A stretch of DNA of 53,134 nt from Candidatus Endomicrobiellum mastotermitis (GTDB lineage Bacteria > Elusimicrobiota > Endomicrobiia > Endomicrobiales > Endomicrobiaceae). The DNA lies in NCBI GenBank assembly GCA_031272445.1, contig JAISTT010000006.1, positions 1-53,134 on the forward strand, read 5' to 3'. Below, piece by piece: positions 1-53,134 of the stretch. The translations under genes and the position numbers were made by a program. The first letter of the stretch is position 1, and every line of letters starts with the position of its first letter. The notes under the pieces were generated by a model. That model did no database searches. It saw only the letters and a list, made by a program, of their open reading frames with translations, and was not told the DNA's origin.

Positions 1-663
1 TTTTGTATATTCGTTTTCCATTAAAGGCAAGTCATTTTCTGAAACGTTACAAACATATAAGGTTGGTTTTGATGTTATTAAAAAAAAATCCTTTAATATT
101 GTTTTTTCGTAAGATTTAAGCTCAAGGGTTCTAGCAGGGTTCCCTTTGCAAAGATGAGTTTTTATCTTTATTGCAAGGTGTTTTTCTGTAAGCATTTTTT
201 TTTCATTGAATTTAGTACTTTTTTCTAGTCTTTCGAGTCTTTTTGATATAGATTCTAAGTCGGCCAATATAAGCTCAGTTTCTATAATTTCTATGTCTCT
301 TAATGGATCGATGTTATTTCCCATAATATGAGTAATATTTTTGTCTTCGAAACATCTAATCACATGGACTATTGCAGCGGTGCTCCTTATATGTTCTAAG
401 AATTGATTACCCAATCCCTCTCCTTGTGATGCTCCTTTTACGAGTCCTGCAATATCTACAAATTCTACTACTGCTTGGATTTTTTTCTTGGGTTTATAAA
501 GTTTTTCAAGAAAATCTAAACGCTTGTCTGGAACTAAGACTGTGCCTATATTTGGACTAATAGTACAAAAAGGATAATTCGCTACTTGAGCACTAGCTTT
601 TGTTATAGAATTAAATAATGTTGATTTCCCTACATTGGGAAGACCTATGATTCCTAGTTTCAT
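1..663 (-). CDS. ychF: Redox-regulated ATPase/GTPase YchF (OLA1 family), N-terminal part
   Basis: The 221 residues visible begin MKLGIIGLPNVGKSTLFNSI, and the frame runs open off the left edge, so the C-terminal TGS domain is outside the window. The P-loop GLPNVGKST lies at about residues 7-15. The G3 region reads DIAGLVKGASQGEGLGNQFL, which is diagnostic of YchF/OLA1, and the specificity motif NVSE near residue 209 replaces the NKxD of ordinary GTPases. In this family that change goes with preference for ATP. The protein is a cytoplasmic ribosome-associated P-loop ATPase, universal in bacteria. A good promoter lies just upstream in the gap to proA. The start codon is ATG directly before the Lys-Leu-Gly-Ile strand. 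Confidence 0.95.
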   Translation of the reverse strand, partial: MKLGIIGLPNVGKSTLFNSITKASAQVANYPFCTISPNIGTVLVPDKRLDFLEKLYKPKKKIQAVVEFVDIAGLVKGASQGEGLGNQFLEHIRSTAAIVHVIRCFEDKNITHIMGNNIDPLRDIEIIETELILADLESISKRLERLEKSTKFNEKKMLTEKHLAIKIKTHLCKGNPARTLELKSYEKTILKDFFLITSKPTLYVCNVSENDLPLMENEYTK

Positions 664-706
664 ATAAGTTTACTTATGTGATTAATGACAACCTCAAATA
701 ATCTAT

Positions 707-735
707 ATTGTACTACTTTTACCTTTATGTGTAAA
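707..735 (-). promoter_or_regulatory. Sigma-70-type promoter for ychF
   Basis: On the minus strand TTTACA (730-735) and TACAAT (707-712) are separated by exactly 17 bases, each one mismatch from consensus. The promoter sits between the stop of proA and the start of ychF, about 44 bases before the ychF ATG. It implies ychF can be transcribed separately from proA. Confidence 0.6.
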
Positions 736-760
736 TCTGAAACGACCATAAAAGGATAAG

Positions 761-2026
761 TTAATTTCGTATTGTGCCGTTTCCTTTGGCTATATATTTA
801 GTAGTGGTGAGCTCATTAATTCCCATTGTACCTCGCGCATGAAGTTTTTGTGTTGAAATACCTATTTCACAGCCTAAACCGAAACTGTTACCATCATGAA
901 GTCTAGTTGAAGCGTTTATGAAGATTGCAGCTGCATCTACTTTTGCAGCGAATTCATTTGCTGTTTGTTCATTATTTGTAATAATAGCTTCAGAATGCAT
1001 TGATCCATATTTATTTATATGAGTTATTGCCTCTTCTAAAGAATTTACTATTTTAATTGAGAGTTTAAAGTCATGATATTCTGTGCTCCAATCTTTCTCC
1101 GTTGCGGATATGATTGAATTTATTATACTTTTTGAAGTATCACATCCCCTTAACTCAACGTTAGTCTCTTTGTAAAGTTTGCATAGCTTAGGCAAGATGT
1201 TTTGAGCTATATCTGTATGAATTAATAGCGTTTCCATTGCGTTACATACTGCTGGTCTTTGACATTTTGCGTTCACTGATATTCTTATAGCCATACTAAC
1301 GTCAGCATCTTTATCTATATATGTATGGCATAAGCCTTTACCGTGTGACAAAATTGGTATCAGAGAGTGATTTTTGACAAATTCAATGAGTTCCTCACTA
1401 CCTCTTGGTATTATTAAGTCAATAAAATTGTCAAGTTTCAAAATTTCTTGCACAGTTGTTCTATCTGTGGTATCTATGAATTGTATCGATCCAGATGGCA
1501 TACCCGCTTTTAGTCCAGCTTCATGTATTATTTTTGTGAGAATTTTATTTGAGTTTATAGCTTCTGACCCACCTTTTAATATGACTGCGTTACCAGTTTT
1601 CAAACATAAAGTAGCAGCATCAACAGTAACGTTTGGACGTGCTTCGTAAATCATTGATATGACACCTAAAGGTACTCTTATTTTTTTAACATTAAAGTCA
1701 GCAATTGGATTAATTTCTTCAAGTATTGTTCCGATAGGATCATTTAAAAAAATAACATCCTTTATACTTTTTGTCATATTATCTATGCGTTCTTTTGTTA
1801 GGGTTAACCTATCTATTAGAGCTGGAGTTATTTTTGCTTCTTTTGCTGCTTCAACATCTATTTCATTATGGAAAAGTATTTCATTTGTGTTTTGCTGCAA
1901 AGCATAGGCGATTACAGAAAGTATATTATTTTTCTGTTTTGTATTCATTAAAGCAAGTGATCTTGAAGCTTCCTTTGCTGCCATAGCTTTCAATAGAACC
2001 ATCTGTTTTATTCTGTCATTTCCCAT
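761..2026 (-). CDS. proA: Glutamate-5-semialdehyde dehydrogenase (gamma-glutamyl phosphate reductase)
   Basis: ProA reduces gamma-glutamyl phosphate to glutamate-5-semialdehyde with NADPH, the second step of proline synthesis, in the cytoplasm. The 421-residue product has the normal family length. It carries the aldehyde-dehydrogenase fold signatures KIRVPLGVISMIYEARPNVT near 114-133 and VILKGGSEA near 148, and the catalytic cysteine in QRPAVCNA (Cys261). The start is supported by an AAGGA ribosome binding site about seven bases upstream. The partner kinase gene proB, often adjacent to proA in other bacteria, is not in this window. proA lies between aconitase and ychF on the same strand, possibly in one transcript with aconitase (gap of about 100 bases). 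Confidence 0.95.
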   Translation of the reverse strand: MGNDRIKQMVLLKAMAAKEASRSLALMNTKQKNNILSVIAYALQQNTNEILFHNEIDVEAAKEAKITPALIDRLTLTKERIDNMTKSIKDVIFLNDPIGTILEEINPIADFNVKKIRVPLGVISMIYEARPNVTVDAATLCLKTGNAVILKGGSEAINSNKILTKIIHEAGLKAGMPSGSIQFIDTTDRTTVQEILKLDNFIDLIIPRGSEELIEFVKNHSLIPILSHGKGLCHTYIDKDADVSMAIRISVNAKCQRPAVCNAMETLLIHTDIAQNILPKLCKLYKETNVELRGCDTSKSIINSIISATEKDWSTEYHDFKLSIKIVNSLEEAITHINKYGSMHSEAIITNNEQTANEFAAKVDAAAIFINASTRLHDGNSFGLGCEIGISTQKLHARGTMGINELTTTKYIAKGNGTIRN

Positions 2027-2129
2027 ATTAGGTCCTTATTATTTTTTAATTTTAATAATTATACTCATATTCATACTTTTGTTAATACAGACTCAAATCA
2101 GTTAGAGGTAACTTTTACAATAATATACT

Positions 2130-4052
2130 TTAGTTATTTGTTTTTTTTATCCAATTTAAAAGTCCGCCAGCAAAGATAATGTCTTTTTGTCTTTGTGTTA
2201 AATTATAATTTACTTTGATTTTAGTATTGTTGATATTTGCATAGATAGGTTTATCTTCTTTAATGATATTCCTAATGTTGTCAAAGTTAATTCCGTTGTC
2301 AAGTTTAATTTTGGTATAATCTAAAAAGTTGTCAAATGTCAGTGGCAATATACCGAAATTTATAAGGTTAGCAAGGTGTATTCTTGCAAAAGATTTTGCT
2401 AAGATTATTTTTATTCCTAAGTATCGCGGAGCAAGAGCGGCGTGTTCTCGTGAAGAACCTTGACCATAATTTTCGCCAGCTATTATGACTCCATTTGATG
2501 TTAGTTTTGCTCTTGTCGCAAAATTTTTATCAACTGCTGCAAAAGTATATTCTGATATTGCAGGAAGGTTTGATCTCAACGGCAAAATTTTTGCTCCTGC
2601 TGGAAGTATATGGTCGGTTGATATATTATCTCCGACTTTTAAAACTACTTTTGCGTATAAATTATTGTCTACTAAGGGTGTAAATTCTTCTAATGATTTA
2701 ATGTTAGGTCCTTTTATGACTTTTACTTGTAAGTTATCTATAGGTGGTAGCTGAAAATGTGCATCGTCTACGAAGAATTTTTCCGGCAATTTTATTAATG
2801 GTTTTATATTAAAGTAATTCATTGGATCTGTAATTTTGCCAGTTAAAGCAGTGGCAAGAGCGACTTCTGGAGAACACAGATATACTTGTGCGTCTCTTGT
2901 TCCACTTCTTCCTTCAAAATTTCTGTTAAAAGTTCTAAGTGATACTGCGTTGCTTCTAGGCGCTTGTCCCATTCCTATACACGGACCACATGCGCTTTCA
3001 AGAATTCTAGCCCCGCTTTCTATAATATTAAATAGTGCATTTGAATACGAAAGCATTGTAAGAACTTGTCTTGAACCTGGTGAAATAAAAAAACTTACAT
3101 CCTTATTTATTTTTTTGCCTTTTAAGACTTCTGAAGTTAAAATCATGTCTGCAAGCGATGAATTCGTACATGAGCCTATACCTACCTGATCTACTTTTAT
3201 ACCTTCTAAGTCTTTAACCTTTTTTACATTATCTGGCATATGAGGCGCAGCAATTAATGGATCCAATGTGTTTAGATTAATTTCAATTTTTTCATCGTAA
3301 GTTGCATTTTCTTCTGATTCAATTCTTATCCAACTTGCTTCTCTACCCTGTTTTTCTAAAAAATCTTTTGTTATATCATCAGATGGGAATATACTTGTAG
3401 TTGCTCCAAGTTCAGCTCCCATATTTGTAATTGTTGCCCTTTCGGGTACAGATAAAGTTTTGACTCCTTCACCCGAAAATTCATATATTTTCCCTCTGCC
3501 TCCTTTGACACCCTGAAGTCTTAAAAGCTCAAGTATTATATCTTTTGCGCTTACCCAATCTCTCAATCTACCTTTGAGGTTCACCTTAACTATTTTGGGC
3601 ATGGTTATATAGAAAGGTTGTCCTGCCATGGCACAAGCAACATCAAGACCTCCGGCTCCAAAGGCTAGCATGCCTATTCCTCCACCAGTTGGAGTGTGAG
3701 AATCTGATCCTATCAAAGTCATCCCAGGGACACCGAATCTTTCTAGATGAATCTGATGACATATACCGTTTCCTGCGGACGAGAAGATTATTCCATACTT
3801 TGCTGCTATAGTCTGCAAAAATTTATGATCATCAGCGTTTTCAAAACTTGATTGCAAAGTATTGTGATCTATGTAGCTTATCGATAATTTTGTTTTTACT
3901 TTTGGAACACCCATAGCTTCAAACTGTAGATATGCCATTGTGCCTGTAGCATCTTGGGTAAGAGTTTGATCTATTTTAAGTCCAATTTCATATCCTATTT
4001 CCATTTTTCCGTTTACTAGGTGTTGAGAGATGATCTTTTTTGCAACATTCAC
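2130..4052 (-). CDS. acn: Aconitate hydratase, short bacterial type
   Basis: Aconitase interconverts citrate and isocitrate with a [4Fe-4S] cluster. Here it probably serves 2-oxoglutarate and glutamate synthesis in a partial TCA route (inference). The product has 640 residues, the shorter class compared with the roughly 890-residue AcnA. Visible signatures are DSHTPTGGGIGMLAFGAGG, the first cluster ligand in GIGSCTNSS, the other two in ACGPCIGMGQAP, and the C-terminal swivel-domain loop GQGSSREHAALAPRYLG. Homoaconitase and isopropylmalate isomerase large subunits share some of these, but here both domains are in one chain and no leuD partner is present. The start is GTG, preceded by AGAGAGG nine bases upstream. 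Confidence 0.92.
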   Translation of the reverse strand: MNVAKKIISQHLVNGKMEIGYEIGLKIDQTLTQDATGTMAYLQFEAMGVPKVKTKLSISYIDHNTLQSSFENADDHKFLQTIAAKYGIIFSSAGNGICHQIHLERFGVPGMTLIGSDSHTPTGGGIGMLAFGAGGLDVACAMAGQPFYITMPKIVKVNLKGRLRDWVSAKDIILELLRLQGVKGGRGKIYEFSGEGVKTLSVPERATITNMGAELGATTSIFPSDDITKDFLEKQGREASWIRIESEENATYDEKIEINLNTLDPLIAAPHMPDNVKKVKDLEGIKVDQVGIGSCTNSSLADMILTSEVLKGKKINKDVSFFISPGSRQVLTMLSYSNALFNIIESGARILESACGPCIGMGQAPRSNAVSLRTFNRNFEGRSGTRDAQVYLCSPEVALATALTGKITDPMNYFNIKPLIKLPEKFFVDDAHFQLPPIDNLQVKVIKGPNIKSLEEFTPLVDNNLYAKVVLKVGDNISTDHILPAGAKILPLRSNLPAISEYTFAAVDKNFATRAKLTSNGVIIAGENYGQGSSREHAALAPRYLGIKIILAKSFARIHLANLINFGILPLTFDNFLDYTKIKLDNGINFDNIRNIIKEDKPIYANINNTKIKVNYNLTQRQKDIIFAGGLLNWIKKTNN

Positions 4053-5605
<1,553 letters not shown>

Positions 5606-5699
5606 ATTTGGAAACTATAATATAAGAATAAATGGGTACATTTCTAACTTTGTAACTATAACGGAGTGGTTTTGTACTGGATTAGATATCAAAAGCAAA

Positions 5700-5746
5700 C
5701 TGAAAACCGTGCATACATGTGTATGTTGATGTAGTGCGGTTTTCAG
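5700..5746 (+). promoter_or_regulatory. Hairpin between gapA and pgk (attenuator, terminator or mRNA-processing element)
   Basis: CTGAAAACCG (5700-5709) and CGGTTTTCAG (5737-5746) form a perfect 10-bp stem. The loop contains a second palindrome, CATACATGTGTATG (5712-5725). The right arm is followed by TTTT and then at once by the GAGGA ribosome binding site of pgk. It could end some gapA transcripts, protect a processed end, or modulate pgk translation. Which of these applies cannot be told from sequence. Confidence 0.6.
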
Positions 5747-5763
5747 TTTTAATGAGGATAAAA

Positions 5764-7011
5764 ATGAAAAGAACGCTTAAAGATATTGATGTGAGAGAAA
5801 AAAAAGTTTTAGTTCGTGTTGATTATAATGTTCCTATTGACGTGAATTTCAATATAACAAACGATAAAAGAATAGTGTCGACTATCCCGACATTAAAATA
5901 TCTCTTAGATGAGAATGCTGCAGTAATTATTATGACTCACTTAGGAAGACCAAAAGGTAACGTTATTCCAGAAATGAGTTTGATGCCAGTCTCGGCTCGT
6001 TTAAGTGAGTTGTTAGGAAAGCCAGTTAAGTTTTTTGGAGGTGATTGTATAAGTGTGCAATCTAAAAAAGCGGCGAATGATCTAAAACCTGGTGAAGTAC
6101 TTTTACTTGAAAACCTTAGATTTCATCCTGAAGAAGAAGGTAAATCTAAATCAGGTAAAAAAGATGAGGTAGCAATGGAAACATTTGCGAAAGAACTTGC
6201 TTCAATGGGCGAAGTTTTTATTCAAGATGCTTTTGGTACGGTGCATAGGTCGCATGCTTCAACTGTAGGTATTGTAAAGTATGTTAAGGATGCAGCAGTA
6301 GGGTTTCTTGTTGAAAAAGAATTGAAATTTTTAGGTGAAGCACTTGAAAATCCAGTTAGACCCTTTTTAGCGATTCTTGGTGGAGCAAAAGTTTCTGATA
6401 AGATAAATGTTATAGAAAATCTCTTAAATAAAGTTGACGTAATTATAATCGGTGGGGCAATGGCTTATACTTTTATGAAATCTCGCGGAATTAGCACAGG
6501 GACATCATTGGTTGAAAATGATAAGCTTGACTTGTCTATTGAGCTTTTTAAGAAGGCTGAATGTAAGAAAGTTAATTTTTTGTTACCGATTGATCATATA
6601 ATTGCAGATAAAGTTGACTTTTTAAATAAAAGTATTCCTGATAATGCAGTTGTAAAGACTACTTTAGATGAAAAGATTCCTGATGGGTTTATGGGGGTTG
6701 ATGTAGGACTGAGGTCAATAGATAAGTTTTCAGAAGTAGTTAAATCTGCGAAAACTATAGTTTGGAATGGACCACTTGGAATATTTGAGGTAAGTGAATT
6801 TTCAAAAGGAACAATTGAAGTTGCAAAACTTGTAGCTGAGAGAACTTGTAAAGGAGCAATATCTGTTGTTGGTGGAGGAGATTCGGTTTCTGCAGTTAAA
6901 AAAGCTGGAGTGGATGAGAGGATAAGTCATATTTCTACAGGAGGAGGAGCGTCTTTAGAGTTTCTTGAAGGTAAAGAATTGCCTGGAATTGCCAGTATAC
7001 CTAATAAATAG
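5764..7011 (+). CDS. pgk: Phosphoglycerate kinase
   Basis: PGK transfers phosphate from 1,3-bisphosphoglycerate to ADP, the first ATP-forming step after GAPDH. The product has 415 residues. The N-terminal substrate site reads VLVRVDYNVPID (tyrosine where phenylalanine is commoner), followed by IIMTHLGRPKG and LLLENLRFHPEEE. The hinge and nucleotide site give ILGGAKVSDKI, VWNGPLGIFE, VGGGDSVSAV and STGGGASLEFLEGKELPG. ATG at 5764 is preferred over the frame's open extension to 5719 because GAGGA stands directly upstream and the extension would run through the hairpin. It forms a glycolytic pair with gapA. Confidence 0.97.
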   Translation: MKRTLKDIDVREKKVLVRVDYNVPIDVNFNITNDKRIVSTIPTLKYLLDENAAVIIMTHLGRPKGNVIPEMSLMPVSARLSELLGKPVKFFGGDCISVQSKKAANDLKPGEVLLLENLRFHPEEEGKSKSGKKDEVAMETFAKELASMGEVFIQDAFGTVHRSHASTVGIVKYVKDAAVGFLVEKELKFLGEALENPVRPFLAILGGAKVSDKINVIENLLNKVDVIIIGGAMAYTFMKSRGISTGTSLVENDKLDLSIELFKKAECKKVNFLLPIDHIIADKVDFLNKSIPDNAVVKTTLDEKIPDGFMGVDVGLRSIDKFSEVVKSAKTIVWNGPLGIFEVSEFSKGTIEVAKLVAERTCKGAISVVGGGDSVSAVKKAGVDERISHISTGGGASLEFLEGKELPGIASIPNK

Positions 7012-7132
7012 TTTTTATATTTATTTTTGGTAACCTAAAATAGATCTTAAAAAATGTTTTAAATTTTAGTAGTTATTGTAAAAAGTTAGTGAATGGTGTT
7101 TTATATAATTTTGTAGTATAATTAATTATAGC

Positions 7133-7405
7133 ATGAATATCTTATTTTTTGTTTTAAAATGGCTTCATTACTTGACATGCATCGGATTGATTATTGTTGT
7201 TCTTCTTCAGTCTGGAAAAAGTGGAATTATAGGTGGGCAAAGTATTTTCGGATGGAGCAGTGGTGCGGATCAAATTTTTAGTGTTCCTTCACGAAAAGCT
7301 TTTATAAGTAAACTGATTATTTTTATGGCTTGTGTATTTTTACTTACATCTTTACTGCTTACAAAATTTTATGTAAATATGAGCGAGGTATCTGTAATTA
7401 AATAG
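7133..7405 (+). CDS. secG: Preprotein translocase subunit SecG
   Basis: SecG is the small non-essential subunit of the SecYEG channel in the inner membrane. The 90-residue product has two hydrophobic segments, about residues 10-27 and 60-78, joined by the family loop LQSGKSGIIGGQSIFGWSSG. The order gapA, pgk, (tpiA), secG is common in bacteria; tpiA is absent here. There is no obvious Shine-Dalgarno sequence. A TATAAT lies at 7117-7122, only ten bases before the ATG, so the transcript may have almost no leader. Confidence 0.92.
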   Translation: MNILFFVLKWLHYLTCIGLIIVVLLQSGKSGIIGGQSIFGWSSGADQIFSVPSRKAFISKLIIFMACVFLLTSLLLTKFYVNMSEVSVIK

Positions 7406-7451
7406 AGTATTATATAGTAATAGTGTAATCCGAGAGATGTCTTTAAAAGTG

Positions 7452-7480
7452 TTGTATTATATGATGGGGTTTTATATAAA
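7452..7480 (+). promoter_or_regulatory. Probable promoter of the tRNA-Leu/tRNA-Gly pair
   Basis: TTGTAT (7452-7457) and TATAAA (7475-7480) are 17 bases apart. The -10 ends 13 bases before the mature 5' end of tRNA-Leu, which would give a leader of about seven nucleotides. Confidence 0.45.
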
Positions 7481-7493
7481 TAAAGATGCTGCT

Positions 7494-7575
7494 GCTGGGG
7501 TGGCGGAATTGGCAGACGCGCACGTTTGAGGGGCGTGTCCTTAATTGGATGCGGGTTCAAGTCCCGCCCTCAGCA
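7494..7575 (+). tRNA. tRNA-Leu (anticodon GAG)
   Basis: The acceptor arms GCTGGGG and CCTCAGC pair with one G-U. The anticodon stem is CACGT/GCGTG, the loop TTGAGGG gives anticodon GAG, a long variable arm typical of leucine tRNA follows, and the T-loop is GGGTTCAAGTCCC. Discriminator base is A. The 3' CCA is not encoded. Confidence 0.95.
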
Positions 7576-7613
7576 TTAGTGAGTGATGTAAGTTTTATAC
7601 AATTGAGACTTTT

Positions 7614-7685
7614 GCGGGTGTAGTTCAGTGGTAGAACGTCTCGTTGCCAACGAGAAGATCGTGGGTTCAAGTCCCATCGCCCGCT
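7614..7685 (+). tRNA. tRNA-Gly (anticodon GCC)
   Basis: The acceptor is GCGGGTG/CGCCCGC with discriminator T. The anticodon stem CTCGT/ACGAG carries loop TGCCA-type sequence with anticodon GCC, and the T-arm GTGGGTTCAAGTCCCAT is canonical. It lies 38 bases after tRNA-Leu, probably co-transcribed. CCA is not encoded. Confidence 0.95.
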
Positions 7686-10011
7686 TTTGTGTATGGTTGA
7701 TATGGTCTGAATACTTTGTGAAGGGAAAAGTATTAATGGATTTCAAAAAGTGTATTTTAGGACGTTGTTTTGACTTTATCTCTAAGAATCTCTTTCTCAT
7801 TATATAAATATAAACAATAAATAGAAGTTGCTATTAGTTAATATTAAGAAAATTTTTCTATCATAAGATATTATTCCAATAGTGCAAAGTGCAAGAATTA
7901 TTTAAGAGAGTAAAGTGCGAACAGTTGCAGAAAATGTGAGAAAACATATAAAAATTTTGAGTTTATCTTTTTGTGGACATATGCTAAAAATATCGCTTTG
8001 AAGGCTTCGATAAAATATTTTTCTAAATATATATAAGTTTTAAAACTTTTAAGTTAATGATTAAATTTTTATTGACCAAGCACTTTTTTCATGAATGTCA
8101 TTTTGCAATATACACATACAAAAATAATAAAAAGTTTTAAAATTACAATCTATTTAGTTTTCTCGAACCTATTTACGTTAAATTCTTTTCTGTTGATAAT
8201 CTTAAGTTAAGGACCACAAGCAAAGTTTAGGTTTCCAGTTGCAAACTGCACTCTTATATCGTTGTAGGCAGCTATAATTATGCATAATTATAAAAATGTT
8301 TTGCCGTTTAGATAAACTTATATGTAGGTATTCTAAAATTAAGAATAAATAATTAAATATAAAAAAATGTCTGACATTGATATAGAAACGTAAATGAAAG
8401 AATTAATAAGAACGAGAAGTACATTCTAGAGCATTTTCGATTAGGAAACTAAAACAAAAGTTTATTATAAGTTTAAAAAAGATAAAGCGCGTTGCTGAAT
8501 TTAATTCAATTTTTGTCGTAAGTTCTATACTGAAAGGCGAAATTTATTACGTGGAATTTAAAGAGTAAAATGACATATTTATCTTCTGCTTAAGGACTAT
8601 AAAAATGCCTTTATTTATGATTTTGTTGAAAGATAATGATGGCATTGGCATTTGCATGAGAAGACTTTGGTATATCATGGATTGATTAAAAGCTCTCAAA
8701 ATTTCCTTGATGATGCCGCAGAAGATTATAACACTTATTTTTAAACTAGTTTTGATACTTCATTGATAAGTTAAAAATTATTATATAGATGGTTGGCGAC
8801 ATTATAATTTATAATTTTTCAGAGATTTAGAAAAAGAAACTAATAAAGTTTAATGTTATTGGGGATAAAAGAATTTGTGGAATAGTTTTTTACTTAAATC
8901 TTATATAAGAATATTGTGCAAAGGTTTTGTAAAAGATGTAGAACGCCAAAGGGGTATTTGAAATTGATTGCAGAGCTTAAAAAGATAAATTCTGCGGTAG
9001 ATTTTGTGAGGATAGTATTAAAGTTACAAATGATGTATTTGAAAGCAATGAAATTTTGAAAGTAGAAAATTTCTAAGATTATAAAAATGCATATGAAATG
9101 ATCTTTATGTGGAGGTTATTATCTTTGAAATGAAATTAGTAAAGCAATTTGAAATCGATGATATAAGGTTATATTTTAGATTTAGTAGCTAGTAGATACC
9201 AAAAATTAATAGTAAAGACAGAGAGGTTTTGGCTACAATTGAGAAGATAATATAATAAATTCAAAAGTACAAGTATAAAGTATAGAGCTGGGAAGTAAAA
9301 AGAGTTTAAGCTTATAAGGAGATTTTATTAAAACTATAAATAATTGAGCGAATAGTCATGACTGTTGGAAAAAGTTTATAGATGAAATAAAGTACAGGAT
9401 TTAAACGAGATTATAAAGGAAGAAAACCTGAAAGATTAAGAAACTAAGAAATTTATAGAAAATGGTGTTAGTTTGAAATAAAATCAACCAGGCAAACTTC
9501 TGATATGTCAATTTTAGTCGTATTTGTGCATGCAGTATTTAAAAACTAAAAATGTATTTTGAAAAGTATTTTAGAATTTAAATCATAATTGATTTATTGG
9601 TGGTAGATACAAGAGATTTTAATTTTGCGGATTATATACAACAATGTAAGGGTTTCAATTTTAAAAGGGAAAGAGTTTATGTTTTTTAGATAAGGTATTT
9701 ACTTTGGCTATTCCAATTTAAGTATATAGCCATGTCTCTTAAATTCTTAAAAAAGTGTATGTTTTAAAGCATATAATGTGTCTTGTTTATTATAAATATA
9801 ACAAAATAACAAAAGAATTATATATATACGTGATTAGGTAAAGATATATAAAAAACTTTCGATTGCTGTGCTTGATATTAAATTTTTAAGAATAAGGTTA
9901 TTTGTCTTGTAAATATATATAATGTTCAACTTATTATTTAATTGTATGTTAGTATTGTATTTTGTAAAATTTTATGTAATGAAAATTAGAGAGTTTTAAA
10001 GGAATTATTTA
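7686..10011. other. 2.3 kb region without an intact gene
   Basis: No frame of useful length survives on either strand, and every frame is broken every few dozen codons. Short protein-like fragments appear: on the minus strand near 8215-8290 (ending QFATGNLNFACGP before a stop), and on the plus strand near 9589-9690 (IDLLVVDTRDFNFADYIQQC and onward). The middle part is listed separately as a probable pseudogene. No structured RNA, repeat family or insertion-sequence end was recognised. The last 100 bases contain the upstream region of der, ending in AAAGGA before its ATG. Confidence 0.6.
8523..9470 (+). pseudogene. Probable decayed protein-coding sequence, family not recognised
   Basis: Fragments with amino-acid composition like real protein occur in shifting frames: KNAFIYDFVER, then WHWHLHEKTLVYHGLIKSSQ and NFLDDAAEDYNTYF near 8600-8745, SIKVTNDVFESNEILKVENF near 9021-9076, then DYKNAYEMIF, and FEIDDIRLYFRFSS near 9140-9195. 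Stops and frameshifts interrupt them. The pattern is what a long, heavily eroded gene or two adjacent genes would leave. I could not name a family. Spurious resemblance in AT-rich DNA remains possible for some fragments, and the borders are approximate. Confidence 0.4.
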
Positions 10012-11337
10012 ATGTTAGCAAGAGTCACCATAATCGGTAGACCTAATGTAGGTAAGTCTACTCTCTTCAACAGAATTATAGGAAAAAAAAAAGGTATTGT
10101 CCATAAAGTTTCTGGGACAACACTAGATAGGAATGATTATGAAACTCTTTGGAAGGATAAAAAGTTTATTATTTCTGATACTGCAGGTTGGAGTAGAGAT
10201 TCTTCACTGTTTTCAAAAAGCATATTCAGACAAATAGATAATGCTATTGCAGTATCAGACTTAATACTGCTTGTCGTAGATGGTAAAGAAGGGATTCATT
10301 CGTTAGATTTTCAAATTGCTCATAAAATTAGGCTTAGTAAAAAGAAAGTAATTCTTGTTGTAAATAAAATAGATACAGAGAAGGAAGAAATTAAGGGATA
10401 TGAGTTTTATGAGCTCGGATTTGAAAATATTATTTTTGTGTCTGCAAATCACGGCAGGTGTATAAATGACTTGCTGAATAAAATCTGGGGAAATATAAAA
10501 TATGATATAAAAGAGAAAGAAGCTAGCGGGATGTTGAAAATTATCATTATAGGGAAACCAAATGTAGGAAAGTCTTCTTTTGTTAACGCTGTTGCAGGTG
10601 AAGAAAGAAGTATTGTTCACAATGTTTCTGGCACAACAAGGGATTCTCTTACAGTACATGTTCAGGTTGAAGATAAAAAATACATTTTAATAGATACTGC
10701 CGGACTCCATAGGAATAGTAAAGTTAAAAATGATATGGAATATTTGTCTTTTTTAAGCACAGATTACGCTATTGATGATGCGGATATTGCTGTTTTGGTT
10801 GTGGATGCTTTACAAGGCATAGGGGATGCTGAAGTCAAAATTGCAAGACTTTTGATCAGAAAAAAGAAAGCCGTTATTATAGCTGTTAATAAGTGGGATT
10901 TAATAGAAAAAAAGGAAGAAACTGTAAAATATTTTACTGAACAGTTGAGAAAAAAGATGAAATTTATGTGTTGGGCAGATATTGTTTTTATATCTGCAAA
11001 AACAAAACAAAGAATAAATAAAATATTTCAAAAAGCCGAAATTGTTTTTGAACAGTTTTCAAAAAAACTAACGCAGAATGAGCTCAAAGAGGTAATAAGA
11101 GATGTTATAATAAGAAAGTCTTATATAAGTAAAGGTAAAACTTTGAGGCTAAAAGAATATTTGCAGGTGGCTTCAAGACCGCCTACTTTTGTTTTTTCAG
11201 TTAACGATATAAAGCTTGTACATTTTTCTTATAAAAGATTTATTGAAAATTGTTTGAGAGGTAGATTTAAATTTCATGGGACACCGATAATCTTAAGATT
11301 TAGAAAATATTATAGGGGAAAGTTATGTCAATACTAA
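10012..11337 (+). CDS. der: Ribosome biogenesis GTPase Der (EngA)
   Basis: Der is an essential cytoplasmic GTPase for 50S subunit assembly, recognised by two tandem G domains and a C-terminal KH-like domain. The first G domain has GRPNVGKST (residues 9-17) and NKID. The second has GKPNVGKSS near residue 182, DTAG, and NKWD near 298. The remainder, with KGKTLRLKEYLQVASRPPTFVFSVND, is the KH-like domain. The length of 441 residues is normal. AAAGGA lies about eight bases before the ATG. The 3' end overlaps plsY by 13 bases, so the two are likely translationally coupled. Confidence 0.97.
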   Translation: MLARVTIIGRPNVGKSTLFNRIIGKKKGIVHKVSGTTLDRNDYETLWKDKKFIISDTAGWSRDSSLFSKSIFRQIDNAIAVSDLILLVVDGKEGIHSLDFQIAHKIRLSKKKVILVVNKIDTEKEEIKGYEFYELGFENIIFVSANHGRCINDLLNKIWGNIKYDIKEKEASGMLKIIIIGKPNVGKSSFVNAVAGEERSIVHNVSGTTRDSLTVHVQVEDKKYILIDTAGLHRNSKVKNDMEYLSFLSTDYAIDDADIAVLVVDALQGIGDAEVKIARLLIRKKKAVIIAVNKWDLIEKKEETVKYFTEQLRKKMKFMCWADIVFISAKTKQRINKIFQKAEIVFEQFSKKLTQNELKEVIRDVIIRKSYISKGKTLRLKEYLQVASRPPTFVFSVNDIKLVHFSYKRFIENCLRGRFKFHGTPIILRFRKYYRGKLCQY

Positions 11338-11918
11338 TAAAAGTTTTGTACATTGCCCTAGCTTATTTATGCGGCTCAATACCTTTTGCGTATATTATTG
11401 CAAAAAGAGTTGGAAAAATTGATATACGTAACGTTGGTTCAGGTAATCCTGGAGCTGCAAACGTTTTTAGAACGATAGGAAAGGGTTCAGGGATTTTGAC
11501 TTTTGTAGCTGATGCTTTAAAAGGCTTTATTGTTGTACACTTTGCAGTGTTTATAGAGGATTCTTTTTTTTACTCTTTAGCTATTGCCGCTAGTGTAATG
11601 ATAGGTCATATGTTTACGGCATTTTTAAAATTTAAAGGTGGTAAAGGTGTTGCTACTGGGTTTGGGATATTTTTAGCTCTTATGCCTGTACCTTCCTTGA
11701 TATCGTTTTTTGTTTTTAATTTAGTTTTTTTATTTTCAGGTTATGTTGCTTTGGGTTCAATATGTGGAGCTTTAAGTCTTCCTATAGCGTCATATTTTTC
11801 TGGATATACCACACTAAAGTCTATGATGTTTACTTTTATAATGGTTTTTTTTGTTATTTACAGGCATAAAACAAATATTAGAAGATTGGTGAAAGGTTCT
11901 GAGAATAGGTTTAAATAA
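11325..11918 (+). CDS. plsY: Acyl-phosphate:glycerol-3-phosphate acyltransferase PlsY
   Basis: PlsY acylates glycerol-3-phosphate from acyl-phosphate, the first step of membrane phospholipid synthesis, in the inner membrane. The 197-residue product has five hydrophobic segments. It carries the three family motifs: GSIPFAYIIAK with RNVGSGNPGAANVFRTIGKG (about 15-53), the glycine-rich FKGGKGVATGFG near 104-115, and a C-terminal RHKTNIRRL. It overlaps der by 13 bases. der-plsY adjacency occurs in many bacteria. The partner plsX is not in this window. Confidence 0.95.
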   Translation: MSILIKVLYIALAYLCGSIPFAYIIAKRVGKIDIRNVGSGNPGAANVFRTIGKGSGILTFVADALKGFIVVHFAVFIEDSFFYSLAIAASVMIGHMFTAFLKFKGGKGVATGFGIFLALMPVPSLISFFVFNLVFLFSGYVALGSICGALSLPIASYFSGYTTLKSMMFTFIMVFFVIYRHKTNIRRLVKGSENRFK

Positions 11919-11963
11919 TTAAGAAAAAGTTTTGATATGTAATTAAAATTGTAGGTGGTTTAT

Positions 11964-12224
11964 GTGACAAAGAATGATATAGCGATAGTGTTGTCAAAGG
12001 TTTTGAGTTCTAAAAAAGAAGCTTGTGATATTGTAGATAAAGTTTTTGAAGAGATATCAAATTCTTTGAAGAACGGCGATAAAGTTGTTATAACTGGTTT
12101 TGGGAGTTTTCATATATTTGAAACGAAGATAAAAAAAGGAAGGAACCCTAAAACTGGCGAAAAACTCCTTATAGCTCCCATAAGAAAGATAAGATTCAGG
12201 CAGTCTAAAGGTTTTTTTAATTGA
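11964..12224 (+). CDS. hup: HU/IHF-family nucleoid DNA-binding protein
   Basis: This is a small histone-like protein that bends and compacts DNA as a dimer. The 86-residue product starts VTKNDIAIVLSKVLSSKKEA, includes NGDKVVITGFGSF, and has the DNA-binding arm GRNPKTGEKL with the proline that intercalates at the bend. GTG at 11964 is chosen because AGGTGG lies five bases upstream; an in-frame GTG at 11955 would overlap that site. HU and IHF subunits cannot be separated safely from sequence alone. It lies 45 bases after plsY and 15 bases before the merR-family gene, suggesting one operon. Confidence 0.9.
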   Translation: MTKNDIAIVLSKVLSSKKEACDIVDKVFEEISNSLKNGDKVVITGFGSFHIFETKIKKGRNPKTGEKLLIAPIRKIRFRQSKGFFN

Positions 12225-12239
12225 CTTGAGAGATATGTA

Positions 12240-12614
12240 ATGTCTAAAATTCCACCAATACCCGATAAAGAATATTTTACTATAGGAGAGGTTTCGCAAA
12301 TAACGCTTGTTTCAAAACATGTTTTAAGATACTGGGAAAGTGAATTCAATCTTTTACGCCCTATTAGGAAAAATTCTGGTCAAAGAAGGTATTGTACAAA
12401 AGAAGTAGAGTTAGTTTTTAAGATTAAAGACTTATTGTATAATAAAAAATATACAATTAGTGGTGTAAAGAAATGTTTGATCGGTGACAAACGTAAAAAA
12501 CTTACAGACTTACAAACAGATTTGAATTTAGACTTGGAGCATATACCAGATTCTAAATTTTTGAGTGACTTAAAGTATGAACTAAAACATATTTTAAAAC
12601 TTTTAAGGGTGTGA
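12240..12614 (+). CDS. MerR-family transcriptional regulator
   Basis: The 124-residue protein has an N-terminal winged helix-turn-helix, YFTIGEVSQITLVSKHVLRY followed by WESEFNLLRPIRKNSGQRRY, at about residues 12-51. EVELVFKIKDLLYNKKYTIS and GVKKCL then supply the helical hairpin. The C-terminal part is short and has no cysteine or histidine sensor pattern, so the effector is unknown. In many bacteria a MerR-type gene follows an ihf/hup gene in this way (for example next to ihfA), so the pairing supports a housekeeping regulator rather than a metal sensor. Its target cannot be read from the window. Confidence 0.85.
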   Translation: MSKIPPIPDKEYFTIGEVSQITLVSKHVLRYWESEFNLLRPIRKNSGQRRYCTKEVELVFKIKDLLYNKKYTISGVKKCLIGDKRKKLTDLQTDLNLDLEHIPDSKFLSDLKYELKHILKLLRV

Positions 12615-12679
12615 TATACAAAATTTACAAATAAAGATATGAGGTCTAGTTCGTCGTTTAGTTTTATGTAGTTAATTTT

Positions 12680-12753
12680 CGGGGCGTGGCTCAGTTGGCT
12701 AGAGCGTTCCCTTGGGGTGGGAGAGGTCGCTGGTTCAAGTCCAGTCGCCCCGA
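12680..12753 (+). tRNA. tRNA-Pro (anticodon GGG)
   Basis: The acceptor CGGGGCG/CGCCCCG is fully paired and discriminator A follows. The anticodon loop TTGGGGT on stem TTCCC/GGGAG gives anticodon GGG, and the T-arm is CTGGTTCAAGTCCAG. CCA is not encoded. Confidence 0.95.
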
Positions 12754-12927
12754 TTGTTTTTTATCTTGGTTGCTCTTTAAACTAAATTTTTATTTTTCTT
12801 AGGATATTATATAGTGGAGCTTTGTAAAATGAAGTACATAATATATATATATAATTAACGCTTTTTTTGTGTGTGGCTATTTTTATAAAGTCAAAAACTT
12901 TTTTTTTTACAATTCTTACTTTCTTCC

Positions 12928-13032
12928 TTGAAATTTAAGAATATGTTATTTACAATATTTGATGAAGAGGACTTTATGTTGTATAGAAGAGGTTTTTTAA
13001 CTTCTATATTTTATATGAGGAGGAAAGATGCT
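12928..13032 (+). pseudogene. Short reading-frame remnant carrying a DEEDFMLYR motif
   Basis: In the same frame as, and just upstream of, the cysteine-rich peptide gene lies an open stretch reading FDEEDFMLYRRGFLTS (bases 12958-13005). Nearly the same motif, DEDDFMLFRNR, ends the exported protein encoded on the opposite strand at 13251-13290. The similarity is also at DNA level with mostly synonymous differences. It may be the 3' relic of a second copy of that gene or an N-terminal extension of the small peptide. The strong AGGAGG at 13018-13023 argues that translation of the peptide starts later. Confidence 0.35.
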
Positions 13033-13212
13033 ATGAAAAGTACGAAAAGATTTTTTTTAGCGGTTATGCTTTGCTGTACTCTTTGTGCAGTTGGTAACGC
13101 TATAGGGCCTCTTTTGTTAGGCCATGGGGCAAGTTGGGACGAGGACGGGCATTGCTACAATTGTAGGAAAACAGGTGATGCAAATGAATGTACGAAGTGT
13201 AATGGTTGTTAA
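13033..13212 (+). CDS. Predicted exported small cysteine-rich protein, unknown function
   Basis: The 59-residue product starts at ATG 13033, nine bases after a perfect AGGAGG. Residues 1-23 form a clear signal peptide: basic MKSTKR, hydrophobic FFLAVMLCCTLCAV, then GNA as a likely cleavage site. The mature part of about 36 residues ends in HCYNCRKTGDANECTKCNGC, with Cys at 41, 44, 53, 56 and 59. Two CxxC knuckles eight residues apart suggest a zinc-ribbon-like site or disulfides in the periplasm or outside the cell. I recognise no family. The stop overlaps the stop of the convergent gene by four bases. Weak lipobox resemblance was considered but no proper L-x-x-C is present. Confidence 0.7.
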   Translation: MKSTKRFFLAVMLCCTLCAVGNAIGPLLLGHGASWDEDGHCYNCRKTGDANECTKCNGC

Positions 13213-14075
13213 AACTCAATACAATTACAATTGCAATTAGTTGCACAATGCCTATTTCTAAATAACATGAAGTCATCTTCATCAATTACTTTACTAAATT
13301 TTGAGTAAATTTTACAAGACTTATGTCTAATTTTAGAAAATTTATTTCCAGCTTGTGCCTCCTTTATTTTTGCTTGTGCTGTTTCTCTTCGTGCTTGTTC
13401 AAGCTTTAAGATTAGTGCAGCTCGTTTAATTATCAGCTTAGCGATTTCAATATTTGTACTGTTAATATAACCATACGAATTATTAGTATTTTTTCTTATC
13501 TCATCTTTTTTCTTGTTTACTTCAAGAATATTTTCAAGATATTTTACTTTAGCTTCCTTTTCTTTTATTTTTGCTTGTTCGACTTTAACTGTAGCCTCTG
13601 TAATCTTAGCCCAATACTCATCACATTTAATTAGCGCCTTTACTACATCAAGAGGAACCTTTGGCGTTTTTCCAACTTTAATTTCATTTTTTATGAGTTC
13701 GATATTAGCTTTATCTATATTGAGATTAATCTTTTCAATATCAATTATGAATTTGTATCTAGAAAGGGAGAGGGTAAATAATTTAATATCATTCTCACTC
13801 TTTTCAATTTTAGTTTTTAAATAGATACTATAATAATCTTTGTTGCGTTTTAGACCTATAATTTTATTCATGAGAGTCGCTTTCTTTTGTTTAACGATCA
13901 TTAGTTCATCATTTAGACACAACTTTTTATGCTCAATAGCTGCACGCTCAACATTAAGAGCGTTGATTTTTTCCTCAAGTCTTTCTATAACACTTGGTTT
14001 TGCATAAGAACTTGTTGCTAGAACATGCATGTTAAAGGCGTAACATAGTACAACAGTCAGAAATAATTTTTTCAT
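13209..14075 (-). CDS. Predicted exported coiled-coil protein with cysteine-rich tail, unknown function
   Basis: The 288-residue product begins with a signal peptide (MKKLFLTVVLCYAFNMHVLA, cleavage near residue 20 or 25). From about residue 28 to 190 and again from 208 to 248 it is strongly charged and heptad-like, that is long coiled coil. An internal repeat is visible: VEQAKIKEKEAKVK (165-178) and ETAQAKIKEAQAGNK (231-245). The tail holds DEDDFMLFR (265-273) and four cysteines (277, 281, 283, 285) before the end. No known family is recognised; generic resemblance to periplasmic coiled-coil proteins is composition only. There is no Shine-Dalgarno sequence before the ATG. It is convergent with the small cysteine-rich gene. 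Confidence 0.75.
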   Translation of the reverse strand: MKKLFLTVVLCYAFNMHVLATSSYAKPSVIERLEEKINALNVERAAIEHKKLCLNDELMIVKQKKATLMNKIIGLKRNKDYYSIYLKTKIEKSENDIKLFTLSLSRYKFIIDIEKINLNIDKANIELIKNEIKVGKTPKVPLDVVKALIKCDEYWAKITEATVKVEQAKIKEKEAKVKYLENILEVNKKKDEIRKNTNNSYGYINSTNIEIAKLIIKRAALILKLEQARRETAQAKIKEAQAGNKFSKIRHKSCKIYSKFSKVIDEDDFMLFRNRHCATNCNCNCIEF

Positions 14076-14930
14076 TTAATTTTATTTATTAATTCATCTG
14101 TATCATTTATTGTAACGCACAACAAATGTTATATTAAATTGTTACACTCTACAATAATATATCTTACATTAAATATAATTTTATGTCGACATTCTTAAGA
14201 CTAACTTAAATTGAAAAACAATATAAGTATCTGTTGTTTTTTTTGTTTTTGAAATTTCTAATTCAGAAAAAATTATATCCTCATGGTTAATCAAGAATAC
14301 AAATAGTTCAAAATATTTTTAAGGATACGATAACGACTAAAAAAATGTGAATTCATGTTAACTTTTAAAGAGCAATGGCTAGATTAATTTTTTTTAATAT
14401 AATAACTCTAGGTTGTCCAGGGAGTCATGTTAGCAAGAACTTTTTTATCCTTGTTTTGCTACTTTTTAAAACAAAACTAGAAAACTTTTTTGGCATCATT
14501 CATTGTTTTATTAGACTTGATAAGTCTATTTCTTTAAACTTATCGTTTTTCTGTTTTAACTTATTTCAGTCATAACATAATGGAATTGATTTTGTAAGAA
14601 TCAAGAAGTGATTGTTTTGAGATGAAATTTATTAATATATTAGCATGGAATTCTTAAAGGATTGAAAAATTATTACAAAGTTTAGTATAACGACAACAAG
14701 TGCAAAAATATATTTTAGATATTAGATTAGAACAAATGTAAAATAAAAATATAGCTTTTAATGGAGTAATATAGTAGAGTGCTAATAATTTTTATGTAAT
14801 TTAGAATTTTAATTGCGTATGTCTTTAAAAAAAGTGTAAAAAATAGTCAATAATGTGAGCGGTATGTTTGTTGTGTAATGTAATTAAATTTAATTATAAT
14901 TTGTCTTTAATGGAAGGAATATAAAAAATT
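14076..14930. other. 855-base gap between the coiled-coil gene and thrS
   Basis: It must contain the promoter of the minus-strand coiled-coil gene and that of thrS. A TATAAT stands at about 14893-14898, some 30 bases before thrS. A 66-codon frame at 14375-14575 encodes only a hydrophobic, low-complexity product without a ribosome binding site and is not called. A small stem-loop TAGACTT-GAT-AAGTCTA occurs near 14512-14528. Nothing else was recognised, and the tract resembles eroded DNA. Confidence 0.45.
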
Positions 14931-16649
14931 ATGAAAGAGCAAAAACCATTGGATATTTTAAGACATTCTGCAGCTCATATAATGGCTGCTGCTGTCAAGG
15001 AACTTTTCCCTTTGACGAAAGTTGCAATAGGGCCGTCTATAGAGAATGGATTTTATTATGATTTTGATAAAATTGAGCCTTTTACTTTAGACGATTTAAT
15101 AAAGATTGAAGAAAAAATGAAGAAAATAATAAAAGAAGATAGTACTTTTGTATGTTTATCTATGCCCAAAGATGAAGTTATTAAAAAATTTCAAGATGAA
15201 GGGGAAAAATATAAAATTGAGATAGCGTCTCAAATAGATGAGGATAGTCTAAGCATATATAAAACTGGTAATTTTACAGATTTATGCAGAGGTCCTCATA
15301 TAGCTTCAACGGGACAGCTTAAATATTTTAAACTTCTTTCAGTTGCAGGTGCTTATTGGAAAGGAGACTCTTCGAGAGAACAACTTCAAAGAATTTATGG
15401 AACAGCATTCTTTACGAAAAAAGATCTTGATAATTATTTAAGTAAAGTTGAAGAAGCTCAGAGAAGAGATCATAGAAAGTTGGGGAAAGATCTGGATTTA
15501 TTTAGTGTTAGCGATATTGTTGGTAGTGGCCTAATTTTGTGGCATCATAAAGGTGTTATTTTAAGAGATATTATTGAGAACTATTTTAAGAAATTCCATT
15601 TTGAAAATGGATATGAGCTTTTATCTACACCACATATTGCAAGTGAAGAGCTTTTTAAAGTGAGTGGACATTTACAGACTTATTCTGATAGTATGTATGC
15701 TTCTATGGAAGTAGAAGGAAAGCCATATCGAGTGAAGCCTATGAATTGCCCTATGCATTTGATGATATATAAAACTAAACTTCACTCTTATAAAGAACTT
15801 CCAATAAGATATGCAGAGCTAGGTACAGTATATAGGTTTGAAAAATCTGGAGTTTTGCATGGACTTTTAAGAGTCAGGGGATTTACACAAGATGATGGTC
15901 ATGTGATTGTAACTCCAGAACAACTTGAAAAGGAAATGTTAGAAGTTTTTAATCTGGCTATAAAGTGCCTTAAAACTTTTGGATTTAATGAATATAAGGT
16001 TTATATTGCCACAAGACCTAAAACTAAATATGTAGGTAGAGTAGAAGATTGGGAGAGGGCACAAAGTTCTATTGAAAACGCTTTAAAAAAAACAGGTTAT
16101 GATTATGAAATTGACGAAGGTGGAGGGGCTTTCTATGGTCCGAAGATTGATATAAAAATAAGAGATTCCATAGATAGACTTTGGCAGTGTTCAACTATAC
16201 AATTTGACTTTAATCTTCCTGAAAGATTTGATATTTATTATATTGACTCATTGGGCAAAAGAGCAAGACCTTATATGATTCATAGGGCGTTGATGGGATC
16301 CCTAGAAAGATTTATAGGTATCCTTTTAGAGCATTATATTGGAGCACTCCCTATTTGGCTTTCTCCTATTCAGGTTGCAATAATTAATATTAATGAAAGT
16401 CAGTATGAATATTGCTCTTATTTGTTAAGGAAATTGATAAGTAAAGGTATAAGAGTTATCTTTGATAGTAGAAATGAAAAAATTGGGTATAAAATAAGAG
16501 AGAGTACGATGCAGAAAATTCCTTATATAGCAGTTGTTGGAAATAAAGAAATGGATACGGATAAGATTTCTGTCAGAGCAAGAGGTAATAAAAATTTAGG
16601 TATTATGGGGATTGATGATTTTGTTTCGCTTATAAAAAATTCCTTTTAA
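14931..16649 (+). CDS. thrS: Threonyl-tRNA synthetase lacking the TGS domain
   Basis: ThrRS charges tRNA-Thr in the cytoplasm. The 572-residue product starts directly in the editing domain (ILRHSAAHIMAAAVKELFP, AIGPSIENGFYYDFD, DLCRGPHI). It therefore lacks the roughly 60-residue N-terminal TGS domain of the usual 630-640-residue enzyme. The catalytic core is complete: zinc-ligand cysteine in KPMNCPMHLMIYK, motif 2 RYAELGTVYRFEKSG, and motif 3 RPYMIHRALMGSLERFIGIL. The anticodon domain follows at the C-terminus. GGAAGGA precedes the ATG, and an in-frame TAA lies 9 bases upstream, so no TGS domain is hidden by a wrong start. TGS-less ThrRS occurs in several bacterial lineages. Confidence 0.96.
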   Translation: MKEQKPLDILRHSAAHIMAAAVKELFPLTKVAIGPSIENGFYYDFDKIEPFTLDDLIKIEEKMKKIIKEDSTFVCLSMPKDEVIKKFQDEGEKYKIEIASQIDEDSLSIYKTGNFTDLCRGPHIASTGQLKYFKLLSVAGAYWKGDSSREQLQRIYGTAFFTKKDLDNYLSKVEEAQRRDHRKLGKDLDLFSVSDIVGSGLILWHHKGVILRDIIENYFKKFHFENGYELLSTPHIASEELFKVSGHLQTYSDSMYASMEVEGKPYRVKPMNCPMHLMIYKTKLHSYKELPIRYAELGTVYRFEKSGVLHGLLRVRGFTQDDGHVIVTPEQLEKEMLEVFNLAIKCLKTFGFNEYKVYIATRPKTKYVGRVEDWERAQSSIENALKKTGYDYEIDEGGGAFYGPKIDIKIRDSIDRLWQCSTIQFDFNLPERFDIYYIDSLGKRARPYMIHRALMGSLERFIGILLEHYIGALPIWLSPIQVAIININESQYEYCSYLLRKLISKGIRVIFDSRNEKIGYKIRESTMQKIPYIAVVGNKEMDTDKISVRARGNKNLGIMGIDDFVSLIKNSF

Positions 16650-16706
16650 AATTGTTGAGTCTTTAATTTTCATAGTATGCGAAATAATACATGCAAGGGA
16701 GATAAA

Positions 16707-18104
16707 TTGAAATATATAGATGAGATAAAAATAAATTCTTTGCTTAGAGTTCCTGTAAATGAAAAAGAAGTTGTCAGAATTTTAGAAAAATCAACACAAC
16801 TAAAAAGACTTAGTCTAGAAGAATCTGCAAAACTTTTATGCGTAAATGATTATGCAATCCTTCAAAAAATTTATGATGCAGCCTTTTATGTAAAAAATAG
16901 TATATACGGTAGACGTGTTGTACTTTTTGTCCCTCTTTATATAAGTAATATTTGTGAGAATAGCTGCCTTTACTGCGGTTTTTCTTCAAAAAATAAGACT
17001 ACTATTAGAAAAAGGCTTACATTTAAGGAAGTACTAGAGCAGACGAAAATACTTTTGAAAAGAGGGCATAAACGTATTTTGATGGTTGCTGGAGAGATGG
17101 CTTATTCAAAAGAGAGTATAGGTTATTATATCAATGCAATTAAAGCAATTTATAGTGCAAGCTATAAAGGAAATAGAATAAAAAGAGTGAATGTAAATGT
17201 TGCTCCTATGAATGTTGAAGATTTTGGAAAACTTAAAGAGGCGGGTGTTGGTACATATCAAATATTCCAAGAAACTTACCATGAGGAAACTTATAAAAAG
17301 CTCCATACTTCTGGTGCAAAGTCTGACTTTTATAATCGTTTAAACGCTGTAGATAATGCATTTAAGGCTGGTATTAACGATGTTGGGATAGGGCCATTGC
17401 TAGGTCTTTATGATCATCGTTTTGAAATCCTTGCATTGCTTATGCATATTGAATATCTAGAAAAAACTTATGGGATAGGGCCTCACACTATTTCTGTTCC
17501 ACGCATTGAACCTGCTCCTGGATCTGAATATTCACTAAATCCTGAACATTTTATTTCAGATGAGGAATTTAAAAAGTTAGTTTCCGTTTTAAGACTCTCT
17601 GTTCCTTATACTGGTATAATAATGTCAACTAGAGAAACTGCAAATTTAAGAGATGTTCTTATAAACTTAGGTGTTTCTCAAATAAGTGCAGAATCTAAAG
17701 TTACTCCCGGTGGATATGAAAATAATTTAAAAGAGGCTATCAATAATGATGAACCTGGGAGACAATTTAGCCTGAGTGATCAGCGCTCATTAAATGAAAT
17801 AATAATCTCTTTGCTTTCCAAAGGGTTTATTCCAAGCTTTTGTGCTGCATGTTATCGAAAAAATAGAATAGGGAAGAGTTTCATGAATTTAGCAAAATCT
17901 GGAGAAATAAAACATATGTGTGATATAAATGCTTTGATTACTTTTAAAGAGTATCTTGAGGATTTTGCAGACCCAAAAATTATAAAATTAGGGAATAGTT
18001 TTATTGAGGAATATAAGATGAAAATTCTTGATGAAATTAGTCTTGAAGTGCTAGACAAGTTTTTGTTAAACGTAGATGCTGGTGTACGAGATGTTTATGT
18101 TTAA
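16707..18104 (+). CDS. hydG: [FeFe]-hydrogenase H-cluster maturase HydG (radical SAM)
   Basis: HydG cleaves tyrosine to yield the CO and cyanide ligands of the [FeFe]-hydrogenase active site. The radical-SAM cluster motif is CENSCLYC (Cx3CxxC). The product is about 465 residues, longer than the related thiamine enzyme ThiH (about 370). It has the extra C-terminal domain that binds the auxiliary cluster, with FCAACYRKNRIGKSFM and a distal cysteine in KHMCDINA. TTG at 16707 is preferred because AAGGGAG lies about seven bases upstream; ATG at 16677, in the same frame, would add ten residues and lacks such a site. hydE, hydF and the hydrogenase itself are not in the window. It follows thrS after a short gap. 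Confidence 0.92.
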   Translation: MKYIDEIKINSLLRVPVNEKEVVRILEKSTQLKRLSLEESAKLLCVNDYAILQKIYDAAFYVKNSIYGRRVVLFVPLYISNICENSCLYCGFSSKNKTTIRKRLTFKEVLEQTKILLKRGHKRILMVAGEMAYSKESIGYYINAIKAIYSASYKGNRIKRVNVNVAPMNVEDFGKLKEAGVGTYQIFQETYHEETYKKLHTSGAKSDFYNRLNAVDNAFKAGINDVGIGPLLGLYDHRFEILALLMHIEYLEKTYGIGPHTISVPRIEPAPGSEYSLNPEHFISDEEFKKLVSVLRLSVPYTGIIMSTRETANLRDVLINLGVSQISAESKVTPGGYENNLKEAINNDEPGRQFSLSDQRSLNEIIISLLSKGFIPSFCAACYRKNRIGKSFMNLAKSGEIKHMCDINALITFKEYLEDFADPKIIKLGNSFIEEYKMKILDEISLEVLDKFLLNVDAGVRDVYV

Positions 18105-18172
18105 GTGATTATTTTTTAATCATAGTTAATTGTTATTGTTTGTGATGTATAAGAGTTTAAATTTTTAAGCGT

Positions 18173-18202
18173 TTGACATAGGTTGTTTTAATTTTGTATA
18201 AT
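18173..18202 (+). promoter_or_regulatory. Consensus sigma-70 promoter P1 of groESL
   Basis: TTGACA (18173-18178) and TATAAT (18197-18202) are both perfect consensus hexamers, 18 bases apart. This is the upstream copy, about 230 bases before groES. Confidence 0.85.
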
Positions 18203-18228
18203 AAGCGGTCGTAATGTGACAGTGCTAA
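18202..18228 (+). promoter_or_regulatory. Degenerate CIRCE-like operator O1 (HrcA type)
   Basis: TAAGCGGTC, nine bases, then CAGTGCTAA matches the CIRCE layout TTAGCACTC-N9-GAGTGCTAA with the exact spacing. Six of nine left-half and eight of nine right-half positions agree. It starts on the last base of the -10 box, the usual CIRCE position near the transcription start. Confidence 0.6.
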
Positions 18229-18326
18229 AAATAGGAAAGTGATAGTTAGCAATTATTACAAAGCAGAGTAATAGTAATAAAATAATAGAAGTATATTGAG
18301 TAAGTACGAAAATTTGTAAGGCTAGG

Positions 18327-18356
18327 TTGACATAGTTTGTTTTAATTTTGTATAAT
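18327..18356 (+). promoter_or_regulatory. Consensus sigma-70 promoter P2 of groESL
   Basis: TTGACA (18327-18332), an 18-base spacer and TATAAT (18351-18356). Transcription would begin about 70 bases before the groES ATG. Confidence 0.85.
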
Positions 18357-18382
18357 AAGCGGTCGTAGTGTGACAGTGCTAA
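18356..18382 (+). promoter_or_regulatory. Degenerate CIRCE-like operator O2 (HrcA type)
   Basis: TAAGCGGTC-N9-CAGTGCTAA, with the same halves as O1, again overlapping the 3' edge of the -10 box. HrcA itself is not encoded in the window. Confidence 0.6.
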
Positions 18383-18431
18383 AAATAGGAAAGATACAGA
18401 AAATAATATAAAATGTAAGGAGGAAGTAAAG

Positions 18432-18716
18432 ATGATCAGGCCATTAGGTGAGAGAGTTTTGGTTAAGCCTACAGAAGTTAAAGAAGTAAAGAAAGGTGGG
18501 ATTATCATTCCTGACACTGCGAAAGAAAAGCCTCAGGAGGGGGAGGTTATAGCAGTTGGTACAGGTAGGACAACAGATGATGGTAAAGTTGTAGCTTTAA
18601 ATGTAAAAGTGGGTAATAAAGTGCTTTTTGGAAAGTATTCTGGGACTGAGGTTAAAATTGATGGCATGGAATATCTTATAATGTCTCAGGACGATATTTT
18701 AGGAATAATTGAATAA
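18432..18716 (+). CDS. groES: Co-chaperonin GroES
   Basis: GroES forms the heptameric lid of the GroEL folding chamber in the cytoplasm. The 94-residue product has the usual length, with [14 protein letters not shown] at the N-terminus, [19 protein letters not shown] containing the mobile loop that contacts GroEL, and [24 protein letters not shown] lies about seven bases upstream of the ATG. It is separated from groEL by 33 bases and driven by the two upstream promoters. Confidence 0.98.
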
Positions 18717-18749
18717 ATTAAATAATTATTAAGTTAAGGAGAGAATAAT

Positions 18750-20378
18750 ATGGCAAAGCAGTTGATTTATAATGACGAAGCTCGCAAAGCTATGAAAAGC
18801 GGAGTTGACAAACTTGTGAATGCAGTAAAAGTCACATTAGGACCGAAAGGTAGGTATGTAGTTTTGGATAAAAAATTTGGCTCACCTACTGTTACAAATG
18901 ATGGGGTTACAATCGCAAAAGAAATTGATATCGAAGATCCTTTTGAGAATATGGGTGCTCAACTTGTTAAGGAAGTTGCTTCTAAGACTAACGATATAGC
19001 AGGAGATGGAACGACAACTGCTGCAGTTTTAGCACAGTCCTTAATAAATGAGGGGCTTAAGAATATTACTGCGGGTGCGAATGCAAATCATATAAAGAAA
19101 GGTATTGAAAAGGCTGTTCGTACAGTTATTGATGAGGTTAAAAAAATTGCGAAGCAAGTAAAAAACAAAGAGGAAATAGCTCAAATTGCGTCTATTTCTG
19201 CAAGTGATAAAGAAATAGGAAATTTAATTGCTGATGCAATGGAAAAGGTAGGAAAAGACGGTGTTATAACTGTTGAAGAAGGAAAATCTTCAGAAACTAC
19301 TCTTGATGTTGTAGAAGGAATGCAATTCGATAGAGGGTATAGTTCACCTTATTTTGTGACTGATACTGAAAGAATGCAAGGTGTTTTAGAAGATCCTTAT
19401 ATAATAATTACAGATAAGAAGATAAGTTCAATGCAAGAAGTACTTCCTTTGCTTGAAAAAATCGTTCAAACTGGAAAACCTTTTATAATTATAGCAGAAG
19501 ATATAGAGGGAGAAGCTCTTGCAACTTTGGTTCTTAACAAGATTAGAGGTACTCTTAAAGTTATAGCTGTGAAGGCTCCTGGGTTTGGAGATAGAAGAAA
19601 AGAAATGCTTCAAGATATAGCAATTCTTACAGGTGGAACGGTTATTACTGAAGAAACTGGTTTAAAGTTTGACAAGGCTACAATAGATCTACTTGGGCAA
19701 GCAAAAAGAGTTGTTGTTGATAAAGAAAATACAACTATAGTTTCTGGACTTGGTGATAAAAAAGAAATTGAGTCCAGGATAGTGCAAATTCGTAAACAGA
19801 TTGAAGATACTAAATCAGAGTATGACAAAGAGAAACTTCAAGAAAGGCTTGCAAAGTTGGTTGGAGGTGTTGCAGTTATTAATGTTGGTGCAGCAACTGA
19901 AGCAGAAATGAAGACAAAGAAGTTTAAAGTTGAGGATGCTTTAAATGCGACAAGAGCAGGAGTTGAAGAGGGTATAGTTGCTGGAGGAGGAGTAGCTCTC
20001 CTTAAAGCTCAAGCTGTTTTAGAAAAGGTTAAAGCTGTAGATTCTGATGAAAAAACAGGTATTGAAATTGTTTTTAAAGCGCTAGAGAGTCCTATTAGGA
20101 TGATAATTGAGAATGCTGGCCTCGAGGCCTCTGTTATAGTTGATAAGATTAAGAATTCAGAGGATTCTACTTTTGGCTATAATGCGGATGTTAATGAGTA
20201 TGTTGATATGATAAAAGCTGGTATTGTTGATCCTGCGAAAGTAACAAGAACAGCTTTAGAGAATGCTGCTTCAATAGCCGGACTTATTCTTACAACTGAA
20301 ACTTTAGTAACGGATATTCCAGATAAATCTCCAAAGTTACCTATGGGTGGTGGAATGCCTCCAATGCCTGAGTATTAG
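18750..20378 (+). CDS. groEL: Chaperonin GroEL
   Basis: GroEL is the 60-kDa ATP-dependent folding chamber. The product has 542 residues, full length. Seen are [20 protein letters not shown] and DGVTIAKEI near the N-terminus, the ATP site [14 protein letters not shown], the apical domain, and [13 protein letters not shown] near 413. The end [12 protein letters not shown] keeps only a short remnant of the GGM-rich tail. AAGGAGAG precedes the ATG. It is followed by a strong hairpin terminator. High expression is expected from its promoters. No catalytic residue appears lost. Confidence 0.98.
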
Positions 20379-20425
20379 TCAAGGATCATGGATTTAAAGA
20401 TACGGGTAAAAAAGTGAGTTGAGTA

Positions 20426-20467
20426 AAAAAATGAAACTCCCAAGGGAAACTTGGGAGTTTCATTTTT
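20426..20467. terminator. Bidirectional intrinsic terminator between groEL and xerC/D
   Basis: AAAAATGAAACTCCCAAG and CTTGGGAGTTTCATTTTT form a long perfect stem (about 18 bp including the A/T flanks) closed by GGAAA. The T-run on one side and A-run on the other allow termination from groEL and from the minus-strand xerC/D-topA unit. Confidence 0.93.
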
Positions 20468-20512
20468 ATTTGTCATTTCAATTATGTATAGGCATATTTT
20501 TATGGTTTGATG

Positions 20513-21424
20513 TTATTTTGCTCTTGGATGTGTTTTATTATAAATTTTTTTTAAGCTTTCTATTGTAACATGTGTATAAATTTGGGTTGTAGAAAGATTT
20601 TTGTGTCCTAATATTTCCTGAACGCTTCTTATATCGCAACCATTATCAAGAATATGTGTCGCGAATGTATGCCTTAAAGTATGAGGACTAACTTTCTTTT
20701 TAATGCCAGCTTTAATGGATAATTTATGTATAACTCTTCTTGCAGTTCTCTGGTTAAGTCTTTTTGCATTATTGTTTAAAAATACAGGAGTTTCTATATT
20801 ACAGGGTAATCTGAGGTTGCGCCGTTCATTTATATAATTTCTAATTGCATCAAGACATGTATTTCCTACCGGTACAACCCTTTCTTTTTTCCCTTTACCT
20901 ATTACAGTTATAGTGTTTGATATAAAATCTATATTTTTTATGTTTAAGCTTGTCAATTCCTCAACTCTTAAACCACAGGAATAAAGAAGTTCAATTATTG
21001 CTCTATCTCGTAGCGTTATATTTTGTAAGTTTAAGAGTTTTTGTATTTCATATCTAGTTAAAAATAATGGTACTTTTTTGTCTTTTTTCGGGCATTTCAT
21101 TCCTTCTATAGGATTTTTTTTGACAATATTGTTAATTATTAAAAATCTATAAAAAGAACGAAGTGTGGTAAACTTTCTTGTAATAGTCGCTCTACTTAGT
21201 TTTTTGTTGTTTAGTACTTTTAAAAATTCTCTTATATTATGCTTGTCAGTATGCAAAAAAGTTGACTGTTTTTTTCTTAAAAAAAGATCAAAATCTAGAA
21301 TGTCTCTTGCATAAGCTCTTAGAGTATGTGAAGAAAAGTTTCGCTCAGCAACAAGATATTTTTCAAAAGAATATTTTATATTTTCTACTTCTTGGATTTT
21401 AGAAATTTTGTTGTTTTTATCCAT
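20513..21424 (-). CDS. xerC: Tyrosine site-specific recombinase XerC/XerD
   Basis: Xer recombinases resolve chromosome dimers at dif. The 303-residue product has the SAM-like N-terminal core-binding domain (YLVAERNFSSHTLRAYARD near 23-41) and a full catalytic set: Arg153 in SCGLRVEEL, lysine in IGKGKKERVVP, His248/Arg251 in HTLRHTFATH, His274 in LGHKNLSTTQ, and nucleophile Tyr283 in IYTHV. Its start overlaps the end of topA by about 40 bases on the same strand. The topA-xerC order is common in bacteria, which favours xerC over xerD, but the two cannot be separated with certainty. Confidence 0.9.
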   Translation of the reverse strand: MDKNNKISKIQEVENIKYSFEKYLVAERNFSSHTLRAYARDILDFDLFLRKKQSTFLHTDKHNIREFLKVLNNKKLSRATITRKFTTLRSFYRFLIINNIVKKNPIEGMKCPKKDKKVPLFLTRYEIQKLLNLQNITLRDRAIIELLYSCGLRVEELTSLNIKNIDFISNTITVIGKGKKERVVPVGNTCLDAIRNYINERRNLRLPCNIETPVFLNNNAKRLNQRTARRVIHKLSIKAGIKKKVSPHTLRHTFATHILDNGCDIRSVQEILGHKNLSTTQIYTHVTIESLKKIYNKTHPRAK

Positions 21425-23568
21425 TTTAAATTTCTACATTTTGGAAATGATGAACATGTTAAGAATGCTCTTTTTTTTCCTATTCTCCTAATCATTTTTG
21501 AGCCACATTTGTCACACTTTATATCCGTATATTCTGGTGTAGGTTTAGGTACTTTATTACCGTTTTTATCAATGTTATACATAGTTTTACATTTTGGGTG
21601 GTTTTTACATGAAAGATATTGCTTACCTTGAAATCCAGTTTTTTTTATTAATTGACTTCCGCATTTTTCACACTTCATATTTGTTTCCTGGTAATTCTGG
21701 ATAACTTTTCCATTATTATCTATAGATAGTGCTGTTTTACATTTAGGATATTTAGAGCATCCTAGGAATTGTCCTCTTGGGGAATCTTTTATAACCATGG
21801 AGCTTCCACATTTAGGACATTTTTCTGAAGTGTGTTCTTGCTGAATTTTTTGTCTTTGTAAGTTTTTCTCTGCCTTATTTAAATTTTTGGCAAATGGCTC
21901 ATAAAAATCTTTTAATACTTTTTGCCATATAACTTTATTTTCTGCAATTTTATCCAGTCTTTCTTCCACGTCTGCTGTAAATTTAATATTGATTATATTT
22001 CCGAAATGAAGTTTTAAAACGTTGTTTACGACAACACCGAGGTTTGTTGGGATGAACTTTTTACCATCAATTCGCACATATAATCTATTGGAAATAGTCT
22101 TAATTATTGGAGCATATGTTGATGGTCTTCCTATACCATGTTCTTCAAGTGCTTTAATTAAACTGGCCTCGTTGTAATGTGGTGGAGGTTCTGTAAAATG
22201 TTGTTGAGAATTCAGCTGCAAAAAATCTAAGTCTTCATCACTTTTTAAATATGGAATTTCTGTTTCACTTCCGTGTTCTTCTGGTATATTATAAACTTTT
22301 AAAAACCCGTCAAAAGATAATGTGCTTCCAGATGCTTTAAATAAATAGTCTTTTGCTAAAATTTCAGCAGTTGTTATGTTATAAATTGCATCCGCCATCT
22401 GGCTTGCAATAAACCTTTTCCATATCAATTCATAAAGTCTGAATTCATCAGTAGCTGATAAATGATGTTTTATTTCTAATGGTGTTTTGTTTGGTAAAGT
22501 AGGTCTTATTGCTTCGTGCGCTCCTTGTGCTCCTTTAATTTTTGTTTTATAAATTCTTGGAGTTTTTGGTAGAAAATGACTCCCATAGGAAGTCTCTATA
22601 AATTTTAGTGTTTCGTTTTGAACACTCTTTGCAATATTTAGAGAATCTGTTCTCATATAAGTTATAAGACCAGTTTCTACATTGTTGCCAATATTGGTAC
22701 CTTCGTATAATTTTTGTGCTATAGACATTGTCTTTGCAACTGAAAAGCCAAGTTTTCTATAAGCGTCTTGTTGCATTGTTGAGGTTGTATAAGGTGCATA
22801 AGGAGAACGTTTCCTTCGGATTGTATTAATTGACTTTACAGTATATTTAGCACCTTCAAGCTCTTTTAATATTGCATCTACCTCATCTTTATTTTTTATT
22901 GAAAGTTTGTCATATTTAGTACCATTTTTTGAGAAAAGCTGAGCTCTAAAAGATACAGTATTTTTTTCATGTTTTGATAATTTTGCTTCAATACACCAGT
23001 ACTCTACTGGTGCAAAGTTTTCAATTTCTTTTTCTCTATTACATATGAGCATTACAGCTACAGACTGTACTCTACCTGCAGAAAGTCCAAATTTTACTTT
23101 TTTCCATAAAAGAGGCGAAAGTTTATAACCTACAAGTCTATCTAAAATTCTGCGTGCTTGTTGACTGTTTATAAGTTTCATATCCAATTTTCTTGGCTTT
23201 TTCACCGCATTGAGAATTGATTCTGTTGTTATCTCATTAAATGTTATTCTTAAAATTTTATCATCATGGAGTTTTAGTGCTTCTTTTAAATGCCAGGCGA
23301 TTGCTTCTCCCTCGCGATCAAAATCTGTGGCAAGATAGACTTTATCTGATTTTTCAGCTTGTTTTTTTAAATCCGTTATAAGCTTTTTAGCTTTTGATAT
23401 GTTTATGTATGTCGGTTTGAAATTATTTTCAATGTCAATACCTAACTTGTTTTTCGGCAGATCTCTTATATGTCCGTAAGAACTCTTTACAATAAAATTA
23501 TTACCTAAAATTTTTGATATTGTTTTTTCTTTTGAAGGCGATTCTACTATAACCAAATATTTTGACAT
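21385..23568 (-). CDS. topA: DNA topoisomerase I
   Basis: TopA relaxes negative supercoils. The product of about 727 residues starts MSKYLVIVESPSKEKTISKI. This start has AAGGGA about seven bases upstream, while the frame's open extension to 23604 has none. The Toprim metal site is in TDFDREGEAIAWH (about 82-94), the active-site tyrosine in GLITYMRTDS (near residue 304), and the C-terminus carries three four-cysteine zinc ribbons (CPKCGS...CSKYPKC, CEKCGS...CKNHPKC, CDKCGS...CSSFPKC). The 3' end overlaps xerC/D by about 40 bases, so both are likely made from one message. Confidence 0.97.
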   Translation of the reverse strand: MSKYLVIVESPSKEKTISKILGNNFIVKSSYGHIRDLPKNKLGIDIENNFKPTYINISKAKKLITDLKKQAEKSDKVYLATDFDREGEAIAWHLKEALKLHDDKILRITFNEITTESILNAVKKPRKLDMKLINSQQARRILDRLVGYKLSPLLWKKVKFGLSAGRVQSVAVMLICNREKEIENFAPVEYWCIEAKLSKHEKNTVSFRAQLFSKNGTKYDKLSIKNKDEVDAILKELEGAKYTVKSINTIRRKRSPYAPYTTSTMQQDAYRKLGFSVAKTMSIAQKLYEGTNIGNNVETGLITYMRTDSLNIAKSVQNETLKFIETSYGSHFLPKTPRIYKTKIKGAQGAHEAIRPTLPNKTPLEIKHHLSATDEFRLYELIWKRFIASQMADAIYNITTAEILAKDYLFKASGSTLSFDGFLKVYNIPEEHGSETEIPYLKSDEDLDFLQLNSQQHFTEPPPHYNEASLIKALEEHGIGRPSTYAPIIKTISNRLYVRIDGKKFIPTNLGVVVNNVLKLHFGNIINIKFTADVEERLDKIAENKVIWQKVLKDFYEPFAKNLNKAEKNLQRQKIQQEHTSEKCPKCGSSMVIKDSPRGQFLGCSKYPKCKTALSIDNNGKVIQNYQETNMKCEKCGSQLIKKTGFQGKQYLSCKNHPKCKTMYNIDKNGNKVPKPTPEYTDIKCDKCGSKMIRRIGKKRAFLTCSSFPKCRNLKWIKTTKFLKSKK

Positions 23569-23650
23569 TGCATTATCCCTTTGACTTTCATATACATTGT
23601 ACATTGTCCTAGAATCTCATTTTAATAATTTTACTTGTTTTAAGTTTTTT

Positions 23651-23764
23651 TTAAAAAAAGTTGACGCTATCTCTGGAATACTTGCCATTGAGCTCTATAG
23701 GTAATCCCCTTTTATCGACATTGAGTACTTTCGATTTTAAGTCTTTGAAAAGTAGTTCATTCAT
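23651..23764 (-). CDS. Possible 37-residue reading frame upstream of topA
   Basis: It reads MNELLFKDLKSKVLNVDKRG and ends ...GKYSRDSVNFF. The ATG overlaps the stop of the preceding frame (23761-23931) in an ATGA, the signature of coupled translation. The composition looks like real protein, but it is too short to place and may be a fragment of a decayed gene. No Shine-Dalgarno sequence of its own. Confidence 0.3.
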   Translation of the reverse strand: MNELLFKDLKSKVLNVDKRGLPIELNGKYSRDSVNFF

Positions 23765-23931
23765 TTTTTACTTTTAGCGTTTATCTTTCTAAACCAAGAA
23801 ACGTAATCTGCTATATCGCTAGGAGTTAGAGCATGAAAGGCAACATTTTGTATGATTTTGTTTGCTCCTTTTGAGACGTACTCGAATATATATTTCCAGA
23901 TTATTGTAAACAATTTATTAAAAATTTTCAA
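23761..23931 (-). CDS. Possible 56-residue reading frame upstream of topA
   Basis: Starting from a TTG it contains LFTIIWKYIFEYVSKGANKI and HALTPSDIADYVSWFRKINA, followed by SKK and a stop. Mixed hydrophobic and amphipathic content resembles the tail of a longer protein rather than a complete gene. It may be the 3' relic of a gene that once preceded topA. It overlaps the next small frame by four bases. Confidence 0.3.
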   Translation of the reverse strand: MKIFNKLFTIIWKYIFEYVSKGANKIIQNVAFHALTPSDIADYVSWFRKINAKSKK

Positions 23932-24213
23932 AATTCATTGTAACAGTAAAATGTGTCTGTAATTGATTTTTAAACTTAAAAGTTATATCATAAACAGAGG
24001 TGTATGTTGTGTGTATTTAAAAGTGTTGAAATTTTTTAGGAGTTAGGAATGATCACGATTTTTGTATTATTGCATAAGGGATGTTAGAAGTATGACTTTT
24101 GATTTTATTATATTTTATAATGTAAATAGTAATAAAAAGTAGTTTATAAGAGAATAGCGCATAAGCTATTATTTTCTGTTTTTGATGTTTTTACAGTTAG
24201 TGCAAATTTGTGT

Positions 24214-24924
24214 ATGATAAAGGAATTTGAAAAAAGGAGTGTTCTATATATTGTTCCAACTCCAATAGGAAATCTTGAAGATATAACTTTAAGAGCTTTG
24301 CGAGTACTCAAAGAATGCGATTTGGTTGCTTGTGAGGATACAAGAAAAAGTTTGAAGCTTTTATCTCATTTTGGAATTTCAAAACCCTTAATTAGTTTTC
24401 ATTCTTACAATGAGCGTTATAAAGTTGAATATGTAGTCAATAAATTGTTGAATGGAAATAATGTTGCTCTTGTCTCAGATGCTGGTATGCCTTGTATTTC
24501 TGATCCTGGATATACTTTAATTAAATTAGTAATAAAAAAATATAGAAAAGATGTAAAAGTTGAGGTTTTGCCAGGGGCAAGTGCAGTAGTAACTGCACTT
24601 GTAGGGTCAGGTCTTCCTATTGATGGTTTTATATTTTGTGGGTTTTTAAAGAGGAAGTCTACTAAAATCAGAAAAGAGCTTTCTGAGCTTTTAAATTTAA
24701 AAAAAACTATTATTTTTTATGAATCTCCGCATAGAATAATTAAAACTGTGACTGTATGTAAAGATGTGTTTGGTAAAAATGCAGAAATTTGTCTTGCAAG
24801 AGAGATAACAAAAAAATTTGAGGAATTTATGAGAGGATCAATTGAAGAAATTTTGGAGAATATTAAAAATAAAAATAGTTTACTTGGTGAATTTGTGGTT
24901 TTAATATATCCTGAAGTAAAATGA
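24214..24924 (+). CDS. rsmI: 16S rRNA (cytidine1402-2'-O)-methyltransferase RsmI
   Basis: RsmI methylates the ribose of C1402 in the decoding centre, using S-adenosylmethionine. The product has about 236 residues. It shows the tetrapyrrole-methylase fold signatures in order: IVPTPIGNLEDITLRALRVL, CEDTRKSLKLLSHFGI, LVSDAGMPCISDPGYTLI, and VLPGASAVVTALVGSGLP, then FYESPHRI. ATG at 24214 is chosen over an in-frame TTG two codons earlier; no good ribosome binding site precedes either. It is separated by about 90 bases from argC on the same strand. Confidence 0.93.
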   Translation: MIKEFEKRSVLYIVPTPIGNLEDITLRALRVLKECDLVACEDTRKSLKLLSHFGISKPLISFHSYNERYKVEYVVNKLLNGNNVALVSDAGMPCISDPGYTLIKLVIKKYRKDVKVEVLPGASAVVTALVGSGLPIDGFIFCGFLKRKSTKIRKELSELLNLKKTIIFYESPHRIIKTVTVCKDVFGKNAEICLAREITKKFEEFMRGSIEEILENIKNKNSLLGEFVVLIYPEVK

Positions 24925-25013
24925 AATTTTCATTACTTTTACTAACGTAATAGGTAGTAATATTCAACTTTAGTTGTGTTTGTGAGAGTTAAAATTGGAG
25001 AGGTAAAAGGGAA

Positions 25014-26039
25014 ATGATAAGAGCTGGAGTTGTAGGCATAACAGGATATACCGGAGAAGAACTTTTAAAAATTCTTTTAAGGCATCCAAATATTAAAATA
25101 ACAGGTCTTTATGGTAGAAGTTTTTCAAAAGAGAGACGTCTTGGGGATGTTTATTCGCATTTTAGTCACTTGGATATTAATGTAAGAGCTTTAAATATAG
25201 AGCAAATTGGAAATCAATGCGATGTGGTGTTTCTAGCTTTACCGCATGCTGTCGCTTTTGAAGTTGTTCCTCGTTTATTTAAAACTGGTGTCAAAATTAT
25301 AGATTTATCTGCTGATTTTAGGTTACAAAACTCAATGGTTTACGAGAAATGGTATAATGTAAAACACACTGCAAAAGAATACATTAATAGAGCGGTTTAC
25401 GGATTGACTGAACTAAACACGGATAAGATAAGGCAAGCTTTTCTTATTGCAAATCCTGGTTGTTATCCTACAACAGTTATCTTGGGGTGTGCGCCTGCTA
25501 TAAAAAATTATTTTGTGGATTTAGAGCAACATATAGTTATAGATTCAAAAAGTGGTGTTTCTGGATCTGGTAGGAAAGGTACACAGGAATATTTTAAAAA
25601 TGAGCATCCAAACTTCAAAGCATATAAAATTGCTGGTACACACAGACATATCCCTGAAATAGAGCAGGAATTGTCAAGTTTATCTGGTGAAGATATAACA
25701 ATAAGCTTTACTCCTCATATTATTCCAATTGAAAGAGGAATGCTTTCAACTATTTACTTAGACATGAAAAAGCAAATTCCTCTATCTTTAGTGCTTGATA
25801 AGTATAGAGAGTTTTACAGAGGCAGAAAGTTTGTAAAAGTTCTTGATGAAGATGTGATGCCGACAATAAAAGATGTCTTAAATACTAATTACTGTGAGAT
25901 AAGTATAAAAATTGATAAGAGAACAGATAAGCTTATTATAATTTCAGCTATAGATAACTTGTTGAAGGGTGCGTCTGGACAAGCGGTACAGAATATGAAT
26001 ATTATGTTTGATTTACCAGAGACTATGGGTTTAATGTAG
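25014..26039 (+). CDS. argC: N-acetyl-gamma-glutamyl-phosphate reductase
   Basis: ArgC is the NADPH-dependent third step of arginine synthesis. The 341-residue product begins [20 protein letters not shown], the nucleotide-binding turn. The catalytic cysteine is in [10 protein letters not shown] (Cys150), and the [11 protein letters not shown] loop and [11 protein letters not shown] lie downstream. The ATG is preceded by GGAGAGG. The gene ends nine bases before argJ, so argC and argJ form a two-gene unit. The kinase and aminotransferase for the same path (argB, argD) lie 23 kb away. Confidence 0.97.
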
Positions 26040-26047
26040 GAGGAGGA

Positions 26048-27262
26048 ATGCTTCCTAATGGTTTTAGAGTTGGTGGAATATGTAGCGGAATAGCGAAAAA
26101 AAATGAAAAAAAAGACTTGGCTCTTTTTGTTTCGGATTCACCTGCAAGTGCTGCAGGTATATTCACAAAAAATGTGGTGAAAGCGGCACCAGTTTTAATT
26201 GATATTGAGAGATTAAAAAAAGGAGATAAGTTTTTTGGAATTATAGCAAACTCAGGCTGTGCAAACGCTTGCACTGGTATTGAAGGTGAAGAAGATGCCA
26301 GAAATATGTGTTTAATAGTTGAAAAGTCTTTTAATTTTGATAGAGGATCTGTTTTATGTGCTTCTACGGGAGTTATAGGTCAGCATTTAAATATTTCCAG
26401 GGGAAAGCTTGAAAGAAGTATCGATTTATTGAAGAGTAGTATAGGTACAAGTGTAGAAAGTGAAAATGATGCTGTGCTTGCAATAATGACTACAGATACT
26501 TTTGTGAAAAAGACAGATAAAAGAATTAAATTTGAAAATGGAGAAGTTAAAATTTGGGGTTGTATAAAAGGTGCTGGTATGATTCACCCAAATATGTGTG
26601 GATTATCAACAAACTTACATGCTACGATGCTTTCATTTATTTTAACTGATGCTGAAATTGAAAGCGAAACTCTTCAGAAAGTATTGGAAAACTCTTCAGA
26701 AAAATCATTTAACTGTGTTTCTGTTGATGGTGATACCTCAACAAATGATACAGTAATAGTTTTAGCTAATGGGCAAAGTGGTACTGGAAAATTATCAAGA
26801 TCAGATTTAGAAAAATTTGAAAAAGTTTTTGATGAACTTGCTTTAGAACTCGCGCAGTCTGTTGCAAAAGATGGTGAAGGGGCTACAAAGTTTATTGAAA
26901 TTGAGGTTAGAAATACTAAAACTGGAATAGATGCAAGACTTATAGCTTCAACAATAGCAACTTCTCCACTTTTTAAAACAGCAATGTTTGGAGCTGATGC
27001 AAACTGGGGAAGGATTTTAGCAGCAGCAGGTAGATCTGGAGTAATGTTTAATTTGAGTAAGGTTGACATATATATAGGAGGTGTCCAAACTTTTAAAAAT
27101 GGTAAAGTGCTAGATTTTTCTGAAGCAGAAGCTAGAAAATCGTTATTAAAGAGAGAGGTTAAAATTGTTATAGATTTTAAAGCGGGTAAAGAAAATAGTA
27201 AGTATTATACTTGTGATTTTTCGTATGATTATGTTAAAATAAATGGCAGTTATAGAAGTTGA
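26048..27262 (+). CDS. argJ: Bifunctional glutamate N-acetyltransferase/ornithine acetyltransferase, with an insertion at the cleavage site
   Basis: ArgJ recycles the acetyl group from N-acetylornithine to glutamate; in bifunctional members it also uses acetyl-CoA. The precursor cleaves itself before a threonine into two chains. The 404-residue product has GFRVGGICSGIAKK, IIANSGCANACTG, CASTGVIG and GADANWGRILAAAGRSG. The cleavage region reads GMIHPNM, then CGLSTNLH, then ATMLSF. Most ArgJ proteins known to me go directly from PNM to ATML, so eight residues (184-191) appear inserted just before the Ala-Thr bond (Thr193). Strong AGGAGGAGGA precedes the ATG. Self-processing may still occur. Confidence 0.94.
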   Translation: MLPNGFRVGGICSGIAKKNEKKDLALFVSDSPASAAGIFTKNVVKAAPVLIDIERLKKGDKFFGIIANSGCANACTGIEGEEDARNMCLIVEKSFNFDRGSVLCASTGVIGQHLNISRGKLERSIDLLKSSIGTSVESENDAVLAIMTTDTFVKKTDKRIKFENGEVKIWGCIKGAGMIHPNMCGLSTNLHATMLSFILTDAEIESETLQKVLENSSEKSFNCVSVDGDTSTNDTVIVLANGQSGTGKLSRSDLEKFEKVFDELALELAQSVAKDGEGATKFIEIEVRNTKTGIDARLIASTIATSPLFKTAMFGADANWGRILAAAGRSGVMFNLSKVDIYIGGVQTFKNGKVLDFSEAEARKSLLKREVKIVIDFKAGKENSKYYTCDFSYDYVKINGSYRS

Positions 27263-27336
27263 AGTAAGATGTGTTATAAAGTGGTAAGTAGGTAATCTAA
27301 GATGCTTATTTTATATATTGTGTTATTTAAAATAGA

Positions 27337-27945
27337 ATGAGTTTAAAAGTTTTATCAATAGATAAAGATGTATATAAAAAAGTAAGTGAAGTAATAAAAA
27401 GTGGTGGTATAGCTATTGTTCCTACTGAAACAGTTTATGGTTTTGTCGTTGATGCTTTTAATTTTAAAGCACAGAAAACTTTGTATAAAATCAAAAATAG
27501 AAATGCTAAAAAGCCGCTTGTTATGATGGCGTATGATATTAAGAGAGTAAGAGTTTTTGTTGATATTTCTGATAAAGCTTCACGAATTGCTCAAAGATTT
27601 TGGCCAGGTCAACTTACGTTGATATTTCCTACAACTGAAATGGGACAGATTTTATCGGGTGGGAGAAAGGATTTAGGTGTAAGAATTCCAAATAATAAGT
27701 TTATGCTAAGACTGTTAAGAGAAATGAATGGTCCTGTTTTTACAACTTCTGTAAATGTGTCAAATGAAAAGAGTGCAAAAAATATAAGTGAAGTTTTAAA
27801 GTTTGGTAAGGTAGTTGATGTTATTGTCGATGGTGGACAATGTGAATTTTCTTTTGAGTCTACAGTTATAGATATGATTAGATTCCCATATGTTATTATT
27901 CGAAAGGGTTGTTTAAATACTGATAAGGTATTAGAATATTTATAA
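27337..27945 (+). CDS. tsaC: L-threonylcarbamoyladenylate synthase (Sua5/YrdC/YwlC family)
   Basis: TsaC makes the carbamoyl-AMP intermediate for the t6A modification of ANN-decoding tRNAs. The 202-residue product comprises just the YrdC domain: [18 protein letters not shown] at about 22-39, [16 protein letters not shown] with the lysine-rich ATP/threonine pocket, [12 protein letters not shown], and [18 protein letters not shown] in place of the commoner TSAN. No C-terminal Sua5 domain is present, so it is the short form. It lies 17 bases before glyA, suggesting co-transcription. Confidence 0.92.
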
Positions 27946-27962
27946 GTATATGGAGAAGAAAA

Positions 27963-29213
27963 ATGGAAAGTCTAAAAAAGAACGATAGCGAAGTTTATAG
28001 TATGTTTGTAAAAGAGTTTAAAAGGCAGATGGAAACTATAGAACTTATTGCCTCTGAAAATATAGCTTCTCAGGCGGTCATGGAAGCGCAGGGTTCGTGT
28101 CTTACGAATAAATATGCTGAAGGGTATCCTGGCAAGAGATATTACGGTGGATGTGAGATTGTTGATATAGCAGAAGCTATTGCAATAGAGAGAGCAAAAA
28201 AACTTTTTAATTCAAAATTTGCAAATGTACAACCACATTCTGGTGCACAAGCAAATTTTGCTGTCCAGCTTGCTCTTTTGGATCCGGGGGATACTATAAT
28301 GGGTCTTAGTTTATCTCATGGAGGACATTTAACACATGGAAGTCCTTACAATGTTTCAGGTAAATGGTTCAAAATTATTTCTTATACTGTAGAAGAGAAG
28401 ACGTGTTTTATAAATTATGAAGAGATGGAAGAACTAGCTTTGAAGCACAAACCAAAGCTTATAATTAGCGGTGGTAGTGCGTATTCAAGAATTTGGGATT
28501 GGAAAAAAATAGGAGAAATTGCAAAAAAAGTTAATGCTTATCATATGGCAGACATAGCTCATTATGCAGGTTTAATAGCAGCAGAGGTTTACCCATCATC
28601 TGTAAATTATGCTGATATTACTACAACTACGACTCATAAAACTCTTCGTGGACCTAGAGGAGGGTTGATTCTTACTAATAATGAAGGGCTTGCGAAAAAG
28701 ATTAATTCTGCAGTTTTCCCTGGTGAACAGGGAGGGCCATTAATGCATGTTATAGCAGCAAAAGCCGTAGCTTTCGGTGAAGCACTTAAATCTGAGTTTA
28801 AAGAGTATCAAAAACAGGTTTTGATTAATGCTAAGAAACTCGCTGAAACTTTAGAAAAGGATAATTTAAAAATTGTTTCTGGCGGTACAGATTCTCATGT
28901 GTTTTTAGTTGACTTGAGACCCTTAGGTGTTAAAGGTAAGGATGCTCAGGAGACCTTGGAGAAGGCCGGTATAACTTTAAATAAAAACAGTATTCCTTAT
29001 GATCCTGAAAAACCAACAATTACATCTGGAATAAGAATTGGTTCTCCGGCCGTTACTACGAGAGGTATGAAAGAACCTGAAATGGTGAGAATAGCTAGGG
29101 CTATAGTTAGGGTTCTCAAAAATATGAATAATGAAAGTGTAATTTCAGATGTTAGATTAGATATGTTAGGATTGTGTAATGAATTTCCTATATATAAAGA
29201 CTTAAGATATTGA
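27963..29213 (+). CDS. glyA: Serine hydroxymethyltransferase
   Basis: This PLP enzyme converts serine and tetrahydrofolate to glycine and methylene-THF, the main cellular source of one-carbon units. The product has 416 residues, standard length. Visible are [37 protein letters not shown], and the PLP lysine in [30 protein letters not shown] is in the C-terminal domain. GGAGAA lies five bases before the ATG. tsaC-glyA adjacency is seen in several bacterial groups. Confidence 0.98.
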
Positions 29214-29327
29214 TTACACAAACATGTAAAGTCGTGACAATTTTAGTAAATTAAAGTGTTAATTATTGATATTGTGGGCCCGAGTGTTTTTAATGTTTAA
29301 TGAAAAATAATGTCATTAGCAAACTTT

Positions 29328-29403
29328 GGGGACGTGGTGTAGCTTGGTTTAACATATTGCCCTGTCAAGGCAAAGATCGCGGGTTCAAATCCCGTCGTCC
29401 CCG
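29328..29403 (+). tRNA. tRNA-Asp (anticodon GTC)
   Basis: The acceptor GGGGACG/CGTCCCC is fully paired with discriminator G, an aspartate identity element. The anticodon loop on stem TGCCC/AGGCA reads TGTCA with anticodon GTC, and the T-arm is GCGGGTTCAAATCCCGT. CCA is not encoded. Confidence 0.95.
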
Positions 29404-29548
29404 TTTATTAAAGTTGTACTGATTTGTTGTGGTGTATAGTCATGGATTGAAAAAGGTTATGAAGTTGTAAATTTTAATAATAAATATTCTGTATGAATTT
29501 TGGTAGTTTGTTTTCGATTTTGGCAAATCAAAAATGTAAAGGAATTAT

Positions 29549-30343
29549 ATGAAGTTTTCGTCTTATACAAATACAGCTTTACTTGCTGCAAGAAAAGGAG
29601 CTGCAGTTCTTTCTAGATATTATAATAGCGATAGCCTTAACGTTGAGTATAAGGGAGAAATTGATCCAGTTACCCAAGCTGATAGGAGTTCTCAAAGAGA
29701 GATAATAAAGGTAATAAAAAATACTTTTCCACAACATGGTATTTTAGCGGAAGAAGATGAAATAAATGAAGTAGGAAAGGAATACTGTTGGATCATAGAT
29801 CCTCTTGACGGCACAGTAAATTTTGTGCACAATTTGCCGATGTTTTGCATTTCCATAGGTTTGAAATTTAAAAATGAAATTATCTCTGGTGTAATCTATT
29901 CTCCTATTATGAAAGAAATTTTTGTTGCTGAGAAAAACAAAGGTACATGGCTTAATGGTAAAGAGGTTAGAGTATCGGAAACAAAAGATGCAATTAGGGC
30001 TTTGGCTGTTACAGGATTTCCTTATTATGTTAAAAAGGATAGTTTAAGATTAACAAGAAATTTTACAAATATAATGCTTAAAACACAGGGTGTAAGAAGA
30101 TTGGGATCTGCTGCTTTAGATATGGCTTATGTTGCGTGTGGGCGTTTTGATTTTTTTTGGGAGGAGGGTCTAAAGCCATGGGATATTGCTGCTGGTATTT
30201 TAATAGTGGAAGAAGCAGGTGGAAAAATATCAGATTATTCTGGTTCATGTAATTCTACGACATTTAAGGATACAATACTTGCATCAAATGGTACTGCTTT
30301 GCATAAAGTAATATTGCAAATTATTAATGAAAGAAAGCTATGA
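29549..30343 (+). CDS. suhB: Inositol-1-monophosphatase family protein
   Basis: The 264-residue protein has the metal-binding motifs of the IMPase family: EEDE near residue 71, DPLDGTVNFVHNLP near 90-103, and WDIAAGILIVEEAGG near 211-225. Members hydrolyse inositol monophosphates or related sugar phosphates. SuhB of enterobacteria also acts in rRNA transcription antitermination. Which role applies here is open. AAAGGAA precedes the ATG. The end overlaps nth by 17 bases. Confidence 0.92.
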   Translation: MKFSSYTNTALLAARKGAAVLSRYYNSDSLNVEYKGEIDPVTQADRSSQREIIKVIKNTFPQHGILAEEDEINEVGKEYCWIIDPLDGTVNFVHNLPMFCISIGLKFKNEIISGVIYSPIMKEIFVAEKNKGTWLNGKEVRVSETKDAIRALAVTGFPYYVKKDSLRLTRNFTNIMLKTQGVRRLGSAALDMAYVACGRFDFFWEEGLKPWDIAAGILIVEEAGGKISDYSGSCNSTTFKDTILASNGTALHKVILQIINERKL

Positions 30344-30965
30344 GAAGTACGTATTTAAAATAATAGAAATTTTAAAGGGGCATTATAAAGATGTAAAATG
30401 TGCTCTCAATTTTTCTGACCCTTTTGAACTTCTTACGGCAACGATTTTGTCGGCTCAATGCACAGACGAGAGAGTTAATAATGTTACAGATAGGCTTTTT
30501 AGAAGATACAGAAACGTAAAGGATTATGCAAGCGCTGATGTTTTAGAGTTTGAAAATTATATTAGGCCTGTAGGATTTTATAGGAATAAAGCAAAAAACA
30601 TTATTAGATCTGCGCAATTAGCAATGAATAAATATAATGGTAGTATTCCGCAGACTATGGAAGAGCTACTTGAGTTTCCAGGTGTTGCTAGAAAAACCGC
30701 AAATGTTGTTTTAAGTGGCGCTTTTGGGAAAAGCGAGGGGATTGCTGTTGATACACACGTTATAAGGATTTCAAATTTATTAAAACTTACAGAATATAAT
30801 AACCCTGTAAAAATTGAAGATGATTTAATTAAGGTTGTTCCTAAGGAATGTTGGATAAACTTTTCTTTTTTAATACAAGCTCTAGGAAGGAGGATCTGTA
30901 AAGCTAGAAATCCAAGCCATTCAATTTGCCCGCTGAGTAAGCTTTGCCCGTCTTTTTGTAGATAG
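30327..30965 (+). CDS. nth: Endonuclease III with an altered Fe-S ligand set
   Basis: Nth removes oxidised pyrimidines from DNA and nicks the abasic site. The 212-residue product is normal in length. The helix-hairpin-helix EFPGVARKTANVVL includes catalytic Lys123, and VDTHVIRI the catalytic Asp142. The [4Fe-4S] loop normally reads Cx6Cx2Cx5C. Here it reads CKARNPSHSICPLSKLC, that is Cys191, His198, Cys201, Cys207, with a further cysteine at 211. The codon for residue 198 is CAT. The cluster may be held with a histidine ligand, use Cys211, or be unstable. It overlaps suhB by 17 bases. Confidence 0.94.
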   Translation: MKESYEKYVFKIIEILKGHYKDVKCALNFSDPFELLTATILSAQCTDERVNNVTDRLFRRYRNVKDYASADVLEFENYIRPVGFYRNKAKNIIRSAQLAMNKYNGSIPQTMEELLEFPGVARKTANVVLSGAFGKSEGIAVDTHVIRISNLLKLTEYNNPVKIEDDLIKVVPKECWINFSFLIQALGRRICKARNPSHSICPLSKLCPSFCR

Positions 30966-31134
30966 TATTATATATAATATAGATAAATGATATAAGTATA
31001 AAATATTATTGTATAAATGGATTATTGTGACATGTCATACAATGATTTAGAGTGCTTAATATTAGTGTGTATGTAGGGAAAGTGGTTGTACTTTGTTGAG
31101 TTTTACTATATAGTATTTATACTGTTAATTACAT

Positions 31135-31983
31135 ATGATTATAGATAATCTTATTAGTCTCGCATTAAAAGAAGATAATGTCTTCGATGATATTACTACC
31201 AGAGAGTTTGTGAGTAGTGATAAGCAGGCTCAAGCGGTATTGATAGCAAATAATTCAGGAATTCTTTGTGGTGTCGATATTTTTATAAAAGTGTTTAAGA
31301 CTATAGATGAAAGATGTGGTGTATCGCTGAAGAAGCGGGATTGTTCAAAATTAAAACAGGGTGATGAAATTTTAGTGGTCACCGGACCTGCGTGTGCAAT
31401 TTTATCTGGTGAGAGGACAGCTCTTAATTTTTTGCAATATATGTCTGGAATTGCTACTTTAACAAATAAATTTGTAGAGTGTATAAATGACGATAGTAAG
31501 ACAAAAATATATGATACTAGAAAGACTGTGCCTGGATATAGAGAACTTGCGAAGTATGCGGTAAGGTGTGGTGGAGGAACTAATCATAGAAAAGGTCTTG
31601 CAGATATGATTCTTGTAAAGGATAATCACTTAAAATTTGTTAAGGATTTAACTGTCAAGATTGATAAATTTAGAGAAAAGTTTAAAAATATATCTATTGA
31701 AATTGAATGCGAAAATGTGGAGCAAATTAAACAAGCTTTAAGTGCGAAAGTTGATATTATAATGCTTGACAATACAAGTTTTGAAGATACAAAGAAAATG
31801 GTTGCTCTTATAAGAGAATTTTCCACGGAAAATTATAAACCTGAGATAGAGATTTCTGGAAATATAAATATTAATACTGTAAAAGAGTTTGTTAAGCTTG
31901 GTGTAGAGAGAATATCTATAGGGATGATTACTCATTCTTCTCCGATCTTAGACCTAACGCTTGAAATAACAGTAGTAAAATGA
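31135..31983 (+). CDS. nadC: Nicotinate-nucleotide pyrophosphorylase (quinolinate phosphoribosyltransferase)
   Basis: NadC makes nicotinate mononucleotide from quinolinate and PRPP in de novo NAD synthesis. The 282-residue product has normal length, with LALKEDNVFDDITT at the N-terminus, LSGERTALNFLQYMSGIAT, and the PRPP/quinolinate site TRKTVPGYRELAKYAVRCGG continuing as GTNHRKGLADMILVKDNHL. The C-terminal barrel end is RISIGMITHSS. nadA and nadB are not in the window. It stands 170 bases after nth without a clear ribosome binding site. Confidence 0.96.
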   Translation: MIIDNLISLALKEDNVFDDITTREFVSSDKQAQAVLIANNSGILCGVDIFIKVFKTIDERCGVSLKKRDCSKLKQGDEILVVTGPACAILSGERTALNFLQYMSGIATLTNKFVECINDDSKTKIYDTRKTVPGYRELAKYAVRCGGGTNHRKGLADMILVKDNHLKFVKDLTVKIDKFREKFKNISIEIECENVEQIKQALSAKVDIIMLDNTSFEDTKKMVALIREFSTENYKPEIEISGNININTVKEFVKLGVERISIGMITHSSPILDLTLEITVVK

Positions 31984-32051
31984 AGATGTGTGTTGCTATT
32001 ATAAGTTTTTATTTAGGTATTAGGTATAAACTAAATAGGAAGTGTTAAATA

Positions 32052-32879
32052 ATGAAATTTTCTTCTGCAAATTGTGTTTTCATAAAAAGTAATGAGTTTT
32101 ATAGTGAATATGAAATAGAAATGGATTCTAAAAGGCGATTTAGCATAAGGTATTACAAAGAATTGGAGTCAACACAAATTGTAGTTAAAGAACTTGCAGA
32201 AAAAGGTCTTGATGAGGGAATTGTTGTTATTGCAAAAAAACAGACTGGAGGTTATGGGCGCGATAAAAAGAAATGGGTCTCAAACGTAGGTGGTTTGTGG
32301 TTTTCCATACTTTTAAAACCTTTAATACAACCTAATGAAATTTCGAAATTGACGCTATTGTTGGGCATTATGCTAGGGAGAGTTTTTGAAAAAAAATATA
32401 ATATTAATTCTGAGATAAAGTGGCCAAATGATGTTCTTATATCTGGTAAGAAGATTGTAGGGATAATAACAGAAATTTCTGTTAAACAAAATAAGACGAA
32501 CTGGGTTGCTGCTGGAATAGGTGTTAATATTAATAATAGTTTACCTAAATATTTAGAGAATATATCGATTTCTTTGAAAAATGTATTAAAAAGGAAAATA
32601 AGTAGGTTGGAATTTATTTCTGCGTTTTTCAATGAATTTGAGGATTTATATTTTGACTTTAAAAAAAATGGATTTGGAAATTTTTTAAAAGAATATAATG
32701 ATAAAATTGCGTATAAGAATAGAAATATAGTTGTTGATAATGGATATTGTGTCATAACAGGTAAGAATCTTGGTATTGATGAAAGTGGCAGACTTATTGT
32801 GAAAACTGAAAATAAGCTTGAAAAAATAGTATCTGGGACTGTAAGATTAGTAGAAGATAAGATTGGAATAGTATTATAG
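32052..32879 (+). CDS. birA: Biotin-[acetyl-CoA-carboxylase] ligase, without repressor domain
   Basis: BirA attaches biotin to acceptor lysines through biotinyl-AMP. The 275-residue protein has no N-terminal helix-turn-helix, so it is a class I ligase and not a repressor. The adenylate-binding loop reads KQTGGYGRDKKKW, where GRGRxxR is typical. WPNDVLISGKKIVGIITE carries the catalytic lysine region and AAGIGVNIN follows. The ATG at 32052 is the longest start. The conserved domain begins only at about residue 30 (IRYYKELESTQ), so ATG 32121 is an alternative, but it lacks a ribosome binding site. Confidence 0.88.
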   Translation: MKFSSANCVFIKSNEFYSEYEIEMDSKRRFSIRYYKELESTQIVVKELAEKGLDEGIVVIAKKQTGGYGRDKKKWVSNVGGLWFSILLKPLIQPNEISKLTLLLGIMLGRVFEKKYNINSEIKWPNDVLISGKKIVGIITEISVKQNKTNWVAAGIGVNINNSLPKYLENISISLKNVLKRKISRLEFISAFFNEFEDLYFDFKKNGFGNFLKEYNDKIAYKNRNIVVDNGYCVITGKNLGIDESGRLIVKTENKLEKIVSGTVRLVEDKIGIVL

Positions 32880-33066
32880 ATCTTTGCTATTATCCGTTTA
32901 AAACTTTGTATATACATAAATAAATTTGTAATTTATTGTGTTTGTATGATTGATATTTTTATTATAAGATTGATGCTATTTTTTATGAAAAAATGTTTAT
33001 TTCAACTTGACTATTTAAAAAATTGTTATTAAATATGAAAAAAATAATTTGGAGGATGGATTTAAG

Positions 33067-33363
33067 ATGGAATTGTTTAAGATGGCAAAAGAGACAATGG
33101 CTATGAGAAATAAAATAAATGAAGTGGATAAAAAATTGAAAGCTCAAATTATAGATGTGGAGTATAAGGGAATAAAAGTACAAGTAAATGCTAAAAACGA
33201 GTTTTTAAGTTTAAGTATTCCAGATCATATACTTAAAGAAAATAAAGATAAAGTAGAGAAATTCATATTGTCAGCTTTTGTAGAAGCAAATAAAAAATCA
33301 CAGAGTATTATGACTGAAGAATTTAAAAAACTTAGTGGTGGAATAAAGATTCCAGGGTTGTAG
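33067..33363 (+). CDS. ybaB: YbaB/EbfC-family nucleoid-associated protein
   Basis: Small dimeric DNA-binding proteins of this family are encoded next to dnaX and recR in many genomes, which is not the case here. The 98-residue product has the family plan: an N-terminal helix (MAKETMAMRNKINEVDKKLK), a beta sheet with VEYKGIKVQVNAKNEFLSL, then a long helix. It ends with the usual EEFKKLSGGIKIPGL glycine tail. ATG at 33067 is chosen; GGAGGA lies ten bases upstream. Family assignment rests on this architecture and is less certain than for neighbours. Confidence 0.75.
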   Translation: MELFKMAKETMAMRNKINEVDKKLKAQIIDVEYKGIKVQVNAKNEFLSLSIPDHILKENKDKVEKFILSAFVEANKKSQSIMTEEFKKLSGGIKIPGL

Positions 33364-33384
33364 AAAAATTTATCTTAAAATATT

Positions 33385-34080
33385 TTATTTAAATATTCCT
33401 CCTGTATTCTTGCACCAAAATAGCATATCTAAGTGAGACATGGGAATTCCTATATTTTTTGAGAAGTGTTGCATCTGTTTTTCTGTTTTCAAGTACGTTT
33501 TTTTATTTAGTGTTAAAGGTATTTCTTTTATTGCGCCGTAAATTTTGAGATTCTTTAGTATATGTCTATCTAATATGGCTAAATCTTTTCCAATGCTGAT
33601 ATTTCTTAAAAAATGTCCTGCCTCTTTGTATCCTAGTCCTTTAATATTTTCTACGAGCCATTTTCTTAGTTCGTTTATAACTTTAAAGGATTCAAGTTTT
33701 TCTTTTATATTTATTTTGCCATTGATAATGAACATTTTTCTAGCTTCAATTAAATATTTTGCTTTATTATTTCTAAATCTTATTTTTTTTATTATTTTGA
33801 CTATGTTTTCTTCTTTTGAATTGAGTATCATATTTTTTTTTGCGAGTTCACTTACTGCGTCCCAGCACCAGACAGCCTTACTTTGTGGAGTAAAGAGGCA
33901 AAATACAAGTTCAGCAAATATTTCTTCATCTGTTCCATTTTTCCATACTTCGGAGAAGTGGTTTTCTCTTTTTAAAATAATGGAGAGAATTTTTTTCCAA
34001 AATTCTTTTAATCCTGTAATTGTAGTAGAATTGTCGAATGGAGTTTTTAAGAATTTAATTTGTATCAAACTATTTTTCAT
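33385..34080 (-). CDS. ogg: 8-oxoguanine DNA glycosylase/AP lyase, OGG2 type
   Basis: The enzyme excises 8-oxoguanine from DNA. The 231-residue product matches the OGG2 subfamily of thermophiles and archaea: KGLGYKEAGHFLRNISIGKD contains the helix-hairpin-helix with the catalytic lysine, and LAILDRHILKNLK follows with the catalytic aspartate. It ends DMLFWCKNTGGIFK, close to the OGG2 C-terminus. No Fe-S cluster cysteines. It is convergent with ybaB (21-base gap). A TATAAT on the minus strand at 34089-34094 lies eight bases before the ATG, so its message may be leaderless. Confidence 0.88.
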   Translation of the reverse strand: MKNSLIQIKFLKTPFDNSTTITGLKEFWKKILSIILKRENHFSEVWKNGTDEEIFAELVFCLFTPQSKAVWCWDAVSELAKKNMILNSKEENIVKIIKKIRFRNNKAKYLIEARKMFIINGKINIKEKLESFKVINELRKWLVENIKGLGYKEAGHFLRNISIGKDLAILDRHILKNLKIYGAIKEIPLTLNKKTYLKTEKQMQHFSKNIGIPMSHLDMLFWCKNTGGIFK

Positions 34081-34239
34081 AAGCTTATATTATACAATAA
34101 TTAATTTATTTAATTTTTCTCGGCTTATAATGTGAGGTAAAGTATGATACAGTAAATTGTTATAAAATTAGCTTAAATATTTTTAAAATCAGAAAGTATT
34201 ATTTTAATGTAGATATAAATTTGATATAATAAATTAGTT

Positions 34240-34929
34240 ATGGAGAGATTGTTGAATTATAAAGAAATAAGAAACAATGTAGAAATACAGATGTATTTTA
34301 AATATATGGAAGGGTATTTTGAAAATACGAATCAAGCTTTTGATCTCGTAAAGCGTAAAAGTTATGATAAGAGTCATGCTTTGCATACCGCTAAAATTGC
34401 AGAACGGATTTTGAAGTATTTGGGTTATAAAAAAAGGGAGCAAGAGCTTGCTAAAATCGCAGCTTATATGCATGATATTGGCAACATAATTTCGAAGCGT
34501 GGGCACGATCAAAGTAGTGCAATAATGTTTTTAAATATTATTGGAGATAATAATAGATATGATGAAGATGCTTTTACTATAGTAAGCGCTATAGGGTGTC
34601 ATGAGGATAAGACTATAGAGCCAGTGTCTCCTGTTGCAGCTGCTCTTATAATTGGAGATAAGACAGATGTAAGTCATGAAAGAATAGGAACAGAAGATTT
34701 GTATGACTTTGATAAACATTCTTTAGTTGTTGCCGCGTGTAAAAATGTAAATGTTATTGTAAATAGAGAAAAAATGAGTATTGAGCTAAAGATAAAAATT
34801 GATAGCACGATATGCTCGGTTATGAACTATTTTGAGATATTTATGTCTAGAATAAATTATTGTAGAAGAGCGAGTAGTGTTTTAAAATGTAGTTTTGAAT
34901 TGTACATTAATGACGATAAGTTTTTATAG
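34240..34929 (+). CDS. HD-domain phosphohydrolase-like protein, paralog 1
   Basis: The 229-residue protein is an HD-superfamily metal phosphohydrolase: His49 in SHALHTAKIAERIL, His78-Asp79 in AAYMHDIGNI, His89 in KRGHDQSS, His121 in GCHEDK, Asp140 in IGDKTDVSHER. The substrate is not known. A paralog with the same layout and the same C-terminal end (YFEIFMSR, then cysteine-containing CRRASSVLKCSFELYINDDK) lies at 36655-37353. A TATAAT at 34225-34230 stands nine bases before the ATG, and no Shine-Dalgarno sequence is visible. It may act in nucleotide signalling, but that is only a possibility. Confidence 0.85.
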   Translation: MERLLNYKEIRNNVEIQMYFKYMEGYFENTNQAFDLVKRKSYDKSHALHTAKIAERILKYLGYKKREQELAKIAAYMHDIGNIISKRGHDQSSAIMFLNIIGDNNRYDEDAFTIVSAIGCHEDKTIEPVSPVAAALIIGDKTDVSHERIGTEDLYDFDKHSLVVAACKNVNVIVNREKMSIELKIKIDSTICSVMNYFEIFMSRINYCRRASSVLKCSFELYINDDKFL

Positions 34930-35017
34930 AGATTAAAGGTTATGTATAAATGACTATGATAAATTGCTTTTTTGCTACTGTATCTAAGGTTTATATGTAT
35001 AAGATAAAGATAGTAAA

Positions 35018-36163
35018 ATGTTAGAATGCGGTGTTTATCAACTTTTAAAAAAATCATCTGAGTGTGAAGCTAGAAGAGGAAAAGTTTATACTACAAGAGG
35101 TGTTATTGATACGCCTGTTTTTATGCCTGTAGGGACACAGGGTGCTTTAAAGGGGATCGCTAACGAGTTTTTATGTGACTCTGGTGTACAGATTATACTT
35201 GCTAATTCATATCATTTGTACCTTCGGCCTGGAATTGAGATAATAAAAGAAGCTGGTGGAATACAGAGATTTAATTCGTGGAATAAACCTATGCTTACAG
35301 ATTCTGGTGGATTCCAAGTATTTAGTTTGCGCAGTAGTAGGGAGATTAAAGAAAATGGAGTTGAGTTTAAATCCTATATAGATGGTTCTAAGCATTTTTT
35401 CTCTCCAGAGAGATCTGTGCAGATTCAAAAAGATATAGGCGCAGATATTATAATGTGTTTTGATGAGTGTATACCTTATACTAGTAGTTATGAGTACGCA
35501 AAAAAGTCTACAGAGTTGAATATTAGATGGGCTAAAAAATGTAAAGAAGAGTTTTATAAGAAGAAAGGGAATGATTTTCATATAACTCAACAGTCTTTAT
35601 TTGGTATTATACAAGGATCAATATATAATGACTTAAGAATAAAAAGCACGTATGAGATGTTGAATATAGGCTTTACAGGATATGCAATAGGTGGTCTTTC
35701 CGTAGGTGAGTCGAAGGAAAAAATGCATTCTGTTTTGGAAAGTATTTTGCCTATAATTCCTGATGATAAAGTTAGATATCTCATGGGTGTTGGAATGCCT
35801 GAAGATTTATGGGAGTGTGTTGAGCGTGGTATAGATATGTTTGACTGTGTTATTCCTACTAGGAATGGACGTAATGGTCAAGTTTTTACGAGTCTCGGAA
35901 AAATTAATATAAAAAATTTAGAATTTAAAAAAGACTTTGGTCCTTTAGATAATGATTGTTGTTGTCCTACATGTCAAGGATATTCAAAAGCGTATTTGAA
36001 TCATTTAGTTAGGTCTCGAGAAAGTTTGTATCTTAGTCTTTTATCTTTACATAATATCTATTTTATGATAAACTTAATGAAAAGGATAAGGGATTCATTA
36101 GAAACTGACACATTTTCTAAATCTAAAAAGGAATTTTTTAAAAAATATTATTCAAAAAATTAA
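35018..36163 (+). CDS. tgt: tRNA-guanine transglycosylase
   Basis: Tgt exchanges guanine for preQ1 at position 34 of GUN-anticodon tRNAs, in queuosine synthesis. The 381-residue product has normal length. The substrate pocket shows MPVGTQGALKG, ILANSYHLYLRPG, and the nucleophilic/recognition loop MLTDSGGFQVFSL. GLSVGESKEKM and YLMGVGMPEDL follow, and the zinc site is CCCPTCQGYSKAYLNHL. No clear ribosome binding site precedes the ATG. It is followed by yajC 20 bases later; the tgt-yajC-secD-secF cluster is a widespread bacterial arrangement. Confidence 0.97.
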   Translation: MLECGVYQLLKKSSECEARRGKVYTTRGVIDTPVFMPVGTQGALKGIANEFLCDSGVQIILANSYHLYLRPGIEIIKEAGGIQRFNSWNKPMLTDSGGFQVFSLRSSREIKENGVEFKSYIDGSKHFFSPERSVQIQKDIGADIIMCFDECIPYTSSYEYAKKSTELNIRWAKKCKEEFYKKKGNDFHITQQSLFGIIQGSIYNDLRIKSTYEMLNIGFTGYAIGGLSVGESKEKMHSVLESILPIIPDDKVRYLMGVGMPEDLWECVERGIDMFDCVIPTRNGRNGQVFTSLGKINIKNLEFKKDFGPLDNDCCCPTCQGYSKAYLNHLVRSRESLYLSLLSLHNIYFMINLMKRIRDSLETDTFSKSKKEFFKKYYSKN

Positions 36164-36183
36164 ATGTTAAGGTTGAGGTTAAA

Positions 36184-36567
36184 ATGAAAAAGTTTTTTAG
36201 TTTGTTTATAGTTTTTTTTATGATACCATCTTTGGCGTTTGCGCAGGTGTCCCCTAAAGGATTGTCTTCGCTTAGTGGATTATTGCCTCTTGTTTTTATA
36301 TTTGTTTTTTTCTATCTATTTTTGATGCGACCGCAACAAAAAAAGGCAAAAGAGCATCGTAATTTACTGAATTCTTTGAAAAAGGATGATAGAGTTATTA
36401 CTGCAGGAGGAGTATATGCTACAGTAAGTAGCGTAAAGGGAAACATTGTTGAAGTTAAAGTTTCAAATGATGTTTACATTCAAATAGCGAAACAATCTAT
36501 ATCTGCTGTTATAACAAAAAAAGACGAAGAGATAGCAGCAAAAATTCCTGAGTTAGCCAAGAAATAA
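36184..36567 (+). CDS. yajC: Preprotein translocase auxiliary subunit YajC
   Basis: YajC is an inner-membrane partner of SecDF. The 127-residue protein has two hydrophobic segments: a leader-like one at residues 3-20 and the main membrane helix at about 36-51 (LPLVFIFVFFYLFLM). The family motif RPQQKKAKEHRNLLNSLKKD comes next, and a small soluble domain with DRVITAGGVYATVSSV completes it. GAGG lies about seven bases before the ATG. The extra N-terminal hydrophobic stretch makes it somewhat longer than the E. coli protein (110). Confidence 0.95.
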   Translation: MKKFFSLFIVFFMIPSLAFAQVSPKGLSSLSGLLPLVFIFVFFYLFLMRPQQKKAKEHRNLLNSLKKDDRVITAGGVYATVSSVKGNIVEVKVSNDVYIQIAKQSISAVITKKDEEIAAKIPELAKK

Positions 36568-36654
36568 AATAATAATTAAGTAGTCAAAATAAATTTTTGG
36601 ATTAGATTTAATTTAAATGCAGTGGATGTATTGTTTTATTGTATGGGTAAAATA

Positions 36655-37353
36655 ATGGATGTGGATACAAAAAGTAAGTTGTCAGATATAAAGATAAAGC
36701 TTAAGGATGTAGAAAAAAATTCTATAATTACTACATTTATAAAGTGTGCTAATGAGTATTTAGGAACGATAGGTTATACTGAACATGGATTTAGACATGT
36801 AAGCTTGGTTGCTTCTAGGGCAAGAAACGTTTTGATATATCTTGGCCATTCGGAAAGGTTTCAAAATCTTGTTGAAATTGCAGGTTATATGCATGATATA
36901 GGGAATATTGTAAATAGACAGGGGCATGGACAATCGGCAGCTCTTATATCAATGAGATTATTAAAAGATATGGGTATGAGCTATGAAGATATAGCATTTA
37001 TAATTTCAGCTATAGGGAACCATGATGAGGAAGATGGGGATTTTGGAAATCCTGTGTCAGCTGCTTTAGTTTTGGCTGATAAATCTGATGTGCACAAGAC
37101 TAGAGTGAGGAATTTAGATAGTTCAAAATGTGATAATATTCATGATAGAGTAAACTCTGCAGCAGAAAGATCATCTTTAAGAGTTAGTAAAGATAAGAAA
37201 GTTATATCACTCCGAATTAATATTAATACGCATATATCAAATGTCGCTGAATATTTTGAAATTTTTATGTCAAGAATGCTTATGTGTAAAAGAGCGGCGA
37301 ACATTTTAAATTGTAAGTTTGAATTATTAATAAATGACAAAAAGTTAGTATAG
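36655..37353 (+). CDS. HD-domain phosphohydrolase-like protein, paralog 2
   Basis: The 232-residue HD protein keeps EHGFRHVSLVASRARN, GYMHDIGNIVNRQGHGQS (His80-Asp81, His91), GNHDEEDGDF (His123) and ADKSDVH (Asp142), aligning residue by residue with the protein at 34240-34929. It shares the end YFEIFMSR...NCKFELLINDKK. ATG at 36655 is chosen because it gives the same spacing to the HD core as in the paralog; GTG at 36622 would add 11 residues. secD begins on the next base after its stop, so it is built into the yajC-secDF operon. Function unknown. Confidence 0.85.
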   Translation: MDVDTKSKLSDIKIKLKDVEKNSIITTFIKCANEYLGTIGYTEHGFRHVSLVASRARNVLIYLGHSERFQNLVEIAGYMHDIGNIVNRQGHGQSAALISMRLLKDMGMSYEDIAFIISAIGNHDEEDGDFGNPVSAALVLADKSDVHKTRVRNLDSSKCDNIHDRVNSAAERSSLRVSKDKKVISLRININTHISNVAEYFEIFMSRMLMCKRAANILNCKFELLINDKKLV

Positions 37354-38778
37354 ATGATCAAAAAAATTGATTGTAAATCATTTATTATTGGTATGCTATT
37401 GTTTTTTTCAATTTTGGCATTATGGCCATCATGTAAGTGGATGATGATGCATGATGAGAAAAAGGAACAAGCAGAGAAAGAAAAGGATCCAATTTTAAAT
37501 AAAGTTTTAAAATTAGGGTTAGATTTAAAAGGTGGGACACATCTTCTTTTAGAAGTAGATTTGTCAAAGTTGGGCGAAAATGTAAAAATTAAAGATGCTG
37601 TTGATAAAGCGGTTGAAATTATTAGACATAGGATTGATCAGTTCGGCATAGCAGAGCCTATGGTTGCAAAACAAGGAGATAAGTGGATAGTAGTACAGCT
37701 TCCTGGGATTAAAAATTCTAAAGCTGCAAGGGATTTGATAGGTAAGACTGCATTACTCGAGTTTAGAATAGTGAATACAAGTAAAGATGCAGCTCGTGTT
37801 CTTGAACTTATTTCTATAAAAGGGATTACACCTGAACATTACAGAGAAAATTTAGAGATGTATCCTGATATTAGAGCTGTTATGCCTAAAGACGCCTCGA
37901 TTTTTGAAAGCAAAGAAGGTGAATATTATGTTTTAGATAAAGCTTTGTTAACAGGACTTTTTCTTAAAAATGCAAAGGTTGAGTTTGATGAATTTGGGTG
38001 TTCAAGAGTTTTTGTAGAATTTACTAGAGAGGGTGCTAGAATATTTGAAAGTATAACTGCAAGAAATAAAGATAAAAGTTTAGCTATAGTGCTTGATGGT
38101 TTCGTGCAATCCGCACCTCTAATTCGTTCAACAATTCCTAATGGAAAGGCAGTTATTGAGGGTAATTTTAACTCTGAAGATGCACGATTCCTTGCAACTA
38201 TATTAAGGTCAGGAGCTTTACCTGTTTCTATTAAAGTGATAGAAGAGAGAACAATCGGGCCGTCATTAGGTGATGACTCCATAAAAAAAGGTCTTACATC
38301 ATCTATTATTGGTATTTTAGTGGTTTTCATTTTTATGATTGTATATTACCGTTTTTCAGGATTTATTGCAGATGTAGCACTTACTTTAAACCTGATGGTG
38401 CTTATGGCTATAATGGCTTATTTCCAATTTACTCTTACACTTCCAGGAGTAGCTGGCATAGCTCTTATGCTTGCTATGTCTGTTGACTCAAATGTACTTA
38501 TATTAGAAAGAGTAAGAGAAGAGCTTTACATTGGAAAGACGCCAAGAATTGCAGTGGATACTGCTTATAAAAAAGTTTTCTGGACTATTTTTGACGCTAA
38601 TTTTACAACTCTTATAGCTGCTATTTTTTTATTTCAGTTTGGTATGGGACCTATAAAGGGTTTTGCTGTAACTCTTTCTATAGGGCTTATAATAAGTATG
38701 TTTACTTCTGTTGTAGTAACTAAGTTTATTTATGAGTTTTTATTTAGAAAAGGTTTTTTATTGAAAATGAAGGTGTAA
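37354..38778 (+). CDS. secD: Protein translocase subunit SecD
   Basis: SecD forms with SecF an RND-type membrane complex that uses the proton gradient to pull exported proteins through SecYEG. The 474-residue product has a first membrane helix at about 9-24, the P1 head with LGLDLKGGTHLLLEVDLSKL near 51-70, and LDGFVQSAPLI and EGNFNSEDARFLATILRSGA. GPSLGDDSIKKG leads into five further membrane helices with AMSVDSNVLILERVREEL. It follows the HD gene with no spacer and precedes secF by 12 bases. Confidence 0.97.
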   Translation: MIKKIDCKSFIIGMLLFFSILALWPSCKWMMMHDEKKEQAEKEKDPILNKVLKLGLDLKGGTHLLLEVDLSKLGENVKIKDAVDKAVEIIRHRIDQFGIAEPMVAKQGDKWIVVQLPGIKNSKAARDLIGKTALLEFRIVNTSKDAARVLELISIKGITPEHYRENLEMYPDIRAVMPKDASIFESKEGEYYVLDKALLTGLFLKNAKVEFDEFGCSRVFVEFTREGARIFESITARNKDKSLAIVLDGFVQSAPLIRSTIPNGKAVIEGNFNSEDARFLATILRSGALPVSIKVIEERTIGPSLGDDSIKKGLTSSIIGILVVFIFMIVYYRFSGFIADVALTLNLMVLMAIMAYFQFTLTLPGVAGIALMLAMSVDSNVLILERVREELYIGKTPRIAVDTAYKKVFWTIFDANFTTLIAAIFLFQFGMGPIKGFAVTLSIGLIISMFTSVVVTKFIYEFLFRKGFLLKMKV

Positions 38779-38790
38779 TTTGGAGAGTAG

Positions 38791-39708
38791 ATGCAATTTT
38801 TTAGATATACGAATATAGATTTTATTAAAAATCGCTATAAGTTTTTTTTTATCTCTGGAATTTTACTATTAATGACTGTATTTATTTTAATTTACAAAGG
38901 TGGACCAAGTTATGGAATTGATTTTAGAGGTGGCATTTTTATGCAGGTTTCTTTTCATAATAAAGTTAAGTTACAGGATTTTCGTGAAACTATAAAGGAA
39001 AGTGGTATAAATTCTTTTGAACTTCAAAGCTCTGATAACGTTATTATGTTGAGGGCAAAAAAGAATTTTGAATCTTTAGAAGAATTTAAGAAGTTAGTTA
39101 AGAGTTCAGTGGAGTTGAAATTTCCGGGTAATGTAGTAAAAATTGAAAAAATAGAGTATGTAGGATCTACTGTCAGCAAGTATCTTTCAAAACAAGCTGG
39201 TTATGCATTTTTATTTGCATTTTTAGGCATGATTGTGTATGTTACTTTTAGATTTAAATCTAGCTTGTGGGGCATTGCTTCTGTTGTAGGTATTTTGCAT
39301 GATATCATTATATGTTTTGGTTTTCTAGTTCTTGCAAATAAAGAAATTAATATAACAGTTATCGCTGCTCTTCTTACAGTTGCTGGCTATTCAATTAATG
39401 ATACTATAGTTTTATTTGCTAGAGTAAAAGAGAATTTAAAACTTATTGTTAATGAAAGCTTTTCAACTATAATTAATAGAAGTGTAAATGAAGTCTTTCC
39501 GAGAGCTCTTGTTACTTCTTTTACAGTTTTTATTATTGCATGCTCAATGTTTTTCTTAGGTGGTGAGGTTATACATACTTTTGCATATATAATGATCATT
39601 GGAGTTCTAGTTGGAGTGTTCTCCTCAGTATTTGTTTGTGCTTCTCTTGTTTATGAATGTGAGATGAGGAAAGATAAACGTTTTAAAAAAAAGAGTACTT
39701 TGGAATAA
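38791..39708 (+). CDS. secF: Protein translocase subunit SecF
   Basis: This is the partner of SecD in the inner membrane. The 305-residue product has a first membrane helix near 17-34, then SYGIDFRGGIFMQVSF (the SecF counterpart of the SecD motif). EYVGSTVSKYLSKQAGYAFL precedes a bundle of five helices, with GILHDIIICFGFLVLANKEI, AALLTVAGYSINDTIVLFAR and INRSVNEVFPRALVTSFTVF. GGAGAG lies six bases upstream of the ATG. Confidence 0.97.
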   Translation: MQFFRYTNIDFIKNRYKFFFISGILLLMTVFILIYKGGPSYGIDFRGGIFMQVSFHNKVKLQDFRETIKESGINSFELQSSDNVIMLRAKKNFESLEEFKKLVKSSVELKFPGNVVKIEKIEYVGSTVSKYLSKQAGYAFLFAFLGMIVYVTFRFKSSLWGIASVVGILHDIIICFGFLVLANKEINITVIAALLTVAGYSINDTIVLFARVKENLKLIVNESFSTIINRSVNEVFPRALVTSFTVFIIACSMFFLGGEVIHTFAYIMIIGVLVGVFSSVFVCASLVYECEMRKDKRFKKKSTLE

Positions 39709-39735
39709 AAACAATAAGAGTTTTTCTCTAATATA

Positions 39736-40335
39736 ATGCGAAAAATTAAAAATTTTAGAGTTAATTTGCACGTGAAGGAAGTTTCGCATTTAGTAAAGAG
39801 ACTTGCAAATACCGCTGAACTACTTGAGGAGATTGAGAAATCAGTTCGACGGTATTGTTGTTTTTATTATGAATTTATATCACCATCTCTAATTTACGAG
39901 ACTTTTTCAAGAGAATTTCTTTCATTGTTTGTTTATAAAGAAGGTGTCCCATCAAAATGGATCGCTGGAAGTATTTTTTTTGTAACTTTAGGTGATAATC
40001 TGTATAAAGAATATGAAAAAAATGAAGAAACTTTTGGCGAATATACTGGCAAGATAATTATTTCTGCTTTAGCTATTAATGCTTTAAAACAGTCAAGGAA
40101 TTTTACACAAAAACTTGTTTTAGCTGAAGCTCGAGAAGAGAACTGTGAACTTTCAGAAGATGTTGGTGTTTATAAGAATTTGTACAAAATAGCCACAAAG
40201 GATATTCCTATTAAAAAAATAGGTGTAAGTGTGGAATCCGAGGAGCTTAGCCCTAAATATTCATCATGTGGCTTATTCTACTGGATACCATCAAAGAAAA
40301 GACAAAAAGTAAATAAAATAAAAAATAATGTTTGA
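39736..40335 (+). CDS. Uncharacterised protein, possibly B12-methionine-synthase activation-domain-like
   Basis: The 199-residue soluble protein is not firmly recognised. The middle part, SKWIAGSIFFVTLGDNLYKE, then GKIIISALAINALKQSRNFT, and the later EELSPKYSSCGLFYW, resemble in order the features of the methionine synthase reactivation domain: a strand ending in TLG, a long helix with a small-residue pattern, and an RLSPGY-like motif. That family exists as separate proteins in anaerobes. A missing arginine-proline pattern and its odd position after secF make the call tentative. It lies 27 bases after secF. No signal peptide or membrane segment. Confidence 0.7.
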   Translation: MRKIKNFRVNLHVKEVSHLVKRLANTAELLEEIEKSVRRYCCFYYEFISPSLIYETFSREFLSLFVYKEGVPSKWIAGSIFFVTLGDNLYKEYEKNEETFGEYTGKIIISALAINALKQSRNFTQKLVLAEAREENCELSEDVGVYKNLYKIATKDIPIKKIGVSVESEELSPKYSSCGLFYWIPSKKRQKVNKIKNNV

Positions 40336-40465
40336 TAGTAGTAAATAATAAAGATTTTTAGCAGATATCAGTTTTCTTTTTGTAATATGGAATGAATACA
40401 TGATAAAGTAGTAGTCATTAAGTCATTATTTGTAATGTTAATTGAGAGAATGTTTATTTATAAAG

Positions 40466-41716
40466 ATGATAAAATTTTTTGTTATGCTCTATAATGTTCT
40501 GTATATCTTGTTTTTGCCGTTTGTTGTGATTGTTTTCATTTTTAATAATAAATACAATAAAGAAATTTTTTATAAACTTTCTGAACGTCTTTCATTTTGT
40601 AAACTACCAAATAAAAATTTAAAGACAACTCTTTGGATACATTGTGCCTCTCTTGGCGAAGTGCGTGCTGTAGAACCTGTTTTAGATGGTCTTAAAGATG
40701 AATATTACATTGTTTTGACATCTCTTACTAGAAGCGGAAGAGATTATGCACAGAATTTGAGAAAAGCAGATTTTGTAGCTTTACTTCCATTGGATATATA
40801 TCCTATTATGCGTAGGTTTTTCAATGTTGTTAAGCCAGATATGCTTATACTTGTTGAGACAGAAATTTGGGTGACTATGCTCTATGTCGCATCATATAAT
40901 AATATAAAAGTTATTACAGTTAATGGTAGAATGTCAGCTAGATCGTTTAAAATTTATAAAAAATTTAAATTTTTCTGGAATAAATTCATACTACTAATTG
41001 ATACTATTGTTACGATAAGTAAAGATGATGCTGATAGGTTTTCGTTTTTAAGTGATGGTAAATGTAAAGTTGTTGTTTCAGGAAATATAAAATATGGTAG
41101 AAATTTTATGTTGGATTCAAGAAGAGAAGATTTCTTTTTAGGCAAAGAGGATTTTGTATTTTCTGCGGGTAGTATAAGAGGAGATGAAGAAGAGATTATT
41201 GCAGATGTGTTCAATAAAATGAGTTTAAATTTCAGCAAAATCAAATTCTTTGTTGCACCTAGGCATCTTTCAAGGATTAAGGCCATAGTAAAAATTCTTG
41301 AAAGTAGGCATATTAAATATTCATTGTTTTCTAGCAGAAATTTTAAAAATAGATTTATTTTGGTTGATGTTTTTGGAAAATTACAAAGCATATATTCAAT
41401 CTCAGATATATGTTATGTAGGGGGGTCAATTGTAGATAAAGGTGGGCAAAATCCTATAGAACCAGCAGGATATGGTAGACCGGTTTTGTTTGGTAAAAAT
41501 ATGGATAACTTTAAAACAGAGTCAGAAATTCTTTTAAAATATAAAGGTGCTTTAATCGTTAGTGATGCTGAGGATTTGTGCAATAATATAAGAAAATTTA
41601 TATGTGATAGAAAATTTCTTGAAGATGTTGGTAGAAATGCTTTAAAAGCTGTTAAGTCTCAAAAAAATATTGTATCTTTTGTGATAGAAAAACTTAAAGA
41701 GAGTTTGAATGTATGA
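40466..41716 (+). CDS. waaA: 3-deoxy-D-manno-octulosonic acid (Kdo) transferase
   Basis: WaaA adds Kdo to lipid IVA at the inner membrane. The roughly 416-residue product has an N-terminal membrane anchor (residues 3-25), then WIHCASLGEVRAVEPVLDGL with the catalytic glutamate, LTSLTRSGRDYAQ, ETEIWVTML, NGRMSARSFKIYKKF, and the C-terminal GQNPIEPAGYGRPVLFG of the nucleotide-sugar domain. ATG at 40466 is preferred over the open TTG at 40442; neither has a strong ribosome binding site. It overlaps the next gene by eight bases and starts an LPS core operon that runs into pfp. Confidence 0.95.
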   Translation: MIKFFVMLYNVLYILFLPFVVIVFIFNNKYNKEIFYKLSERLSFCKLPNKNLKTTLWIHCASLGEVRAVEPVLDGLKDEYYIVLTSLTRSGRDYAQNLRKADFVALLPLDIYPIMRRFFNVVKPDMLILVETEIWVTMLYVASYNNIKVITVNGRMSARSFKIYKKFKFFWNKFILLIDTIVTISKDDADRFSFLSDGKCKVVVSGNIKYGRNFMLDSRREDFFLGKEDFVFSAGSIRGDEEEIIADVFNKMSLNFSKIKFFVAPRHLSRIKAIVKILESRHIKYSLFSSRNFKNRFILVDVFGKLQSIYSISDICYVGGSIVDKGGQNPIEPAGYGRPVLFGKNMDNFKTESEILLKYKGALIVSDAEDLCNNIRKFICDRKFLEDVGRNALKAVKSQKNIVSFVIEKLKESLNV

Positions 41717-43403
41717 TGCTAATCTTGTTGTAAATATTATTGTTTTTGTATGTCGTATTCTGTGCAAGACCTTGAGGAAGACATTTATAAATGATACTTC
41801 TCTCTATCCTAAGCATTTAGTTTATTCTTTCTGGCATGGGAATGAGTTGCCGATAGTATTAGCTAACCTAGCTAATCATAAGAAAAATAATGTAGTCGTT
41901 ATGGTAAGTCTTTCAAATGATGGGGAGCTTTTATCTCAAGTTTTACGTAAATTCGGTTATTTAACTGTTAGAGGTTCTTCAAGTAAGAGAGGGCAAAGGG
42001 CATTGATGGAAATGATAGAATATGCTCGTGATGGGTATAGTCTTGCTTTTGCAGCAGATGGTCCTAGGGGACCATATCATAAACTAAAACCTGGAGTTGT
42101 GTATGTAGCTCAAAAGACTGGTATGCCAATAGTTCCAATAGGTTGTTCATCAAAAAATAGAGTTGTACTTTCCGGATCTTGGGATAAATCTATAATTCCA
42201 TTACCTTTTTCAAAAATGGTACAAGTTTATGGAGAACCAATTTATATTGATAGAGAAGATGATATCTATAAAAAGTCTATAATTGTAGAAGAAAAAGTAA
42301 ATAGATTATTTAAATTTACTGATAACTATTACTGGACAAGAGATATATTGAGATACTTAGAGTATCATCCCGGACCTAAAATTTTAATTATACAGCCTAG
42401 TAGAATGAGTGATATTATATTTTCTTTGCCAGTTCTTTCAGTAATAAAAAAAAAGTATCCTAATGCAAAGTTAAGCTGGATTGTTGATGAGAAATACGCT
42501 GAAATTTTAAATGACAATCCTTTACTAGAAAGTGTTTTCATCTGGAATAAAGAGCGGATTTCTCTTAATTATTATAGAGCTTTGAGACGACAACTAAGGA
42601 AGCAAAAGTTTGATTTAAGTATAGATTTGCACGGACTTGCTAAATCTGCATTGTTTGTTTTATTTGCTGATGCGAGATTTAAAGTAGCTTCGTCATCTGC
42701 AAATAATATATGGAAGTTTTCATTACTATTTTCAAAAGGAGTAAAATCTTCTAGAGATTGTCATTTTGTTGAACGTAACCTTGAGGTTGCAAAGTATTTG
42801 GGTTGTTGTAATGAAGAGATAAATTACTCTATTTTAGTTCATGATGAAGATTTTAAAAGTGTTAGAGATAAGTTATTAAGAGAAAATATAAATTTTGAAA
42901 AAATAATAGGTATTCATCCGAATGCTGATTGGATTTCAAGAAGATGGGAAGGTTATAAATTTGCTGCTCTTGCTAGAAAATTAAAATTAGAATTGGATGC
43001 TGACATTGTTTTTATTGGAGGAGATAAAGAGAATGAGGTGATAGAAAAAGGTTTAAATGAGAAAATAATTGCGACTTCATGTGTTGAAATAGTTGATATG
43101 ACTGGAAAATTTACTTTAAAAGAATTATGTGCTTTCTTGAAAATATGCAAGGTTTTTGTTGGAAATGAAGCGTGGCCTATGCATATTGCAACAGCTTTAA
43201 ATACTCAAGCTGTTGCAATATTAGGAGCTACAAATGCAAAATTAACAGGTCCATATAAAGGGAATACGGAAATCATACAGCGCGTCGTGCCTTGTCAACC
43301 TTGTAGAAATAGGGCTTGTAAAGATATTGTGTGTATGCATAATATATCTGTTGGAGAAATTTTTAATGCAGTGAAGAAAAAATATGAAAGTTTTAATAAT
43401 TAA
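41709..43403 (+). CDS. Fusion of LPLAT-like acyltransferase (DUF374) and GT9 heptosyltransferase
   Basis: The 564-residue protein joins two families. Residues about 1-215 are the DUF374 acyltransferase-like domain, with YSFWHGNELPIVLANL (HxxxxE-type site), VRGSSSKRGQRALMEMI, and FAADGPRGPYHKLKPGVVYVA followed by QKTGMPIVPIG. Residues about 224-564 are a glycosyltransferase-9 domain: KILIIQPSRMSDIIFSLPVL, IDLHGLAKSALFVLFA, IGIHPNADWISRRWEG, and VGNEAWPMHIATAL near the end. The expected job is lipid A or inner-core assembly, with the GT9 part adding a heptose. In most genomes these are separate genes. Overlaps: 8 bases with waaA and 20 with the next GT9 gene. Confidence 0.9.
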   Translation: MYDANLVVNIIVFVCRILCKTLRKTFINDTSLYPKHLVYSFWHGNELPIVLANLANHKKNNVVVMVSLSNDGELLSQVLRKFGYLTVRGSSSKRGQRALMEMIEYARDGYSLAFAADGPRGPYHKLKPGVVYVAQKTGMPIVPIGCSSKNRVVLSGSWDKSIIPLPFSKMVQVYGEPIYIDREDDIYKKSIIVEEKVNRLFKFTDNYYWTRDILRYLEYHPGPKILIIQPSRMSDIIFSLPVLSVIKKKYPNAKLSWIVDEKYAEILNDNPLLESVFIWNKERISLNYYRALRRQLRKQKFDLSIDLHGLAKSALFVLFADARFKVASSSANNIWKFSLLFSKGVKSSRDCHFVERNLEVAKYLGCCNEEINYSILVHDEDFKSVRDKLLRENINFEKIIGIHPNADWISRRWEGYKFAALARKLKLELDADIVFIGGDKENEVIEKGLNEKIIATSCVEIVDMTGKFTLKELCAFLKICKVFVGNEAWPMHIATALNTQAVAILGATNAKLTGPYKGNTEIIQRVVPCQPCRNRACKDIVCMHNISVGEIFNAVKKKYESFNN

Positions 43404-44313
43404 GCCAAGCTCTTTTGGTGACATCATTCATGCTTTACCTTGTGTAAATGCTTTGAAGCAAATATATCGCAATTGTGAGATAAGTTGGGTTGCTTTTAAC
43501 GTGTGGACTTCTGTTTTAAAAATTTGTCCAGATGTTGATAAAGTTATACCTTGGGATAGAGAAAAGGGATTGATAGGTTTTTTTGAAACGTTGAAAAAAG
43601 TTAATGAAAAAGAGTATGACTTAATTATAGATTTGCAAGGGCTTTTAAGAAGTGCATTGCTTGCAAAATTTGCAAAAGCGAAAGTGAAGATTGGAGTGCC
43701 TGGAATGAAAGAGTTCAGTAATCTTTTAATAAAAGAAGTATATCCTCAAAGTGCCAATTTAAATGCTATGGTTCGTAATCTTGAACCCATTCGTTTTTTA
43801 ACTAGTAGAAACCATAGCCCAAAAATTAACATAAAAGTGAACTCAAGTGCGGATAAAATTTTGCAAGATAATAGAGTTTTTGGAGAGTTTATTTCTTTAA
43901 TACCTTTTGCAAGAGGAAAAGGAAAAGATTGGAGTGTATACAACTATCATAAGCTTATCAATTTAATAAAAAATGAATATTTTAATGTGCAGATTGTAGT
44001 TTTAGGTTCAATTAAAGATTTTGGCAAAATAAATTCTGATAAGGTTGTAGATTTATGCGGTAAGACAAGTATAGAGGAGCTCGCAGCCGTTTTACTAAAA
44101 AGCAAGGTCAATGTTGGTGCAGATACTGGGCCCATGCATTTATCAGCAGTTTTGCAAATTCCTTCTGTTTTTATATTTGGGGCTTCGGATGTAAAAAAAA
44201 CGTCTCCTTATATAGGGAAATTTTCTTTACTTTGGAATAAGAGTAATCCTAAACACATCGACAGCATCGAACCTAATGATGTTTTTATGGAAATAAAGAA
44301 ATGGATAAAATAA
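43384..44313 (+). CDS. ADP-heptose:LPS heptosyltransferase (GT9), second in cluster
   Basis: The 309-residue single-domain GT9 enzyme begins MKVLIIKPSSFGDIIHALPC, continues with IDLQGLLRSALLAKFAKAKV, and has the C-terminal VGADTGPMHLSAVLQIPSVF with FGASDVKKTSPY. The start KPSSFGDIIHALP and the aspartate in GADTGPMH match WaaC-type heptosyltransferases (the first heptose onto Kdo) best, but donor and acceptor cannot be fixed from sequence. It overlaps its upstream neighbour by 20 bases and the next GT9 gene by 13. Confidence 0.9.
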   Translation: MKVLIIKPSSFGDIIHALPCVNALKQIYRNCEISWVAFNVWTSVLKICPDVDKVIPWDREKGLIGFFETLKKVNEKEYDLIIDLQGLLRSALLAKFAKAKVKIGVPGMKEFSNLLIKEVYPQSANLNAMVRNLEPIRFLTSRNHSPKINIKVNSSADKILQDNRVFGEFISLIPFARGKGKDWSVYNYHKLINLIKNEYFNVQIVVLGSIKDFGKINSDKVVDLCGKTSIEELAAVLLKSKVNVGADTGPMHLSAVLQIPSVFIFGASDVKKTSPYIGKFSLLWNKSNPKHIDSIEPNDVFMEIKKWIK

Positions 44314-45260
44314 TCTTCTTTCATATGAATCAACTTGGTGATTTACTTTTTTCACTTCCTGTTCTTAAAGCTGTAAGGCGAGAGTTAAATGTAAAAGTAT
44401 ATTCTGTTGTTAGATCTGACTTGGCGCCAATTTTAATATCTTCAAATTTAGTTGATGTAGTAGTGCCTAAAGAGGAAAATTTTATAAAAAATATAAAAAA
44501 TATAAGTAAAGAGAAATTTGACAAAGCTATTCTTTTCTCAGAATCTCCGAGCTCATTAATTTCAGCTTATTTTGCGAAAATAAAAGTAAGAGTAGGTTTT
44601 AAGACGTCATCTTTGAGTTTTTTTCTTAATAAAAAGGTTAAAAGAATTGGGGTCCCATCTCTATTTAATAATAGAGAATTAGGGTTTAGCGTTGGGTTAA
44701 AAAATATTCAAAGAGATTATGAGGGCATATTAGATGTTCCAGAAAGTAATTTGAATGATGTAAAAGAATGGTTTATAGTAAATAATCTTGACAGTGAAAA
44801 AACAATCGCGATTTCACCTGGTGCAAGTGTGAAGAGGCAAGATAAATGTCTAAAAGATAACAAATGGGTTAAAGTGATAGATACTGTTGTATCACAATAT
44901 GGGTTAAAGTGTGTTCTTTCAGGTGCGACTTGGGAAAGTGAACTGTTGAATAGAATTGCTAGAAAATGTAAGATACTTCCTAAAATATTTGTTGCAGAAA
45001 AAGGAATTCTAGATAGTGCGGCTTTCTTAAAAGTGTGTAGTTTATTTGTAGGTATAGATTCTGGTGCAATGCATTTAGCTGCTGCTGTTGGAACAAAATG
45101 TGTAGGTGTGTTTGGTTGTACAGATCCGCTTCAAGTCGGCCCTATGCCTATAGAAAAACATGCAATAATAAAGAGAAACGGTATTTCTCAAGTTACATCA
45201 GAAGATATTGTATCAAAAGTTAAAGAGCTATTGGCTAAAAAATTAGAGAGGAAAATTTAA
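44301..45260 (+). CDS. GT9-family heptosyltransferase, third in cluster
   Basis: The 319-residue GT9 enzyme begins DKIIFFHMNQLGDLLFSLPV, has ISPGASVKRQDKCLKDNKWV at the donor site, and VGIDSGAMHLAAAVGTKCVG with FGCTDPLQVGP at the C-terminus. It diverges more from classical WaaC/WaaF than its neighbour and may transfer another sugar. It overlaps the preceding gene by 13 bases. pfp begins two bases after its stop with the ribosome binding site inside this gene. Confidence 0.88.
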   Translation: MDKIIFFHMNQLGDLLFSLPVLKAVRRELNVKVYSVVRSDLAPILISSNLVDVVVPKEENFIKNIKNISKEKFDKAILFSESPSSLISAYFAKIKVRVGFKTSSLSFFLNKKVKRIGVPSLFNNRELGFSVGLKNIQRDYEGILDVPESNLNDVKEWFIVNNLDSEKTIAISPGASVKRQDKCLKDNKWVKVIDTVVSQYGLKCVLSGATWESELLNRIARKCKILPKIFVAEKGILDSAAFLKVCSLFVGIDSGAMHLAAAVGTKCVGVFGCTDPLQVGPMPIEKHAIIKRNGISQVTSEDIVSKVKELLAKKLERKI

Positions 45261-45261
45261 A

Positions 45262-46935
45262 ATGTATAAAGAGTCAACTTGTATTTCAAAACTCCAGATA
45301 GAAAGAAGAAAATTCAAACCTGTTCTTCCGGATATACTTAAAAAGGGTGTTTCTTTTATAAAACCTGTTAAAGGGAAGGCTACAAACTCTGCTGTTAATC
45401 AAGATGATTTGAGGGGAATTTTTAAAAATACGTATGGTTTACCTGAAATTACGTTTAAGAAAGGGGTAAATAAAGATATTACGAAAAAATCTTTAAAAGT
45501 TGCTGTAGTTCTATCTGGAGGACAAGCTCCTGGAGGACATAATGTTATAGCTGGACTTTTTGATGGACTAAAAAAAACAAATGAAAAAAATGTTTTGATA
45601 GGATATTTAGGTGGGCCTTCGGGAATTTTAGAGAATAGATATAAATTGATTTCTGAAAAGATGTTATGTAATTATAGAAACACAGGCGGTTTTGATTTTA
45701 TACAATCTGGAAGAACAAAAATTGAAACACCTGAACAGTTTTGCTTAACCAAAGATAATCTTTCGAATTCTAAAGTTGATGCGCTAGTAATTGTCGGAGG
45801 GGATGATTCAAATACAAATGCTGCTATGATAGCTGAATATATGAGAAAAGAAAATTTAAATAAGTTTATTGTAGGAGTTCCAAAAACTATTGATGGTGAC
45901 TTGAAGAATAAATATATTGAAACTTCTTTTGGTTTTGATACAGCTACAAAAATTTATTCAGAACTTGTTGGAAATATTTGCAGAGATGCAAATTCGTCAC
46001 GAAAATACTGGCATTTTGTGCGTCTTATGGGAAGGAGTGCTTCTCATGTTACTTTGGAAGTCGGATTTAAAACTCAACCTAATATAGTTTTAATTGGCGA
46101 AGAAATTTTAGCAAATAAAATGACACTTGCTGAAATAGTTGAAAGTATTGTTAGTGTTGTAGTTAAACGAGCACAGGATGGTAAAAATTTTGGAGTTGTT
46201 TTGGTACCAGAGGGGCTCATAGAGTTTATATATGAGATAAAAAAGTTAATATCTAATTTAAACGATGTTTTAGCTGAAAATACTGAGATTATTGCAAGAT
46301 TTAATTCAATTGAAGAAAAAAAAGAATTTATTTATGCTAAGCTTCCTAAAGAACATTCAGATTTAATGAAATCTTTTCCTGTAGAAATTGCTTCACAATT
46401 TATGTTAGATAGAGATCCTCATGGGAATGTTCAAGTATCATTGATTGAAACGGAAAAACTTTTAGTTGAGATGGTACAAAAAAGGCTTTTAGAGCTTGAG
46501 AAAGTGCATAAGTATGAATGTAAATTCTCAGCAATTACACATTTTTTTGGATATGAGGGGCGTTGTGGGATACCGTCAAATTTTGATGCTAATTACACTT
46601 ATGCTTTAGGATATAATGCGGCTATGCTTATATTAAATGGACTTACAGGTTATTTATCGTCAGTGAGAAATCTTGTAAGACCTCCAAAGTACTGGGAGTG
46701 TGGAGGAGTTCCTCTTACGATGATGATGAATATTGAAAAAAGACATGGCAGTGATAAACCTGTCATACAAAAAGCTTTAGTTGATTTGAATGGGAAACCA
46801 TTCAAAAAATTTATGAAAAGTAGAGACAAATGGGCTGTTAGCGAAAGTTATGTTTTTCCAGGACCTATACAGTATTTTGGGCCTTCAGAACTAACAGATA
46901 TGATAACTAGAACACTTCAATATGAACGCTCTTAA
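45262..46935 (+). CDS. pfp: Diphosphate--fructose-6-phosphate 1-phosphotransferase (PPi-PFK)
   Basis: The enzyme phosphorylates fructose-6-phosphate with pyrophosphate instead of ATP, reversibly, so it serves glycolysis and gluconeogenesis. The 557-residue product belongs to the long PFP class. It has VVLSGGQAPGGHNVIAGLFD near 82-101, VGGDDSNTNAAMIAEYM (the second aspartate of GGDD is the PPi-specificity mark), and catalytic PKTIDGDLKNKYIETSFGFD, followed by MGRSASHVTLEV. AGAGAGGAAAA stands before the ATG inside the upstream gene. Its place at the end of an LPS operon is unusual. No loss of catalytic residues is seen. Confidence 0.96.
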   Translation: MYKESTCISKLQIERRKFKPVLPDILKKGVSFIKPVKGKATNSAVNQDDLRGIFKNTYGLPEITFKKGVNKDITKKSLKVAVVLSGGQAPGGHNVIAGLFDGLKKTNEKNVLIGYLGGPSGILENRYKLISEKMLCNYRNTGGFDFIQSGRTKIETPEQFCLTKDNLSNSKVDALVIVGGDDSNTNAAMIAEYMRKENLNKFIVGVPKTIDGDLKNKYIETSFGFDTATKIYSELVGNICRDANSSRKYWHFVRLMGRSASHVTLEVGFKTQPNIVLIGEEILANKMTLAEIVESIVSVVVKRAQDGKNFGVVLVPEGLIEFIYEIKKLISNLNDVLAENTEIIARFNSIEEKKEFIYAKLPKEHSDLMKSFPVEIASQFMLDRDPHGNVQVSLIETEKLLVEMVQKRLLELEKVHKYECKFSAITHFFGYEGRCGIPSNFDANYTYALGYNAAMLILNGLTGYLSSVRNLVRPPKYWECGGVPLTMMMNIEKRHGSDKPVIQKALVDLNGKPFKKFMKSRDKWAVSESYVFPGPIQYFGPSELTDMITRTLQYERS

Positions 46936-47943
46936 ATAAAATGTGTCTTTTTAAGTAGGCTTTATAAAAATATATAATAATATGTGATATGTAAATTCAA
47001 TTATACACAACAACTTAATAAGGACTGAGGTAGATAAAAATTAAAAAGATATAAGAGAGAAAAATATTATTATTATTATTTACATTGATGTTGATAGTTT
47101 GATCAGTTTTCTTGCATCTATCAGAAGAGGGGTGAGTTTTTTCGTCAAGAGAGTATTTATAGGAATATATTATTTTACGTTTTCATGTGATAAGAAAGAT
47201 GTTTGTTATGGGAGAGATGTAAAAAATACTATGGAAAAAGATTTGTTATTGGTAGATTCTTCGATCGTTGCGATATTGAAACTTGCAAGATGGAGTTGAA
47301 ATTTATTAATAATTTTAGAGTTTATATATTTATATGAATAAGAAGGTTTTTTTTTGGAGCTTACAAATGTGTAAATGAAAATGTGATGTTTGTTTTAGGA
47401 ATAAAGTGTATAGTGCCGAAGAAGTGTAAATTCCTTTAATGCTTATAAGATAGAAAAGGCTGTTTTCAAAACAGGTATAACAACTTTTAATAGAATTGGA
47501 ATTATTGGGGGAAGTTAGTAGGTTTTGAAAAAGCTCCATTCTTGTTAATGGTTTTGGTATATTAAGTTGAGGGTTAATAAATATATTTATTAGATAATAG
47601 AAGTATGAATTTAGTTTTGAAATTAATAGATTAATGTAATGAGAAAATTAAAATCTTGAGTAAAAATAAAAGAGAATTTTATATTGTACAATTTATATAA
47701 GTTATGAGTTAATATATAAAGATAAAAAGATATAAGTGTGATACAATTTTTGAAACTTTAGAAATTTACTATACTTTTTGTTATAATTGTCTTGATCTTG
47801 GTGAGGGGTAATGGCTTGAGCTAGTTTAAAGGATAAGTTTTTTAGTTGGTAATAGGTACATACACACTAAACTAAATGTTAAATAAATTAAAAATCGTAA
47901 TATAGATTGTATTATAAGTTGTGAATGTAAAAGATGAGAGAGA
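46936..47943. other. 1 kb gap between pfp and tRNA-Ala, mostly eroded sequence
   Basis: It contains an open but unfamiliar stretch at 47066-47299 (listed separately) and scattered short fragments near 47435-47517 (KIEKAVFKTGITTFNRIGII before a stop). A short (TAT)n run occurs near 47066-47083. The last 200 bases should hold the tRNA-Ala promoter. No RNA family was recognised. Confidence 0.45.
47066..47520 (+). pseudogene. Probable remnant of a protein gene, family not recognised
   Basis: The frame covering 47099-47299 reads IDVDSLISFLASIRRG and then VFIGIYYFTFSCDKKD, ending LKLARWS. A further fragment in another frame follows. The IDVDS start vaguely recalls Y-family polymerases, but no later motif supports that. 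It has no ribosome binding site and looks like a decayed gene rather than a functional small one. Confidence 0.3.
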
Positions 47944-48016
<73 letters not shown>

Positions 48017-48142
48017 TAGGTTGGGAGAACCTTGATTATACAATTGAGAATTATTAGTTGTATGAAAAATTTTGTGTAGCTGTCTAAGGAAAATTATGAT
48101 TTTGAAGTTAAGAGTTTTTATTAGGTTTTGAGGGATAGTCGA

Positions 48143-48715
48143 GTGGTTTTGAGAGTTATTTCCGGTACGGCACGTGGAAGGATATTAAAAACTTTGCCTA
48201 TTAATGATTTATCTATACGTCCTATGCTTGGCAGAATAAAAAAATCTGTTTTTGACATAATAAAATTTAAAGTTCCTTCTTCTATTTTTATTGATTTATT
48301 TGCAGGTGTAGGTTCAGTTGGAATTGAAGCGCTTTCAAGAGGTGCAAGAAAAGTTACATTTGTAGAATTGAACAATAATTCTTTGTCGCTTATTAGTCAT
48401 AATATAAGTATGCTGGGTTTTACTGATAGGACAGAAATAATTAAATGCGATATAATGAAAAATTTTTCTGTTTTACGAGGTAAATATGATATAATCTTCG
48501 TAGGTCCTCCTTACAGAGATAAAAATAAGAATGTACTTGCGTTTACGTATAATGTATTAAAGAACTCTGTAAAGTATGATATTTTTAAGAGTGATTCTGT
48601 ACTTATTACACAAAGACACATAAAAGAATCTGTAAAAAATGTTGCTGGACTTGAATGTTTTAGATTTGAAAAATATTGCGATACTCTTATTTCTTTTTAT
48701 AAGCGTGTAATTTAG
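48143..48715 (+). CDS. rsmD: 16S rRNA (guanine966-N2)-methyltransferase RsmD with altered catalytic motif
   Basis: RsmD methylates G966 of 16S rRNA. The product has about 190 residues and carries LRVISGTARGRILKT, IRPMLGRIKKSVFDII, and the SAM-binding FIDLFAGVGSVGIEALSRGA. The motif that should read DPPY/DPPF reads VGPPYRD: Gly121, codon GGT at 48503-48505, one A-to-G change from aspartate. Because that aspartate positions the target base, activity may be lowered or lost although the frame is intact. GTG 48143 is chosen because GAGGGAT lies about six bases upstream; the open TTG 48128 would add five residues. Confidence 0.9.
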   Translation: MVLRVISGTARGRILKTLPINDLSIRPMLGRIKKSVFDIIKFKVPSSIFIDLFAGVGSVGIEALSRGARKVTFVELNNNSLSLISHNISMLGFTDRTEIIKCDIMKNFSVLRGKYDIIFVGPPYRDKNKNVLAFTYNVLKNSVKYDIFKSDSVLITQRHIKESVKNVAGLECFRFEKYCDTLISFYKRVI

Positions 48716-48727
48716 AAAAATATAAAA

Positions 48728-49471
48728 ATGAGACAGGATTTTAAGATAAGTTATTCAAGGATTAACTCGTATTTGTTTTGTCCTTATAAATACAAACTTG
48801 TGTATTTAGATAATATTTATGTTCCTGTGAGTGTAGAGATTACTTTTGGACGTATAATTCATAAAACTCTTGAGCAGTTTCATAGTCTTAAAGAGCTAAA
48901 TCATGATTTATTATTTGAGTGTTATGATGATTCATGGAGAAATGATGGGTTTGATAATCCTCAACAGATTTTTGAGTATTATCAACGAGGCAAACAAATG
49001 CTGGAGAACTACTATAGGTCTTTTAAGGAATCAAATACTGAAGTTTTGTATGTTGAAAAGGCGTTTGATACTAATATAGGAAAATACAAGTTTATGGGTA
49101 TTATTGACAGAATTGATAGATACCCTGATGGTGCGTATGAAATTATAGATTATAAAACTCATATAAGGGCATGGGACCCTGAAAAGGTAAACAAGGATTT
49201 ACAGTTAAGTTTTTATGCCTATGCTTGTAAGAGCATTTTTGGTTTTGGTCCAAAGAAAATGTCAGTTTACTTTTTATCAGAAAATAAAAAAGTTTATGCT
49301 GTAAAATCTCTGAGTGAAATATCTAATGCAATAAATGTTGCAATAAGTACTTCTGAAAATATAGTGGCTGAAAATTTTGATCCAGATATTTCGAAGTGTC
49401 AGGTATGTGATTTAAAATTTAAGTGTAGGTTTTCAGTTTGCAGAGTTAAAAATCTACACAGGAGAAATTGA
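48728..49471 (+). CDS. RecB-family PD-(D/E)XK exonuclease with Fe-S cysteines
   Basis: The 247-residue protein is a stand-alone PD-(D/E)XK nuclease of the RecB/Cas4/AddB-C-terminal type. In order: SYSRINSYLFCPYKYKLVYL with the first cluster cysteine, FGRIIHKTLEQFH (motif with histidine), GIIDRIDRYPDGAYEIIDYK with catalytic Asp and the D...D-x-K core, QLSFYAYACK (QxxxY), and CQVCDLKFKCRF supplying three more cysteines. Such proteins act in DNA repair. No CRISPR array or cas genes occur here, so a Cas4 role is unlikely. It overlaps argB by one base (TGATG). Confidence 0.88.
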   Translation: MRQDFKISYSRINSYLFCPYKYKLVYLDNIYVPVSVEITFGRIIHKTLEQFHSLKELNHDLLFECYDDSWRNDGFDNPQQIFEYYQRGKQMLENYYRSFKESNTEVLYVEKAFDTNIGKYKFMGIIDRIDRYPDGAYEIIDYKTHIRAWDPEKVNKDLQLSFYAYACKSIFGFGPKKMSVYFLSENKKVYAVKSLSEISNAINVAISTSENIVAENFDPDISKCQVCDLKFKCRFSVCRVKNLHRRN

Positions 49472-50220
49472 TGAAACCTTTGACAGTGGTGAAGTTTGGT
49501 GGGAGTTTAGCTAATAATGTACAGGCACGAGATAGGTTCCTTAAAGAAACTGCCAAAATTTCACAGACTCAAAGTATTATTTTAGTTCATGGTGGAGGTT
49601 CTGAAATAAATGCTTTGCTTGAAAAGTTTTCTATAAAAAGCAAATTTGTGGATGGCTTAAGATTTACTGATGCGGAGACTCTTAGTGTTGTTGAAATGGC
49701 ACTAAGTGGTAAAGTAAATAGAATTTTAACAACAGGTCTCATAAAGAATGGAGCTAATGCTGTTGGAATATCAGGTAAAGATGGAAAAAGTGTGATATGT
49801 AGGCAACTAAAAAAATTTGGGTTTGTTGGTGAGCCTATTAGAGTAGATGAAAAGCTTGTAAATGTTCTAGTAAGAAACGGGTTTTTACCTGTTATAGCTT
49901 CGATTGCTGCTGATGTTAAGGGTAACGTTATGAATGTTAATGCTGATGCTTTAGCTGCTTCAATGGCTATAACTTTTAAAGCGAGGAAACTTATATTTTT
50001 GACAGATGTTGCTGGTGTGCTTGATAAAAATAAAAATACTATTAGAGAAATTAGGGTAAAAGATATAAGGAATCTTATAAAAGACCGGATTATAAATGGA
50101 GGAATGATACCGAAAATTAAAGGTTGTGCTGATTCTGTTAAAAAGGGTGTGAGAGAAGTGTGGATAGCAGATGGAGTGAGCGGAATATATGATATAAAGG
50201 GAACAGTAGTAAGAATATGA
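49471..50220 (+). CDS. argB: Acetylglutamate kinase
   Basis: ArgB phosphorylates N-acetylglutamate, step two of arginine synthesis and in many bacteria the feedback-regulated one. The 249-residue product begins MKPLTVVKFGGSLANN and has LVHGGGSEINALLEKF, DAETLSVVEMALSGKVNR, NVNADALAASMAI, and NGGMIPKIKGC near the end. ATG at 49471 is chosen because AGGAG lies upstream; TTG at 49468 is the alternative. It lacks the N-terminal helix found in arginine-inhibited hexameric forms, so strong arginine feedback is not predicted. It overlaps argD by four bases (ATGA). Confidence 0.96.
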   Translation: MKPLTVVKFGGSLANNVQARDRFLKETAKISQTQSIILVHGGGSEINALLEKFSIKSKFVDGLRFTDAETLSVVEMALSGKVNRILTTGLIKNGANAVGISGKDGKSVICRQLKKFGFVGEPIRVDEKLVNVLVRNGFLPVIASIAADVKGNVMNVNADALAASMAITFKARKLIFLTDVAGVLDKNKNTIREIRVKDIRNLIKDRIINGGMIPKIKGCADSVKKGVREVWIADGVSGIYDIKGTVVRI

Positions 50221-51419
50221 ATATAAAACAAATTGAAGAAAAATATTTTATGCGTACATATAAGCGTGTCAATTTAGTAGTAAAGAAAGCTAAAGGTCAA
50301 TTTTTGTGGGATGAAAATGGCAAAAAATATCTTGATTTTTTTGCTGGCATAAGCGTGTGCAATGTAGGTCATTGCAATGATTCTGTTATAAAAGCTGCAA
50401 AAGAGCAGTTGGATAGTTTTGCACATATTTCAAATTTATATTATGTGCCTTCACAAATTAAGCTAGGTGAGGAACTTACAAAAAGAATATTTCCAGATGG
50501 AAGAGTTTTCTTCTCAAATTCTGGGGCTGAAGCAAACGAGTGTGCAATAAAACTTGCAAGGAAGTGGGGTTTTTTAAATTCTTCTGAAAATAGGAATAAT
50601 AAGTATGAAATAATATGTTTTAGAAATTCTTTTCACGGTAGGACTTTGGCAACGCTTTCTGCTACAGGACAGGAGAAATTTCATAAATTTTTTAGGCCAT
50701 TGCAAGAAAAGTTTGTTTTTGCTGAAATTAATGATATAGAATCAGTGAAAAAATTCGTAAGTGAAAGAACTGTTGCCATAATGATAGAACCTATACAGGG
50801 AGAAGGCGGTTTAATTCCATCAGAAAAAATGTTTTTAAAGGAGTTGAGAACACTTTGTGATAAAAATGATCTTCTTTTGATTTTTGATGAAATACAGTGT
50901 GGTATGGGTCGTACTGGAAAATTTTGTGCTTTTGAGAATTACGATGTCAGACCTGATATTGTTACTTTGGCGAAGTCTTTGGCTAATGGTTTGCCGTTAG
51001 GAGCTGTTGTGGCTTCAAAAAAGTGCGCTGAAATTTTTGTTTATGGTGATCATGGGTCTACGTTTGGAGGAAATCCTGTTTCATGTGCGGCAGCTCTTGA
51101 AGTGTTGAATATTCTTAATTCAAGGTTTTTAAATGATTCTTTAGAAGTTGCAAAATATCTTTTTTTAAAACTAGAAGACTTAAAAGAGAAATATTCAATT
51201 ATAAAAGATATAAGAGGGTTTGGTTTAATGTTAGGTGTAGATCTTACGATAAACGGTTCAAATATAGTAGACTATTGCTTGGACAAGGGGTTAATTATAA
51301 ACTGTATACATGATACGGTTTTGAGGCTGTTGCCTCCACTTATAATTACAAAAAGTGATGTAGATTTTGCTACAAGGATTTTAGATGAAGCTTTAGGTTA
51401 TAGTTCAGCTGCAAAATAA
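50217..51419 (+). CDS. argD: Acetylornithine aminotransferase
   Basis: This PLP enzyme converts N-acetylglutamate semialdehyde to N-acetylornithine and may also serve lysine synthesis. The 400-residue product has KYLDFFAGISVCNVGHC, VFFSNSGAEANECAIKLARK, FHGRTLATLSATGQ, IFDEIQCGMGRTGKFCAFE, and the PLP lysine in TLAKSLANGLPLGAVVA, then HGSTFGGNPVSCAAALEVL. It is class III and in an argB-argD-argG order. It overlaps argB by four bases. Confidence 0.97.
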   Translation: MNIKQIEEKYFMRTYKRVNLVVKKAKGQFLWDENGKKYLDFFAGISVCNVGHCNDSVIKAAKEQLDSFAHISNLYYVPSQIKLGEELTKRIFPDGRVFFSNSGAEANECAIKLARKWGFLNSSENRNNKYEIICFRNSFHGRTLATLSATGQEKFHKFFRPLQEKFVFAEINDIESVKKFVSERTVAIMIEPIQGEGGLIPSEKMFLKELRTLCDKNDLLLIFDEIQCGMGRTGKFCAFENYDVRPDIVTLAKSLANGLPLGAVVASKKCAEIFVYGDHGSTFGGNPVSCAAALEVLNILNSRFLNDSLEVAKYLFLKLEDLKEKYSIIKDIRGFGLMLGVDLTINGSNIVDYCLDKGLIINCIHDTVLRLLPPLIITKSDVDFATRILDEALGYSSAAK

Positions 51420-51505
51420 GCTTTAGTTAGATTGCTTTAAATGTAATTTTTAATGTTCATATATATTACTGATGAAAATAGAAAATATGAAAAGGATGTG
51501 TTGAA

Positions 51506-52726
51506 ATGACGATTAACAATGAAAAGAACAGTGTTAAAAAAGTAGTTGTTGCTTATTCAGGTGGTCTTGATACATCTATTATTTTGTCTTGGATAAAGGA
51601 AAACTATAATTGTGATGTTATTGCTTGTTGTGTGGATGTTGGACAAGGGTCAGAATTGGAAGGACTGAATGAAAAAGCGAAGAGAACAGGTGCCTTAAAA
51701 TCATATATAATTGATGCTAAGGAAGAGTTTGTTGTTGATTATATTTATCCAACTATAAAAGCAAACGCTTTATATGAGAATAAATATTATTTGGGCACTT
51801 CGCTTGCAAGACCGGTGATTGCGAAAAAAATTGCAGATATAGTGAAAAAGGAAAAAGCTGATGCTGTTTGCCATGGTGCGACCGGTAAAGGAAATGATCA
51901 GGTGCGTTTTGAACTCGCTTTTAAGGCTTTAATACCAGATGTAAAAATTATTGCTCCGTGGAGAGAATGGGATATAAAATCAAGAGAAGATGCAATTAAT
52001 TATGCAAAAAAAAGGAATATACCAGTTCCAGTAACTAAAGAGAAGCCTTACTCTTCGGATGCAAATTTATGGCATATTTCTTATGAGGGCGGAATTTTAG
52101 AAGACGTTGAAAATGAGTACGATGATTCAATGTTTAAAATGACTGTTTCGCATGAAAAAGCTCCGGATAAGTCTACTTATGTTACTATAGGATTTGAGAG
52201 TGGTATACCAGTTTCTATAGATGGTAAAAAATTGTCGCCTGTTGAACTAATTGTAGAATTAAATGAAATTGCTGGTGCAAATGGGATAGGCAGAACTGAT
52301 ATGGTTGAAAATAGACTTGTTGGTATGAAATCAAGAGGTGTTTATGAAGCTCCCGCAGCTACTATTTTATATGCAGCCCATGAAGAATTAGAATCTGTCT
52401 CTATGGATCGCGATACACTGCACTTTAAGCAAGCTCTTGCTTATAAGTATGCAGAGATTGCATATTATGGATTGTGGTTTTCTCCACTTAGAGAAGCTCT
52501 TGATGCTTTTGTTAATGAAACTCAAAAGTATGTCACTGGTAGTGTTAAGTTAAGGCTTTATAAGGGAAATATTGTACCTGCAGCAAGGATTGCGAAATAT
52601 TCTCTATATTCTGAAAAGCTTGCAACTTTTGAAAAAGATGAAATTTACAATCATAAGGATGCTGAGGGTTTCATTAATTTGTGGGGTCTTCCTACGAAAG
52701 TGTATGCTACACTGAGAAAGAAATAA
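51506..52726 (+). CDS. argG: Argininosuccinate synthase
   Basis: ArgG joins citrulline and aspartate using ATP. The 406-residue product begins with the PP-loop [19 protein letters not shown], then [45 protein letters not shown], and [30 protein letters not shown] precedes the ATG. argH, which should follow in the pathway, is not found in the 400 bases downstream. Confidence 0.98.
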
Positions 52727-52923
52727 AATAAGTAAGCGAGAGGCGCGCATCACATCATGCACATGCATTTAATAGTAAATAAAAAGTAGAGTTTTTGTTA
52801 GTTTTCACTTTTATGTTACATGAAATTTCAAGAAAGTCATTTTTTAAGCAGAAAATAGTTAGTGAAGTATATAAAATTTAGTGTGTGTTCTCGTATACTG
52901 TGTTTAGTGCAATAGATAACTAC

Positions 52924-53031
52924 ATGGTATTCATTGATCCGTATTATCCATGCAACCGTGGTTTTTACAGGGTTGATGATAGTACCACAAGTACAAATAC
53001 CACAAGTACAAATACCACCACTAACGGCTAA
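52924..53031 (+). CDS. Possible 35-residue peptide or gene fragment with Thr/Ser/Asn repeats
   Basis: From ATG 52924 the frame reads MVFIDPYYPCNRGFYRVDD, then STTSTNTTSTNTTTNG. It is open upstream to 52885 (GTG) with further protein-like sequence. The low-complexity tail is produced by a tandem repeat. It resembles the end of a larger exported or surface protein rather than a complete gene. No ribosome binding site is visible. Confidence 0.3.
   Translation: MVFIDPYYPCNRGFYRVDDSTTSTNTTSTNTTTNG
52984..53013 (+). repeat. Two perfect copies of a 15-base tandem repeat
   Basis: ACCACAAGTACAAAT is repeated twice head to tail, with a degenerate third copy beginning ACCACCACTAA. The period is a multiple of three and encodes TTSTN units. 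Confidence 0.85.
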
Positions 53032-53134
53032 TACAAGTAAATTAAGAGAGAATTGATTGTGGAAAAATTTTTATAGACATAAGTATTATATAGTTTCTGT
53101 TTTAAATAGAAGTGCAAGTTTATAGCATATCCTT

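Follow-up and report, generated by a model that had tools for sequence, protein, structure and literature searches.

A doubled promoter and CIRCE-type operator upstream of groESL in one Endomicrobium/Endomicrobiellum-type clade

Endosymbionts have high GroEL, which might come either from a loss of regulation or from the gain of a regulated promoter. The groESL locus described here bears on this question: upstream of groES, a strong promoter and the CIRCE-type operator that overlaps it are both present twice. We asked whether this arrangement is better read as an escape from HrcA control or as its enlargement. The window, i.e. the whole stretch of 53,134 nucleotides that was analysed, makes up contig 9 of the genome G000 (0.8 Mb, 85.9% complete).

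Two complete modules upstream of groES

The repeat search found the 67-nt module twice (Table 1), with two differences between the copies (97% identity), a distance of 154 nt from start to start and a gap of 87 nt. No third copy was found elsewhere in the genome, and a dispersed repeat was rejected on that ground. Both promoters match the consensus hexamers at 12 of 12 positions with a spacing within the usual 16-18 nt; they are the only perfect TTGACA-N16-18-TATAAT sequences of the 53 kb window, where 0.12 would be expected by chance. The last T of each TATAAT (18202 and 18356) is at the same time the first T of an operator composed of two 9-nt inverted arms with exactly 9 nt between them, located at the promoter of groESL, as is the case for CIRCE. 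The preliminary description of this DNA had pointed to two 67-base copies with two differences, two perfect sigma-70 promoters with an 18-base spacer, and the CIRCE layout with its exact N9 upstream of groESL. All of this was borne out, the stated 154 bases being the start-to-start distance and the downstream genes matching PF00166 and PF00118.

Table 1. Features of the groESL locus (positions in the window) and the hrcA gene of the same genome
Feature	Position	Strand	Evidence
Module P1, upstream copy, 67 nt	18173..18239	+	Repeat search; one other copy in genome
Module P2, groES-proximal copy, 65/67 identical to P1	18327..18393	+	Repeat search, cross-species comparison
Sigma-70 promoter P1, TTGACA-N18-TATAAT	18173..18202	+	Hexamer match
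Sigma-70 promoter P2, TTGACA-N18-TATAAT	18327..18356	+	Hexamer match
CIRCE-type operator O1, TAAGCGGTC-GTAATGTGA-CAGTGCTAA, 14/18	18202..18228	+	
CIRCE-type operator O2, TAAGCGGTC-GTAGTGTGA-CAGTGCTAA, 14/18	18356..18382	+	
groES (Cpn10), 94 aa	18432..18716	+	PF00166 E 6.5e-36
groEL (Cpn60), 542 aa	18750..20378	+	PF00118 E 1.1e-82
Intrinsic terminator-like hairpin, 18 pairs, strong, 3' of groEL	20427..20467	+	
hrcA, intact frame	G000:C5 (L105:3266-4309)	-	PF01628 E 2e-53

Compared with the canonical TTAGCACTC-N9-GAGTGCTAA, the match of each operator is divided between a weak left arm (6/9, without the canonical A6 and C7) and a right arm of 8/9. O1 and O2 are the best two CIRCE-like sites of the window (the next best score 13, then 12), and only 3 of 2 000 shuffles of the 327-nt intergenic region reached 14 even once. 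A strict CIRCE search allowing three mismatches gave no match, because the sites carry four. A pattern of the operator type matched the whole genome at exactly three places, namely at both groESL operators and at the hrcA operator; the reversed control of the pattern gave no match. No Rfam family reached the gathering threshold near groES, either here or in the sister genome G006, and an RNA element or thermometer was rejected accordingly.

Operator and repressor across the genus

We searched 35 relatives of the same genus, which has small genomes and, as its named neighbours in the database, Endomicrobium/Endomicrobiellum from termite guts. The sequence upstream of groES was compared in 31 genomes of the genus, our own included. 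In 30 of the 31, a TTGACA-N17/18-TATAAT-like groES promoter carries the operator on its -10 box with the fixed 9-9-9 geometry. The operator is lost in G029 (L008), which keeps the groES promoter and has the weakest HrcA match of the genus (140.6 bits). In L106, named Endomicrobium labiotermitis and considered as a free-living comparison, a CIRCE-like site was absent within 450 nt upstream of groES.

Across the genus, the information content of the groES operators is 1.42 (left arm) and 1.57 (right arm) bits per column; the N9 has 0.56, the upstream flank 0.73 and the downstream flank 0.62. The difference between the arms and the N9 argues that the operator is under constraint. CIRCE has a C at position 7 of the left arm; all 28 tabulated proximal sites of the genus have G (18) or A (10) there instead. 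The hrcA operators of the genus mostly keep AGCACTC, and the other genera of the order retain TTAGCACTT at groES. Only the A6-to-G change (GCGGTC) is confined to the window genome and G012. Thus, judged by these alignments, the seemingly degraded left arm is mostly the genus-wide form of the groES operator, and the operator does not look eroded, contrary to what had been proposed at the outset. Repression could nevertheless be partial, each operator having 4 mismatches in 18, more than the hrcA operator.

The repressor gene, which the preliminary description had suggested looking for elsewhere in the genome, is intact and stands in the order hrcA-grpE-dnaK on contig 5. Residues 6-342 of the 347 of its product align with Thermotoga HrcA (1STZ), i.e. 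nearly end to end. A check of dnaK/grpE for the same degenerate half-site had also been suggested; the operator upstream of hrcA-grpE-dnaK turned out to be near-canonical (15/18). Regarding other routes of heat-shock control, a single Sigma70_r2 protein (open frame of 548 aa) was found in this 85.9% complete genome and no RpoH-like heat-shock sigma factor was found in the incomplete assembly, which makes an RpoH-type response unlikely.

Origin and probable homogenisation of the two copies

Two modules at groES were found in four genomes, G000, G001, G006 and G027, with spacings of 154, 140, 178 and 158, respectively; the remaining 27 have one module, save the one that lacks the operator. In the GroEL tree these four form one clade (support 100/98), i.e. 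one change. Comparison of the upstream region across related genomes, as proposed earlier, recovered the same duplication in three separately assembled sister species. With two modules in one clade and one in nearly all other genus members examined, the duplication is, on this comparative evidence, real, characteristic of the clade and more ancient than its species. By the same reading, a single doubling took place in the clade's ancestor; single origin is argued from the GroEL clade, and spacer descent is shown for one pair only. The upstream copy P1 would be the addition and P2 positionally ancestral, since the proximal copy occupies the position of the single copy in other species. Both promoter copies have perfect hexamers in G000 and G006. 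G027 has a weakened proximal copy (TATAAC, TGGGCTGTC) and thus does not strictly depend on two good ones.

Within G000, 38 positions of the module lie outside the hexamers and arms, and P1 and P2 differ at 2 of them. Orthologous copies of G000 and G001 differ at 27 of 76 (Fisher p 2e-4 against the within-G000 comparison, in a test that treats sites as independent), and in a tree of the modules the two copies of G000 split from all others with support 93.7/94. The copies within G000 being far more alike than orthologues between species, they were probably homogenised by recombination after the doubling. We infer gene conversion as the route rather than a fresh re-duplication, either being possible. 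The copies of G001 show the same trend, which is not significant; it is absent in G006 and G027. If the copies of G000 were indeed homogenised, the locus would be a modest, naturally occurring example of concerted evolution in bacterial regulatory DNA.

The flanks of P1 and P2 show no similarity above shuffles, and a tandem duplication of the full 154-nt unit, which we considered, is no longer visible. Among intermodule sequences of different species, similarity stands out from shuffled sequence only for the pair G000-G001 (equalled by 1 of 300 shuffles), and it is for this pair alone that a shared origin of the spacer is shown. In G006 (L004), 111 nt of intermodule sequence, about -222 to -112 from groES, are unrelated to those of its sisters and have no Rfam match.

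Proposed regulated promoter gain and its alternatives

We consider it likely that groESL is driven by two tandem HrcA-repressible sigma-70 promoters that raise its derepressed output, the module having been doubled once and its copies re-homogenised later. Given the layout and the established biology of HrcA, two HrcA-blocked starts that open together are predicted. HrcA bound to an operator that begins at the last -10 base would stand in the way of RNA polymerase or of promoter clearance. Upon titration of the chaperonin by misfolded protein, HrcA, whose GroE-dependent activity was described in PMC1676014, would lose its activity and both promoters would fire. The operon would then have two start sites with presumably additive output: the second promoter would set a higher derepressed maximum, and the second operator would keep the added promoter under control.

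The reading favoured in the preliminary description, that GroEL is made constitutively at a high level from the doubled promoter while relaxed selection in an endosymbiont lets the operator decay, fits the high GroEL of such bacteria, the small genomes of the genus and the four mismatches per operator, with A6 and C7 missing from TAAGCGGTC. We regard it as unlikely. Throughout the genus the arms are much better conserved than spacer and flanks, the core is kept in both copies and in most sister copies, and both HrcA and its own near-canonical operator are retained; real decay looks rather like G029, with the operator gone and the lowest HrcA score of the genus. In addition, the CIRCE of the heat-induced Streptococcus thermophilus groESL, TTAGCAGTT-N9-GAGTGCTAA, has the same G at position 7 of the left arm, although in a single copy (PMC3192767). 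Still less probable is a joint action of the two operators, in which looping or cooperation between HrcA dimers on O1 and O2 tightens repression and the doubling of the promoter is a by-product. The second, promoterless operator that four further genera of this order have at groES (see below) speaks for it, yet the spacings of the four double-module species, from 140 to 178, show no fixed helical phasing, and both promoter copies are kept as well. A recent neutral tandem duplication private to G000, or an assembly artefact, would account for the 97% identity of the copies but is very improbable, as three more separately assembled species of one GroEL clade share the architecture and the flanks of the copies have no residual similarity.

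One extension of regulated promoter gain is more speculative. The predicted recognition helix of HrcA has R-K in 4 of 4 double-module species and R-N or R-S in the other genus members examined. This Asn-to-Lys change on one branch is a lead with no statistical link to the doubling. That recurrent gene conversion keeps the jointly repressed modules identical in a genome-reduced endosymbiont, and that repressor and operator co-evolved through this change, is conceivable but rather doubtful.

Compared with the class I type of Bacillus subtilis, the 9-9-9 repeat at the groESL and hrcA-grpE-dnaK promoters and the intact HrcA are shared; what differs is the groES left arm and the doubling of promoter and operator as a unit. 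The dnaK operon of Lactococcus lactis likewise has two CIRCE elements that overlap its promoter (PMC1676014), but in one promoter region, not in two complete modules at groESL. A degenerate CIRCE with the Waddlia/Chlamydia HrcA core TAGCA-N15-TGCTAA has been proposed for intracellular bacteria, according to the passage citing it in PMC8762339; relative to the core given there, the TGCTAA half is kept here and the left core is AAGCG. In the four other genera (L036, L037, L043, L048), the promoter-linked CIRCE is preceded by a second canonical one at a distance of 72-131 nt; they share two operators upstream of groES with our locus, unlike which they have canonical arms and one promoter.

In a limited search of literature titles and abstracts, no doubling of a complete promoter and operator was found. 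According to PMC11257099, Endomicrobiellum comprises endosymbionts that live in flagellates and have small, AT-rich genomes; neither that paper nor PMC8809381 mentions GroEL or heat shock. The window presumably belongs to this group. The doubled module is a modest new variation on well-known bacterial heat-shock control. It suggests that those members of the genus with strongly reduced genomes, which group with endosymbionts of termite flagellates, retain HrcA control of the chaperonin, and that one clade enlarged this control by doubling the switch rather than losing it.

Upstream of groES, a gene for a radical SAM and BATS protein (HydG/ThiH-like; window 16677-18104) is intact in G000 and present in several relatives. 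In G001 and G027 (L003, L005) only fragment matches to it were found upstream of groES, which suggests that the gene is decaying there.
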